This document shows positions 1 to 64,000 of a stretch of DNA of 64,000 nucleotides, piece by piece. The translations under genes were made by a program, and so were the position numbers. How positions within the stretch are numbered: the stretch's first letter is position 1; the number at the start of each line of letters is the position of its first letter. The notes under the pieces are model-generated. The model had not been told where the DNA came from. It saw only the letters and a list, made by a program, of their open reading frames with translations, and did not search any database. The stretch covers positions 1,550,001-1,614,000 of the forward strand of contig JAYJMM010000017.1 in NCBI GenBank assembly GCA_037349105.1. Reading direction: 5' to 3'. This stretch comes from Limnomonas spitsbergensis (taxonomy: Eukaryota; Chlorophyta; Chlorophyceae; Chlamydomonadales).

Positions 1-108
1 ACCTTGAGATGAGCAGGTCTCAGGGCAGCAAATAATCGCTTGTATGGAGTGCGGGAGGTTCCACTCAACGGATATGCTCACAAGCATTAAAAGGTGCAGA
101 TCACTCAC

Positions 109-3100
109 CTGCTCCAGCAGTTTGGTTACGGCCTCCATGTCGTGCCGCTCCGCGGTGACGACCGTCCTTGCCTGAGTTGCTGCGTCATCATTGGCCCTCA
201 ACAAAGCAGCGCTTGCCTCGCACGCGACGACCTGGTGGTGGTGGTAATGGGGGGTACAAACGATGTTTATTTCAACACTCGTCAGCTGCAATTTAGCTAC
301 AACACGGCCTGCAGCTGAGGGGGCCTGGGGCAGCAAGCCTGGCTGCTGAAGCCACCGGCTGGAGACCCGTCATGATTTGGTCCCCAGTGGTGGCTGTTAG
401 AGTATTGGGGCTTCAGGGTGACCAGTCCTGCTTCTCCCTTGTTTGGTTTCGGTGGGGAACCGCTTTGTATGGCTTTTCCACCCAAAGGCCCCACAAGCCA
501 ATGACATAACCCCACTGGGCCATGCTGAAAAGGCTCGGTCGCGTGGGCGCCAAAGGCCCCACTAAGGTGGTGGGTGCCAAAGGCCCCACTAAGGTGGTTG
601 GGTGCACGCTTAAGTGAACACCGGGACCAAAGGGCCGGGGTATGGAGTCGTCATCCCATGTCTCGAGGAATGATCTCGATTCTCGACAGCTGAAGGCTAC
701 ATGTTGGAATTTTGCAATTGTGAAGCGTGACAGTCATTTTGAAGCTTTCAGCTCGAGGTGTTCATTTAAGCAGGCTTCAGCTCAAATTCAACTATACACT
801 CTGGCCCATGGCCAGGGGGGGCTCGGACGCTTGGTGCAGCAAGCCCTGATGCTCAGGCCTCTCCTACTGGCTACTGCCCCTCAACTTGTCGCCCACACGA
901 GCACACGCACTAACTCATACCTCTGACTTTCTGAGGTTCTCCCGCAGCCCCAGCACCTCCCCCTCCGCCACTTGGGCACGGACCACCGTAGCATGGAGCT
1001 GGTAGCCATGCTTCTCCCACTGCCCCTCGACTTGTCGCCTGAAGCGCCGTACATCGAAGGCGAGGGCGGCCGCCAAGGTCTTTGAGGCCACGGCACGCTG
1101 GCGGTGGGACTCGGACTCCGCAGTCAGTGAGACTACTGTCGCCTCCAACTACCAGGAGGTAAGCAAGAGGGGGGGATGCCGGGGGAGTGAGCCTGGTGGT
1201 TAAGTGTTAGGGGGATGAGGGCTTAGGGGGTAAAGGGTTTTGGGGCTTAAAGTGGGTTAGGGAGTGTAGGGGGTAGGGCATCAGCCAGTGGCATTGATGC
1301 CATGGCCCTTGTGCGATGAGATCACGAATTGGTGATCAGATAGGTGACTGAGGCCAGGGCTCAGGTCCAGGGTTCAGGGCAAGGACCAGGGTGCTGGCAA
1401 AGGTGGAGGAGGGTAGGGTTTAGGCTGCAGGCAGGGGTGGTGGAGGGGGGCAGCGTCTTAAATGGAAATCAGGGTTCCATAGTATTGGGCGTCGTGTGGG
1501 CTTGGGAGGTGTAGATTTGCATACGGCTTGTTCAAAGGATGGAAGTCCCACAATATGCACCATGGCTTGCAACAATCAACAGCTTCTCCATGGAATTACA
1601 TCCCTGACCTGAGGCATTTCTCTTTGAGCTCTCGCTTCTGATTAAGGGACCCCCCCCCCCCCCCCCCCCTCCCCCCCCCCCCCCCCCCCCCACCCATCGC
1701 CTCACCTTCTTCACGCCCTCCTTCATGACCCGATCTTGCTCGGAAGCTGCGGCAAGTTCCGCCTCTTGGTCTCGGACCTGTCGTGTCTGGTCTCGGATCT
1801 GCCTTGTCTGGATTCGGAGCTGCTCCTCGAGGTCCTGCAGCCGATCCTGGCCCAGGTCATGGTCTTGGAGCAGTCCTGTTTGTTCTCGGATCCGCCGTGC
1901 CTGGTCTCGGAGCTGCTCCTCCAGGTCCCGGAGCCGACCCTGGCCCAGGACCTGTTCTTGGAGCATTCCCTCGTCAGCAGCCTGGTGTGCGGCCTCAGCC
2001 TTTGCTGCATGCGGCTCCTCCGCAAGCGCACAAGCCTGTTTGTTTGCGAGGAGTACCTCCCCCTCTAGCGCGTACGCCTGTTTGGGAGCTGAATGCACCC
2101 TCTGCTGTACATGACCCCTTTCAACCCTTGCCAAGTGCAGCTCTTCCGCTAGCACATGAGCCTGTTTGTGGACCCGAGGGGCTGAGTGCTCCTCAGCCTT
2201 TGACGCAGGCTGCTCCTCCGCGAGCGCATGAGCCTGTTTGTGTACCTGAGGGGCTGAATGCTCCTTCCGTCGTACATGCTCCCCAGCCTTAGACGCATGC
2301 GGCTCCTCTTCAAGCACATGTGCATGTTTGTGGACCCGAGGGCCTGTATGCACCCTCCGCTGCACATGCTCCTCAGCCTTAGACGTATGCTGCTCCTCTA
2401 CGAGCATATAGGCCTGTTTGTGATCCCGAGGGGCTAAAGGCGTGCCCCGCCGCACATCCTTCTCAGCCGTTGCCGCATGCAGCTGGTTCGCTAGTGCATA
2501 CGACTGATTGTGTGCAACATGCGGCTCCTCCACTAGCACATCCGCCTGTGTGTGGCTCTGAGGGGCTGAGGACCCAACCTGCTGCACAGCCTCTCCACAG
2601 CTGTCCTCATCCCAGTCACCCCTCTCATAACCCTCATCCACCTCCTCCTCTTGCTGATGTCCCATGCCACTGCTGCTGCGGCTGCTGCTGCTGCTCTGCT
2701 TCCTCACTTTGCGATGCTTGCCTTCCATTCCCCGCCTCCCCCCATGCATACTCTGCTCTGCCGTCGAGCGAGCAGAGCGCCTTTTGGCTGCAGCATCATG
2801 CAGCCGCTCCCGCAACGCGACGCACTCCTCCTCCCGCTCAAGGACAACCTGATCAAAGAGAGGGGTTGTTAGCAAAGTAGACCAATCTGATAAAAATAAA
2901 GGCTTCTCAGCCAAACAACCTCCACAGAGAGAGAGAGAAAGAGATAATCTATAAGTGGAAAAATACGCTCGTAGAAAGGATTAGTTGCTGAACAAAACAG
3001 CCTCCTCAGATAAAGGTTTCGATGGTGGGCAAATGGCACACACATGCCTTTCCCTCCAGGGAATTCAAACGCAGCCCTCTGGACGCTCCTGTTCCAGGCG

Positions 3101-6100
3101 TTTACTAAGTAGTGCAGTAACCAGGGACTCAGCGTATACTTCCTCTGTGACAACCCACCATGCTCATGTGACCAACCTCACTTATCAGCTTGTATCAATC
3201 TTTATTTTTCTGGCTACGAGGCCACCATTGGCAGGCCACCCTGCAGCCGCCAGAGGCCCAAGAAGCATGGCTGGTCACACCTGGGGCCTCCCTCAGGCAG
3301 GCTGGAGTTTCACTGATGTGTAGTTTCACTGACGTGTAGTTGAGCAGACAAAAACCACCGAGGCTGTCATGGCCAGGAACCAATAACTGAACGGTGGCTG
3401 GATTGAGTCCCTTTTGTGCCCCCCGCGTGCCAAGCAGCTTCACCTTAGCTACCTCCACACATCAGATGCATACCTGCTCCTGCTCAAGCACCAGCTTTCG
3501 GAAAGCATGAGCCACTTGAATGACTTGCTGCAGCAGCGCTCCCTCCTCCCCACTCCCAGCGGCATCCTGATGCAGCTGTGCTCCATCCTCCACACTTCCG
3601 ATGGCATCCGCATCAGCTGGAGTATCATGGCTGCAAGGCAAGGGCTCATGCTGGCCTGGAAGTTGCTGATCCTGATGCTGCTGCTCCTGTTGCTGCTCCT
3701 GCTGCTGCTGCTGCTCCTGCTGCTGCTTATCCTCCCTGCTTTGTTACAGACAGGAAGTGGGGGTAATAATGTGATATAAACTATACAAGGTGTGATAAAT
3801 GCCAATACATGAGTTCGGTAAAGGGACAGCGTTGGATCTTAACGGTTTAGGCCTAGCATCATGTCCATCGTGAAAACAGGCAACACAAGAGCAAGGAAAC
3901 CATCACATCAGCCGTGAAATCAGGCAACGAAAGGGCACCTCGTTGATGACAGTAGCCCCCAGATGGCCAGATCCCACAACCACATGTGAGATCTACATGC
4001 ACTGACCTGTGATGTACATGCAGTGGATGCTTGACATAAGCACTGTATATACAAACCCCCAGCCCTGACGCCTATAGTCATAAACCTCATCCTGTCACTC
4101 TGATCCCACCTGTCCTTCAGCAGATGTGTGACCTGGAATTGCAGGTCCACCAGCTTGGAGATTGCCTCCACCACATGGGCCTCCAGAGCTTGATTCCCCG
4201 CGACTGGAGGGGCAGAAGCCTTTACGCCTCCCTCCGTTGTCCTCCTCCCCGGCTGGGACGCACTGTCCTGATCTCCTGCGTCTGGCTCCTCCCGTCGCTG
4301 CTTCTGTCTGCCTGGTCCTCTCTGCGCTGCCCCTTCCCCCTGGAGAGCAGCTTGCAGCCTGGCCTGGCGACGCACGACCTAGAGGGGGGCAACAGAGGGG
4401 GGCAGGATTCAAAGCATGTAAATCAAAATTTCTGATGTGCATTTACCTGATTTTAAACTCAGTTGGAACGTGTTGTTGGTGTCAGTATGCGGCTTAGCAG
4501 GCATATGTAAAAATGCATCAGCCACGAAATCTCGTGCTCAGGGTACATGCCTCCAGGGTCTATCAAGCACTCTGACCGGCAGCTTCCCCAGTACTCGCCC
4601 CGCAGAGCCATCGCTGGAAGACGAGTAGCTGTAGCTGGCATATTTTAAATATGGTTACAGGGTTTAGGTTCTAGGGTTAAGGATTTCAATATGCATCAGC
4701 CACTCAATCTTGTGCTTGGGGTCCATGCCTCCAATGTTTATAAAGCCCGCTAATGGGCTCTGACCTGTTTGCGCGGCAGCTTCTCCCGCAGCTGCCCCGC
4801 AGACTCGTCACTGGAAGACGAGTAGCCGCAGCTGGGGCGCCTGTCTGAACATGCACCGCCCAAGCTGGCTGGCATGGTGGCTGTGGGACTTCTGCCCCTG
4901 TGTTGATGCTGCAGGTCACGCCCGGCTCCCTTCCCTGTCGGATCCTCTGAGCTAACAAGGATGTCACTGGGCGATTCTGGCCTCTGCTTCTTTCCCTTTG
5001 CTGGAGTGCTGCCCCCGGCGCTGCGAGTCAGGAAAACCTGCTGCTTAGGAGAGATGCTGGCCACTGTTCTCCTCCGCTGGGTAGGGTCTTCAGGGCCTTC
5101 GTCTGAGTCTTCTGCTCCTGGACTCTGCTGCAGCTTCAAGCCTCTGCACACGGGTACATATATTTAACATGTTATAATCCAGTTTGCGTTCGGTGGCTAG
5201 CCATAAGGATTCCATGGAGGGGCTGACCCCTGCAGCCCCATGCGCTCTATCCCCTCTGGAACCGGAGGGGGATTGTGCGCTTGGCCCCCCCCCCCCCTCC
5301 TAGGGGGAATCCCCCCTCACTTAATCAGCCCCCCATGACACACACAGCTGGGAACCTCCACTTCAGATATAACTTCAGATATAGCTTCAGATATAACTTC
5401 AGCCGCAACACGTCTCAGGCATAAGGGTGGCTAAGGGATACTTCGCAGCAGCAGCAGCGGTGCCCAGCAGTGCTCAGCATAGGCAAAGCATCCCAGAGGA
5501 TATAGCTCCATGGCTATCTCCCATTTCCAGGCCGTGCACAGGAGCTAAACACTCATGGTAGCTGAGCTTCATCCCACCTGCGTCGGTCCTCCCAGCTGGA
5601 GCTCAAGACTCCATGGCTGTATTGCCTCCACGGCCAAAGCCTATTTCAAACACATACTGGTACACAAGCATTCCCCCACTCCCACCTGCGTCCGTTCTGC
5701 TGGCTGGGGCTCATGGCTCCTTGTTGGGCGCTGTCCCAAAGCTCCTTGTCCGCTAGACGGGCTTTTTGAGCCTTGCTGCTGGTCCCTGGCTGCCGCAGCC
5801 GCACGTCCAATCTCAGGGGCGGATGCTCCCACTGAGGCTTCTCCCACAGAGGGCGGGGGGATCCTTTTGGGGTCTGTCCGCCGCGTCGTCGCCTCAAGCT
5901 CTGGGCAGGCCCGGCTGGGGGAAGCCGTCCTGAATCCACGTCGGCGGCGGCAGGCAAGCTGTCTTCGGAGCTGGATTCAAAAGGGACCGAGGTCGGCTGC
6001 CTGGAAGCTTTCGAATGCGTGGCAGAATTTAAACTGGAGCTTAAAGCTGGTTTGACACCTGGACTGCCATCAGAGTCGGAGTCTGTATCAGATCCAAGGT

Positions 6101-7231
6101 GTTGCTGTTGTTGCTGCTGCTGCTGCTGCCTCTGCAGCCTTTGATGTGGATCCTGGCGAGTGATCATGGGCATGCCTTTCCCTGCTCCCCCCAGCGCTGG
6201 GGTCCCAGGAGGCGAGGGGCCCATCACGGAGGACAGGCTTCTAGAGGTAGCGCCAGGGGAAACCATGGAGAGGTGAGCCAATGGCTTGCCTGCGGTAGCG
6301 GGCCCGGGAGTACAGGCTGCTTGAAGGCAATCGAAGTTCAACGACAGGAAACTCCGTGATATCATATGATGATATGATTGATGTGAAGGCATGCATGCGG
6401 AATCAGAGAATGCCTGCCCAATATAGATGATGTACCAGGAAGCTGACCTGAGGATACTGAGCAGTCAGCCTGCTATCACCAATGAAACCCCTGAGTCCTT
6501 GAAATCCTCCAAAATGGGAATATTACGGAAATATCAGGCCTGCTCCAATTGCCAGGACAAGCCCTTCACCGCTCCCCCCTCTGCTCGCAACCCAGTCTCA
6601 GGCCTGAAATAAATTGAGATCCCATTTATTCCGGGGCTAACCTTTCCTGCAATTCTGGAGACTTAACGGCCATTAAAATATGAAAATTTAGGTGAACGCA
6701 GTGCAATGACATTCATTTTATTCAGAGCATCCTGGCAGGGGTTGTGATCAAGTCGTGCAGCCACCTAGCCCCCTAGCTTTTAGCTCATTACCTTCCCCAG
6801 CACTTACCGTGAATGTACTTAGGGGACACTCCTGATGGTACTCCCAACTCGCTGTTGCTGCTACTGCTGCTGCGGCGGCTGCTGTCACCCTCGCGGATGC
6901 CTCTGCTCATTCCACGCGTGGATGGGATCTTTGTGGAGCTGACACCCCCTGTCCTGCTGCTCTTCGATCCCTGCACAGGCCATCTTGGGGTGGAGGGGGG
7001 CACCAGGCTGCTGCGTGTTGAAGTGCTCAAAGAAGCGCCAGAAGTGCCCTTGGCAGGGCGGATGCTGCCCGTGAAAGGTACGCCGGAGGTGCTCCGTTGT
7101 CCGCCTTTGTGCTGCTTAGGAATAGCACCTCTATCAGGGCTTCTTGGGATGCCCAGGCAGTTCTCCAGGCCTCGGACCTCATACGCCAGGTCATGGATGA
7201 GTCGCGGGAGCTGCTGAGCCAAGGGCTGCAT
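109..7231 (-). CDS. Large repeat-rich coiled-coil protein, 3' end off window
   Basis: Function not recognised. Eight exons join in frame: 6808-7231, 5686-6316, 4765-5143, 4110-4378, 3474-3735, 1706-2848, 921-1148 and 109-231, giving 1153 codons with no stop. All have GT donors (GTAAGTGC, GTGGGAGT, GTCAGAGC, GTGGGATC, GTATGCAT, GTGAGGCG, GTATGAGT, GTGAGTGA) and AG acceptors, and the split codons match. The first ATG (7231) follows an acceptor-like CCCCCCCAG, so an upstream exon is possible; an open frame at 7700-7900 is a weak candidate. The N-terminal half is Ser/Pro-rich and low-complexity, with a Gln run near 6105. The 1706-2848 exon holds about five degenerate repeats of roughly 25 residues of the type HKQAHVLAEEPHASKAEEHV, followed by Gln/Arg/Glu coiled coil (DLEEQLRDQARRIREQ). 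The later exons are also helical. It could be a centrosomal or basal-body scaffold, but nothing specific shows this. Confidence 0.72.
284..400 (-). repeat. Dispersed repeat family B, copy 1
   Basis: Reverse-strand copy: it reads CCACTGGGGACCAAATC, GGTGGCTTCAGCAGC and a GTAGCTAAATTGCAGCTGA tail on the minus strand. It matches the other eight copies. Confidence 0.6.
1649..1691. repeat. Poly-C run beside a splice donor
   Basis: About 40 cytosines interrupted by one T. On the coding (minus) strand this is a poly-G tract starting within 15 nt of the donor of the 1706-2848 exon, so the nascent intron could form G-quadruplexes. Confidence 0.85.
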
Positions 7232-8546
7232 GCTGAGACTGGGGGGGCACGAGGCAAGGCATGGGTTCAGGGTTAAGTATTGGGGCCTGGGGGGGGCACA
7301 AGGCAGCTCATGGGGGGGCAAGCAAGGGTCTGTTAGTGACTTTGTGTTGCAGAGTGTAAGGAGGACTGGTTAGGAAGACTGAACAGCACCTGCGAAGTTT
7401 TTGACATGCTTGGTAGGGCTGACAGTTGAAGCCATGCATTCAGTATCAGCACCATCATCGTAAATCAATTGTCTAGTACCGGTTCTTGTTAGGACTGGAT
7501 TTATGAGTGCATGGGAATGGTTCAGGAATCAGGACTGTCCTAGCAGGCATGCACCTCTATGCTCCAGTCTTTCACAGTGGGGTTGGTGTATGGGTTATAT
7601 TAGGAGATTGGGATACATTGATCAGGTCTGAGGCGCATGTATGAGTCCATACCCTGCAAAGAAGCATGATGAGATGAGACAGTGAGACATGTCCCCAGGC
7701 ACCCAGGGAATGTTTCATATTTGCCAGACAGTCATTCGCTAGGGCCAGCGTGGCAGCCTTGTAGAGGCTGAGCTGGAAAAGCGGCATGCACATTCCAGTC
7801 TTAATCATGGTCTTCGGTGATGGGGTTTGAGGTGGCATCAGGGCTCTCTCGAAGTCCGAGGTGGGCGAAAATGTTATGTGCGATCCAGGGACGAGGGGCT
7901 CTTGTTTACGCATGCGCTGTCACCCAGAAATATGGTTTCACACCTTTCGGATTAGAGCATTGAAGGCTGTGTAATGCGTGCTGAGGACTGAGCTCGCCTC
8001 CGGGAGCGGAAGGGGGAAAAGAAGTTGAAACGATGAAGAAAAGCTGACGTAAGGTGCCAGGCCTAGTGTGTGCCAGTGCTTTACCGAGGCTAATTATTTG
8101 CCTTTCGTCTCTTGATTCAACAAGTGTTACTCGTCGTTCACTCCCCGGGGTGTCGATACTCCACTAAGGCTCACAAGTATAGCTGTGTTTAAATTCCGAT
8201 GTACTGCAACGCTTGACAATGATACGATGCACATGCAAATGGCGGTGTTCACGAGCATCTGCAAAGATAGCCACTGCTGTTGCGGGCCACTGTGCCTGAC
8301 CCGGAGAAAAGTGTCTCCGAACAGACACCTGGCTCCAGAACCAAATGTACTGATAGTGTTGTGTTGAATGCCTGTAATACACGTCACATGCCACAAGATA
8401 ACGCGTCTTTATACTTTCAAAGCGTTATTCGATTCACCTGGGAACTATATTGTTCATCTTACCAACCTTCCTGAGGACGGGACCAAAGAAGGTGCACTCG
8501 AACAACCATCTGACCCCATAATCAGACTCCTTTTGGTTTAGACGCA
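7232..8546. other. Divergent intergenic region
   Basis: Lies between the start of the minus-strand coiled-coil gene and the start of the BAR gene, so it should hold both promoters. An open minus-strand frame at 7650-7913 could be a 5' exon of the coiled-coil gene, but I found no phase-consistent donor. Nothing else is recognised. Confidence 0.4.
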
Positions 8547-11500
8547 ATGGGCCGAGGATGGAGACGTGTGTCCGAAGCTGTAAGATGTCAGCCACCTGGT
8601 TGCCCACTGTCAAATATTCAAAGCCACAGATGCGTGTTGACCTGACGTCATGTCACCCTACACCTCATTCCCTGTTTCCTTTTATCTACCATTCAAAATA
8701 TCCCTTCGAACAACACCACAAGTTATGAACATTCGCCCCAGTGCATATCCAGCAACGGTCCTGGAACGTAACACGCAAATGGCCCTGAGCTGTTCTTAAA
8801 ATCCCAACCGCAGGTTCGTCAGAAGTTCGTTGCCATAGCACCTATGGGCGACGATGAATTTGAAACCACGTCGAATGCGCGCAATGAGGCCATGCTGAGG
8901 GAAGCATCCGAATTCTCACTCCAGATCAAGATCATGGAGAAGGACCTGCTGGGACTAGAAAAACACATGGAATGTAGGTCATGCAGACTGAGCCAGCATG
9001 TGCATGGGCAATGCATATTGTGCATGCATGGCCACCACATATTGCATGCTGCGTGTCCCTAGACAATGAAAAGCATAAGGACTAGACATGTCAGTGTTGT
9101 TTGAGTGCAGCAATCTGTGCATTTCCTTCATTCCTTTCTTGGTCGTTCTCAAGCTGCAGCAGCTGAGGCTCACTCAAAACTGCGCTGGGCAGCCTGTCTA
9201 GAGCGGCAGCTCTGGCAGTATGTATCTCCTTCTACTTATTTGTCATGGGAGCTGGTAGGTGAATCCTGTCAACGATTTGAACGATAGCCCTCCCTACACT
9301 GTGCAGGCCAGTTCATCAACTTGCGTGGAATCCTCCTCGGACCCCTTCCACGCGTGTTTGAGATTGATGGCGAAACCCCCGTTCACACCCATCAAAATAC
9401 ACATAGTACTATTGGACAAGACATCAATGTGGAAAGGTACGATGCAGTGTATATTATAGAGCGCACCAGACCAACTTGGTGGCTTCAGTGTGGCCACCAC
9501 TGGGATGATAGGGACCAAACCTTCCCTGCCATAGGCTGGTGGCCCAAGCAGCAGAGCATGTTGCACCAGGCTTGAGTTGCCATGGATCATGAACTGATAT
9601 AGCTGATTTTTAGACAGAGCACTTAAAACAAAAAAAGGCTGCGATCAGCAGTGCCATTATGGGCGGCCTTTGAACCGCCTCGTACACGCCACCTTTGGCA
9701 TCAATCCATAGGAAAGCTGCATGAGCTGCAGAATGTCTATGTATCTTCTTCCACAGGTGCCTCGCCCGCCATTTCTCATGTCCGTCAAAAACACATGTGC
9801 CCATGCAGGCTGCCTCACTCGATCGCGGCGATGAAGGATAAAATGTCGTCTGAGGTCCTGGGTCCAATGGGCGAGTGGATGAGGGACTACAAGAAGGTGC
9901 AGGTAAGCAGAAGAAATTTCTAAACGAACGTTTGCATGCCTGTATGTTTGTATGCATTAGTCTCCCATGCAGACGTAGGTCTTCAGCATGCATATAGATG
10001 GAATAAGGCAGCTCATTGTCTGGTTTTTATTTGTTGTGCACACAAAGCCACCTTTGGGGGCTTGCTGGGCGGCCACCACTGGGCCGATGGTGACCAAACC
10101 TTGACCAGCCTGTGGCCAATGGCCCAAGCAGCGAAACATGCTGCCCTGGGCATCCCAGGTGGTATACTGTGATGTACCTGAAGCATCCCACAAGAAACAG
10201 AACCTCCAGGAACCCCGCTAGTAGTTAAGATCATACAAGCACTCAACAGCATGTGTTTTTGCTGCTAGTATTTGAATGGTACAGGGCAACACCCCTTGTG
10301 TTATTCCAGTCGAGTGGAGCAACACATTTCATGCATGGGACAGACGCCTGTGTATGACTGGCGAGGCAAGGGATCACTTGCAATGTCTGAGAGTGTTTTG
10401 ATATTCTGCTCCAGGTGGAGATGCGCAAGCTGGAGGCCATGCGGCTAGAGGTGGATTCTCGCCGCCGTACTGTTGGTAAGTTGACTCACAAATGTCTTGC
10501 CGCCGCACTGTGGGTAGGTTCACCCACGCACGTCACGCCCCGTGGACCCCACACACGTGACATAGCAAACCCTAGACCCACGTTCCCGGACATTCTAAGG
10601 GCAGGGCCATGCATGCATGGCATGGCATGCCCAAGAAACTGGCGATGCAAGCTTGTCAGCGTTGTATTTGAGGTGTCTCAAGGACCACGGAAAGCCATGA
10701 CCGTTTGTACGAATGCTTCCCTGCCCATGCTTTCCCCTTGTGCCAGTACCACTGCACAAGGCAGCTAGTCCAAGGCAGCTAGTCCAGGCAGGTAGTCCAG
10801 TGCAGCTAGTCCAAGGCACCTAGTCTATTCATGCAAATATAGGATTACATGTGGGTAAGACTTGGCAGCACCCATGTTCTCCAATGTCTGAACTGGATGT
10901 GTCTGCCTTGTTGACCAGCCAGGGGGTGGCTATGGAAATCACGTGAACAAAGTCAGCAGCAGCTGTCCTTGAGAAATGCATGATCAGTACGGACGATTTG
11001 TCTGAAGCGGGGGGTGGGGCTGGCAGTATTATGGCTGATTAGTGCCACCTGCATCACCCTTTATGTCCATCCATGTGAAGCCATAAACAATTTGCATCCC
11101 TCATTAAGTCACGATGATCACTTGTCACTTGTCCAAAGGTCGATCTTGACCTTATCATAACTTGTCTCTTGTCCAAAGGCGATCTTGACCGTCAACTCAC
11201 GTTCCACAAGATCAAGACGATGAAGAGGGCCCAGGTATGTAACATGCCTGTCATGTGAAGGCTTTCACGTACTGATAAAGAGGGTCCAGACCAAATTCTG
11301 GCTGTTCTGATGCTCTGCCTAACCCATGCCCTGCAGGTAATGAAAGAAAGGAATGGTAGGCCATAGTGTAAGGCAGGCTCTCTGGCTGTCCTGATGCTCT
11401 TCCTAACACGTGCCCTGCAGGTCATGAAAGAAACGGGAGCTGCCAGCAATGAGGACATCAAGCTGGCGGAGGTCATCAAAGATACAGATCGTAAAAAGGC

Positions 11501-12899
11501 ACACAAGGAGGAGAAGATGCAGGGTAAGCCTTTGGGGTCCTCTTAGGGCGAGGAATGGAGAGGGGGAATTGATGTAGGCCATGATGTAGCTGACTTGTGA
11601 CTGAAGCGTGCTGCAACAGACGATGAGCAGGGTGGACTTGGGGGTTGCGTTGCGACTGTCAACATAAGTCATGACTTGTGACCTCTGCACACGTGTGTGT
11701 GCTTCATGGCCTCTTGCACACGCGTGTGCTTTATTCAAATGTATGGAGTATGGACCTGTCACATGACGCTGCATGCAGACATCCGCACGAGCTTCGTGAA
11801 CCATGAGGAAGTGGTCTTCAACTCCCTCTACACGCTCATTGATGATGCAAGGAGCCTGCGCTATTACGCGGCAACAGCCATGGTCAATGTACAGGTGGGG
11901 AAATTGAGCTGGTAAACAAATAGATTCGCAAGCAAGTGCGTGGATTAAGGAAGCCGCTCATTTTTGCCGAGGCATGGGACATTCCGCACTGGCTGATATT
12001 ATGGGATATTCAATCCAGGATATTTGCTACGCAGTTCAGGGGGATAGGTAGCGACTTTTGTCAGGGTGTCAAAGCAACTGGGAGTACCTTCATTGCAACC
12101 CCAAATTCTAACTGCCTCAATATTCTGTTGCTTGTGACTGTTTTCTTATGCTAGATATGACTGCCCTTCAATTGCCACAGGAGTGCTTCACGAGTGCACT
12201 GGTTGCTTTTGATGGACCTGGAGAGCAAGCTGCGTCTGGAGCTCTTGAGGATGGCGCACCAGCGCTGCCCGCCAGCACGCCACCACCCAAGGTCCGGGTG
12301 GAACACCTTAATGGAAGGGTCACGGACATGGACGCTAGTTTAGTGAGCTGAAGGGATGGTTTGTCCGGCCCCAAGGCATCTCCGAAGTCAAAGGATGCGT
12401 CATGAATCGATGGGGCCTGAAAGTTTGACACTCACCTGCGGGACCCTGCCCCCTGCCAAGTAGCGCGCTTGGGGTCCATGGCTGGCCTTGCAGATTCGTC
12501 TGCTGCATGCTTTGAAACCTCTGACACTCTGCCTGGCTTGCCTCGCAGATGAGTCTGCTGCGCACTTTGACGGCCAAACTCGTGGGTGGGAGGAGCGGGA
12601 GCCCCTATGATCCACGCTCTCAATCCCAGCCCGGGCATCAGCAGCGGGACCAGCAGGCCATGCCTGGGGGCGGATTCGATGCAGTCGTATATGGCAAGAT
12701 CGCACCCCCCACCAGCGGCAGCGGCTTTGAGCCCGATGTCGGCCCCCCTTACCGCCACTACATTCAGCAACACAATGGACAGCAGCAGCGCCCATCCACA
12801 GCTGTTCCAGAAGCCTTCGCAGAGCGACCTGCAAACATGTTTGCCACCAACAACGACCCGCCCCGTTTCGCAAATTACGCGCATGGAGGGGAGTTTTAA
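8547..12899 (+). CDS. BAR-domain-like protein
   Basis: Probable membrane-curvature protein of the BAR superfamily (dimeric helical bundle binding curved membranes, usually in endocytosis or trafficking). Ten exons: 8547-8579, 8814-8973, 9160-9217, 9809-9902, 10415-10475, 11179-11234, 11421-11523, 11779-11894, 12181-about 12291 and 12550-12899, about 380 residues. Phases agree at every junction. The helical part starts DDEFETTSNARNEAMLREA, then has the typical middle segment VLGPMGEWMRDYKK followed by KLEAMRLEVDSRRRTVGDLD and TFHKIKTMKRAQ, and a last helix FVNHEEVVFNSLYTLIDDAR. The C-terminal 115 residues are Gly/Pro/Gln-rich and disordered, with no SH3 domain visible. The donor of exon 9 (GTCCGG) is weak; if it is not used the protein ends at 12351. 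A TGTAA signal lies at 13145. The family assignment is by sequence pattern only. Confidence 0.75.
9458..9592 (+). repeat. Dispersed repeat family B, copy 2
   Basis: Core GCGCACCAGACC, GGCCACCACTGGGATGATA, GGGACCAAACCTT, GGTGGCCCAAGCAGCAGAGC, TTGCACCAGGC, in a BAR gene intron. Confidence 0.75.
10035..10172 (+). repeat. Dispersed repeat family B, copy 3
   Basis: Core CTGGGCGGCCACCACTGGGC, GACCAAACCTTGACCAGCCT, GGCCCAAGCAGCGAAACATG, in the next BAR gene intron. Confidence 0.75.
11281..11450 (+). repeat. Duplicated 3' splice region of BAR exon 7
   Basis: The stretch ending CCTAACCCATGCCCTGCAG plus the first exon bases (about 11292-11360) is repeated about 90 bp later as the true acceptor and exon start (about 11383-11440). 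The upstream copy diverges after some 15 exon bases and is a decoy acceptor. Confidence 0.75.
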
Positions 12900-14233
12900 T
12901 GTACTATCAATGCAGGGCAGCAGATGCCTGCAGAGCCAATGCATGCCCTTTCTGGAGTTAGTAGATGCATGCAGGGGGACGATATAAGGTGTCCGTTGGC
13001 ACTTTTTATCTGTGCGTTAGTGCATTTATTGTTTAGTACTTCTCGTGGCATTCGAAGGGTGCTAGGCCATGCACTTCTGGAATATTTCAGTGATGCTAGG
13101 CAACGCCAGGATGTTTTGAATATGAGGGTTTTCAATCTTAGGAATGTAAGACGTTAAGATAATACTTTGGTGATATATGGCTGGCTGTTAGATCCACTAC
13201 GGAGTGGAAATAATAGCGGCGCACTCAGCACGGGGTTCTTCCCTTTGCCTGCGTGTGGATGTTCTCTGTAAGGAAGTCCAGTGGGGGGGGCACTCTTTAT
13301 CCTGTTTAGTTCACGCTTATTTAGTGCTCAACCAAGTAGCCCAGTAGCACCTGTCCCATGCATGAAGCACCGGTATCCAGGTCCTATGCTGCGCTATACC
13401 TCAAGATTCCATTATTCTGGGTTGCAGTTCAAAGGGTATACCACCTAGTCTAGCTTGAATGTAAAGAAAGCCCTAATGTTTCAACTTGGCCCTGCTTCAA
13501 TTTGTGAGTCTATTGCTTCAATTTGCAAGCCTGCAATGTTCAGATCAACGAGTTGTACCAAGCTGAACTGTCATTTAAGACCTTCTACACTCTGAGCCCT
13601 GTACATCTGTTAGGCAATGCAGACGCTGTAGCCGGACTTCAGGTTCAGTGGTATGATCTCCCGATCTGCTATGTTGCTGACGATCTTTGAGGAATGCCTC
13701 GCAACGGTGTGATTGCAGGGTGCAGACCTGATCTTGATCTGCTTTGTTCGTCTGCAGGCTACCACCCCATACTTTCAACTGCTCACATCCACCGGAAAGC
13801 CCCCTTGCCTGGTCCATTATAACGTCCAGGGCCTGCCAGGCCATGAGGGTAGCATGACAAATTGGCTGTGAACTGAAGAACATAGACCGGTGTACAGCAT
13901 TTAAAATCCCGTATTCCTCAAGCCACGCTCAGGCGTTTTCTTTCTTTCTGAGTCCCACCACGCACCTCCCGGCCCCACCCATCCCCCGAGGCCGCATCCG
14001 ACGTATCTCTTGAGCCTCATGCTCTTGCGTACATCTGGATGAGTACGAAACCCTATGCCACGGATGGATCGATCATAACACCACCACCGTCGCATCCAGG
14101 GTTCAGGTTATAGACAGCAGGGTTCTTGAATATTGTATGCGCCATCACCAAAACGTGCATGCGTGCTTTGTCACTGGACTTTCCAAGAGGTTTTGGGATG
14201 CAAAAAGGATAGAGGAACCGTGAGCTTGCACTA
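12900..14233. other. Intergenic, BAR 3' region
   Basis: 3' UTR and spacer. TGTAA at 13145-13149 is a likely polyadenylation signal of the BAR gene. Short open frames here lack codon-like composition and splice logic. Confidence 0.4.
13145..13149 (+). terminator. TGTAA polyadenylation signal (BAR gene)
   Basis: Chlorophyte-type TGTAA, 246 nt after the stop codon at 12899. Confidence 0.5.
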
Positions 14234-17200
14234 ATGGACCAATTGTCACGGTTTGAGCTATCCGTGACTGATAAGGCTCTGCGACACTTGCTCGAGCATG
14301 GGCCTCGTGGAGCGCTTAACCCACTAAGCCTGGCGAATGAAGATACAACATACATCAATACTGCTCTGTTCACCAGTGAGTATATCAGGCTTTGGCGACG
14401 ATGGTTGCGACCATTGCCCTCCGCATACGTGGAAGTTAAAATCTGCGATACCTCGGTATTGATGCAAACTTCTCATTGGTGAAATGCGGAACTAGAATGA
14501 ATCTGTGTCTGCTTTTCGAACCGCCCAATCTGTGCACTCCAGGGGTGCATTGCTGGGTGCACTGAAATCCCCTAGCCTGTACCCTTCCTGGCTGCGAAAC
14601 CACTGAACACTGTCAACATGTGTCCCGCCAAACAATTGTCACCTCCCTACTATGCTGTTCCTGTTTTGACCAAGCTGGCTCAAGCTAGAGCTCCTGGAAG
14701 CTCTAGAATCGGGTACAGGATTTAATTGATAGTTTTGTTCATCAGGAAGGAGCATGCATGTTTGGAATAAGTGGATCAGTGTCAGGGATTATGTGAATTG
14801 GAGCAAAGTGCAGACTGTGTTGCAGCTATTTAGAGCAGCCCTTACATCTGCGCTTCTGCGCTTCTTCTCCAGTGTCATGCATGAGTAATTGACTACCGTA
14901 CATGGGCCTGCGAATGACCTGGCCTCATCCCTCTCCTTCCTCCTCAGCTCTAATCCTGCCAAAAACATGTAAACATCTGCTTTGCTGTTGCTAAATTAGC
15001 ATATTGCACTACCGGTAGGCCACATTCTCTCTTAACTTGTTATGAATTCCCCTGACATCAACCATAGTCACGGACGTGTTTCGTTGTTTTCGAAGTTCGT
15101 TGTTGCTTAAAAAGTTGCTGTTTTGGCAATTGTTTTGATTTGTTGCCCCTTTACATGAAAAAACCCAGTCAAAAACATTTTCACAATTGATTTTGTTGCT
15201 CCCTGAACAATGATCAAAACAACGAAATACGTCCGTGACTACGGTACGCCTTACAAGGGGTCACACCAATGTCAGAACCCTGATGGGGTTGCAGTTCAAT
15301 TTAATGTTCTCTCCAGGCTTTCTTAATATATAGAAGCTGAAGACTGGAACTATCTTTCCTCGCAGTGCATGTTTTCAAAAAACTTTCCAAGGTCCAAGGC
15401 AAAGTTGCGGAATACATCCATGAGTTTATTAAGAGAGCAGGCGGCAAGCTGGAGCCTGTCCGTGCAACAGGAGTCCCTGAGGAGTGGGCCGTCGCATGGC
15501 TCGCCACAGCTAACGTGGACAGGAATCGCCACCCCGAGACATGGCTTCGCATCAAGTGGAGCACCAGCAGGGCCTCCTCTCCTGGCAGGTTCCCAGGAGG
15601 AACCCGGCACCTGCCAGAGCCGCTGCAGGTAACATCTCAAGACCTCTGAAGGAGGGGAACAGCATAACAAGCAATAGATGAAGGAATCACAACTGCCCTT
15701 TACAAGACATTGCCTGTTTGAACAATCACCTCTCTCCCGGCTTCAATAATATTTCCAAATGAAGTGAGGCCATTCTTAGTGCACCCAACCTCAATAGATG
15801 TGGGACGAGACATCGGCAACGTTGCCAGAGGTCGATGGCTCACCTCCATTTCACTTAAGTGTGCACCAGACCACCTATGGGTGGCTGTGGGTGGCCACCA
15901 CTGGGCCGATAAGGACAAAACCTTGACTGGTTGACACCAGTGGCCCTCTGTACGCAGTGCTGGCCTAAGCTGCCCCAAGCCGCTATCAGCCATGCTATGT
16001 CCAAGACAAGAACATATGCCCTCATGCTTTTGCAGGACTCTTATGACTGCAATGATGGCGAGGCTGAAGCTGATGAAGAGGCCAGCTTGCCTGCAGACAG
16101 TGGCATTGTTGCGGGGACTGGATCACAGGGCTTGGATGATGAGGATGGGAACCCAGTGGAGCCAGTGAGGCTGGGCAGGGCAGGCGAGCAGGAAGAAGTG
16201 GAGCCTATGATGAGGGTGGGCAGGGCAGGCGGCCTGGTGAAAGTGTACAAAGTGGAACCAATGGAGCTGGACAGTGCGGGCAGGAGGCGTCAAATGGAAC
16301 CAACCGGGCTGGGAAGTGCAGGCAGGCAGCAAGAGGGCCCTCTTCATTCTTCGAAGAAGCGGTGAGATGGGAGCGGCATACCGCCACTATGCTTGCGGGT
16401 TACCTGTGCCTGTTTTTAAACTGTATTTTGCCAGGGTGGGCAAACAAAAAGTCTACCCCCCCTCACACAGCCCCACACGCAGCCTCAAAAAATGTTGAAG
16501 ACTCCTGGCCGACATAGAATCCTCCCATACGCGCCTATGGAACCCGCTTAATTTTGTCAGAAGTCATTGTAGAAAATCAGAATACTTGGGGGGAGAAAAT
16601 CAGAATACACAGAATACTATAATCGTCACCTTATCAGAGCGCTTCTCAAGATAATGATTAATCATGAACAAGATAACAGAAATCAGGCATGGGATCCAGC
16701 CCGGGATACCAGATATGTACCTACGAACCTACGAACCTACCCTCGCTCCAGATACAGATGCTTCAGCACGAGAGACTTAAGGGAGCATACTAGTATCCTT
16801 CTTACCCTTTATTTTACCTTTTAAGTGCCTTCCTTGACCAGTGCTCCTTCAGACTATCTTATCAATCGGATGCCCAAAACCCTGCCCAAACGTTATTCTC
16901 TGTCATCAATCTGTCATTTTGGGGGACCTCAAGGCCCCAACTTACCCGCCCCTCCCTCTATGCCTTCCGCATGTCGCTCCCCATCCTCAGGCCAAAAAAC
17001 TTGTTAAGACGAAATATGGAAATCTCTCATTAAGCTGTACAACTTCGGAGGATAAGAAATATAACTGAACATCGTTTACTTTCCTGGCTGACCTCCAAGA
17101 AATTCCAACATGCCCCGAGTGCAGGGGTGCACAGCACAGAGCGGAGGAGCAGCAAGAGGAAGGACGGGAGAAGGAGCAGCAGTTGGTGCTTGGAACTCAC

Positions 17201-20122
17201 AGCCCAACCGCCGCTCAAAGCCCCCGGGAGCTTGCGGCTGGCCAGGCAGCTGCTCCTGCTCCTCCTTCATCGCTGTCCCTGCTGCAGGCTCTGCGGGAAG
17301 CCGGCGGTACGCATGAGAGGAGTAGCGCTGCTGGCTGCTCTTCTCATCACTCGCCACGTACCGGGAAAGATCCAGCGCTGGATCCAGACCCAGCGACTGT
17401 TCCCGTGGATCCCTTTCCTCCAGCACATCCTAAACTGTCTTCGGATACAGATCTGGCGGTAGACCTGGAGACGAGGCTTGCCGCAGACTGGGATGCCTCA
17501 GGATCCGAAGCATTTGCTGTGCAGCTGGACACAATTAGCGCTAATCTGCGGGCCTGTGCCCAGCAACAAGAGACCAAGAGGTGAGAGCCGCAATCTGACC
17601 ATAAATGATAACGTGCCTGTACCGGTTTACGGGCTCATCTCCCATGCATTAAATGTGATGCTCTGCTGGACTGTAAAAACTTCACGAAATTTCACATTGA
17701 TGATAACGTGCAATACAACTATGAGCGATGGTGTGCAAAGCGCGTGATCAGGAGCATCCTGCCCCCCCATCCTGACACGTCCAAATATGATGGCTTATTC
17801 CAGTATCCTGCCTCGTCCTGACAAATCCAAATATAGTTCGTGCGATTGCTCTGCCTGTGTTGAGGAGATTCTAGCATTGTGAGAACATGGTGAGTCTGTG
17901 TATTCCAGCATCCTGCCCTGTCCTGATAAGTTTAAATATGATTATGTGATAACCCTGACTGCGAAGTGGAGATGTCTAGCATTGTGAACATATGATGAAT
18001 CGGTGTATTCCAGCATCCTGCCCTGTCCTGATAAGCTCAAAGATGGCTTGTGCTTGTGCGATAACCCTGCCTGTGATGAGGAGATTCTAGCATTGTGAGA
18101 ATATGATGAATTGGCGTATTCCAGCATGGCAGCTTGCGTTGTGAGGCGACAATGAGCTGAATGGACATGAAACTGACAATCGCAGGCTAGCAGTGGAGGC
18201 CGAATATGCGAGCAAGCAGCTTCAGATGGAGCGAAAGGTGTGGTGATGGTGCTTGCGGTGGCTGGCAGGGCCTGGGGTGGCTGTCAGGACTTATGAAAGG
18301 TGTTAAGGCTGTAGCTCCATTGCCCTGAGACTGACAAATCAATTTCCGCGCTCCATCTGGGCCCTTGATTACTTCCCTAGCTGTCCCCATCCCAGGCCAG
18401 CTTCCCCTAGTTGGTATCACAGGGGGTCTTTTTGACGTCTATTGCTGATGTCCCTGATTATGAGGTGTGCAGTGTTTCTTTTGTTCGTAACTCAGCTGCA
18501 TGTCAGCGTTCTCCTGGCCTCTGGCTGGAGGCCCCCTTAGTGGCCAGCCCTGCTGCTTTGGCTACCAGTCGTAGGCCGGACAAGGTATGGTCCCAATTGA
18601 GCCGTAGGCTGCCTTGCGGCCGCGGGGCAGTTTTATGAAGGTGGCCTCTTTGCCAAAAAATGAGCACTGCATGTGTGAGAATGTGTGATGGACTGTAATG
18701 ACCCCCCACTCTTTATTCTGCACACCAGTGCATTGAATGTCAAAATATGGTTCCTAGCCCTGCAATATGTCGTGAGCCAAGCCTCCTGAGATATGTCGTG
18801 AGAATGCCCCCCCCCCTAGCCGCCCTCACCTCATAGCCTGCAGCGTCTAGGTGCGTGCGCTCCTCTGGCATTCAAGGTGGCAGAGAACGTCCTGGAGAAT
18901 TTGGATTGTGGACGGGGGGATGCTCAAACCTTAGCAATGCTAATTTAATTAATGATTATAGTGTGCGCCAGACCATCTTTGGCAGGCCGCTTGGCGGCCA
19001 CCACTGAGCCAAAGGGGACCAAACCTTGACTGGACATTGGCCGGTGGCCCGTGCAGAAGGGCTTTGCGCACCAGCCCCCCCCTCCCCTGGTAGGTGGCCG
19101 TAATGCAGCTGAATTGTGGATGAAGCACCCTGAAATAAACCCTGGAGGTCAGGATGCATCAGGGATGAATTCCTTCGCGCAAAAATTACAGTCATTGGTG
19201 ACGCCAGGTGACATGTTGCTTGCATTTAAAAAACGGCTATACTTGTTTTTTGAAGTGACGCCTTCCAGCAACCTCTGCTTTGATTCCAGTGATGAACGCT
19301 GATGACATCCTGATTTCGTTTCTGAGAGGCATATCAGCAATCACATTTCATGTTGTCTTGCTGCCTCGACCTCTCCTCTTGTCCTTCCTATGCTGGTTGA
19401 GGTTCAGCTCCAAGGTACTGAGACATACCTCAATCACATGTCCATTCTCCTCCCGCTGCCTTGCTCCTCAAGATTGCGTCCATCCAAGAGGAGCGGATTC
19501 GGGAGCGCACAGAGATGGTGATGAAGATTGACCAGCAGGTGGCACAGATAGCTGAGCTGCAGAGGGAGAAAGCTGCGTGAGTGATGTTAAGCCCTGTCAT
19601 TGTTTTCTTGAGCAGAGTTACTGACATGCTTGTTTGTAGGCATGTACAGATCATTGCTTTGTTTATTTGTGCATAATCCCTTGCCTGCAAGCATGTATGC
19701 AGGCACGGTTCTGTATGCTGCTTTATTTGGGGACAGAATCCTCCCCCCGGATTATTTGCATTTTAGGGATAAGCATAATCATAAGTAGTATGAAGTATGA
19801 ACCAGGGGTTTGAATGAGCTGCGAACTTTCACCAGTGCACCAGCCATGCTTACATCTCCAGCCAGAAAGCAGGCAGACAAGTATACATGATTTGAACTCC
19901 TCCTAATTCAGCTGGGGATTTGAAACTTGTGGAACCCTGCGTGCCATATGTACTGTCAATGCCAAACCTGATCTTCTTCTCCCCTTGAACGGGGCCCAGC
20001 GGGTATGCACCGTTCTTAACCTCTCTTCTTGAATGCCCTCAAACTGCAGGCTGGAGCAACAGAAGCAACATCAAGATCAAAGGGAAGAGCAGATCCGCAA
20101 GTTGCTGATGCCGCTAAAATAG
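14234..20122 (+). CDS. Uncharacterised 471-residue protein with C-terminal coiled coil
   Basis: Not recognised. Seven exons: 14234-14375, 15366-15628, 16036-16361, 17125-17580, 18186-18237, 19473-19576 and 20050-20122. They sum to 1416 nt and close exactly to 471 residues plus TAG. Donors are GTGAGTAT, GTAACATC, GTGAGATG, GTGAGAGC, GTGTGGTG and GTGAGTGA; acceptors are CAG or AAG. The N-terminal 135 residues look globular (FKKLSKVQGKVAEYIHEFIK, then EEWAVAWLATANVD). Next is an acidic, partly repetitive stretch with 'EPxxLxxAGR'-like units, then a low-complexity Ala/Pro/Ser linker, and last a basic/acidic coiled coil (QEERIRERTEMVMKIDQQV, LEQQKQHQDQREEQIRKLL). Introns hold family B repeats, a MITE-like element and a 90-100-bp tandem repeat. 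It may be lineage-specific. Confidence 0.75.
15062..15245. mobile_element. MITE-like element in intron
   Basis: Imperfect terminal inverted repeats of about 30 bp. The left end reads TAGTCACGGACGTGTTTCG and the right end, reverse-complemented, TAGTCACGGACGTATTTCG. They flank about 115 bp of AT-rich, T-run-rich DNA without an ORF. The first intron of the 14234-20122 gene carries it. A TA target duplication (15065-15066 and 15240-15241) would fit a Tc1/mariner-type element, but the repeats extend a few bases beyond TA, so the ends are uncertain. Confidence 0.7.
15861..15975 (+). repeat. Dispersed repeat family B, copy 4
   Basis: Begins GTGTGCACCAGACCACC and contains GTGGCCACCACTGGGCCGAT and CAAAACCTTGACTGG; the 3' end is truncated. 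Confidence 0.75.
17740..18130. repeat. Tandem repeat of about 90-100 bp in intron
   Basis: Four diverged units containing ATTCCAGCATCCTGCCCTGT, TCCTGATAAG and GAGATTCTAGCATTGTGA, in the intron between exons 4 and 5 of the 14234-20122 gene. Confidence 0.75.
18500..18640 (-). repeat. Dispersed repeat family B, copy 5
   Basis: Minus-strand copy reading CAATTGGGACCATACCTTGT, then CTGGTAGCCAAAGCAGCAGG; more diverged than the plus-strand copies. Confidence 0.55.
18958..19085 (+). repeat. Dispersed repeat family B, copy 6
   Basis: GTGTGCGCCAGACCATCTTT, GGCGGCCACCACTGAGCC, GGGGACCAAACCTTGACTGG; full-length start and core. Confidence 0.75.
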
Positions 20123-20379
20123 ATCAGCCAGAGCCCAAGTTTTTTTCCAGTCTCCCAGGGACACTACACTAAGTTGCTTAGTTGCTGTCCGCTGATCTGG
20201 GGTTTCACACATTCGCCATGCTCAAAGATTGAGGAATCGAACCCGCCAAACGATCATCTCTCTCTCCCCCCGTCTAGATCGCCAGGTTTTATGTTTCTGC
20301 CCCCCTCACATAGGAGGATGGCGTGGCTGCGCCATGGTCCAGGCTCTGCACGGTAGCTGGACTTGAGCTTAGTTATTCC

Positions 20380-20500
20380 CTACCAGCCCCTCGTGGCCGA
20401 GCGTTCAGCAGGGCCCAGCAGGTTAATGACGTGACACCTCTGGGCCCTGCTTAAATAAAGCTCGGCCACGTCAGGCCACGTCGGCAGGGTCCAGCGGGTA
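20380..20500. repeat. Family A cores in inverted arrangement
   Basis: Two copies of the family A core face each other: CGTGGCCGAGCGTTCAGCAG to the left and, reversed, CCTGCTTAAATAAAGCTCGG to the right, with GTTAATGACGTGACACC between. A third partial core follows. A short hairpin could form. Confidence 0.65.
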
Positions 20501-21424
20501 AAAATACATTTGCCATGCTTGAAATGCGGCACTGGCAGAGGGCCTCTGGGCACTGGTATCAGTTCCTGGACCATTTCCCCCCCACTGTTATCAGTGAATT
20601 AGTTTAACATGATTTGTTTCCTCAGTTGCCCAGCTGGTGAATTTTCTTTTGACAGTTCACCGTTCTCTTTAGCTCCCTCGAATACCAGTTCTGGATTTGT
20701 GTGGACCATATTTCTTATCTATATGCCCAGATATATCTAGATCTGTTTTTTTCACTTCTCCGGAAGTATAAAAAAATATGCACAACATTGTGTTTAGTCA
20801 GTTTTAGGTCTGCATACATTTAATCCCATCTAGTGTCTCGTCTCGATGCGATCTGGTGAATAGTGTCCTTTATCGATCTCGTTGAACTACCAGTATACCA
20901 TGTGGAGGCTGCATGCTCAATGCTTATGACATGTGTCGGCAAGTACCATGCCACTCGACCAGCAGGTTTTGGATGGCATAACGACCGCTTAAACTTACAG
21001 CATGCAATACCAGATTGAAACACGACAGCCATCCCGTCAGAGAGCTGTAGCTTGCCAAGGCCAACGCCAGGCCAAGTCCGAAATGTCCTGCTGCCTCGAG
21101 CCTGCTGCCACGCATATAAGGACGAATCAGTCAATGACGGTATATTCCTGTGGGCCCTGATCACAAATCAGTGTTTTAATTAGTCTTCAGCGTGAGGAGG
21201 CAGAGATAAAGGTCACCCCCCCATCCTAGAATATGAAAACAATTATTGCCCCCCCCACCGACTTTGAGACCCAGTAAAGCCTGAATTTCTGTGAAACAAC
21301 TGTTTTGTGAGGAGGATCAGGGTTATATTCCAATCAGCTCGGCGGTGCGCTTCTTCTGGTATCAATTGAAGCAGATAGTTCAAACAAATGAAATGGTAAA
21401 TCAAGAAATTGCTAAATCAGGTCC

Positions 21425-21735
21425 ACTGGATACTCAATACCCAGGATACAGGCCGATAGCGGATACCGAGACTCAGGATATTCAAACTTATGAAACTCAG
21501 GATACCGGTACTCAAAGCATTCAGGATATTCAAGATACTCAGGCACTCAGGATGCCGGTATTCTGGATATTCAGGTGACTCAAAATAGTTGGGGTCTCGG
21601 TACTCATGATGATCAGGATAAGGGATACTGGAACTCAGGATCCTTAGGAAACCGGTGCTCAGGATACTTGGGATATTGGTACTCAAAATACTTGCGATTC
21701 CGGGACTCAAGGCACTCAGGATTAGGGACACGCAG
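21425..21735. repeat. Degenerate 'ACTCAGGATA' repeats
   Basis: More than 20 loosely spaced units of ACTCAGGATA/ATTCAGGATA/TACTCA. The frames are broken, so no product is expected. Confidence 0.7.
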
Positions 21736-21892
21736 GATCCCACCCCCATGCCATTTTGCATCTCAGGGAAGGAGGGGGAGATCAGGGATAATTCATGGCT
21801 TCATGCCCTAGTTTATGGTGCCAATCAACAGCATTTGACACAAGGGAGAGAGCGGCCAAGCAGGGGTGGGATACACTTGCTTTTCTGGACTT

Positions 21893-22100
21893 GTCTTTTT
21901 TTAGAGGCTTTGTTGAGGGTTAGTCTCAGTGGAACTCAGGTGTTGGACTTGGTCTTCGTTGCCTTCCCAGCCTCTCCTTTTGTTCCTTGCCCCCTCTCTA
22001 CCTTTTAGTTCCTTCTTTACTCCCTTCTGAACAGTTGGGCGCCCATGCGGCCGAGCTTTGAGCGGGGTCAGAGGTGTAACGTTATTGACAAGGGAGAGAG
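21893..22100 (+). repeat. Dispersed repeat family A, long copy
   Basis: About 205 bp. It starts TTTTTTAGAGGCTTTGTTGA and runs through a CT-rich middle to CAGTTGGGCGCCCATGCGGC, CGAGCTTTGAGCGGGGTCAG and GTGTAACGTTATTGACAAGG. Near-identical in order and spacing to 61160-61375. Confidence 0.75.
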
Positions 22101-22549
22101 AAGCAGCGGCAGCACCAGCACCAGCAGGTACACCGGCCACACCAGCCACACCAGCCACACCTGTCACACCAGGTACAGCAGCCACACCTGCTATGCATGG
22201 CGGTACACTTGGCCCAATTGGAGACCCGCGTGGCTCTGCTGGAGGCCATCATCATCTCTTTTTCTCAAATTCTGCAAAATAACAAAGTTCGCTGGCAGCG
22301 TGTGCCTGACAGCATTCAGAATCCTGACTCCTGACAGCATCCTGAATCCTGAGAATCCCCCTCCTTCCCTGATCCTGTCAGGACGGACTGTGTCAGCTCA
22401 AGATAGCCGGCAGCGAGCAGGTAGGGCACAACCAGCTGCAGGGCCACCTCCTTGGCGGCAGGGAATGGACAAGCCGCAGGGCCAAAGCCGCCATGCACGT
22501 CTCCCAGGATCCACCCATGTGGTTTGTTGCCAGTCTCAGAATCCTGCTG

Positions 22550-23085
22550 ATCAGGGGTGGCTGCAGCAGCAGCAGCAGTAGTAGCAGCAACAGCAGCAGC
22601 AGGACCTTGCTGATCAGGGGTGGCGGCAGCAGCAGCAGCAGCAGTAGCGGCAGCAGCAGCAGCAGCAGGATCTTGCTGATCAGGGGCGGCGGCAGCAGCA
22701 GTAGCAGTAGCAGTGGCAGCAGTAGTAGTATCGGCAGCAGCACCAACATGATCTTGCTGATCAGGAGTGGCGGCAGTAGCAGCAGCAGTAGCGGCATCAG
22801 CAGCAGGATCTTGCTGATCATGAGTGGCGTCAGCAGCAGTAGCAGTAGCGGCAGCAGCAGCAGGATCTTGCTGATCAGGGGCGGCGGCAGCAGCAGTAGC
22901 AGTAGCAGTAGCAGCAGTAGTATCGGCAGCAGCACCAACAGGATCTTACTGATCAGGAGTGGCGGCAGTAGCAGCAGCAGTAGCGGCATCAGCACCAGGA
23001 TCTTGCTGATCATGAGTGGCGGCAGCAGCAGTAGCAGTAGCGGCAGCAGCAGCAGGATATTGCTGATCAGGGGTGGCAGCTCGAA
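22550..23085. repeat. CAG-based minisatellite with TTGCTGATCAG motif
   Basis: Higher-order units of about 45-65 bp. Each has GGATCTTGCTGATCAGGGG, then GGCGGCAGCAGCAG and AGTAGC runs; about ten units. The Ala-rich minus frame is interrupted by TAA, so coding is unlikely. Confidence 0.8.
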
Positions 23086-23125
23086 CTAAAGTCAGCAACG
23101 AACCAGATAAATAGAGCTAGTCTAG

Positions 23126-25618
23126 ATGTCAGCCACAGCAGCCGCGAGCGCGAGGCTTGTAAGTCATCATTGAGAGCACCAACACAGCCTAAGCGAACCC
23201 GGTCAGCCAGCCCATGTGCCTCCTCATCTTAAGGAAACAGCAGTGGCAGCGAAAGCCGTGGCAGGCCTCGTGGCAAGACAGATTCGGGGCCCCGGAGAGC
23301 GCAGAGCTTCAAGTGGTCTAAGGCTCATTCATCACTCATGAACCAGGCCTGATAGAGGCAGACCCAAGACCCGGAAGGTGCTGCAGCTTTGGCAGCAGAT
23401 GCAGCAGCATACCGCAGTATTCCTGAACAAGAAGCTCTTACAACAGCTGTGGATGGACTCATGCGGCTAGGATTGTCGGTGGAAGAAATCCTGGAGCAGC
23501 TCCATAACACTTATGGCATCAAGGTGCAGGCTGCAGCCGGCGGCGGCGGGGATGATATTGACGGCAGGGTGAGGAAGCGGAGGTGGCTAGCAAGCAGCCG
23601 CGTGCAGCAAGGACACCCAAGCTCTCCCGAGATCTTCGCAGCGCTACTAACTTTCGGGAGAGGACGGCAGTCCTTGATGGGATATGCGGTGGCCCTGGTG
23701 CCTTTTGGGGGCACGTGGCACGCTCCTTGGAGGAGCATCCCAAGGATAGGATCAAGCTCTTAATCGAACCCTACCTGCAAAGCAGGCTGGCTGCTGCTGC
23801 CGACTCTCAGCCCTTTGTGCAGAAGTCATTCAGCTCTCTGAGCGGCAACAAGGAGTGGACAGTGGAAGAGGGCATCGCCTTGCAGCATCAGTTCAAACTC
23901 TCCAACAAGGAGTACCACATGTTGAGGATGTGCTTTCCCTCAAGCCTGCCGCCTCTGAGCCAGCTGGACGCAGCTAGACAGGAGCTACGCCGCGATCTCG
24001 CACACATCTACCTGCCCAGCACATGGATGGAAATGATCGCGGCAGCAGCAGCAGAAGTGGCAGTTGGAGCGTGTCTCACTGCTGATGTTGGGCCGCTGGC
24101 TAGTGCTGCCTCAGCTGCGGGAGGGTGGGATCAGCTTCTGGATCTGGTTAGGGGATGGGCAGCTGTTGGCGGCCCACTGCCTCCTTGCATTGCCAGTCTC
24201 ACGCCAGAGGAGCTCAAGCACAGGCCGGATGGCTGGGTTCTGCTGGATGTACTAGGCATTGTGCGCGAGGAGTGCAGTGAGTTTGCTAAGCTGCAGCCAG
24301 AGGGGTCTGTCAGCCAGCTGGAGCTGTCCCTCAAGGGCAGGGGGGACAACTTCCAGAATGAGAACCACGACAAGACAACAGAGGACATTGGACAGTGGAG
24401 CATCTCTGATGTACTGCCAGGTGGGTTTCATGTCATTCTCATACGGTAGATAATGTTTTGTCCCAAAAACAATCGAAGGATTTCAATAGATTCAGCAGCA
24501 CCAGATTCATCACTGGATTCAGCAGCACTAGATTCAGCAGCACCAGATTCAGCAGCATTAGATTCAGCAGCACTAGTTTCATCACCAGATTTCGCACAAG
24601 TTTCAGGACTTGGTTCATTGATCATATGTCATGGCTCAGGCACATTAGGCTCAGGGCTCTTGCATGCCTCCTCAACAAGACCGCCGTAAGCATTGAGCAT
24701 TTCTTCAAACTCTGCCTCTGTCAGGTCCTCCGGGAACCTCTGATTCGTAGTAGCGTAGGAGGAGGTAGTCATGTTATCATCGTTCTCCTGACTAGCAGCC
24801 TCCTCAGCGAATTCCTTGTACTCCGGATCAAGCTAGTGTGGGGAGGAACACAATTTATACCTGGGATTGGAAGTTCCAATCCAATGGCACTGGACAAGCA
24901 GGGATCCCATTGCCCGAGCGCTCAGGTATCTCTCTGTCAGTCAGGCCCCTCCCATCCGTGCTGCGCTATATGATTAGCTAGTATACCTATGCAGCAAGTG
25001 CAACCTGCCCAAGCTTGAGCATTGGTGCCCTGCCTCGGCACTAGGCGAACAAACTCTGAGTATCGGAGCCCAGATTGCCGACGTGGAGACACTCATTGAC
25101 GTGGCTGCCCTGGTTCAGACCCTGGAAATGGCTCGCCATGCAGCCCATCCCCCTGAGGTAGACGCCAATGACGAGCCTTATGCCTTGACACCCTGCCCAG
25201 CAGGCCTCAAGTGCACTGATCTGTTTTGCAACTACAATCTGCACCAGCCCCCTGCGCAGCCAGAGGGCGCAATTGTTGCTCCACCCTTGAGATTGGTGTT
25301 CCCGCGCATCGCACCTATGACGGCGCCCGCACCCGCACCGGCGCCTGTGCCTGCATCCAACCGCCCCACTGCAGCCTCAGCTAGGCGTGCTCGCCCCCCT
25401 GGCCTCCCACGCGCACCCACCGGACAGAGTGCTGCGCCCGCTGCGACGTGGTCACGCTTGAGGCCTGCCGCGTGCTGCAAATGCCATCGATGGAGGCACA
25501 GCTTGGAGCTATGCAGGCCTTGGCATCCAATCCACTGTTGCAAGTTGCAGTTGCAGAGGTGGTCAGACGGACTGTGCAGCAACAGCAACAGCTGCATCAG
25601 CAGCAGCAGCAACAGCTG

Positions 25619-25685
<67 letters not shown>

Positions 25686-26277
25686 TAAAGCATGCAATAT
25701 TGCTTCGCCGCGGGCAATAGATCATGTCGCATGTTTCCAGCATGTCGCAGGTGGGAACTAAATGTCCTTGGCCAGCATGGTTGAAGGGCTGCTTTAGGAT
25801 GTTGCATGGGGGACTGGGGGGGGGGCTGTGGAGGAGCATCATGGGAGGGCCAATCACTGGTTTAGGTGTCCTGCATGGCAGGGCCAAACGCTGTTTTGCG
25901 CGTGTTGCATGGGACGGCCATGCAGTGTATACAGCAGTGATGGGGTGCTGTCACTATTTCCTGTGGCTCTCGTCCTGTTTGCGTCACTCTCAAGATACCC
26001 CACCCACCTCATATCACAGGCGCAGATGACAGAGAACATCTCAGGGCTGTCTGAGCTGGGGACGAGGGCTCTCGCTGCTGCTTGCAGGCCTAGGGACCAG
26101 CATGGTCACTGACTTGATACTGGGATGGGCTATTCTAGGCTGTTTTTCATCTATGGTTGTAACACGATCTTCATAAGTCATTAACGACGCGTTTCGTTGT
26201 CATTGCAAAGCCTCAATCAGCGTCTGCGGGACATGTACAGACGGGAAACCCATAAGAGCAAGACTCGCCGCCACTGA
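23126..26277 (+). CDS. Tentative multi-exon gene, unknown function
   Basis: Not recognised. The supported core is 23568-24420, about 284 codons ending in a GTGGGTTT donor. It includes KEWTVEEGIALQHQFKLSNK followed by EYHMLRMCFPSSLPPLSQ, a pattern I associate only loosely with transposon-borne proteins. Just upstream, 23356-23523 is open in another frame (EQEALTTAVDGLMRLGLSVE); the two join in phase if 23524-23567 is a 44-nt intron. A possible first exon is 23126-23158 (ATG, perfect GTAAGTCA donor), and 23234-about 23312 may be another, though the phase to the next exon does not close. Downstream, 24975-25400 is Cys-rich (YLCSKC, CPAGLKCTDLFC). 25445-25720 ends in a long polyQ. 26020-26277 has a basic helical C-terminus. 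The joins among these late exons are ambiguous, so this may be more than one gene or a decayed element. Confidence 0.45.
24428..24832 (-). pseudogene. Acidic ORF with one in-frame TGA, antisense in intron
   Basis: The minus strand reads 67 codons of normal-looking acidic protein (EFAEEAASQENDDN, EDLTEAEFEEMLNAYGGLV), then TGA at 24629-24631, then continues in the same frame into Ala-Glu-Ser repeats (NAAESGAAESSAAES) to a stop at 24428. It lies opposite to, and inside, the presumed intron after 24420 of the plus-strand gene. CACACTAG at 24840-24833 could be an acceptor. Either the frame is broken, the two parts are separate, or it belongs to a decayed mobile element. Confidence 0.4.
25558..25684. 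repeat. CAG trinucleotide run (polyQ)
   Basis: About 40 near-perfect CAG/CAA codons, in frame with QVAVAEVVRRTV before and LKHAILLRRGQ after, so it probably encodes polyglutamine. Confidence 0.8.
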
Positions 26278-26992
26278 GCGCGATAAAGCAAAAATAAATA
26301 TTATTCGTAAGCGTATCCCATTGAGATAATAACATAACTGTGGCCTCAGTTTAAAATGACATTTTTTGTACGAAGGAAAGTTGCTGTGCGGTGGGTGGGT
26401 TGCCAAAAAGGCAAAACAGCTCTGGTTCGAATCTCTGGTTCGAATCGCCTCTTACCCGGTGGCTTACCTTTGCAGCATAATGTTGAGTACTACCTCCTGA
26501 GACAATCCTCATTTTAACGAAAACACACACGTCTACCAGAATCGGAAAGAGTACTTCTGCATCCGGGGCCACCAGGTGGGAATATGACTCATGTGGTGAT
26601 GATGGCCTCAACTTTCCCAGGCACGTGACTGACCCTTACCGCTAGCCGTTTATCCGCACCCTTGCCCACGGGAACCCTTGACTCCAGACTCACACCCACG
26701 GGACCCCCAGCGGTGAAAACAGTAGTCGGAACCTGGTCCTAGTCGGCCTATCTTTCATTTATTTCCCATCCTATTGGTGAACCCTGCTGCCTCGTTCGGA
26801 CTCGATTAGGGAATCTGGTTCGGCGCCATCTTGGCTGGCCCTTTATCCCAGCAGACGAACACGGGATACTTGATCATTGCAGCGAGACAATTCGTAATTA
26901 CATTTGTACCGTTATATCGTGTGTGATTTAGCATTGTTGCCAAGCGGCGTATCGCGCCCCGGATTTTGCAAAACGAGGCATCAGGAGTGAGC

Positions 26993-27683
26993 ATGCCTTT
27001 CACAGCCTTCGCGGCCATCAATGATACCGTTGGCATGGACGTTTGCAAAACGAACCCTCTGCAAATGGCAGGAGGTGACCTCATCTCCCCACGTGACCAC
27101 CAGCAGGTACCGGGATGCTTCGCTCGCAAGTTTTGCACTGTGACTATGCGCAACATAGCCTTCCTCGGATGTGCCAAGCTGCACTACTACCACACGTGCT
27201 CAGCGTTGGGCAGTGCGCCAAACTCGTATCAGCTTCATCTAATAATTCTGGATCATTCTCGTCTCCCTGATTCTCGCCATGCTCTCATGCCCGGTGCGTC
27301 ATCTTCCCATCCCTGTGCAGCCAATGGTCGTGGCATCTTTTTCATCGTCATCAGGTCACCATGATGACAGGGGCTCATCAGAGACAGGTTGCAACCTAAC
27401 CGGCCAGCCATCATGCTCCACTTCACCGTCCATTTCTGCGTCCATTTCGGACACTGAAAAAACCCTTCTCGGCGACGACAGAGACAGTCATGACCGGGTC
27501 CGGGCTGGTCGACCCCATATGCGCTTCTCAGGGGATGACGCGCCTAGCGCATCAGTCGTCTTGAAGGACTCTCAGGTTGACGACTCATCTGAGCAAAGCT
27601 TGAACGTGAGCTTAGCCTCCCCTGGCCTGACTGTGGGTCATTCTGAGGGGCACAGATCAATTCATCAATTATGCCAGCAGTAA
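26993..27683 (+). CDS. Unknown Ser-rich protein, two exons visible
   Basis: Not recognised. ATG at 26993. The first exon ends at 27106 (CAGCAG, donor GTACCGGG), 38 codons in phase 0. The second exon starts 27321 after CCCTGTGCAG and stays open to TAA at 27681, giving 159 residues. The second exon is Ser/Asp/His-rich (VASFSSSSGHHDDRGSSE, SISASISDTEKTLLGDD). A GTAAGG sits exactly at the stop, so the exon may instead splice on. An in-phase continuation at 29802 (after CTTCCACAG) would make this the 5' part of the 29959-31852 gene. No domain is visible. Confidence 0.45.
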
Positions 27684-29958
27684 GGAGGCAGTGATACTGC
27701 TCCATCTGCTGCTGCCGCTTGTCCTCTGGGACCGCACCACCTAGGGACAGCAGCTTGTCCATTCTCGCTGGGGTTTGAGTTCATGAAACTAAATCGTATG
27801 AGCTGTGCATGCGACGAGCATTTTACCAGGAGGGTCAAAATGAGCTGACACAAAAGTACTGCCTCTGGTTTTATGGTACTTCAACTTGTTTAAGACTTTG
27901 ACTGCTCCAAGCTTTCGTCCTGTCTCAGGGGTCACTGCACCACAGTTTTTAGGTGTTTAAGTCGCCTTCTTGGCTACATAGACGAATGAGGAGGACAGTG
28001 TTGCAGTGTCTCGCGCCAAGCAGCCTGGCTGCAACATGATGCATCTCTGGATCTGAATGTGCCCACACCTACACCTTGTCTCAGAGGTGGTCCAGCCCCG
28101 GATCTGGATGCTGGATCTAATATGTGCCCACAACTGCACCTTGTCTCAGAGGTGCTCCAGCCCCGGATCTGGCTCCTGGATCTGAATGTGCCCACACCTG
28201 CGCCTTGTCTCACAGGCGCTCCAGCCCCGGATCTGAATCCGGGATCTGAATGTGCCCACATCCTTAAATGCTAAGTCCCTCACCCTGGATCTGAATGTGC
28301 CCACACCTGCACCTTTCCTCAGAGGTGCTCCAGCCCCGGAATGAGGGTGAGAGGAGGAGAGTTTGGAAAACTGCGAGGCGCCCACTCTTTGTCCAGGGTG
28401 AGGGACCAAGTAGTTCACAGGGGGTACAAGGGGAGATAGCAGTGACGGCGAGAGGGGGACCACGTAGCTTTGGCTGCCTTATTTTGCGTGCATTTGTTCG
28501 AGGCCTGCACAGAGTTTGGAAGACTGGACGTCGCTCACTCTTTATAGAGGGTGAGATGGGGACCTATCGGTAACTTAGTTTGCCCTGCACTTTTTCACAG
28601 GCCAGACCGAGGGGGGGGGCAAAAACAAAAATCCCGACCCCATACCCCTTTTTTGTAGAGCTTAACGAGAGCGGTCTATAGCTGTTTTTTAAATGTTTTC
28701 TGGCCCAGGGGGTTGGGAGATATGGGGGGGCAAAGTTGGGGGGTGGGTGGTCCCCCCAAAATCCTTTATTTGTTTTTTTCCAAGCTTCGTATTTTTTTTT
28801 GAGGTTTGTTGAGGCTGGCAGCGGCACCTTGTGTTCTCCTTGCCAACATGAGTCCATTTACATCCTAAAATGTTGCTTGAATTACCACATGCCCCCCTGC
28901 CCCCCCACACTGAGGGTTTGGTTCCATTGGACACACCCGAAACCTGCTGAGTCATTCTTAGTTGACTGTTGGCATGTCATCACCAAACGAATTGAAATAT
29001 AACAGTAGAAGCGCCTTGAGGAGCTGATAAAAAATACGCCCCTTAGATGCCCTGTAATTTTGAATTTTGCCTGAGATATTTGAATTTCAATGGGTTCCGG
29101 AGGCGGGGTGGGGGGTGGGTGGTAGGCTCGTTGGGTGCTCGTTTTATTTTTTGGGGATGGGGTCCCTGGCTTTTTTTTTGCCCCCCCCTCGGGTCAGACA
29201 ATAATATGGTGATTGGAAGGTTGCGATTCACCCATCGTCCATTTAGGCTGAGAGGGGTCCTGCCCGAAGCCTTAATTGCCCTATTTCCCTACATTCGTGT
29301 GAGGCCCCAGGTTCGGAAAACTGCAAGGGGCCTACTCTTCATTGTGTGAGATGGCGACTTAGCTAGTTGTTGTATTCCTCTAGATTGCATGCACTTGGTC
29401 CGCGACCCTGAAAAAGATAAACTTCAAAACTTGTTTATGCCTTGCATTTTGAAATCAGAGATAAACTGGTATTACCAATCCAGTATTCAAATGACCCGGA
29501 AATCATGATGTTCCAAAAATGGGGCAGACAGCGACGGGACGGGGTCCACAAGTGTAGCTGGGATGGTGGAATTCTGAAATCCACAGTGCTGCAAATTGAT
29601 GCACAGCATCTTGTATTGAATGGAAATTTGATTCACAAAAAGGATTCCGCTGTTTGGGTTGCCGCTGATCTCCTTGATCTGACGTCCCTGCTGATACGCT
29701 TTGGTCAAACAACCGAAAGTGAGAAGAAAAAACAATCAAATTCATGAGACTTGTAATGTTTGAGCCTGTATCTCCTTGCTTTCTTCTCCCACCTTCCACA
29801 GGCCCGAGGCCGCTATCCGGACCCATTTATCACATGCCAGATCCACTCGCTGTTCTGTCCTTCACACCCTGAATGACCCAAATCCCTCAACATACGGTTG
29901 CAGGCGCTGGAAATCGTTGACAACTCTGAACGCCCCCAAACCCTGAAAACACTCGCAG
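27684..29958. other. Repeat-rich interval between Ser-rich exons
   Basis: Contains the 60-65-bp minisatellite at 28040-28345 and three dispersed copies of a GTTTGGAAAACTGC...CACTCTTTGT motif (28360, 28510, 29311). T- and G-runs occur at 28600-29200. It could be a long intron. The open frames at 29047 and 29442 show no support. Confidence 0.4.
28040..28345. repeat. 60-65-bp minisatellite, about five copies
   Basis: Units of GATCTGAATGTGCCCACACC, TGCACCTTGTCTCAGAGGTG, CTCCAGCCCCGGATCTG with small length changes. Confidence 0.8.
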
Positions 29959-31852
29959 GCACCAGAAAAGCCGCTGCCCTGCAAAGCCCCTAGCCTTCCG
30001 CTGGACTCGTGCCCCCGGGACGCCCCCCTGGCCCCTTCCAAGCGCCTCCTGATGGCGCACCCCTCTCTGATCAGCTCGAGCTTGGTGATGCACTTTCATG
30101 AAGCCTTGACGAGTCCGCGGGTCCTGGCCTACAGGTAACTCACCCCCCTCCTTCCATGCGGTGTGAAGCTTCCATGTGCTTTCAAGCTCGCATGCGGTGT
30201 CAAGCTCCCATATCTGCTGCCGGCCACTCATTGGGGTGTGCAGCCTGCGTAGTTGGTTATATGGGTGCATCTGTTCACTTTCATACGGGCCAGACAAAGT
30301 ATGGTCTGGCTGCTGGGCGGCCACCACTGGGCCGATTGGGAACAAATCTTGATAGGTCTGCGGCAGGTGACTTAAGCAGCAGGGTTTGCTGTGCCAGGCC
30401 ACCTCTACCGTGGGCTAAGGGTCGCCTGAGCCCTGCTGCAGAAACGACTAGGCCCCTTGGACCTAACCAAGCAACTCCTACACGCGTCCATCGTTATCTT
30501 CAGAGCATTCGACTTGATGTAACTGAATTTTTAGCTGAGGCTCCATGAAGTAAATGACATTGGGCTCCCCAAGGTACTTTGATACCCCGTACAGTGATGC
30601 AATGCTTTGCCCCACTTCTTGCTGCACATTAAGGTATTTATTCCATGTGCAGATGCAGTCCAATGGATGCCTAGAACACCTACATCTGCCAGGACAGCCT
30701 GGCTCTGAACCTAGAACCTTGCATTTGATTTGGAAGCCTCAACTGCCTCAATCGTCTCCGCTACCCCTCTCTTTCCCCCCCCCAGGGCCATGCAATCATC
30801 CTCCATGGCCTCCAATGGCAGCACAGACTTCCTCAATCATGGCAACCCCAACACGAGCCCCAGCCAGCATGGCAGTCCCGCCCTGAACTGGGGTTTGCTA
30901 GCCGCCCGGGAGACGTCATCGCCCGCTGCTGGCCGGCTGCTGAGGTCCCAAAGTCTGGCCAGTGGTTACAGCTTCGGGTTGGCTTCCTCGCTGCTGCCCG
31001 GCTCTTCCGTGTCTCTGCTGGAGTACGCGGAGGAGGCGGTGTTGATGCAGCAGATGCAGGAGGTGTGCCTGATGCATGATAGTCATCCCATCCAGGATCT
31101 GCCAGAGGCTGGCTGTACCGCCATGTCCTTGCTGCAGTACGCGGAGGGAGCGATCCTCACGCAGCAGATGCAGGAAGACCAACCCACACTTGGTGAGATG
31201 GACGGCTCGGCAAGCCTAGCGTTTGAGCCGTAGGATTGGTGAGCTAAGTGCTCTGGCAGTCACCGAGCATGGGGGACCTGGCATGGCAAGGAGATCTCTC
31301 AGAGGATCTTGCAGGGGACCCCGCAGGGATGTCACAGAGGTGGCTCTAAGGACTTCTTAGGGATCGCATCGGGATCCGACTAGGATGGCACAGGGGATGG
31401 CACAGGGGATCTTGTAGGGATCGCTAAGGAGTCGCACTGGAGATCGCACAAGGATGGCACAGGGGATCTTGTAGGGATCGCTAAGGAGTTGCACTGGAGA
31501 TTGCACAAGGATGGCACAGGGGATGGCACAGGGGATCTTGTAGGGATCGCTAAGGAGTCGCACTGGAGATCGCACAAGGATGGCACAGGGGATCATGTAA
31601 GGACCACACTAGGATGGCACATGGATGGCACAGGGGATCTTGTAAGGACCACACTAGGATGCCAATCAGCTGACCGCCTGCCGCGTATGCACCTCTGCTG
31701 ATCCAACAGGTGCGGCGCTTTATTTCAACAAGACCGATATCCCGGAAAGGGATGTGCGCCACCTGGAGGGTCCCGGGTGCGAGGAGCCGGACATCAAGGT
31801 GGCCAGGCACAGCAACAGCAGCTCACCCTTCCGCATGGGTGGCGTGGCATAG
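29959..31852 (+). CDS. Unknown protein, three C-terminal exons
   Basis: Not recognised. Exons 29959-30134 (donor GTAACTCA), 30786-31192 (acceptor after a C-run, donor GTGAGATG) and 31710-31852 (acceptor CCAACAG, stop TAG) join with matching split codons. They give about 241 residues. Upstream exons must exist but are not certain. The middle part is Ser-rich and has two related helical segments, SVSLLEYAEEAVLMQQMQE and SLLQYAEGAILTQQMQED, an internal duplication of about 45 residues. The C-terminus is compact (ALYFNKTDIPERDVRHLEG, then DIKVARHSNSSSPFRMGG). The last intron holds a 57-bp-type minisatellite. TGTAA lies 75 nt after the stop. It may be continuous with the 26993-27683 exons. Confidence 0.6.
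30283..30415 (+). repeat. Dispersed repeat family B, copy 7
   Basis: CTGGGCGGCCACCACTGGGC, ATTGGGAACAAATCTTGATA, AAGCAGCAGGGTTTGCTGTG, in an intron of the 29959-31852 gene. Confidence 0.75.
31378..31655. repeat. Minisatellite in last intron
   Basis: Units GATGGCACAGGGGATCTTGT, AGGGATCGCTAAGGAGTCGC, ACTGGAGATCGCACAAG, about three full and several partial copies. Confidence 0.8.
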
Positions 31853-31926
31853 ACACTGGACAAAAGACAATGGTTCAGTTATTTCTCAATCCCTGGGCTG
31901 ATATGACTGCCCTATCAAGAGTGACG

Positions 31927-31931
31927 TGTAA
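31927..31931 (+). terminator. TGTAA polyadenylation signal
   Basis: 75 nt after the TAG at 31852. Confidence 0.5.
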
Positions 31932-32223
31932 GGGCAGCTCCTATTTGGATGGTGTTGCTCAGTTCTACAGCTGCTGGGCTGCCAGTCTGCCACGGCCACC
32001 TCAGCAGGAATTGAGGAAGGTGGTGCATGGGCAGCAGGCAGTCTGCCACCGTCAATGCAGCAGGAATTGAGAAAGGTGGTGCATGCGCAGCAGGGGGCGC
32101 TAACGGCAACTATCCTTTTTAACTGGACGGCCTGCCTTATCACCCCATCAATCTGGATGAGGCTCGTCTTCAGGATGGCATATGCGCAAAAACGCACAGC
32201 ATGACAGCTGAGGCTAGAGGAAT

Positions 32224-32460
32224 GGGATATGTCTCCCATTTCTTGCATGCTGATGGTGGTCAGAATGCATCCCCTTCCTCTGCATTGAGGCTGGACGAAA
32301 ATGTGAACCAAGGGACTCAGTGACTGAACTAAACCGATGATATGTCTCCCATTTCTCGCATGCTGATGGTGGTCATAATGCGCCCCTTACTAAGTTGAGG
32401 CTTGAGGGAATTAGGAACCAAGGGTCTCGGTGACTGAACTAAACCGATGATGCTTACTGA
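32224..32460. repeat. 115-bp direct tandem duplication
   Basis: GATATGTCTCCCATTTCT through GACTGAACTAAACCGATGA is present twice in a row with about 15 percent divergence. Confidence 0.8.
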
Positions 32461-33504
32461 TGGCGGCTAATTTGCGGGTGTGTTCCACCTGGCCCTCTGC
32501 CATTATGTTGCTGACGTGGGTGTCCAACATGGGGAGGCGCTACCAGGGCTAGGCTTGTTTTTTTCTTGCGCGTTTTATTTCACTATCAGGAGTGGTTGTT
32601 TGGTCTATGCTCTCTTTGGGGCCCAGCAGGCTGTCAAATCTCGACTGCTAGGACATTGCATGCTTGTTAGCAGATGAGTGGCATGTGAATTGGTACACTG
32701 AAAAGGCGCTTGTAGCACGTCCACAAATGCATTTTCCCCGTTAGCCTTTTTATCGCATGACCCTAGGTTTTTGAATAGTGCTGGTTTGTAAGATGTGAAA
32801 GGAATATAGTTTTTGTGTGTGTCCAATATGGTTGTGAGAAGGCCTCAACGGTGCAGGCCCTGCTGGTAGTGTGTGTGTCATGACGTGTTGCCAAGAAAGT
32901 GATGTATCCTTTTCCCTGAATTTTTAGATAATTTGCCCTCATCAGGAGAAGTTAAACGGATATCTTCAACAGCTTTGAGGCCTTCCCCATATTGTTTTTG
33001 TTTTTGGAGGGGGGGCCTTGGGATGCAAGTTCTTGAATGTTGCTAATTGAAATTATTAAGTTGTCAGAGACGACGTGTTTTGTAAGATGCTGGCTGACTG
33101 GGCTTAACGTAAACTGATCATGGGCGAACGTAAAAGCATTCAATGATTGGGCCAACATAGAATTTTGTGAGGCGCCGGTTTTCCAAATCGGCTCCTGGAT
33201 TAACATGAACGTAAAACCTGACACTCAGTTGCGGGTATCAGTTGAGGCTCAGGACATAACTAGCTGAATACTGGCTACCATCCTGTCAGACACCCTTGCT
33301 GGGCCACAAAGCAAATGGAGTCGTTCAGTAACAAGTGAGGTGCTGCTGCGCTCGGTAGCTTGAAGGGAGACATGCTGAGACACAGATTGTTAGCTTCTAG
33401 TTGATTTTTATCGAAGGCTAGTCTCTTCAGAGTTATTTATTAATTGTAAGGTGAACTAGCCCCTTTCTTACCTCTTTTGCCTTGACCTTCCTAGCTGACT
33501 CTAT

Positions 33505-33570
33505 GTTTGCCGACATGGCCGAGCTTTATTTATAAGCAGGGCCCAGGGGTGTAACGTCATTAACATGCAG
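33505..33570 (+). repeat. Family A core
   Basis: GACATGGCCGAGCTTTATTT, AAGCAGGGCCCAGGGGTGTA, ACGTCATTAACATG. Confidence 0.65.
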
Positions 33571-34113
33571 CTACTGTGGCCAGCAGAGTGTCTGAGGGAT
33601 CTAAGAAGGTCAGAGATCAATCGCTTACGCTTTGTATGGGTATGTACATTTACATCCGACTAACTTGCAACAAAATGATCTCACAAGCGCCGTTTTGGCG
33701 CAAATGGCGAGGCAAGATGCATGTTGATTGAGGCAACATACAGCACAGGACTTGTCGGCATTCATTTAGCCTTGGTGATTGACAACTGGTGCGGTCCGTA
33801 GTTTTCTTTGCTACTGATTGACAAATTTGAATAGATGAACGTGGGCAGCTGGGCGAGTGGGAAGAAAGACAAGTTATGGGGCAGTGAGTTTGGAGATGAC
33901 GGGTTTTGCCAGCGTATGTAGCTTCTGCATAACAGCCAGTTCTGGCACTTCATACCTCAGGGGTAGATAAGAGTCATCTGGCAGCATCGCCTGCCCCACG
34001 TGGATCTTACAGTGGTGCATGCCTCAGTGGTAGATCTGACAACGTACCGGTACTCATGTACCCATTTCAAATTGGTTCGCATGACTCCAGGTGCCCCAAA
34101 GACTTCAACAAGC

Positions 34114-34118
34114 TTACA
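34114..34118 (-). terminator. TGTAA polyadenylation signal (MFSD5 gene)
   Basis: TTACA on the plus strand, 335 nt past the TGA at 34453. Rather distant, so tentative. Confidence 0.3.
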
Positions 34119-34452
34119 TTTTATTGCGTGATAATTTCACTACGCTACTTCCACAATCTTGTGCTGCATTCACCACCTGCGCCTTAAGGCCACCAAATTG
34201 ACTTGTCTGCTGCAGCCAGGGTCTCTGAAGCATTTAGGACGGTGCATAATGTTTTAGGAGGGTGTCTGATGTGTGAGCATGGCTCACCCCCTTCAGTATC
34301 TCGACACCCCTGCCGGGCACCTGATGGAGTGACTGTGCCTTGGACTATTTGCTGCTGCAGCCTGGACAGCTTGTGCCCTTTCTGAGCATTGGGGATCCTT
34401 GCACTGTGAAACCCGGGCCCTGCCCCCATCAGCAGATGACTCAGCAGATGAC

Positions 34453-37400
34453 TCAGCTAAAGTGATCCATCCTTGCCTGGCCGCCACTCAGGGCCGCCTC
34501 CTTCTCCGGCATGCCCTTGATGACCGGGGTGTTGCGGGCGATGCGCTCCAGAGACATCATCAGGACTGCCGCAGCCACTAGGAAGGCGGAACAGAGCCCA
34601 AACATGGCCGACAGGGGGAAGAGGTGTACCTGAAAGGGGGTCGAGTTTAAAACGGTGTATACCCGCTGGGCCCTGCTAAAAGCTCGGCCGCGTGGGGCTG
34701 GTAGGGAATGACTAAGCTCAATTCCAGCTACTATACACTGCCGGGACCATGGCGCAGCCATGCCTCCCATGTGAAAGGGATGTGTGATGGCAACGGAAGA
34801 TACAGGCAAACAGATCGAGCATCCCACCACGCTCACGTTGCAAGGATGATACACAGTGTCTGTATTGCACACACACACAGGTCAAGTGGGATGCGGAAGC
34901 GGATGATGATGGTTGAGCACAGGCAGCCCAACCTACCGCAGCCTCCACTCGTTCACACTTACATTGTACAGGATGACGCACACAAACAGGTTGAGTGGAA
35001 TGCGGAAGCAATTGATGATGGTGGAGCGCAGGTCCTCCGGGACGTAGTGCGCCCTCATGGTCATCATGGAGGGCCAGAAGATACCCACCATGACCTGAGA
35101 GGGTAGGTGTGACAACAGAAGGAGTAAGATAAGGGAGGTGTGAGGGCTGCACTGAAACACAGCGGAGAACCAGAAGATACCCTTCATGACCTGAGAGGGT
35201 AGGTGTGACAGCACAAACTGTGAAACAGGGTGTGGAGATGAGGCGGGGTGTGAGATGAAGCGGACACACATGGTCGTGATGGAGGGCCAGAAGATACCCA
35301 CCGTGACCTGGGCAGAGGAAAGGACAGAGGAAGAGGGTGTGGAAAGGAGCGGAAGGAAGGGGGCGTGAGGGTGGCAGGAAAACCAAGGTCATCATGGAGG
35401 GCCAGAAGATGCCCGCCAGGGCTCCGTGGGGGGGGTGAAAACACTGTAGGAGCGTGAGGAGAGGGATCTGACCGGTGATACTTATATACCCCCTCTGTTT
35501 GGGGCCGCGGGGGGTACCCCACCCAGGTGCAGACTGGTGAAAGGAAAGAGGTGAGGGGCAAGAACGACGGTGGACGGCAAAATAGAGTGAGGACTGTGTT
35601 AGGGGTGCGATGAGCTAGGCGTGAGGGCCGCTCCGGCACACATAACCATCCAAAACAGCGGCATGCTGATCAAGCTCAGCAGGACAGCACCGGCGATTTG
35701 AGGGGCAGCCTAGTTTAGGGTTAAAGGTTCAGGGTTAAGAGTTTTGTCCAAGGTGACTGGCAACCACGCCAGGGAGGGGATCAAATCCTTGTACCGGTAC
35801 CCGCAACATGTCTGTCTCATTCCCACTGGCAGCTTGTCTGCGGTGAATAAACCCTAATAGCACCATGACAATCTCATTCCAACTGAGAGCATATTAGGGC
35901 TCTGCTGATTATGTCTTTAGGTTGCCAGGCTTTCTGGAGCAGGCCATATGAATTTCAGCAGCACTCTGTCCCCCCTGCCAAGGTCTTACAGCGACATTTC
36001 ATGGCCATCTAAACCTCAAAGTTTTGGGGGATGCACCCCATGGGAGGGGGAGACCCCTTCCCCTGCCTTCTTCTCCTGTATCCTGTACCGGCACCTCAAA
36101 CTTTCTGAACCCGACCATACGCGCATTTCAGCAGCACTCCGGCAATACTCCGCCCCCCCCCAGCCTGCCACTCCTCCATCCATTGATGTCCAGTTCCTAG
36201 AGATACGGTATAATGGATTCCTTATAGAGAGATAACGACCCCCGGCAAGAATGTGAGATCCGGTACCTCAAAGACGCAGAAGGCGACCAGCTGCATCTGG
36301 CCGTCCAAGGAGATCCCCTGGGAGGGAAGTGGATCCCCCTCTGCAGCTGGCTTGTCTGCTGTGGGCATCATAGGACCAGGAAGTGAGTCAAGGGAGAGGT
36401 CTCAAAGGGACAGCTCCAATACCCTGATAGACCACACCCTGCATCCTTGAGCACTCAACCGTCCAGATCTCAATGACTCCCAAACGTGTCCACCCTCTTG
36501 CGCCAGCACAGGTCAAGCTTTGCCTTGTTTTTCCAAATTGCCAATCGATCAACGACCATACATGGGTATGGCTCGTGGCCAGGGTGAGGACTAAACCCTG
36601 AATCCTACGTCTGAACGATGGGTATGGCAAGCGCTTTATACAGTCCCTTTCATCTCACCCAGTGATTCTTTAAATGGTCACAGCTTACGAGTCGTCACAA
36701 AAGTGGTAACAAAACAATTAATTCGACGAAGCCGAGGTTCCGTCGCACAGTAACGGAAAACGTCAAAAATAATTAGGATCTGGGAAATCTCGGCGCCTGT
36801 GGCGCTCTCCCTGCCAGGGAATCTCTATTCAGGTTTCCAACGATTAATTCCAAATGTCACTAAAAGGAACCCTGATCTCACCTGACGCCCCGATTTGGAA
36901 GAGGAATGGCACCGCAAGGGAGGCGGCGGCTATAGCAAACACATACTTCATGAAGGCCTCGGGTCTCGACCGCTTCATGAGGATGGCACTCAGGACGCTG
37001 CCCACCTGGTGACAAGTGGAGGGAAGGGGAGAGGGTTACAGGCATAAATAATGTGTTCTAAAACCTTGGGCGTGACTGCATGATCAGGAGAGCACTCATG
37101 GCAGTATGGCACTGTCCGACTGACAGTGTGGAGAGGAAGCAGGGGAGGGGGAGAGTTAAAGGCCAATGTTAGGAAAGCCTCGGTGTTGACCGCATCACCA
37201 GGATAGCAATCAAAGCAACATTTCCCACATGAAAGTGAGGAGAGGAAGCAGGGGAGGGGGAGGGTTGCAGGCATGTGTTATAAAGGCCTCGGTCTTGACT
37301 GACCTGTTCATCTGGCACTCAAAGCACTTCCCACATAAACATGAGGAGAGGAAGCAGGGGAGGGGGAGGGTTGCAGGCATGTGTTATGAACGCCTCAGTC

Positions 37401-40400
37401 TTGAATGACGGCATCATCCGGAGAGCAATCAAGGCATTTCCCACATGACAGTGCGCATTGGAAATGGGAGGGAGAGGTCAGGGGGTCGGAGTCCAGGGAA
37501 GGGGTGGGAGGGAGAGGTCAGGGGGTCGGAGTCCAGGGAAGGGGTGGGAGGGAGAGGTCAGGGGGTCGGAGTCCAGGGAAGGGGTGGGAGGGAGAGGTCA
37601 GGGGGGCGGAGTCCAGGGAAGGGGTGGGAGGGAGAGGTCAGGGGGTCGGAGTCCAGGGAAGGGGTGGGAGGGAGAGGTCAGGGGGTCGGAGTCCAGGGAA
37701 GGGGTGGGAGGGAGAGGTCAGGGGGTCGGAGTCCAGGGAAGGGGTGGGAGGGAGAGGTCAGGGGGGCGGAGTCCAGGGAAGGGGTGGGAGGTAGAGGTCA
37801 GGGGGGCCGAGTCCAGGGCAGGGGTGGGAGGGAGAGGTCAGGGGGGCGGAGTCCAGGGAAGGGGTGGGAGGGGATAGTTGGGCGAGGGGGGAGGGTTGCG
37901 GGCATCTGTTGTAAAGACCAGAAGACTCGATCGCTCCATGAGGGTTGCGCTCAGGACACTACCCACCTGGCGTTGCAGATTGGAAAGGCGGTGTGTGTGG
38001 GGGGGGTGAGATGGCAGAGGGTAAGGGGGTAGGGGGTAAAGGGTAGGGGGAAAGGGGGAGGGGGTAAATGGCAGGGGGGAGGGCATCTTTCATACAGGCT
38101 TCAAGACTCGACTGCCTTGTCAGGATTCCACCCGGGACACTGCCCACCTTAGGGAAAGAGGGTTAGGCTGAGGAGGCCTAGCATTTTGTGAGAGCTTGAG
38201 GGATTCCTGTACATGACAGACAAGCTAACAGGGCTGGAGATGCAACACTGAGGCGGATCAGAACCTAAAGCATGCGGATCAGGACCAAAAACATGGACTG
38301 GTGAACCCCAACCTTGAGACCAAATGGGCGCAAAGCAACCCAGCTGTGATTGCTCAAGGTTGATATAAAGGAAGGTGATCTGAAGGAGGACCTGTAGCGT
38401 GGATCCTGACCTTCAAGACTAGAAGGGAGCACAGCAGCGAAGCAGAAATCGCTGAACGTTTATACGGACAAGGACCTGTAGCGTGATCCCTGACCTTTAA
38501 GACCAAGGATGCTGAGGAAAGCTCAGCAGCCATTGCTGTCGAAGGTGTCCGGGGATGCGTGATGGGGAGGTGTGAAGGGAGGAGGAGGTTTAGGGGGGGG
38601 GTGCTGAGGAAAGCTCAGCAGCAATTGCTAATAAGAGCCTGCCATGGTCAGGACCCTAAGCATCCACTCTCGGCTTTTGACCTACTGTTTTCTGCCATTC
38701 ATCTTTGCACCGCCTGGCTTTTTCCATTAAGGTCACTGGTTGGGTGCGTAGCTTTCGCTGTCACGACAAGCGATGCACCACATGTGCACAAATAGAACAT
38801 CATGCTGGCCGTCATGCAGCAAGCAAATATTATTTTATTGACCAGAATCCAAGCATACCGTACGGCCCCGGCCGTACGGTCAAGCATACCGTACGGCCCC
38901 GGCCGTACGGTCAAGCATACCGTACGGCCCCGGCCGTACGGTCAAGCATACCGTACGGCCCCGGCCGTACGGTCAAGCATACCGTACGGCCCCGGCCGTA
39001 CGGTATCCGTATTATATAATCCAGCACCTCTGTGCCACCGTCACACACAGCTCACCATGCTGGCGGCCATGAAGCACGCGAAGATCATTCCGTGTGGGAT
39101 GGTCTCTCCCTTGGGGCTGAGAGCCGGCGTCCACAGGAAAACAAAGGAGTACATGGAGGCCTCAAAGAGGGACTGCATGGCCCCCAGCAGCGCAATCTTG
39201 GTGTCTGCATGGGGCGCATGGGGAACATGACGTGCATGGGACGTCTCAAAGAGGGACTACATGGCCCCCAACAGCGCAATCTTGGTGTCTGCATGGGGCG
39301 CGTGGGGTATCTGAGGTGCATGGGACGTCTCATAGAGGGACTGCATGGCCCCCAGCAGCGCAATCTTGGTGTCTGTATGGGAGGAGGACAGGTCGGAAAC
39401 GCACAAAGAAGTACATGGATATGCACAACGCATGGCTGCAGGAATATAAACTCCTAGCAAGGAGGAGGACAGAGGTGGATATGCACAACGCGACGCTGCA
39501 AAATTTTAAATTCCTGACTAGCAAGGAGGAGGATGCCGCAGGAACTGCCGAAGGCCTTGAGCAACGAGTATGGCTTTGTTTAACCAGAAAGTGGCAAGAG
39601 TCAGTCCACCCTCGCTCCGTAACCCTTGCATGTACTGCCGCCGTACCTCCAATGATTGCCACCGCTGCCAGCTTGAACTGCTGCCCAATGGAGGTCTGAT
39701 TCTTAGCGTCACCATAATTCTCCCCTGCGTGCAATACCAGGCGCAAATAGGCCGAGGTGCGTGATGCGGTTGCCACGCGTCGCGCATCAGAGGAAGTAAA
39801 TATAGCTTGACATGCATGACAGAGTTGGCGCATATTCCGCAACAAAGAAAACGAGGAGTAGCAGACTCCTCCCCCCTACACGACTCAAGAAAGCAAGGCA
39901 AGCAGACTCCTCCCCTCTCCACCCAATGCAGGGCTTACCCCAAGAGGCCAGGATCACAGCCCCTCCAATGAGCAGAACCGTTGCCGAGGCGTCAAATGGC
40001 GCAACGGGCCCAAACTTCATGTTGTCTACCAAGAAATTGGCGACCAGGCCAGCCAGGATGGCCACCAAGCCGTTACCGACAAACACCGCCTGAAAAGACA
40101 CTTCAAACAAGGGCAAATGTTTTACACAAGACCCAGCCATCCAGGATGGCCACCATGCCTTTTCCGACAAACACCGCCTGGTGGAGGGGGCAGGGGCACG
40201 TGCATGAGTGTGGTGCATGGAGGGCATGGGTGTGCCATCCATGCATGCTTGGTGCATTGAGTGCATGACGCAAACAGATGGCGACCAGGCCGGCCATGTG
40301 GGCCACCCAGCCATCATCCAAAACCAATACCTGGGAAGGCCGGTTTCAAACAACGTCAAAGTTTGCATTCAAGAGCAGGTTCTAGGACATACCCCGGTAT

Positions 40401-42106
40401 CCTTAAATGTCTTCTTCTCATGCGTCATCATTCTGCACGCCGGAGGTCCCAGAGGCGCACAGATCCCGCCCTGGTAACTGTGTTCCATTCAGTGTGCACC
40501 AGACCATCTTTGGGGTCTGCTGGATCCGGCGACCCCTGGTCTAATTGGGACCAAACTTTGACCAGCCTATGACCGGGGGCTCAAGTAACAGGGATTTCTG
40601 CTTCAAGCCCTGCCTGACTACGGCTGGATTGTAGCTGAAGTGTAGCTGAAGCTGGCTAAGGAAAACGGTGCCCTCCATCCTCCTGATTCAGGAACCAGAC
40701 TTCTGTTTACACAGCCAAGACCTTTTGAGCCAGGCGCATAGGCAGATGCATCAACGCTGCTACAACAAGTGCACCTGACACTGACGGTCTACTGCTGCTG
40801 CTGCTGCTGCTGCTTCTACTGCTTCAGTACGGACCTTTGAGAAAGTGTCTCCAAGCCATCTCTCCTCCAGGCCCTTGGAGAAGTGCTCCGACACTATCCA
40901 CGACTCAAAGGCAGAGAAAAGCAGCGAGGTTGCGATTCCACCCAGCAGCCTCCCGACCATCAGCACTCCAAAGTCAGAGCTGTGTTTGGTGAGACAGCTG
41001 AGGACATACAAGACGACGTACAAAAGGGACGCTCTCCTTCGACCACTGCAGCAGCATAGAGGAACAGTCTTTGGGTGCTGCAATGTAGCTACTGCAACAG
41101 TTCAGAAGAGCAGTCTTTGGCTGCTGCAGTAGAGCTACGGCAACTCCCAGCAGACAGCACTGTGCTCCATAGAGTAACATGAATAAACCTGGCCCACGCT
41201 GGTATTGCATGGACCTTTATTCCAGCGCATGCAAAGCTTCACTTGCAGCTCTGCGCATGCAGTCAAGCTCATGCACCCCCCTGCTGAGGAGGACGGTGTT
41301 CCTTGAGGACTCGTGAATGAACCTCTTTCACAGACTCTCCCAACCCTCCAAATCTCTCTCCCCAATCTCCCAAGCCTGGGCATAGCACATAGTTATTCAT
41401 GAATGTGTCCAAGTCTATGCAGAGGCCAACCTGCTTCAGCTTGCAAGTACGGTAATGCATGCACTACCTGGTCAAGAATATGTCGCATGAACGCATTGCC
41501 AGATCCTCCCAGATTGTATATAAGCCTCGTTGAGTACCATTCCAGATGCAGAAGGCCTCCAGAAGATCAAGCATGGAGCATGACAGATGCGTAGGGCCCC
41601 CAGCAGATCTAGCATGGAGCATGCCAGATCCAAAGGGCCTCTAGAAGATCTATCGTGCAGCATGACAGGCATGGTATGGTGGTGATGCATCGCCTCACTA
41701 TTTGTCTGCTAACGATCCAACGATTGTCCCGAAGATCATGGACGATCCGAACCCCGCGATGAAGAGACGACCGATGTCTTTAACGTCGTATCCGTAGAAT
41801 TGGTACAGCGCATACACGTATGGGCCCTGTAGCCAGTCACCAGCTGCAAAGCTCAATCGGGTAGTTGGGGGTGAGGGTCAGTTACCGAATAGACTTGTCG
41901 GGCCAGAAGCCCACTGTGAGGGACTCGAGCGATGCCGCACCCATCATTAAAGCGTAGACGAACACATAGTTGTTCCGCAATTTAAAAAACGCCAGCACGT
42001 TTGGCCCGGATGCGGGAACGATGCTGCCCTCATTGTTTTGGGTTAACAACAGACCGCCGATGAACACAGCCAACACAGAGAACAGTACGTAGTACAAGGA
42101 CTCCAT
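34453..42106 (-). CDS. MOT2: MFSD5/MOT2-type molybdate-anion transporter
   Basis: Multi-pass MFS transporter of the MFSD5 family; in Chlamydomonas the member MoT2 imports molybdate. Ten exons: 41941-42106, 41699-41843, 40835-41045, 39939-40089, 39647-39724, 39056-39204, 36882-37005, 36267-36340 (or 36346), 34963-35094 and 34453-34629. They total 1407 nt with matching phases at all joins, 468 residues, the usual family length. Family marks: N-terminal hydrophobic helix, DWLQGPYVYALYQFYGY, the MFS loop LADKYGRRR, GRLLGGIATSLLFSAFESW, the GPVAPF and SWGENY region, SLFEASMYSFVFLWTPAL, VGIFWPSMMTMRAHYVPE and FRIPLNL. The start ATG is followed directly by the first helix. Introns hold exon-edge duplicates, a 40-bp minisatellite, a palindrome array, one family B and one family A copy. 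Substrate is inferred from the family. Confidence 0.93.
34655..34712 (-). repeat. Family A core in MFSD5 last intron
   Basis: CCCGCTGGGCCCTGCTAAAA, GCTCGGCCGCGTGGGGC, reverse orientation. Confidence 0.6.
35050..35430 (-). repeat. Repeated 5' edge of MFSD5 exon 9
   Basis: GGAGGGCCAGAAGATACCCA, CCATGACCTGAGAGGGTAGG is found at the true exon edge (about 35065-35110) and again near 35165, 35265 and 35395. Each copy carries the acceptor context plus the GIFWPS coding edge. Confidence 0.8.
36985..38150 (-). repeat. Repeated 5' edge of MFSD5 exon 7
   Basis: The exon start (ATGGCACTCAGGACGCTGCC, CACCTGG) recurs in degenerate form near 37090, 37195, 37300, 37415, 37940 and 38120. Copies are separated by GAGGAGAGGAAGCAGGGGAG-type spacers. 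Confidence 0.75.
37458..37872. repeat. 40-bp G-rich minisatellite, about 10 copies
   Basis: Unit GGGAGGGAGAGGTCAGGGGG, TCGGAGTCCAGGGAAGGGGT, with very few substitutions. Located in MFSD5 intron 6. Because 40 is not a multiple of three, all three plus frames stay open; they are not genes. Confidence 0.95.
38856..39004. repeat. Array of five 31-bp palindromic units
   Basis: Each unit is CAAGCAT plus a 24-nt near-perfect palindrome: ACCGTACGGCC, CC, GGCCGTACGGT. The five units are essentially identical. In MFSD5 intron 6, ending about 50 bp from the donor of exon 6. Confidence 0.95.
39150..39390 (-). repeat. Triplicated 5' edge of MFSD5 exon 6
   Basis: CTCAAAGAGGGACTGCATGG, CCCCCAGCAGCGCAATCTTG, GTGTCTGCATGG occurs at 39155-39212 (true exon), about 39244-39297 and about 39327-39378. 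The acceptor ATGCAG is conserved in the middle copy. Confidence 0.9.
39939..40330 (-). repeat. Triplicated 5' part of MFSD5 exon 4
   Basis: True exon start at 40089 (AVFVGNGLVAILAGLVAN). A second copy at about 40135-40182 reads AVFVGKGMVAILDGWV with its own CCAG acceptor. A third, weaker copy at about 40275-40330 reads DDGWVAHMAGLVAI. Confidence 0.8.
40490..40640 (+). repeat. Dispersed repeat family B, copy 8
   Basis: Begins GTGTGCACCAGACCATCTTT, then ATTGGGACCAAACTTTGACC. Ends with GGATTGTAGCTGAAGTGTAG, the tail typical of the family. In an MFSD5 intron, antisense to the gene. Confidence 0.75.
40794..40817. repeat. CTG trinucleotide run
   Basis: Eight CTG units just inside MFSD5 intron 3, next to the donor of exon 3. 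Confidence 0.8.
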
Positions 42107-42477
42107 TATTTCATGAATGAATGGAAAATGACAGAGACTTTGATGCCTGCTCTGGAATATAGTAGTACGGCAGCAGATCTGAAGCGGACCAAACCGCAGG
42201 TAGCCTAGTCCGGCAGTCAGAACAGCAGTATGAGCCTGAGTCCCATCTACTGTATTATAATTGAGGCATAGTTGAGAAATGCCATTCCACAGGGCCAAAG
42301 TAGCATACTAGTTCGACACGAAGGATGGTCACAACTCACAACTCAAGTAATTAACCACAAACGTCAGGAAGCTCAAGGGGGTATTTCCGTATTTGACCAC
42401 TTTGATTATGTCGATAAAGCTACTATCCTAGAGGATGGTCACAATTAAACCACAGGCATCCTGCCTGAAGCTCTAGG

Positions 42478-45400
42478 TCAAATTGACCTCTGGTCTGTCG
42501 ATAAAGCTCCTGTTCTTGCTAGGGCTTCAGGTCCTGGGTTGGAGTTTCCGAATTTGTCAAGAAAGCTATCTTCATCCATCACAACTCCATACGGATGCCC
42601 CTCTTTATCATTGGGGGCATCGGGGCTGGCCATGCTCCAGAACCTGCAATCAAGAGCATACAGGCAAGTTGGCAACAGTCAGCAGTCCTTAATCTGCATC
42701 ACTGACTGCAAGAATGCCATGCACAAGCCGGCGGCATGATAGCAGTCAAATCAGTGTTTCTTGCAAAACCCTGCTTTGACAGCTGTGCTTCAGTCTTCAA
42801 AGCAACATTCCAGTAACCTGTATGTGCTGTCGCAATTACAGTAGGACGAATAATCCCGACTTCTGTGGGACGACATTCAAATGCGCCCCTGTCAAGAAGA
42901 TCAGACCCTGATGTCAACCTGTGGATGTTGTTCAAGCCGCCGTCTGTCGAGGCTATGCAAGGGTAGGCCGGAGGAGGGGCCATCCAAGCCCCGTCTGCAC
43001 CCAGCATGTGGCTCCTGTCTGAGGCAAAGCTGGTGAGGAACCTCGAGCCAGGAATCACGCGGAAGTATCTGGACGCAGGAGTAGGCAGCAGGCAAGGTGA
43101 GCCAGTAGGCAAGTGAAGTAGGGAGTAGCCAGCTAGCAGGAGTAGGCAGCAGGCAAGGTGAGCCAGTAGGCAAGTGAAGTAGGGAGTAGCCAGCAGGCAA
43201 GGTGAGCCAGTAGGCAAGTGAAGTAGGGAGTAGCCAGCTAGCAGGAGTAGGCAGCAGGCAAGGTGAGCCAGTAGGCAAGTGAAGTAGGGAGTAGCCAGCA
43301 GGCAAGGTGAGCCAGTAGGCAAGTGAAGTGGGGAGTAGGCAGCAGGCAAGGTGAGCCAGTAGGCAAGTGAAGTAGGGAGTAGCCAGCAGGCAAGTGAAGT
43401 AGGGAGTAGGCAGTAGGCAAGTGAAGTAGGGAGTAGCCAGCAGGCAAGTGAAGTAGGGAGTAGGCAGCAGGCAAGGTGAGCCAGTAGGCAAGTGAAGTAG
43501 GGAGTAGCCAGCTAGCAGGAGTAGGCAGCAGGCAAGGTGAGCCAGTAGGCAAGTGAAGTAGGGAGTAGCCAGCAGGCAAGGTGAGCCAGTAGGCAAGTGA
43601 AGTAGGGAGTAGGCAGCAGGCAAGGTGAGCCAGTAGGCAAGTGAAGTAGGGAGTAGTCAGCAGGCAAGTGAAGTAGGGAGTAGGCAGCAGGCAAGGTGAG
43701 CCAGTAGGCAAGTGAAGTAGGGAGTAGGCAGCAGACAAGGTGAGCCAGTAGGCAAGTGAAGTAGGGAGTAGCCAGCTATCAGGAGTAGGCAGCAGGCAAG
43801 GTGAGCCAGTAGGCAAGTGAAGTAGGGAGTAGCCAGCTATCAGGAGTAGGCAGCAGGCAAGGTGAGCCAGTAGGCAAGTGAAGTAGGGAGTAGCCAGCTA
43901 GCAGGAGGAGACAGCAGGCAAGTGAAGCAGGGAGTAGCCAGCTAGCAGGAGTAGGCAGCAGGCAAGTGAAGTAGGGAATAGACAGCTAGCAGGAGGAGAC
44001 AGCAGGCAAGTGAAGCAGGGAGTAGCCAGTACGCAAGTGAAGTAGAGAGTAGCCAGCTATCAGGAGGAGCCAGCAGGCAAGGTGAGCCAGCAGAAGGAGC
44101 CAGTAGGCAAGTGAAGTAGGGAGTAGCCAGCTATCAGGAGTAGCAAGCAGGCAAGGTGAGCCAGCAGGAGGAGCCAGTAGGCAAGTGAAGTAGGGAGTAG
44201 CCAGCTATCAGGCGTAGCAAGCAGGCAAGGTGAGCCAGCAGGAGGGGCCAGTAGGCAAGTGAAGTAGGGAGTAGCCAGCTATCAGGAATAGCCAGCAGGC
44301 AAGGAGAGCCAGCAGGAGTAGCCAGTAGACAAGTGAAGTAGGGAGTAGCCAGCTAGCAGGAGTAGCCAGCAGGCAAGGACAGCCAGCAGGAGTAGCCAGC
44401 AGGCAAGGTGAGCCATCAGGAGGAGCCAGCAGGCAAGGTGAGCCATCAGGAGGAGCCAGCAGGCAAGGTGAGCCATCAGGAGGAGCCAGCAGGCAAGTGA
44501 AGTGGGGAGTTGTTAAACCGTGCAAAACGAATCACGTGAAAATAGTTCATAAACTGCGCGGAAGCGTCTGGACGCTGGAGGAGCCAGCAGGCAATCAAAG
44601 TAGGTGGGGAGATGGAGGAGAACAAGCAATGAACCAGTTTACGGTAAATATTATACTGTGTACCATATAACGAATCACGTCAAAATAATGTATTAACCGC
44701 ACGGAAACATCTGGAACGCAGAAGCAGCCAGCAGGCGAGGGATGGGGATTATATATCAATACATGCATGGGATTTATCGGGTTTGTTGAAGCCACGTAGG
44801 CAGGTGCTTGAAGGATTCTCTGCTGCCTACCAAAATATTCAAAATTTTCAGGTTCCACAAGCAAAGATATTCTTCCAGACGGTTCAAACGAGCCAACACT
44901 AAAGCTAGGCGGCATTGTATCGCCAGTTAAAGGCAGGACACACATCATTGACTACAAAGGCAGACAACCCTCAAAGGCAGGAGACACATTGACCCTCATA
45001 TATAAGAACCTCAAACGCAGGCAATACCGGTTCATACATTCCACACACACACACTTCAACACACATACGCTTCCACACACATACGCTTCCACACACATAC
45101 ACTTCTACGCACAAATACGCTTCCACGCACATACCTTGTATAGCACGGGGCCAGTTGTAAATGATGCTTGAGAGCCTGGTGGGTCCATGGAGGGCAGATC
45201 TGTTACTGTGCTGACGGCGGCTACTTTGACCGGGCATGCCAAAGACAAGCAGGCTGGCCACACCAATGGAAAGGACCACCTGCCGACCATGAGAGGCACC
45301 CAGTCCACCCCTGGACACTTGTGCACCAACCCATCAGGCTTCAGGCCGCCAGGTCAGACAGGGAAAGCTGCCGGTCTCGAAAGCTACCGTGAATATTGTT

Positions 45401-48400
45401 TAAGGTTTAGGGTTTAGGGTCGAAACTCGAAAGCCACCGTTTACATTGTTTTGAGGTTTTGATTTTTAGTTTAGGGTCTAGGGTCGAATGCCACCGTTAA
45501 TATTTGTGTAGGGTTTAGGTTTAAGGTTTAGGGTCGAAAGTCACCGTGCATATTGTTTTGGGTTAAGGGTTGAGGGTTTAGGGTCGAACGCCACCGTCAA
45601 TATTGTTTTGGGTTTAGGTTTTAGGGTGAAGGGTTTAGGGTCAAAAGCCACCGTGAATATTTGTTTAGGGTTGATGGTAAAGGGTTTAGGGTCGAAAGTC
45701 ACCGTGAATATTGTTTTGGGTTCAGGTTTTAGGGTGAAGGGTTAAGGGTCGAAAGCCACCGTGAATATTGTTCTTAGTTTAGGTTTTAGGGTGAAGGGTT
45801 TAGGGTCGAAAGCCACCATACATATGACCTAGGCTTCAACCCAAGTCTGAATCAAGCCGGCCGTACAACATAACCTGCACAAAAATGGGCTATTTGATTG
45901 TCGAGATTCGTTGTGAGGATACCTGCTAGGCTTGACTAAATGTGTGGGCCTTTCAAAACCATGAATGCTTTGCATGCGCTACCTTGCACCCTATATGCCC
46001 CTGTGCCTCCCAGTTTCATGCGTGCCTAATCCACAAATTCCTTGAAGGCAGGCATTTCAAAACCATGTACGGTATCAGTGTATGCTTTGCCCGCATGCCC
46101 CATGCAACCAGCCCCTGTTCCATGCTCGCCTGGTCCATGTACTCTTCAAACGTGCATGGGAACGGTAGCGATGTATCCAGGTCCCAGACAAGTGCCCTGC
46201 CTTTATCTCCAGCTGCCGGCCCTACACGTGACAGGAGCACCATGGCTCAGCTTCAAGTTGAGCCCCAAAGGAGGCACTCAAGTATGAGGACGTCCATCAA
46301 ACAATGTGCAGCCCTACTGATACCCAGAGCTGTCTCAGCTTCAATGCATGTTCATGTTTACAATACCAGCTTGCACAAGGGAGGCACAGCAAAAGGCTAG
46401 TCATCGAAACATAAATCCATAATGGCGACTTTGGGCACAGCAGTGGGAAGCATACCCTGTCCCTCCCCCCCAGGTTCTAGTGACGGATACTGCAGCCCCT
46501 CTTTGCCTCCCCACTGCTTGCTTGGAGCCCCGAATTCCCTGGCACTGCAAACTCCGTCCACATACCTGTGCCTATAACTTGGCCCAATGCCCACCTGACT
46601 GCCCGCCCTACTGATTGAGGATGACAGGGTCGTCCCACACCACCAGCCCCCCCTGCTAGAACGCAACCCGAATCCCCCTGCATCACAAACTCTGTCCAAA
46701 GCCGTGCCCCAAGCTTGGCCCGAGGTCCACAAAATGCCCACCCGACTGCCCGCCCTTGGCTGAGAACTTGACCCAATGCCCACCCGGCTGCCTGCTCTGC
46801 TGAATCAGGATGACATGGTAGTCCCACACCGCCAGCCCCTCCCGTTGGGGGTCCCTTGGCTGAGGACTTGGTCTAATGCCCACCCAACTGCCCGCCCTTG
46901 GCTGAGAACCTGACCCAATACCCACCCGGCTGCCTGCTCTGCTGAATCAGGATGACATGGTAGTCCCACACCGCCAGCCCCTCCCGATAGGGATCGCCCG
47001 CAGCCTGACACCACAAGGGGACCTATAGCAAGGAGAGGGCAAACAGGGAAAGAGCTCAGCAGGGTTGGATCGCTTAGACAGGGGTGGTAATGCTGTGTTG
47101 ATGGGGTCATATCTGGACCCTCGTGTTCATATCACATTGCAGCATTGCACCCAATTAAACACTGCTAACAATGCACGGAAGTAAACCTCGTGAGCACCTG
47201 CAGCCTGTCACCACTAGGGGACCTGAAGGCAGCAGTGGTTGTCATGCTGTGTAAATGATGCAATATATGGACCCTCACACCCATCAATGTGTACTGAAGT
47301 GCATAACAACAATGCACCTAAGTAAACACTGCCGTAGAGCATGCAACCTCGCACAACAAGGAGACATGAAGGTAGGCAGGTCAGGAGAGCAGCAGAGCTG
47401 CCTTTCACCACAAGGGGAGATGAAGGCAGGAAACAGATCAGCAGCATTATCCCAGGCCTGAGGCTGGCTCAGAAGTGAGACCTTCTGTAAGCCGCGTTGC
47501 GCCATGTTGCGCCACATTGCACCCTTACCCCGGACTGAAGCTGGATCCACATTGAGACTTCCATGTGCCACGTTGCACCTTATTGCACCCTTACCCAGGA
47601 CTGAATCTGGCTCAAACGTGAGATCTTCTGTGGGCCGCATGGCACCCTTACCCAGGTCCAAGGACTGAAGCTGGCTCAAAAGTGAGATCTTCTTTGGGCC
47701 ACATTGTGTCATATTGCGTACTTACCCATAACTGAACCACTAGGCAATACCTCTCCCTCAAGCCTGAAATTGACATGCCAGCTCCCACACTTCACCTTTT
47801 TCTCAGAGTTGGAGATGAAGACCACCCACAAATCTTCAAGCTGGATGCAGGGGCAGCCCTCAGCCTGGATGCAGGGGATGTAGGGGCAGGCTAGATGCTG
47901 GGGCAGCCCTCAGTCTGCAGAAGGCCATCTCAAAGCAATAAATTCAGATATGCATGTCACTGCCATGTCCGGTAAATTTTCAAGCTACAAGGGTTGCCTG
48001 CAAGCTTCACCCAATATGAGTTAGATCTGGATATATATAGATCTGAGATCTGGATCTGTGCACAAGGCCTCGTGTCACCAGGGATAAAAATGGCCGTCGG
48101 CGTTCAGACATTTAAAGCTTTGTGTGGTCTAGCGAGACCACACTTGCAGCCAGGCATAAGGTAAGCTCGTAATAGGGCCCGCGTAAAGCTGGTCCTTCAT
48201 GCATACCCCATTCTGCATGAATTCCGATTTGAGATCTGTGCTCTCCTGACTTCTTAAGAAAACATCCAGGCAGGCAGATGATCAGCAAGTGATAAGGCAT
48301 GCATGCAGCTAGATATGCTGATCGGAATCCTGGTGATGGATGAGGACCAGGTGACGGATGGGGAAAGCTCAATCTGAGTGACTAGATGCAGCGTCTTTTG

Positions 48401-49686
48401 TAGTGCGTGCCAGACCTCCTTTGGGGGGCCATGGGGCAGCCACAACTGGGTCGACGGGGACAACAGCTTTACTGACCTACGGCTGGTAGCCCAAGCAGCA
48501 TGAAATGCTACACCAAGCCCTGCCGGTTGTAGGCAGGTTCATAGCTAAATTGCAATGATACGCCTTAAACTCGGCGACTCCATGCAGGTGACTCCATGCA
48601 GGTGACTCCATGCAGGTGACTCCATGCAGGTGACTTCATGCAGGTGACTCCATGCAGGTGACTCCATGCAGGTGACTTCATGCAGGTGACTCCATGCAGG
48701 TGACTCCATGCAGGTGACTTCATGCAGGTGACTCCATGCAGGTGACTCCATGCAGGTGACTCCATGCAGGTGACTCCATGCAGGTGACTCCATGCAGGTG
48801 ACTCCATGCAGGTGACTCCATGCAGGTGACTCCATGCAGGTGACTCCATGCAGGTGACTCCTCAAATATGAAGTCAAAGGGTTCAGACCCATGTCTAGCT
48901 AAGGTGTTAAATACCCACAACTTGCTGCATTAGGCCCCCTTAGGTCAGGAGGCAGCTGAATGGAAGCTGAATCGAAGCTAAAATAACCCTTAGGTCAGGA
49001 TATCTGCAATCACCTGGCGTTCTCCAGCCCTGTTTATTAGCACAGAACAAGTGCGTCGATTGGTCGCCCCTTCTCCCCCCACCATTCCCCACGTCTTCGC
49101 TATATAGCAGTTAAGAGAACCCCAGCAGGAGAGGTCTTAAGTTTAATCAAGAAGGCACTGAAGACCTAGAATTCCATGTCTCAGGCCGCAGAGGGTTTAT
49201 CATGGGATGACGCTGAGAAACCTTTGCAAATCTGTCGGGGGTGGCCCCTGCATAGGAATCTACCCTGGATGTGAAGCTCTCAACCAGCAAGGCGCAAATG
49301 ATCATGGGGTGACGCTGAGAAAACTTTGCAAATGCGTCAATGGTGTTCCCTGCATGAATACCTGCCCCGTATATGAAGCTCTGACCCAGCCTGTATTCAT
49401 TCTCCACCCAGTCACCTTCCTTTCCCATTCCCACTCCATTAGCAGGATTGCAATGAAGCATATCAGCAGATGCAGCAGGATTAAAAAGGTAGGTCCCTAC
49501 ATGGCAACTCACCCCGAATGTGAGACTGTCCACCTGCTGGGCAAACTACCCATGCACTGCAACCTCCCCAGCATGGCAACCTACCCCGGACGTGAAGCTC
49601 TCCAGCAGCTTGTACACGTTCTCCTCACAGAAGCAACTGGTGTAAGTAGACAAGGACTTGTGGTCACTAAATTTGCCTGCTTGCAT
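42478..49686 (-). CDS. NTAQ1: Protein N-terminal glutamine amidohydrolase
   Basis: Deamidates N-terminal Gln of proteins to Glu in the N-degron pathway. Seven exons: 49585-49686, 47796-47840, 46926-47022, 46130-46200, 45135-45175, 42919-43068 and 42478-42643, totalling 672 nt and 223 residues (the family has about 205). Catalytic triad by family comparison: Cys20 in YTSCFCEEN, His71 in VWDYHV and Asp88 in VWDLD. Other family marks: WVVFISNSEKK, LPFPCTFEEYMDQ, YFRVIPGSRFLTSFASDRSH and APPPAYPCI. All junction phases close; exon 4 to 5 requires a GC donor (CAG followed by GCGAGC at 46129). The C-terminus is a lineage-specific Asp/Asn/Pro tail. Introns hold large minisatellites and exon-edge copies. 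The start shares a 324-bp divergent region with the VTT gene. Confidence 0.93.
43040..44740. repeat. Complex minisatellite grown from exon 6 edge of NTAQ1
   Basis: Roughly 1.4 kb of units such as GGTGAGCCAGTAGGCAAGTG, AAGTAGGGAGTAGCCAGCTA, GCAGGAGTAGGCAGCAGGCA in varying order. The true exon edge (GCGGAAGTATCTGGACGCAG) is at its left end, and degenerate copies of that edge are at about 44560 and 44695 at its right end. Long frames rich in LLAYSPLHLPTGSPC-type repeats are artefacts. Confidence 0.85.
45395..45830. repeat. Telomere-like TTTAGGG repeats with 60-bp periodicity
   Basis: About seven units of GGTTTAGGGT, CGAAAGCCACCGTGAATATT, GTTTTGGGTTTAGGTTTTAG in NTAQ1 intron 4. TTTAGGG is the common green-plant telomere repeat. 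Confidence 0.85.
45945..46200 (-). repeat. Duplicated 3' edge of NTAQ1 exon 4
   Basis: TTTCAAAACCATG and the segment resembling GCCTGGTCCATGTACTCTTC recur at about 46020-46065 and 45950-45965 beside the true exon end at 46130. Confidence 0.55.
46600..47022 (-). repeat. Three copies of most of NTAQ1 exon 3
   Basis: ATCAGGATGACATGGTAGTC, CCACACCGCCAGCCCCTCCC occurs in the true exon (46943-46985), at 46805-46848, and degenerately at 46615-46660. Downstream intron sequence (GCCCACCCGGCTGCCTGCTC) is duplicated with it. Confidence 0.85.
47205..47435 (-). repeat. Copies of the NTAQ1 exon 3 acceptor edge
   Basis: CCTGTCACCACTAGGGGACC (47210), ACAACAAGGAGACATGAAGG (47352) and CTTTCACCACAAGGGGAGAT (47400) resemble the true edge at 47005-47025 (CCTGACACCACAAGGGGACC). 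Confidence 0.7.
47450..47730. repeat. 60-75-bp tandem repeat in NTAQ1 intron 2
   Basis: Four units with GACTGAAGCTGGCTCAAAAG, TGAGATCTTCTGTGGGCC and GCACCCTTACCCAGG. Confidence 0.8.
48398..48560 (+). repeat. Dispersed repeat family B, copy 9
   Basis: GTAGTGCGTGCCAGACCTCC, CAGCCACAACTGGGTCGACG, AGCCCAAGCAGCATGAAATG and tail TCATAGCTAAATTGCAATG, in NTAQ1 intron 1. Confidence 0.7.
48580..48862. repeat. 14-bp minisatellite, about 20 copies
   Basis: Unit GACTCCATGCAGGT, with a GACTTCATGCAGGT variant recurring. It abuts the end of family B copy 9 in NTAQ1 intron 1. Confidence 0.95.
49200..49625 (-). repeat. Repeated 3' edge and donor of NTAQ1 exon 1
   Basis: The exon end (CCCCGGACGTGAAGCTCTCC on plus) recurs as ACCCTGGATGTGAAGCTCTC (49262), CCCCGTATATGAAGCTCTGA (49364) and CCCCGAATGTGAGACTGTCC (49511). 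The donor GGTAG is kept in at least one copy. Confidence 0.8.
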
Positions 49687-50010
49687 GTTGCATATGATGA
49701 ACGTGTTCACGTACAGTGCGGTCTGGATGCAACTAGGGAATGCTGTTCAGTTGGCAGTCATGGGTCGAACCCCAACTGAATCCAAAGCGGTTGCTTTGGA
49801 GATATGAGGTTGCAATTTGCAATGCCTGGCCAACAGATATTGCTAACCTGCGTTCCTTGCTGCAGTTGTTGTTTATTAACAATCGTCTGCTTGCCAAACC
49901 AGCCCATAGACCGGTTTGCAGCGTTTCGTTTCGGGCAGGGGTTTACAAGTTTTGCTTTGCAAAGAGATTTAAGCTCGCAGACGAGTAGAAAATTGTCCTA
50001 AGTGATTCCG
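49687..50010. promoter_or_regulatory. Divergent promoter region NTAQ1/VTT
   Basis: 324 bp separate the start codons of the minus-strand NTAQ1 gene and the plus-strand VTT gene, so transcription start sites of both must lie here or in 5' introns. No TATA box is obvious; CAAT-like and inverted TTGCAAATTGCAA-like bases occur at 49810-49825. Confidence 0.5.
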
Positions 50011-52302
50011 ATGTCCTCTAGTAGGAGCAGAGGGCAGGCCGACGTCCAGAAGTCTAAGCGAAACTATGCGTTGTACGCCAAAGTTTGCGTTGGCGTCCTC
50101 CTGGTCGGCACGCTGGTCTACGGCCTCAAGAGCTTGCTTTCGAACCCGGCAGTGATCCAATCCTTCTTGGATGGGGCCAAGGATCACCCTGGCAAAACCA
50201 TTCCCTTGTTTGTGCTGGCAAACCTGTTTGCTCCGCTGTTCCTGCTGCCCAACGCCCCTTTTCAGCTGCTCGCGGGCGCCGTGTGGGGTGTGGGTCTCGG
50301 CATGGCAATCTCCGGCACTACCTCCCTGGTTGCTAACCTAGCAGCGTTCGCGTTCGGTCGCTACTTCTTCCGAGAAAGCCTCCAAGCCTACATGACCAGC
50401 AACGTGCCATCGTTCCCTTCCATCCAGGCAGCAATTGTGAACGAGGGATGGAGGTAGGAAGGGCTTCACTTCTCCCCAGTCTTCTGTCCCTCTTCCCTTG
50501 GGAGTTGGGGCATGCAGAGCCAATCATGCCTCTACATGGAGCCCTGTGCTGACAAGGAAGCTCATGCGAGCGCTCATGGGAGCAACAGGTGGTAGCTCGC
50601 TGGAATATGGGGACTGCCTCACAAGCTTGGTACTAGGTCATGGGAGCAGTATCCTATTTCGAGTATCGGCAACCATCAGAGAGGCAACCGTGACCCGGCA
50701 ATTCTCTGATTCATACAAACTATGCACCCTGGCAATTGTACAAAGTGTATGCACCTAGGATTGAAACCCTCAACTGCAAGGGAATCACACACTGCTCAAC
50801 GCTCTCAGCATGAGTTGTTGGAAGCTGCTGTTGAAGACCCTCTAGCTGATGCCTGAGCCATTGTTTGTGTTAAAGTGATTCAGCTACAAGTAAGCTACAG
50901 CCCGGCCTACGACCGGCTTGGTGCATGAAGACCTGTTGTTTGGGACATCGGCCAGGGTGCACATGGTGCACATGGAGCACAGGGCCTGCCACGATTTGGC
51001 CTCCATCGGCCCTGGAATGGTCACCCCGGTAGCCTTAAAGGTGGCCTTGATTGCACTTCCACACACATGGCCTGAGCCCTACGACCTCACTCCTTATGCC
51101 TTATCAAGTCCCCTTGTGAAGTTAGCCTTGTGAACTGCCAGTATTTGTATATCATCCTCCATCCCTTCAGTCCACAAACTCTTGTGTTTTTTCCCTGCAG
51201 ACTCGTTGTCATGCTGAGGCTGTCTCCTGTACTGCCAGACTCACTCATGAATTACGCGCTGTCACTCATGCCCATCACCTTCAACTCGTTTGCGTCAGCA
51301 TCAGCCGTTGCAATGGTAAGAAATGGTTTAACCCAAAGGTGTGATTGTGGGTGGCATGTTCACTACATGTGGGGTGCCAGGAGACGCATGCGACCCATGC
51401 CATGCTGAACTGACAACGAGTACGGATTTTTTTCATGCTCAGACAGAAGCAACTGCGTCACTTTTTATGTAAAATACCGGAACAAGAACAAGGCGATTTT
51501 CTGTCTACAGTACTTGATCAAAAGCCATCTCTCTCAACTCAAAGATGACAACTGTCATGAATGCTGCATATGTGATTTGTCAGTATGTCACTCACTCGGA
51601 CCTGTGTGCCCTGCCTTGGAGGCCTCCATACATCTCCCTTGGAGGCCTCCATGCATCTGCCCTTCATCGCCGGCCCGGTCAAGGAGGCTCGGGAAAAATG
51701 CGCTCCTCCAGCCTCGCAAGTTGTGTTGTGGTATGATGACTGACACTAGTGGTTTGAATGGCGCCTCCTGTCAGGTGCCTTGGGGCCTCCTGTACGTCTA
51801 TCTCGGCTCCGCGTCTAAGGACATCGTGGCCACCATGACGGGTGCTGGAGGCGGCGGCGGTGACGACGGGGGCGGAAGCAGCTGGGTGAACATCACGTTG
51901 TCCGTCGTCTCAATCGTGCTGGTGGTGGTGGCGGTGGTGTACCTGGGCAGGGTCGTCAAGGCAGCTATCGCCAAGGCGGAGGCGGGGCGCAAGGACGCCG
52001 TCCATACCAAGGACGGGGGTGAGGGTGGAGACGGGCCGGCGGAGGGCTCGGCCGCGACAGGTAGCAGTGAGCGCGTGCCTCTGCTGGGAGCGGGAGCGGG
52101 GAGTGGGGCAGGTGGGAGGCAGGCGGGTCCGCTGGCTGTTGGGAGGGGAGGAAATGGTGGCAGGCAAGCGGCGGAAGGGGGTGAGGATGTGGAGCAGGGG
52201 AAGGGAGTTGCAGAGGGCGGGGGGGGGAGCAGAAGGTCTTTAAGCCCATCGGCACGAGGGAGAGTGGCCATGAGCACGCTTGGAGGGAACCCTCTTAGAT
52301 GA
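50011..52302 (+). CDS. VTT-domain (SNARE-associated, TVP38/TMEM64) membrane protein
   Basis: Multi-pass membrane protein of the VTT/DedA superfamily, which includes lipid scramblases and Golgi, ER or chloroplast members. Exons 50011-50453 (donor GTAGGAAG), 51201-51315 (acceptor TTTCCCTGCAG, donor GTAAGAAA) and 51775-52302 give 361 residues. I chose ATG 50011 because the codons before it lack an upstream ATG. Features: a basic N-tail, TM helix about 22-44, the VTT core with LFLLPNAPFQLLAGAVWG and SLVANLAAFAFGRYFFRE, then RLSPVLPDSLMNYALSLMP and PWGLLYVYLGS, and a last TM helix about 255-275 (ITLSVVSIVLVVVAVVYLG). A Gly/Ala/Arg-rich cytosolic tail of about 85 residues is unusual for the family. 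Organelle cannot be told from sequence. Confidence 0.9.
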
Positions 52303-53029
52303 GGCGCGTCTAGCACTTGCATGCACCTTGGGTAACACACTGACAACTCCTACGTGGAGGAAATCTGGTATGCCCCACGCACCGGTACTAGGCTACATAC
52401 TTATTAATTTCTTGTCTATTTAGTTCATTTTCTGTGTGCGGTAAGGGGCTGTGTGAACTCATAATTGTGGCGGTTGCTCCTGACCAGCCTTTGTGGTGGC
52501 TGCCTGGCTGGTAGCAGGTGACAAGGCTGCGGTGGCGGGTGGCGGGAAGTCTCCAGCTGGGAGGCTGCGGGCTGGGAGGAAATAGGGTTGATGCCCTGAT
52601 CAGGAGGACACAGGGTGGAATATTTCAATGCCCTGAACGGAGGCCCAAGGTTGCCCAAGGTTTACAAACTTTTATTTGCTGAGCGGCACCCACTCCTTAG
52701 TGGTGTTTGCCTGAGACGAAGGCTTCCTTCCGATGATGTTTGCTTTCGATTTCATAACAAAAACTGTTCCTGGAGTGATTCCTGGAGTGAGCGGGTTAAA
52801 ATCCATTTTACTTTAAGGCGGCACAGGAACTGTAGAATATTAGATAGATTAGCATTGCCGTTATATCATGCTAACATGCACAACAAACAAAAGCATGGGA
52901 CCTTATTCCGGTAACCATAGCAAGCAGACATGACAGTCGAGACAAGGTACAATGCTCAATTGCATACCTGTATCGGCCTGATGGCTGGGACAACGCTGTT
53001 CACACGTTGAATGCGACGGGCTTGGAAAA

Positions 53030-53087
53030 TTAGCTTTGTGGCGGACATGAAAGAATTTACATTCTTTCATGTTCGCAACAAAGCTAA
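53030..53087. repeat. 58-bp near-perfect hairpin
   Basis: Arms of 27 nt (TTAGCTTTGTGGCGGACATG, AAAGAAT and its complement) with two mismatches around a TTAC loop. It could be a small hairpin RNA, a transcript-end structure or a foldback element. Confidence 0.8.
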
Positions 53088-53389
53088 CTATACCGGTATG
53101 GGACACATAGGAAACCAGCTGTCCAGTGACTGGGATGGCAAGCCATTGTGTTGAGAGGGGTAAGCAACTAAAATTTTCCCTTCAGAACCTGCTCCCTTCA
53201 AGTTGATACATTTCTTCGAAGAGTTTCATGGTCACTTCGACGCATGGAGCTTTTAGCCAACAAAACCAGAGGTGCTATGCAACAAAACAAATACAGTTCT
53301 GAAGGCCCTACGTCAGGTTTCCCGTTTGTGAACCTCAGTTCCAAAAACGATTTCCAAATAGAGATGAGCAAATTTCCCCGAAGCGAGTT

Positions 53390-53530
53390 GGCAACGAGTC
53401 AATGGCGTTACACCTCTAGGCCATGCACAAGAAGGCTCGACCGCGTGGGCGCCCAACTGTTCATAAGGGAGAAAAAAGAAACTAAAAGGAAAAGGGAACA
53501 AAAGAAAGGATCAAAGGGAGCTGGCAACGT
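53390..53530 (-). repeat. Dispersed repeat family A, reverse copy
   Basis: CGTTACACCTCTAGGCCATG, CGACCGCGTGGGCGCCCAAC, TGTTCATAAGGGAG, then AG-rich tract; the reverse complement of the 22000 and 61300 copies. Confidence 0.75.
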
Positions 53531-53965
53531 GTAATACTTGCCCCCATGGCCCTCCATCCATCTCCAATTCGGCATTTGCCTATCTTTAGGTTTATAAATC
53601 AAAACCTTACCCCAGCAGTACGAATGAGTGAAGGCAAGGCATGATGCCGCAATCCAATGACATTACACCCCTGGGTCATGCTGCAAGGGCTGCAGGCCAC
53701 ATGGGCTGATGCCGCAATCAGCACAGATTGCAGCTGCCAGGCTTCTCGCTAAGAGAATTCAAATGCCGGCTGAGGTTTACTCTGGATGCTGCATCCACAC
53801 TGGTAGCAACCAGTGTTCTCTCTGCCTGTAACGTTCTAAACCAGTGTTCACACTTCTCACTACCGGTGTGAACACTTTTGTTCCCGGCCAAAGCTCACTT
53901 GCAACCATGATAGTTTGCAGCTGCCAGCATCCTTGCTAAGAAGCTGTTGCTGCCAGCATACAAGT

Positions 53966-53970
53966 TTACA
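53966..53970 (-). terminator. TGTAA polyadenylation signal (NAA40)
   Basis: TTACA on plus, about 42 nt past the stop codon at 54012. Typical spacing for chlorophytes. Confidence 0.6.
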
Positions 53971-54011
53971 TAAGACAATGAGTGCACATCCTGCAGCTGC
54001 CAGTAAGCTCG

Positions 54012-57000
54012 TTAAGAGGCTTTTGATGCCGGACGAGGTTTACTCAAGATGATGTATCCACAGCTGGTAGCGCTGGGAGTTGTAGCATCTGGCCGATAGC
54101 CCAGCTTGCGGTAGAAAGCCTCCGCAGCTTTGTTAGCCTTGAACTCAGTCAGCACGCAACGATCCATGCCTAGACCCCAAGCCTGAATCACGGAAATTTT
54201 CAAGGAACGGCACGTTAGTTAAGCTGAACGATGGATAGGCTAGCTCTATAGCGGTACATTTTTTAACATCCATGGTATTGAATCACAGCAAGTCAGCAAA
54301 GCTAAGAGGAGGCATGCGTACCTAGGGTATGTGAGGCGGTTGCCGCTTTGCCGAATGAAAGACATGATGCGTGCGCCCCCTCCCTATGACGTCTGAGTCA
54401 CAGCATAATACAGATTTGTGCATGCCATGCATGCATGCATGCATGCAGACAGGCAGCACCACAAGCAGAGCTCGCACCATCTGCTCCACAGTGTGCATCA
54501 GGTGGGTGCCGAGGCCCATACGCTGGAAAGGAGTGGCCACCATCACCTCGTACAGGTAGCAAACGGGCTTGTTGTCGTACGGCTCCAATCTGGCCATCAA
54601 AATAACATCATGGCAACTCAGAAATAGAGGATGCTGCTGCCAAAATAACATCATGGCAACTAAGAAATTAAGGATGCTGCTAAATGCTGCTGCCAAAATA
54701 AGAATACGGTAGCCATCATCACATCGTCCAGGTTGCACATGAGCCTGTTGTTGTAGGGCTCAAATCTGGCCATCACGAAAATTCAGGAAGAATGAGGATG
54801 CTGCTCCCGCGCAAACCATAAGTGTAAGTAGGGCTCAGCATATAATATTATATGAGAAATAAATAATGTTATACTAGCTACTGTAGAAATTTAGCTACCG
54901 TATAATTGTTTTGCCTCCGCAAACTAGAAATAAATATAGTTGTTCGCTAAAGCGCACTTCACTGGAGAACTTTTTTTAACGTCCCAAATGTGGCGTTTCC
55001 CGGATAAGTTGGGGTTTTCAGAAGGTGCGACGGCGAAACAACATTAATTTATTGCGGAGGCAAAGAGCGTCTACGGTAAGCTACTGTACCGTATATTTGC
55101 TTCGCCTTCCCACCCAAGTAACATCCTTTGCGGGTGAGGGATACATTAAAATATTAAATTTAAAAAATATGTATATCGTTGAAACCAGTTTCCAGTCAGA
55201 AATTTAGAGTTTTGGTCGCAAATGTGCTCTGAGGGCAGCATGAAAATAAATAATTCATTCATAACTGAGGGAAGGCAAATCAAACCTACGTTATATTATA
55301 TTATATAGCTTATATGGGGTAGGCGTAAGTCAGATTTGAGGATGTCTGTGGATACCTGTCAATAAGAGGAATTCATATCAGAAGTCGCCATGAGAAAATC
55401 TCATGAGCTTTGTGGGCTAGGACTTTGTCAAGATGTGCAATCCATCGCACAAGACACCATTCAAACTTAACAAACCTATGCCCTGAAAATGTAAGAAAAT
55501 ATCCAAAATGTGCGTTCTTGGTTCAGTCCGTCACCGGCCACGTGCGCCCCATGCGCCGCATACACCCTCATGTGGCCTAGCATGAACAGCCATCTCATTG
55601 TCCACAAGGGACCACTGGATCAAGAGTCCAATCCATAGCACAAACACCATTCAAACTTCACAAACCTTTGCCCTAAAAATGTAAGAAATAGCCAAAACGT
55701 GAGTTCTTGGTACAGTCTTTTAAGCACGCAGCCCAGGGCCCTGCGCGTTTCTTGCAAGTCTTTGAGTCCAAGTTCGTGGCAACGTCTGACAAGCCTTGCA
55801 TACCAGGATGCAAGCCCCCTGATAGGCTGGATCTGGGCTGACCTTGCAATAGTAATCCCCATGCCAAACGCTCATGACCCGATTCAGGTTGTGCAAAATA
55901 CTGCACAGTTCGCCAAACCAGAACCAGGGTGAGAACCGTATAGCTGGAGCCCAGCATCGTCAAGATAGCACCTGATTGGCATGCATATCAAGCCAAGAAA
56001 GAAAGAACTAAAGAGAACGCTTAAGCAAAGGGCGTTCAGATACGGAGGCGGTACCTTGTATAAGTTTTTTCGGCACCTTACATATGGAATCGCAAATTTC
56101 GAAATAATATCCATGTAACGTGAAAACCTATATACCCCGTAGATTTGATTTGCCTTCCCTTGGTTGAAAAAATAATCGCTGTTAATGGCAGGGTAGATTA
56201 TTGACCAAAACTCTTAATTTCTGACTGAAATCTGGCGGCCACAATCGATAAATAGTATATTCATGGATCCCTCAACCCGACACAGCGTTTATTATGAGGG
56301 AAGGCCAAGCAAATCTGTGGTCAGGTCGCCAATCTCTATTTGTATGCGATGTCAATGCAACTACCAGATATGCAGTCTCAGCCCATTGACCAAGTTAGAC
56401 CTCACTATAGCCACTAAAGTATCATGCGACATTCGGTCCAGACACGCACCTGTAATTGATGAATGCAGCAGGCTTCTCCCCGGCCCCATCGTCCATCATG
56501 GCAAAGATGAAACGTGACGAGGCCTGCGTTTCGATGTGTAAGAGACATGAAATCCATGAGGGCGATATTGATAACAACAACACATCGTTGGCAAAGGAGA
56601 TAAATGAGTGATGTGCAGTTTCTCTACAACCACAAATCGCTCCCCTGGAGATATTAAAAGCATGCTTAGCCCGTGCTCATCACTGGGCTTCCTGCTGCTG
56701 ACACGAGAGGTTTATGCCGTGGATACAATGAGGACTTGCTTATGCAGTCATGGCTAAAATCAGACAGACCCCCGACTCCCAGTAAAGTCAGTCAAGATGT
56801 AGTGCCAGACGAATGCTTTCAATATCGAAGAGCTGAAACCCACCGCCTCAAGCTGTGTCTTCTTCTTTGCGTCGCTCCAACCCCATACTGGCTCGTACAG
56901 GCTTTGCAAGCTTCCCTTAATGAGGTCAAAGGCCCACAGCATGAGGGCCACAGGCAACCGCGATGCAGCCTTGAAATGTTGCATACGGATACTACTGTTG

Positions 57001-57146
57001 TCTGCTGTCTTCCCAGGCTTGGCAACTTCATGACCGGCAACTTTGCTTTCTTGGTCGCTGACACTCGAGCCACAGTCATTCAAGGATGTCACAGAGGCCA
57101 TGCCGGGTAGCTGCAGTTTCGCGTTGCTCGAGGGCAATGCGTCCAT
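54012..57146 (-). CDS. NAA40: N-alpha-acetyltransferase 40 (NatD-type GNAT)
   Basis: GNAT enzyme that acetylates the N-terminus of histones H4 and H2A in NatD. Exons 56844-57146, 56450-56523, 54478-54589 and 54012-54182 total 660 nt and 219 residues; all phases match (donors GTGGGTTT, GTGCGTGT, GTGCGAGC). Family marks: WAFDLIKGSLQSLYE with VWGWSDAKKK, CYLYEVMVATPFQRMGLG (acetyl-CoA loop QRMGLG), CVLTEFKANKAAEAFYRKLGY, and the end PDATTPSATSCGYIILSKP. ATG 57146 has a good context (ACCATGG), and the first 55 residues are variable, as in the family. The long intron 54590-56449 contains a copy of the exon 3 edge and a 95-bp duplication. Convergent with the VTT gene. Confidence 0.9.
54585..54785 (-). 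repeat. Duplicated 5' edge of NAA40 exon 3
   Basis: The true edge (CGTACGGCTCCAATCTGGCC, ATCAAAATAAC) is echoed at 54722-54780 by TTGTAGGGCTCAAATCTGGC, CATCACG. That copy still encodes a relic of ARFEPYNNRLMCNLDDV. The AAAATAACATCATGGCAACT intron segment is also duplicated. Confidence 0.85.
55430..55735. repeat. 95-bp direct duplication in NAA40 intron
   Basis: AATCCATCGCACAAGACACC through GTGCGTTCTTGGTTCAGTC (about 55440-55530) recurs at about 55630-55725 with about 12 percent differences. Confidence 0.8.
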
Positions 57147-57714
57147 GGTAACACTTGCTGAAGATCGAGGCGTAAACAACAACAAGCTTTGAAGCTCTAA
57201 AAACGGATCCTCCACCTGCGCACAGTTTCAAAAAAATCAAGCCGAGAGATTCAGACATTTCTCCGGCAAAGCAGCACGAGTTCCTGGTGAAAGACATCTG
57301 CAACTACCTACTTGAAGAGCATTCTTGACGATGAGGGCGCTACGTGACCCCCTGCCAACTTTCGGAGGCATTTTTGAAGTATATACAAGTGCCGGGTGAA
57401 AAGCCTATATGCGCGTGGTTTCTGATCACAGTTTAGAGTAGGGGTATGTTTCCTCTGATCCTGGTAGAGGCATTCCCTAAAAAACAATGAAGGAAACGAG
57501 ATGTACTGTCGAACGTGTGACCGAATGTGTGGCAGGCCAGTGTTTATTTGAACCAGGGGGGTCCCTGTTTTAAAACATTGAAAACTTAACACTGCTTCCA
57601 GTGCCCAAGCCTGAAGAAGGCTTAGGGAGAGAGGTTGGGCAGACCTCCGGAGAGCGCCAAAAACTTTCAACAGTTGTACTGGGGCAGGCTTGGATGGGAG
57701 GCTCCGACTTTTGT

Positions 57715-58010
57715 TGAGGACGTTGTACGCGTTGTTGAGGCCTAGATTTGTTGCTTTTCCTTGACTTCTTGGGGAAAAGGCTTGAGAGGGGCAAAGATAC
57801 GGCCTGCTTTTTCCTTTCGGGGGGGGGGAGATTTCTTTCTCCTGTGTGTTTTCTCCTTCTTTCCCTCTTACCTTCAGTTTCTTTTCTTCCAACGGGACAG
57901 TTGGGCGCCCACGCGGCCGAGCCTTTTTGAGCATGGCCCAGAGGTTTAATATCATTGACCTCTGGCCCCTGGACCATGCTGAAATGAAGCTCGGCCACGT
58001 AGGCCAACAA
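57715..58010 (+). repeat. Dispersed repeat family A, long copy plus reverse core
   Basis: TTGTTGAGGCCTAGATTTGT, CT-rich middle, GACAGTTGGGCGCCCACGCG, GCCGAGCCTTTTTGAGCATG. A reversed core (TGGACCATGCTGAAATGAAG, CTCGGCCACGTAGGCC) follows directly. Confidence 0.7.
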
Positions 58011-58185
58011 AAAGCCAGCTAGGAAAGTCAAGGGAGAAGGCACAAGAGAAAAGAAAGGATAGCAAGTTCACCCACCAAACAGCAAGAACACAAAGGTTTG
58101 GCTAGCCATATCTCTTGCCCCTCAAGAACCTAGCCTTCAAAAATTTCAACTACAAGTAGCAGAAAAGCTCATGACCCTATGACCC

Positions 58186-58775
58186 CAGATGTAAAGGGCG
58201 TAGACCTTGGCATCAGACGACTCGCCAAAGCATTAAGGATTTACGAGGCGATGAAGGGAGTCCCTGCGATTGAAGAGATCGAAGCGGGCGAGGAAGGGCA
58301 TGCCCCCAACAGGAGGATCAAGGTGGACAGGCACGGCCGCGTCATCATAGCAACCACTGCACTGGGTGAGATGGTCATCCAGCCGCACGACGCCGTTGCC
58401 TCATCTGACGGCCAAGAGTTCGACCCAGCAAACACCTCTGGCACAGTCTCGGATACTATCAGCCCGACCACGAGGAACGCTATGATAGTATCCGAAGTTG
58501 TGCCAGAGGTGCTAACTGGGTGGACATCTTGGCCGCCAGATGGCCCGGGGCAGCGGCGGCGTGCGGATGGATGACCACCTCACCCACTGCAGTGGTTGCT
58601 ACGATGACGCGGCCGTGTCTGTCCACCTTGACCCTCCTGTTGCATGGGGGCATGCCCTGCCTCGCCCGCTTCGATCTCTGCAATCGTAGGGACTAGGGAC
58701 TACCTTCGTGGCCTCGTAAATCCTTTATGCTTCAGCGAGTCATCAATTGCCATGGTCGCCATCTGCAGTTCTGCA
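58186..58775. repeat. Large inverted repeat (arms about 280 bp, 21-nt loop)
   Basis: Left arm 58186-58461 and right arm 58483-58775 are complementary with scattered mismatches and small indels. Examples are GGATTTACGAGGC at 58238 against GCCTCGTAAATCC at 58711, and GGATACTATCA against TGATAGTATCC at the loop. The left arm is one open frame (EEIEAGEEGHAPNRR, KVDRHGRVIIATTALGEMV); the right arm read backwards is a frameshifted version of it. Confidence 0.88.
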
Positions 58776-60661
58776 CCCTTTTCATATGGGTTTCTCTTCT
58801 CTCGTGCGAAGTACGCTTTCAAGACAGTCCCGTATCAACTCGTGGCAAGATTGCTTGAAACTTGGCCGAGAAGGCTCATGCATGAGGAATTCAAAACATG
58901 GAGGTCAGTGCTAACTTGAGCATACAATGAGGGCCGATAGAAGGCTGTGCCTGCCACATACCCACATCATTCCCAAATAACTTAATCGGCTGCATGTCCG
59001 AAGTCGAGTGACGACCACCGTGGTTGTGACGACCTGCGCACCGCCGGCCACGGCGTCGGTACCGCGCGCGTCGAGTCGGGAAAACATCCAGTCCCAGATC
59101 AGTCAAGATTTTTACCCATCAAAAACCCTGCCTACCAATAATCCTAGCAGTTCAGTGTGTAGACTGGGAGACCAGACCTGCCTGTTTTCCTTCTCGCGGT
59201 GATGGCCCTAGCGACCATCTCAAACACCAGTTTGATCCTCATTGCTTCGCGTGGGCCAATGCGCAAATATAGTCGTCTAAGAGGCTCCACCTACATGATC
59301 CAAAGATTATTAGGCCATGCAGAAAGCTGACAATGATGAAATGAATAAATAATCAGTCTTCAACTTTCAATCCCGGCTCCGAATTCTTGCAAGCCAGCGG
59401 ACATAATTAGTATGGGCAATTGGGCACTGGCCACGCGTCGTGGAAACAGTCTCTCGCTCCCCACGCGAATCTTTAAAAATTGCTCCGTATATTGCATGCC
59501 GGAGCCTCACATCGGACTTATTTCAAATTCCTACACTTTGGTTTTCATTTGAACCCATATTTCGATTTCAGCTTTGGGGTTCTCACTTGTTCAACTGTGA
59601 GCAGGAAGCCGGTTTTGTGGCTCACTGCTTATAATAGGGCTCTTCAGCTACACATCCGTCAAGCTCCTCGGCCCAGGTGGCCTGGTGCAGCCAGCAGCCC
59701 TAAATGTTGTTTGGGTCACCGGCTGCATGCCAGTCAATATTTGATCCGGCCATCGGCCCAGATAGACAGAATGAAGTGGCTGTTGGCTTTCCTTACGTGT
59801 TGTGGTGTGCCATGCAATCGACTCTGATATTTTTCTCCTCCTCTGCATGCTCATGCGAAGTGCAACATTCGTTTTGTGTGGGCATCAGCAGCGGCAGCAA
59901 GACATGTGTGGGCAGCTGGCTGACAAGGATCACCAGGTAGGTCGGGTTGGAGTGGGGATTGAGGCCACACTGACGCGTCGTTGTTGAGTTGAATGTGCAT
60001 GCAATGCATGGCGGCACGCCATGTCAATATCGTTAGGAGAGGCTGGGAAGGCAAAGAAGACCAAGTCCAACACCTGGCACGCCGTGTGTTGTAAGCTCAT
60101 TTTGTCGTTAGACCTTGCATACCATATAAGTTCCTTTACTGCCTTCTGCTGTTGTACCTAGTCATTTCCATATTTTTAATCCTAGCTTTCAGCTGTGCGT
60201 TTTCCTTCCATTGCCTCCCATCTCAGGCGAGACGGGGGGGGCAGAAATAAAAGCTGAAACCCCATCCTGGAATAAATACGAAAACGCTTCTCCCCCCTGC
60301 CTCCAATACCCAGTAATACCTTACATTGTCAGCCAAACCCCAGTATAACGTGGGGGGTCAGGGGGTCAGGGGTTGCGACCCCTCACTGATACTCAAGGAA
60401 TTCCTTCGTCTCGTTGAAGCACAACTGTCATCAATTCCGAGGGTCTTCAAACTGTCGTCCAGGAAAAACGTAATTCTTGGTATGTTGGAGACACTGCCAT
60501 TGTCAGCTTAAATGCTATACAAAGGCTTCCACTCCCAGCCAGCACAGGGCACAAAAAGTATCCATCATATGACGTGGTGTGCGCAATACAAGGCCCGTGA
60601 TGCACTCACTAGGAGCGACAGCGAGTCCACATCATAATATCCATTACCGTAACAGGGCATG

Positions 60662-60815
60662 AGATTAAATCCATTACAAGCTTCAAAGCCTTCCATTACA
60701 AGCCTCAAAGCCTTCCATTACAAGCTTCAAAGCCTTCCATTACAAGCCTCAAAGCCTTCCATCACAAGCCTCAGGGGTGTCCATTACAAGCCTCAAAGGG
60801 GTCTTTTACATGCCA
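60662..60815 (-). repeat. 22-bp minisatellite carrying TGTAA signals
   Basis: About seven units of CATTACAAGCCTCAAAGCCT, TC. On the minus strand, that of the carrier gene, each unit contains TGTAA; the first lies at 60810-60806, only 18 nt beyond the stop codon. Confidence 0.85.
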
Positions 60816-60827
60816 TTTTCCAGTCGA

Positions 60828-63048
60828 TTACAGACCGTATGGCTTTTGCAGCTTGGGCAGCATGTCCACAAACATGAGTGTGAAGACGACGTGGGGTCCA
60901 ATCCTGTGGGCAGCAATATGTTTCATCTCAGGTCAATTCTCGACTTCAAAAAATATGCTAGGCTACCGGTAGTTTCTCCAGCTAGGCAGGGTTTCGTCTT
61001 GCCACATATGCAGGGCATCGATTTGAAGGGGAGCTAATAAGCCTAGACAAAAAACGTTTAACAGAAACTCCTTATCATTTACGACATATCCTAGGCTGCG
61101 GCTTAGGCTCTAGATTTAGACACCGCGTATGACCTTACATGGGGTATAGGTGCATGATTTTCTTTTTTTAGAGACTTTGTTGAGGCCTAGTCTCTAGTGG
61201 AACTCAGGTGTCGGACTTGGTCTTCTTTGCCTTCCCAGCCTCTCCTTTTGTTCCTTCCCCCCCCTCTTCCTTGTAGTTTCTTCGTTTCTCCCTTCTAAAC
61301 AGTTGGGCGCCCACGCAGCCGAGCTTTGAGCAGGCCCGGAGGTGTAACGTTATTGACATGGGAGTGTAGGTGCATGCTCTAGGGTCTACTATTGCCAAAC
61401 CCTAGATTTACGCACCTAGCAATGTAGGTGGGGAAGCCGGTGTAGAAAGTGAGTGCGCCCTCCTTTGTCAAGGTCTTCATCACGCAGTCCAAGCTTCCTT
61501 TGTAAGGCATGGTGCCGTCCGGCAGCGGCTGCATCTTCTGCATCCGCGTCTTGACGAAGTCAAACGGAAGACTGTGTGAAACACAATAGGAAATAAATCA
61601 GAGGTGGAAACAGGGGTTTGAAGATAAAACATGAGGGGAGATACAGGAAAAATATCATGGAATAAAAGATAATATGGGGGGGGGAAATCGAAATATATGA
61701 CGAGGTTTGAGGTTTGAACCCTGCCAAGCCCAGCATGTTTGATCATGGAGGCGAGGAATAACATGTTTGATCATGGAGGCGAAGAATAACATGTTTGATC
61801 ATGGAGGCGAGGAATAACATGTTTGATCATGGAGGCGAGGAATAACATGTTTGATCATGGAGGCGAGGAATAACATGTTTGATCATGGAGGCGAGGAATA
61901 ACATGTTTGATCATGGAGGCGAGGAATAACATGTTTGATCATGGAGGCGAGGAATAACATGTTTGATCATGGAGGCGAGGAATAACATGTTTGATCATGG
62001 AGGCGAGGAATAACATGTTTGATCATGGAGGCGAGGAATAACATGTTTGATCATGGAGGCGAGGAATAACATGTTTGATCATGGAGGCGAGGAATAACAT
62101 GTTTGATCATGGAGGCGAGGAATAACATGTTTGATCATGGAGGCGAGGAATAACATGTTTGATCATGGAGGCGAGGAAACACATGGCACTGTTACCGTAC
62201 ATGATTAACTTTGTCATGGAAGTCGAAACCTGTAATAGAGATATACATCAAAATCTGTCTTGAACACATCAGCCATCACACATCAGCCATCCTTGCCCTA
62301 CCAGGCCCGCCATGCCCTTCCACAAATGAACCCTCCTCGTCAGCGTACCGCTCTCCTCTCTCATCCAATTACTTACAACAAAACCCCACTTTCAAGGACT
62401 CGCGCATCTCTCAAACACCCAATCCAGGACGACACCCACCTGCATGCTGCTGCGAAGAAGCCAGCAATGAAAGCTCCTCCCAGAACTGAGGTCTGCTTGC
62501 CCATGCCCATGCCGATGAGCATCTCCTTGGCCTTCAAGGCAGAGGGTCAGGAGTGACATCAGGTTGAAACCAAAGTAATGTGGGAATCTCCTTCGAAAAG
62601 ACTAACTGGATGCACCTTCTGTATAAACATCCACGAGGGAAATTCTGTCTGCGTATCCCACTATCCCACCATCCCTACGTTGGAGCTTTCGGAAAAATCG
62701 GAGTCCCAGATGAAACTTTCGGATAACTCAGGCAAAAATAAGCTGTCGGAATGGCAGAGAAACCTGAAGTGTGTGTGTTACAGCAGAGGCTCCCGCTAGG
62801 GCGAGGAATCCTGGCCAGGAATTTGGTCTCCCATCCCCTAATGCCTCAGGCACACAATGTTCCAGCCACAGCAAACAACTTCGTGTCATAAGTGTACATC
62901 ATACAAGCCTGACCTCCCCCATCTCAGCCAAGATCCATTCCCCACCTGGTCATTGGAGGCAAGCATGCCCATGTTGAGGGCCATGGCGCGCGTGGCCGTG
63001 GGCGCAGCGCCACGGAACAGGCCACCAATGCCGTCCTCCCTCACAATC
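60828..63048 (-). CDS. DTC: Mitochondrial di/tricarboxylate carrier, 3' part
   Basis: Inner-membrane SLC25 carrier of the plant DTC / oxoglutarate-malate type, exchanging 2-oxoglutarate, malate and citrate. The four last exons are 62946-63048, 62440-62531, 61416-61571 and 60828-60903; the phases match and they end in TAA. They encode the last about 142 residues: DGIGGLFRGAAPTATRAMAL with NMGMLASNDQ, GAFIAGFFAAACSLPFDFVK (third carrier signature PFDFVKTRM), MPYKGSLDCVMKTL with FYTGFPTYIARIGPH, and the C-terminus PKLQKPYGL. The exon starting at 63048 begins with a split codon, so the 5' exons lie to the right, beyond 63049 and probably beyond the window; none is recognisable up to 64000. Introns hold a 28-bp minisatellite and exon-edge copies. 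The 3' UTR is a TGTAA-bearing minisatellite. Confidence 0.9.
61160..61375 (+). repeat. Dispersed repeat family A, long copy
   Basis: TTTTTTTAGAGACTTTGTTG, CTAGTGGAACTCAGGTGTCG, GACTTGGTCTTCTTTGCCTT, CAGTTGGGCGCCCACGCAGC, GGTGTAACGTTATTGACATG, in the last intron of the carrier gene. Over about 200 bp it closely matches 21893-22100. Confidence 0.8.
61734..62180. repeat. 28-bp minisatellite, about 16 copies
   Basis: Unit TGTTTGATCATGGAGGCGAG, GAATAACA, nearly identical throughout, in the carrier gene intron between 61572 and 62439. Confidence 0.95.
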
Positions 63049-63290
63049 CTGGGAACAGCAGGAGAACAGCATTTGGTGAAACAGCGGTCAATTAGCCTGT
63101 TCGGAATTCAAATGCCGCGGAACAGGCCACCAATGCTGTCCTCCCCTACCATCCTGAGAACAGCAGCAGGGCAGCATTTCGAGAATCAGCGGTTCAATAG
63201 GCCTGCTAAGAAATCAAATGCCTCGAAAGAGGCCAAAAACGTCTTCCCACACCATTCTGGGAGCAGCAGCGGAGCAGTGAAATAGACCTC
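63000..63290 (-). repeat. Triplicated 5' edge of the carrier exon
   Basis: The true edge CGGAACAGGCCACCAATGCC, GTCCTCCCTCACAATCCTGG (63014-63053) recurs at 63118-63160 (GCGGAACAGGCCACCAATGC, TGTCCTCCCCTACCATCCTG) and, weaker, at 63222-63265. Confidence 0.85.
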
Positions 63291-64000
63291 ACAGGCAGTA
63301 CATTGCCATGAAACTGTTTCTCTAAAGCGTGAAGCGCTTCTTTCGTCTGGGACCCGGATTTCATTCTTCGAGCTCTGCCTCTACCATCTGGGACCCTGAA
63401 ACAAACCTGCGCCACTCCTCTCAAGGCTGCACGAGTCAGGCTGATGAGGGAGGCCAGGTGATATGCAGTCCCTATTGGCGCAGGAGCGGCGCCACTAACA
63501 TGGTATGGCGCGCGCGAAAATAGGCACAGGTGCCCCGTGGGGTGTCGCGAGGCGGGAGCCAAGCACATGCCAAGGTCCCCTTGCACCAGCTAAAATATAT
63601 AGACCTTGCCAGACAGCTATTGGCAATGACGAAATGACCATAGGATTCCAAATATGTACTTATACTGAAGAACAGCTTGGAATGATAGAAGCAACAGCAC
63701 TGCCTGCGCTTGCATGCCTGGTTTCATCCTTGCTGCACGCTCTCAGGGTACCTTCCATCACTTGCCCATCCCATGGACCCTTTCTTTCAGGCTGTCTCCC
63801 TTCCACTGCTTGTCATGCGATCTGTTGCCTACCTGGTGTTGACGTAACTATGCCCTCATGCATCTCGCTTACATGGCTACATGCCTTCGGGCTGTCCCCC
63901 ATAGTTCGCCCATCACACACTCCCTTCCCTGCCTAATGAAGGCATCAGCAACGCTCTGGTCGTCGCGTGCCACCCAAGCTCACACGCAGAGCTTGATCTC
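63049..64000. other. Upstream of visible carrier exons
   Basis: Apparently intron of the carrier gene; besides the exon-edge copies I see no exon with carrier sequence on the minus strand. Confidence 0.4.

Follow-up and report, generated by a model that had tools for sequence, protein, structure and literature searches.

Why should the edges of exons recur, in tandem, inside the introns that adjoin them? The question is raised by two neighbouring genes of the green snow alga Limnomonas spitsbergensis, encoding an MFSD5-type transporter and NTAQ1, within a stretch of 64,000 nucleotides (hereafter, the window). Our main reading, to which a probability of about 0.72 is attached, is that introns grow by local same-direction tandem duplication that is largely blind to splice borders and leaves decoy edges behind. 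The two gene models, from which all edges in the window were taken, are as follows.

34456..42106, minus strand: MFSD5-type molybdate-anion transporter gene, 10 exons, from spliced alignment to three homologues
Minus strand, MFSD5 exons 1-5: 42106-41941, 41843-41699, 41045-40835, 40089-39939, 39724-39647
Minus strand, MFSD5 exons 6-10: 39204-39056, 37005-36882, ~36358-36267, 35094-34963, 34629-34456
42544..49665, minus strand: NTAQ1 (N-terminal glutamine amidase) gene, partial model from spliced alignment to 40 homologues
Minus strand, NTAQ1 edges: 49585, 47840, 47796, 47022, 46926, ~46200, 46130, 45175, 45135, 43068, ~42919, 42643

All three references give nine identical introns in MFSD5, bar one acceptor near 36358, and the last exon was prolonged to the stop codon by reading the sequence. 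The NTAQ1 edges are the vote of 40 references, which are homologues of about 46-51% identity. Copies of each edge were sought by an ungapped search, at offsets from 12 upward, and by a gapped search with a threshold higher than the best score among 60 unrelated intron stretches. MFSD5 acceptor 36358 and NTAQ1 edges 42919 and 42643 are outside the ungapped counts and inside the 30-edge gapped set. The copies found in MFSD5 were these.

40130..40180, minus strand: copy of acceptor edge 40089 (exon 4), from -3, AG kept, 88% identical
40279..40353, minus strand: another, older copy of acceptor edge 40089 with AG intact, 74%, gapped search
39232..39307, minus strand: copy of acceptor edge 39204 (exon 6), 84-bp unit, AG kept, 92%
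39316..39381, minus strand: another copy of acceptor edge 39204 with AG intact, 92%
38787..38834, minus strand: copy of donor edge 39056 with AT in place of GT, 75%, gapped search
37064..37475, minus strand: four tandem copies of acceptor edge 37005 (exon 7), unit ~106-109 bp, AG lost in all four (37064-37146, 37173-37261, 37280-37361, 37386-37475)
37926..37970, minus strand: additional copy of acceptor edge 37005 with AG intact, 84%, gapped search
38084..38149, minus strand: further copy of the exon 7 start (-2 to +64), 73%, gapped search
35164..35213, minus strand: copy of acceptor edge 35094 (exon 9), AG kept, 90%, gapped search
35254..35323, minus strand: copy of acceptor edge 35094, AG kept, 82%, gapped search
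35384..35443, minus strand: copy of acceptor edge 35094, AG lost, 82%, gapped search
34853..34918, minus strand: copy of the 3' end of exon 9, up to donor 34963 (-65 to +2), 79%, gapped search

NTAQ1 contains the following copies, of which the matches at 47840 and 45135 are the weakest (short or within simple repeats).

49494..49538, minus strand: copy of donor edge 49585, GT kept, gapped search
49348..49411, minus strand: copy of donor edge 49585 with GC in place of GT, gapped search
49245..49288, minus strand: copy of donor edge 49585, GT kept, gapped search
47887..47913, minus strand: short copy of acceptor edge 47840, weak case, gapped search
47192..47238, minus strand: copy of acceptor edge 47022 with AG intact; 47397-47431 is a weaker copy of this edge
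46759..46844, minus strand: copy of donor edge 46926, 61 exon bases included, 98%, GT kept
46576..46659, minus strand: copy of donor edge 46926, 81%, GT kept; a shorter copy at 46859-46898
45076..45107, minus strand: copy of donor edge 45135 inside a 16-bp repeat, GT lost, weak case
43099..44736, minus strand: copies of acceptor edge 43068, AG kept at 44557-44592 and 44695-44736
Minus strand, filling the space in between: minisatellite with four partial copies of acceptor edge 43068 (AG changed to GG)

Straddling local repeats were thus present at 8 of 27 well-placed edges in the ungapped search (MFSD5 4/17, NTAQ1 4/10) and at 11 of 30 edges of both genes in the gapped search; at donor 34963, additional to these 11, the exon portion alone is duplicated. 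The original prediction of at least eight such edges in the two genes is therefore borne out. Its figure of 2 to 7 copies per edge was close to the 1 to 6 counted with gaps (one starting at -2 included). Its description of AG or GT as often preserved is right as to frequency, with exceptions such as the four exon-7 copies. Some copies do grade into minisatellites, as it had stated, and several arrays are of this kind.

The window is not special in this respect. Four dynein heavy-chain genes elsewhere (one family, of about 16 genes, chosen by Pfam hit) served as a comparison sample; their primary models comprise 256 introns, or 512 edges, of which the 424 placed identically by two references were retained, and a fifth gene (contig C86; 34% identity to the reference tried) was excluded from the counts. 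Local direct copies accompany 93 of the 424 edges in the ungapped search, and straddling copies 125 of 422 in the gapped one (123/422 under a slightly stricter rule), a frequency that does not differ from the 11/30 of the window (p = 0.42). Between 22% and 30% of the tested borders in these four large genes therefore have tandem copies in the adjoining intron. At equally many offsets in the same gene region no distant copies were found at any of the 424 edges, and inverted copies were likewise 0/424. That copies are local and direct only argues for a local duplication process rather than chance, as had been proposed from the sequence of the window. Almost all junction images (264/270) lie on the intron side and one lies within an exon. 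The median identity of the copies is 0.86. Introner elements were considered and rejected, in view of the 0/424 distant same-region copies and because local copies outscore the best of 60 foreign intron stretches.

Whether the process is aimed at splice sites is a separate matter. Local repeats cover 48% of intron bases and occur in 167 of 208 introns, and copies fill introns generally; that the process recurs at splice sites specifically, as originally supposed, is not supported. In introns of at least 900 bp, 77% of bases are in local repeats, and the repeat share rises with intron length (rho 0.49, p = 8e-14). Coverage is 0.30-0.42 at 60-280 bp inside introns, 0.25 at donors, 0.18 at acceptors and 0-0.01 within exons, 80 bp or more from the edge, falling smoothly through the edge to about zero in the exon. 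When straddling copies were compared with intron copies, as the original prediction had suggested, the answer depended on the way of counting. By raw coverage, 397 pairs of an edge and a matched intron point 120 bp inside gave 26 edge-only and 72 control-only cases (p = 3.7e-6). Raw coverage, however, counts each extra copy of an array as intron, so that edges appear depleted; when each array is counted once the sign flips, with edges matched at 1.66 times (1.35-2.02) the rate of the intron interior, and the reading of edges as depleted was withdrawn. The ratio is 1.77 for units of 45-250 bp, 1.29 (0.60-2.24) for copies at least 95% identical and 0.87 (0.32-1.66), thus without edge excess, for units below 45 bp. 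Simulations of an untargeted process gave ratios of 0.87-0.95 in basic form, 0.53-0.81 with arrays and 0.98-1.17 with small indels. Blind duplication combined with detectability therefore falls short of fully explaining the ratio of 1.66, and there may be a mild bias towards edges, of less than two-fold.

That excess over the simulated values is an argument for a mutational hotspot, in which borders themselves provoke tandem duplication through microhomology of the CAG|GT type or through damage linked to transcription or splicing. Breakpoints point the same way: among 24 adjacent two-copy cases, one had a junction overlap of 0-1 bp, for which the chance expectation is about 84%, and this hints at the use of microhomology. 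Duplication nevertheless occurs throughout introns, raw coverage at edges is below that 120 bp into the intron, and the excess is weak among the most similar copies and absent from the short units. What remains of it could arise if copies of edges survive longer or are more easily detected, and we consider a hotspot unlikely.

Under largely blind duplication, in contrast, edge arrays need no aiming, since a tandem duplication moves exon bases into an intron only by spanning the edge. The duplicated pieces would mostly measure 40-130 bp, and those that happen to span a border would leave a decoy edge beside the working one. Events internal to an exon are presumably removed by selection, as their absence suggests, because they would alter the protein. 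An event across one edge, on the other hand, would be harmless as long as the copy adjoining the exon body is the one spliced. Old duplications may also have been repeatedly re-copied or gene-converted, to judge from one pair of paralogs.

That pair consists of MFSD5 and a paralog on contig C9, searched with a fixed score cut-off rather than the 60-stretch null and with copies at exons 8 and 9 disregarded, as the models there are unreliable. Two decoyed edges are common to both genes. At the exon-4 acceptor (40089) the paralog has a copy at the same spacing, with AA instead of AG, and at the exon-6 acceptor (39204) five, in units of about 85 bp. The near decoys in each paralog resemble their own exon, the copy number of same-junction arrays differs, and several decoyed edges are confined to one member of the pair. 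A bolder proposal, which we put forward tentatively and rate as somewhat improbable, is that exon edges act as standing templates: copying would keep re-reading the border and homogenize intronic copies to their own exon, with decoys of full strength at between a quarter and a third of all borders and acceptor decoys tolerated only beyond the AG-exclusion zone of the branch point. Outward growth of arrays like a conveyor, with the nearest copy the most similar, was also tried, on the dynein genes, and is not claimed: 39 edges agreed with it, 23 did not and 3 were tied (p = 0.056).

The decoys are often strong. Donor decoys have a median of 8.1 bits against 9.5 for true sites, and 22/52 equal or surpass the score of their own true site; for acceptors the medians are 7.0 and 10.5 bits, and the fraction is 11/39. 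The predicted supply of many cryptic splice sites is thus real by sequence score, a good part of it (33/91) equalling or exceeding the true site, and the splicing machinery likely has to ignore these strong false sites. Their spacing differs between acceptors and donors. AG frequency is 0.1-0.2% within 20 nt of acceptors and climbs to 3.5-4.4% beyond 50 nt, whereas GT shows no such dip beside donors. Ungapped acceptor decoys lie solely beyond this AG-poor zone of about 45 nt, and those closer than 45 nt number 0/38 at acceptors against 8/52 at donors (p = 0.019); gapped alignment gave one acceptor image at 39 nt. Any AG nearer than that would probably lie downstream of the branch point and draw splicing to itself. 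Units shorter than 45 bp are scarce at both edge types relative to the intron interior (acceptors 0/38 against 47/203; donors 8/52 against 61/188), so that the acceptor-specific reading rests mainly on the comparison of 0/38 with 8/52.

Such strength, together with an AG or GT intact in 85 of the 99 nearest copies and the two decoyed edges common to both paralogs, might suggest that selection keeps decoys as alternative or regulatory splice sites. Selection was suggested by the comparison with other AG and GT dinucleotides of these same copies (66/76 against 334/494), but not by that with second codon positions, at which bases are retained as often as those of decoy dinucleotides (709/807 against 166/182, p = 0.25). 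Loss of decoy AG or GT is thus no faster than at constrained one-sided sites, and intact decoys are likely tolerated. Decoy distance shows no reading-frame preference (33, 38, 28). As the AA in the paralog exon-4 decoy, the loss of AG in the four exon-7 copies and the edges decoyed in one paralog only also speak against a function, we regard functional decoys as quite improbable.

Errors in the data would be still less probable explanations. As the models derive from homologues, those of NTAQ1 being about 46-51% identical, some decoys might be true edges or true alternative exons. MFSD5 edges, however, agree in three references but for one acceptor, dynein edges required two agreeing references (one of these genes is 85% identical to its Chlamydomonas eustigma homologue), and it is the called edge that continues without a break into the whole conserved exon, which makes model error very improbable. 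False duplication from long-read errors or haplotypes is hardly credible: the assembly was probably built from PacBio continuous long reads and then polished, according to the available part of what is likely its description (PMC11228838), but the divergence of the copies is not expected of read errors, and the same junction recurs in the paralog on another contig.

Several known phenomena resemble these decoys in part. Tandem sites of the NAGNAG type, a few nucleotides apart, do not account for them, as the nearest ungapped decoys are at 48 nt for acceptors and 28 nt for donors (search from offset 12). Duplicated mutually exclusive exons were likewise rejected, as the nearest copies include a median of 27 and a maximum of 76 exon bases, not whole exons. 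Some arrays are ordinary minisatellites, several grading into edge copies; unlike minisatellites, however, 54 of 99 decoyed edges have just one copy, mostly diverged, in which coding bases are included along with a splice border. Plant tandem duplications of the patch- or nick-repair kind, reportedly described by Vaughn and Bennetzen in 2014 and by Schiml et al. in 2016, are similarly short direct tandem copies of tens of bp in plant-lineage genomes, whereas the junction overlap in the 24 two-copy cases here hints at microhomology.

The closest precedent is the potato RdRp gene, in which, from the available part of the report, a single tandem duplication across an intron-exon boundary made a new intron, with the gain supported between species (PMC4974935). 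There, as here, the segment spans an intron end and the start of the next exon, the formerly exonic part is intronic and splicing signals are inherited; here, in contrast, the copies sit inside introns that already exist, affect 22-30% of the edges of four genes and do not call for a new intron. The Rogers model, as outlined in the accessible portions of two sources, lets introns arise from an exonic AGGT segment that is duplicated in tandem (PMC4974935; PMC2891723). It shares with the present case a tandem duplication inside a gene that supplies splice-site copies, but it involves exon sequence only, whereas in the present genes duplications inside exons hardly occur and those across borders abound. 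The original statement that no named description exists was nearly right as to scale, although the potato case is in print. No report of border-spanning copies at genome-wide scale was found in the available portions of the open-licence PubMed Central literature, which is weak evidence of absence. Border-spanning duplication is known from single cases, and here it is present at 22-30% of tested splice borders.

If this holds genome-wide, it would provide natural experiments by the thousand, each with a working site set against a similar decoy at a known distance, and proximity, exon definition and branch-point scanning would become directly testable with existing long-read RNA. Both IsoSeq and RNA-seq data of Limnomonas spitsbergensis are reported in PMC11228838. 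Gene finders and repeat maskers, by the same token, may misplace exon edges in such genomes. If exon edges are indeed standing templates, splice-site choice could be followed as a competition that nature has staged across the whole genome, and the long introns of chlamydomonadalean algae, so far unexplained, would have a mechanism. Core-Reinhardtinia algae, which are related green algae, also have unusually long introns, for which the driving mechanism is likely ancient and the advantage unknown (PMC8226300). The available part of that comparative study does not attribute their length to local duplication, whereas here the repeat share rises with intron length. Local duplication offers a testable answer to the question of long introns that, in the part available, the study left open.

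Spliced alignment to homologous proteins was used to model the exons of MFSD5 (whose nearest named protein homologues include ones from chlamydomonadalean algae) and of NTAQ1 (where edge placement is less certain), and each adjoining intron was then searched for copies of its own edges, i.e. acceptors at exon starts and donors at exon ends. An ungapped search found straddling copies at 8/27 edges of the two genes, and a gapped search found copies outscoring every one of 60 foreign intron stretches at 11/30. This bears out in substance the original prediction of decoys, extra tandem copies of edge-straddling segments within the adjoining introns. The clearest decoyed edges, and other repeats and elements of the window, are as follows:

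34456..42106, minus strand: MFSD5; acceptors 40089, 39204, 37005 and 35094
38850-39004, MFSD5 intron 6: perfect array of five 31-bp units holding a self-complementary stretch (ACCGTACGGCCCCGGCCGTACGGT)
40488-40653, MFSD5 intron 3: dispersed element of ~165 bp, with at least ~39 further matches across many contigs
42544..49665, minus strand: NTAQ1; donors 49585 and 46926, acceptor 43068
43075-44497, NTAQ1 intron: 1.4-kb minisatellite, bordered by and partly resembling copies of acceptor edge 43068
45377-45817, within NTAQ1 and contig-internal: array of TTTAGGG-like telomere-type heptamers mixed with spacer (TCGAAAGCCACCGTGAATATTG)
48576-48861, NTAQ1 intron: 14-bp unit x20, 97% matches
22563-23077: long CAG-type repeat, in which larger blocks (57-192 bp) are also repeated
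61734-62185: 28-bp unit x16, 99% matches

The window covers positions 1550001-1614000 of contig C17 in a genome of 260,226,709 bases and 124 contigs, in which about 16 dynein heavy-chain genes were located from 89 exon matches to Pfam AAA_6, assigned to genes by visual inspection. Dynein stretches on contigs C86, C75, C123 and C22 were chosen prior to any repeat search beyond the window; C86 was left out for want of a close reference, and a fifth stretch, C34, was chosen once C75 had been scored, its own repeats unseen. Exons of the four genes were modelled with two references each, and the 424 of 512 edges at which the references agree were kept. Ungapped local straddling copies were present at 93/424 edges (C75 26/123, C22 19/102, C34 23/98, C123 25/101), as against none of the 424 for inverted copies and none for copies at equally many offsets 6.5-8 kb off. 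Edge copying is a local, direct process, as expected if a local mutational mechanism rather than chance is responsible. The gapped search found straddling copies at 125/422 dynein edges, and the share of decoyed edges did not differ between the window and the dynein genes (p = 0.35 and 0.42).

Tandem duplication within an exon lengthens the coding sequence, and within an intron it copies no exon bases. Exon bases can reach an intron solely via tandem duplication spanning an edge, which would explain why a straddling copy was present at 125/140 edges with any local copy (gapped search) and why 264/270 copies lay on the intron side (six genes, several copies per edge). The argument is one of geometry and selection, of which we infer the selection part.

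Whether duplication is aimed at splice borders depends on how copies are counted. Local-repeat coverage was 0-0.01 deep in exons, rose to 0.18 at acceptors and to 0.25 at donors, and reached 0.30-0.42 at 60-280 bp within introns, and a paired test of edges against points 120 bp within the intron favoured the intron (72 vs 26), raw coverage tallying every array copy. With one count per array, edges (90/421) exceeded intron points (1546/12024) by a ratio of 1.66 (1.35-2.02), and the ratio in the youngest copy class was 1.29 (0.60-2.24). Simulations of untargeted duplication, which assumed full tolerance at edges, gave ratios of 0.87-0.95 in basic form, 0.53-0.81 with array growth and 0.98-1.17 with small indels. 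In the main, recurrence at edges requires no aiming; the remaining excess, below two-fold, may reflect a mild bias or the longer persistence of edge copies.

Splicing is known to choose the first AG downstream of the branch point. Upstream of acceptors, AG was found at 6/3700 positions within 20 nt, and its frequency was 0.9% at 21-30, 1.9% at 31-40, 3.0% at 41-50 and 3.5-4.4% farther; GT beside donors showed no comparable dip. Ungapped acceptor decoys start at 48 nt (0/38 closer than 45), compared with 28 nt for donor decoys (8/52 closer than 45; p = 0.019), and units under 45 bp were scarcer than in the intron interior at both edge types (acceptors, p = 2e-4; donors, p = 0.016). In the gapped set, where the search begins 25 nt from the edge, the nearest donor image lay at 30 nt and the nearest acceptor image at 39 nt; the zone border is therefore soft. 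This acceptor exclusion zone fits first-AG choice after putative branch points.

Donor decoys scored a median of 8.1 bits (true donors 9.5; 95th percentile of intronic GT, 7.6), and acceptor decoys 7.0 bits (10.5 for true acceptors; 6.3 for the 95th percentile of intronic AG). As 22/52 donor and 11/39 acceptor decoys match or exceed their own true site, the predicted wealth of cryptic splice sites appears real at the level of sequence scores. Decoy dinucleotide bases were kept at 166/182, similar to 709/807 at second codon positions (p = 0.25), which suggests that, as far as the sample shows, decoy AG and GT are neither purged nor preserved. No reading-frame bias was found in decoy distances.

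An MFSD5 paralog on contig C9 (exons 1-7 at ~394.0-398.0 kb) is 79-88% identical over these exons, with equal exon lengths. The acceptors of exons 4 and 6 are decoyed in both paralogs at similar spacing in the window and C9 (88 and ~90 bp for exon 4; 84 and ~85 bp for exon 6), and exon 6 decoys lose exon homology at an identical junction. Independent duplications with identical breakpoints are a possible origin of these shared decoys. Where the paralogs' exons differ, near decoys resemble their own exon. For exon 6, both window decoys match it at 8/9 sites; of the C9 decoys, the two nearest match at 7/9, the third at 6 and the two farthest at 4/9, these last two agreeing with the other exon at 2 sites and with neither exon at 3. 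Each of three exon 4 decoys matches its own exon at 6/9 sites and the other at 1-2. Exon 6 decoy number differs (2 in the window, 5 in C9), and some decoyed edges are private to the window gene (acceptor 37005 and donor 39056, whose C9 counterpart has a copy of exon bases stopping short of the edge) or to C9 (donor of exon 4, acceptor of exon 5). On the simplest reading of these comparisons, the exon 4 and 6 decoys would be old duplications repeatedly renewed.

Duplication crossing an intron-exon boundary is described as the source of an intron gained in a potato gene (PMC4974935), and Drosophila introns have been attributed to tandem duplication (PMC2891723). Work on related long-intron algae leaves the driver of intron length open (PMC8226300), and no report of border copies at such density was found in open-licence PubMed Central literature. 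Local direct repeats made up 48% of intron bases (208 introns, 132,573 bp); 167/208 introns held at least one and 82/208 had a decoy at one or both ends. The repeat share climbs with intron length: it was 15% in the 14 introns shorter than 250 bp and 77% in the 30 introns of at least 900 bp. Copies were adjacent in 24 of 60 near-identical two-copy cases, and because only 1 of this small number had an overlap of 0-1 bp (some overlaps being inflated by partial third copies), microhomology or slippage is hinted at. Across one gene family (four dynein genes), two window genes and one paralog of a single genome, edge duplication looks like a genome-level property of L. spitsbergensis, as extrapolated from stretches of C75, C22, C34, C123, C17 and C9.
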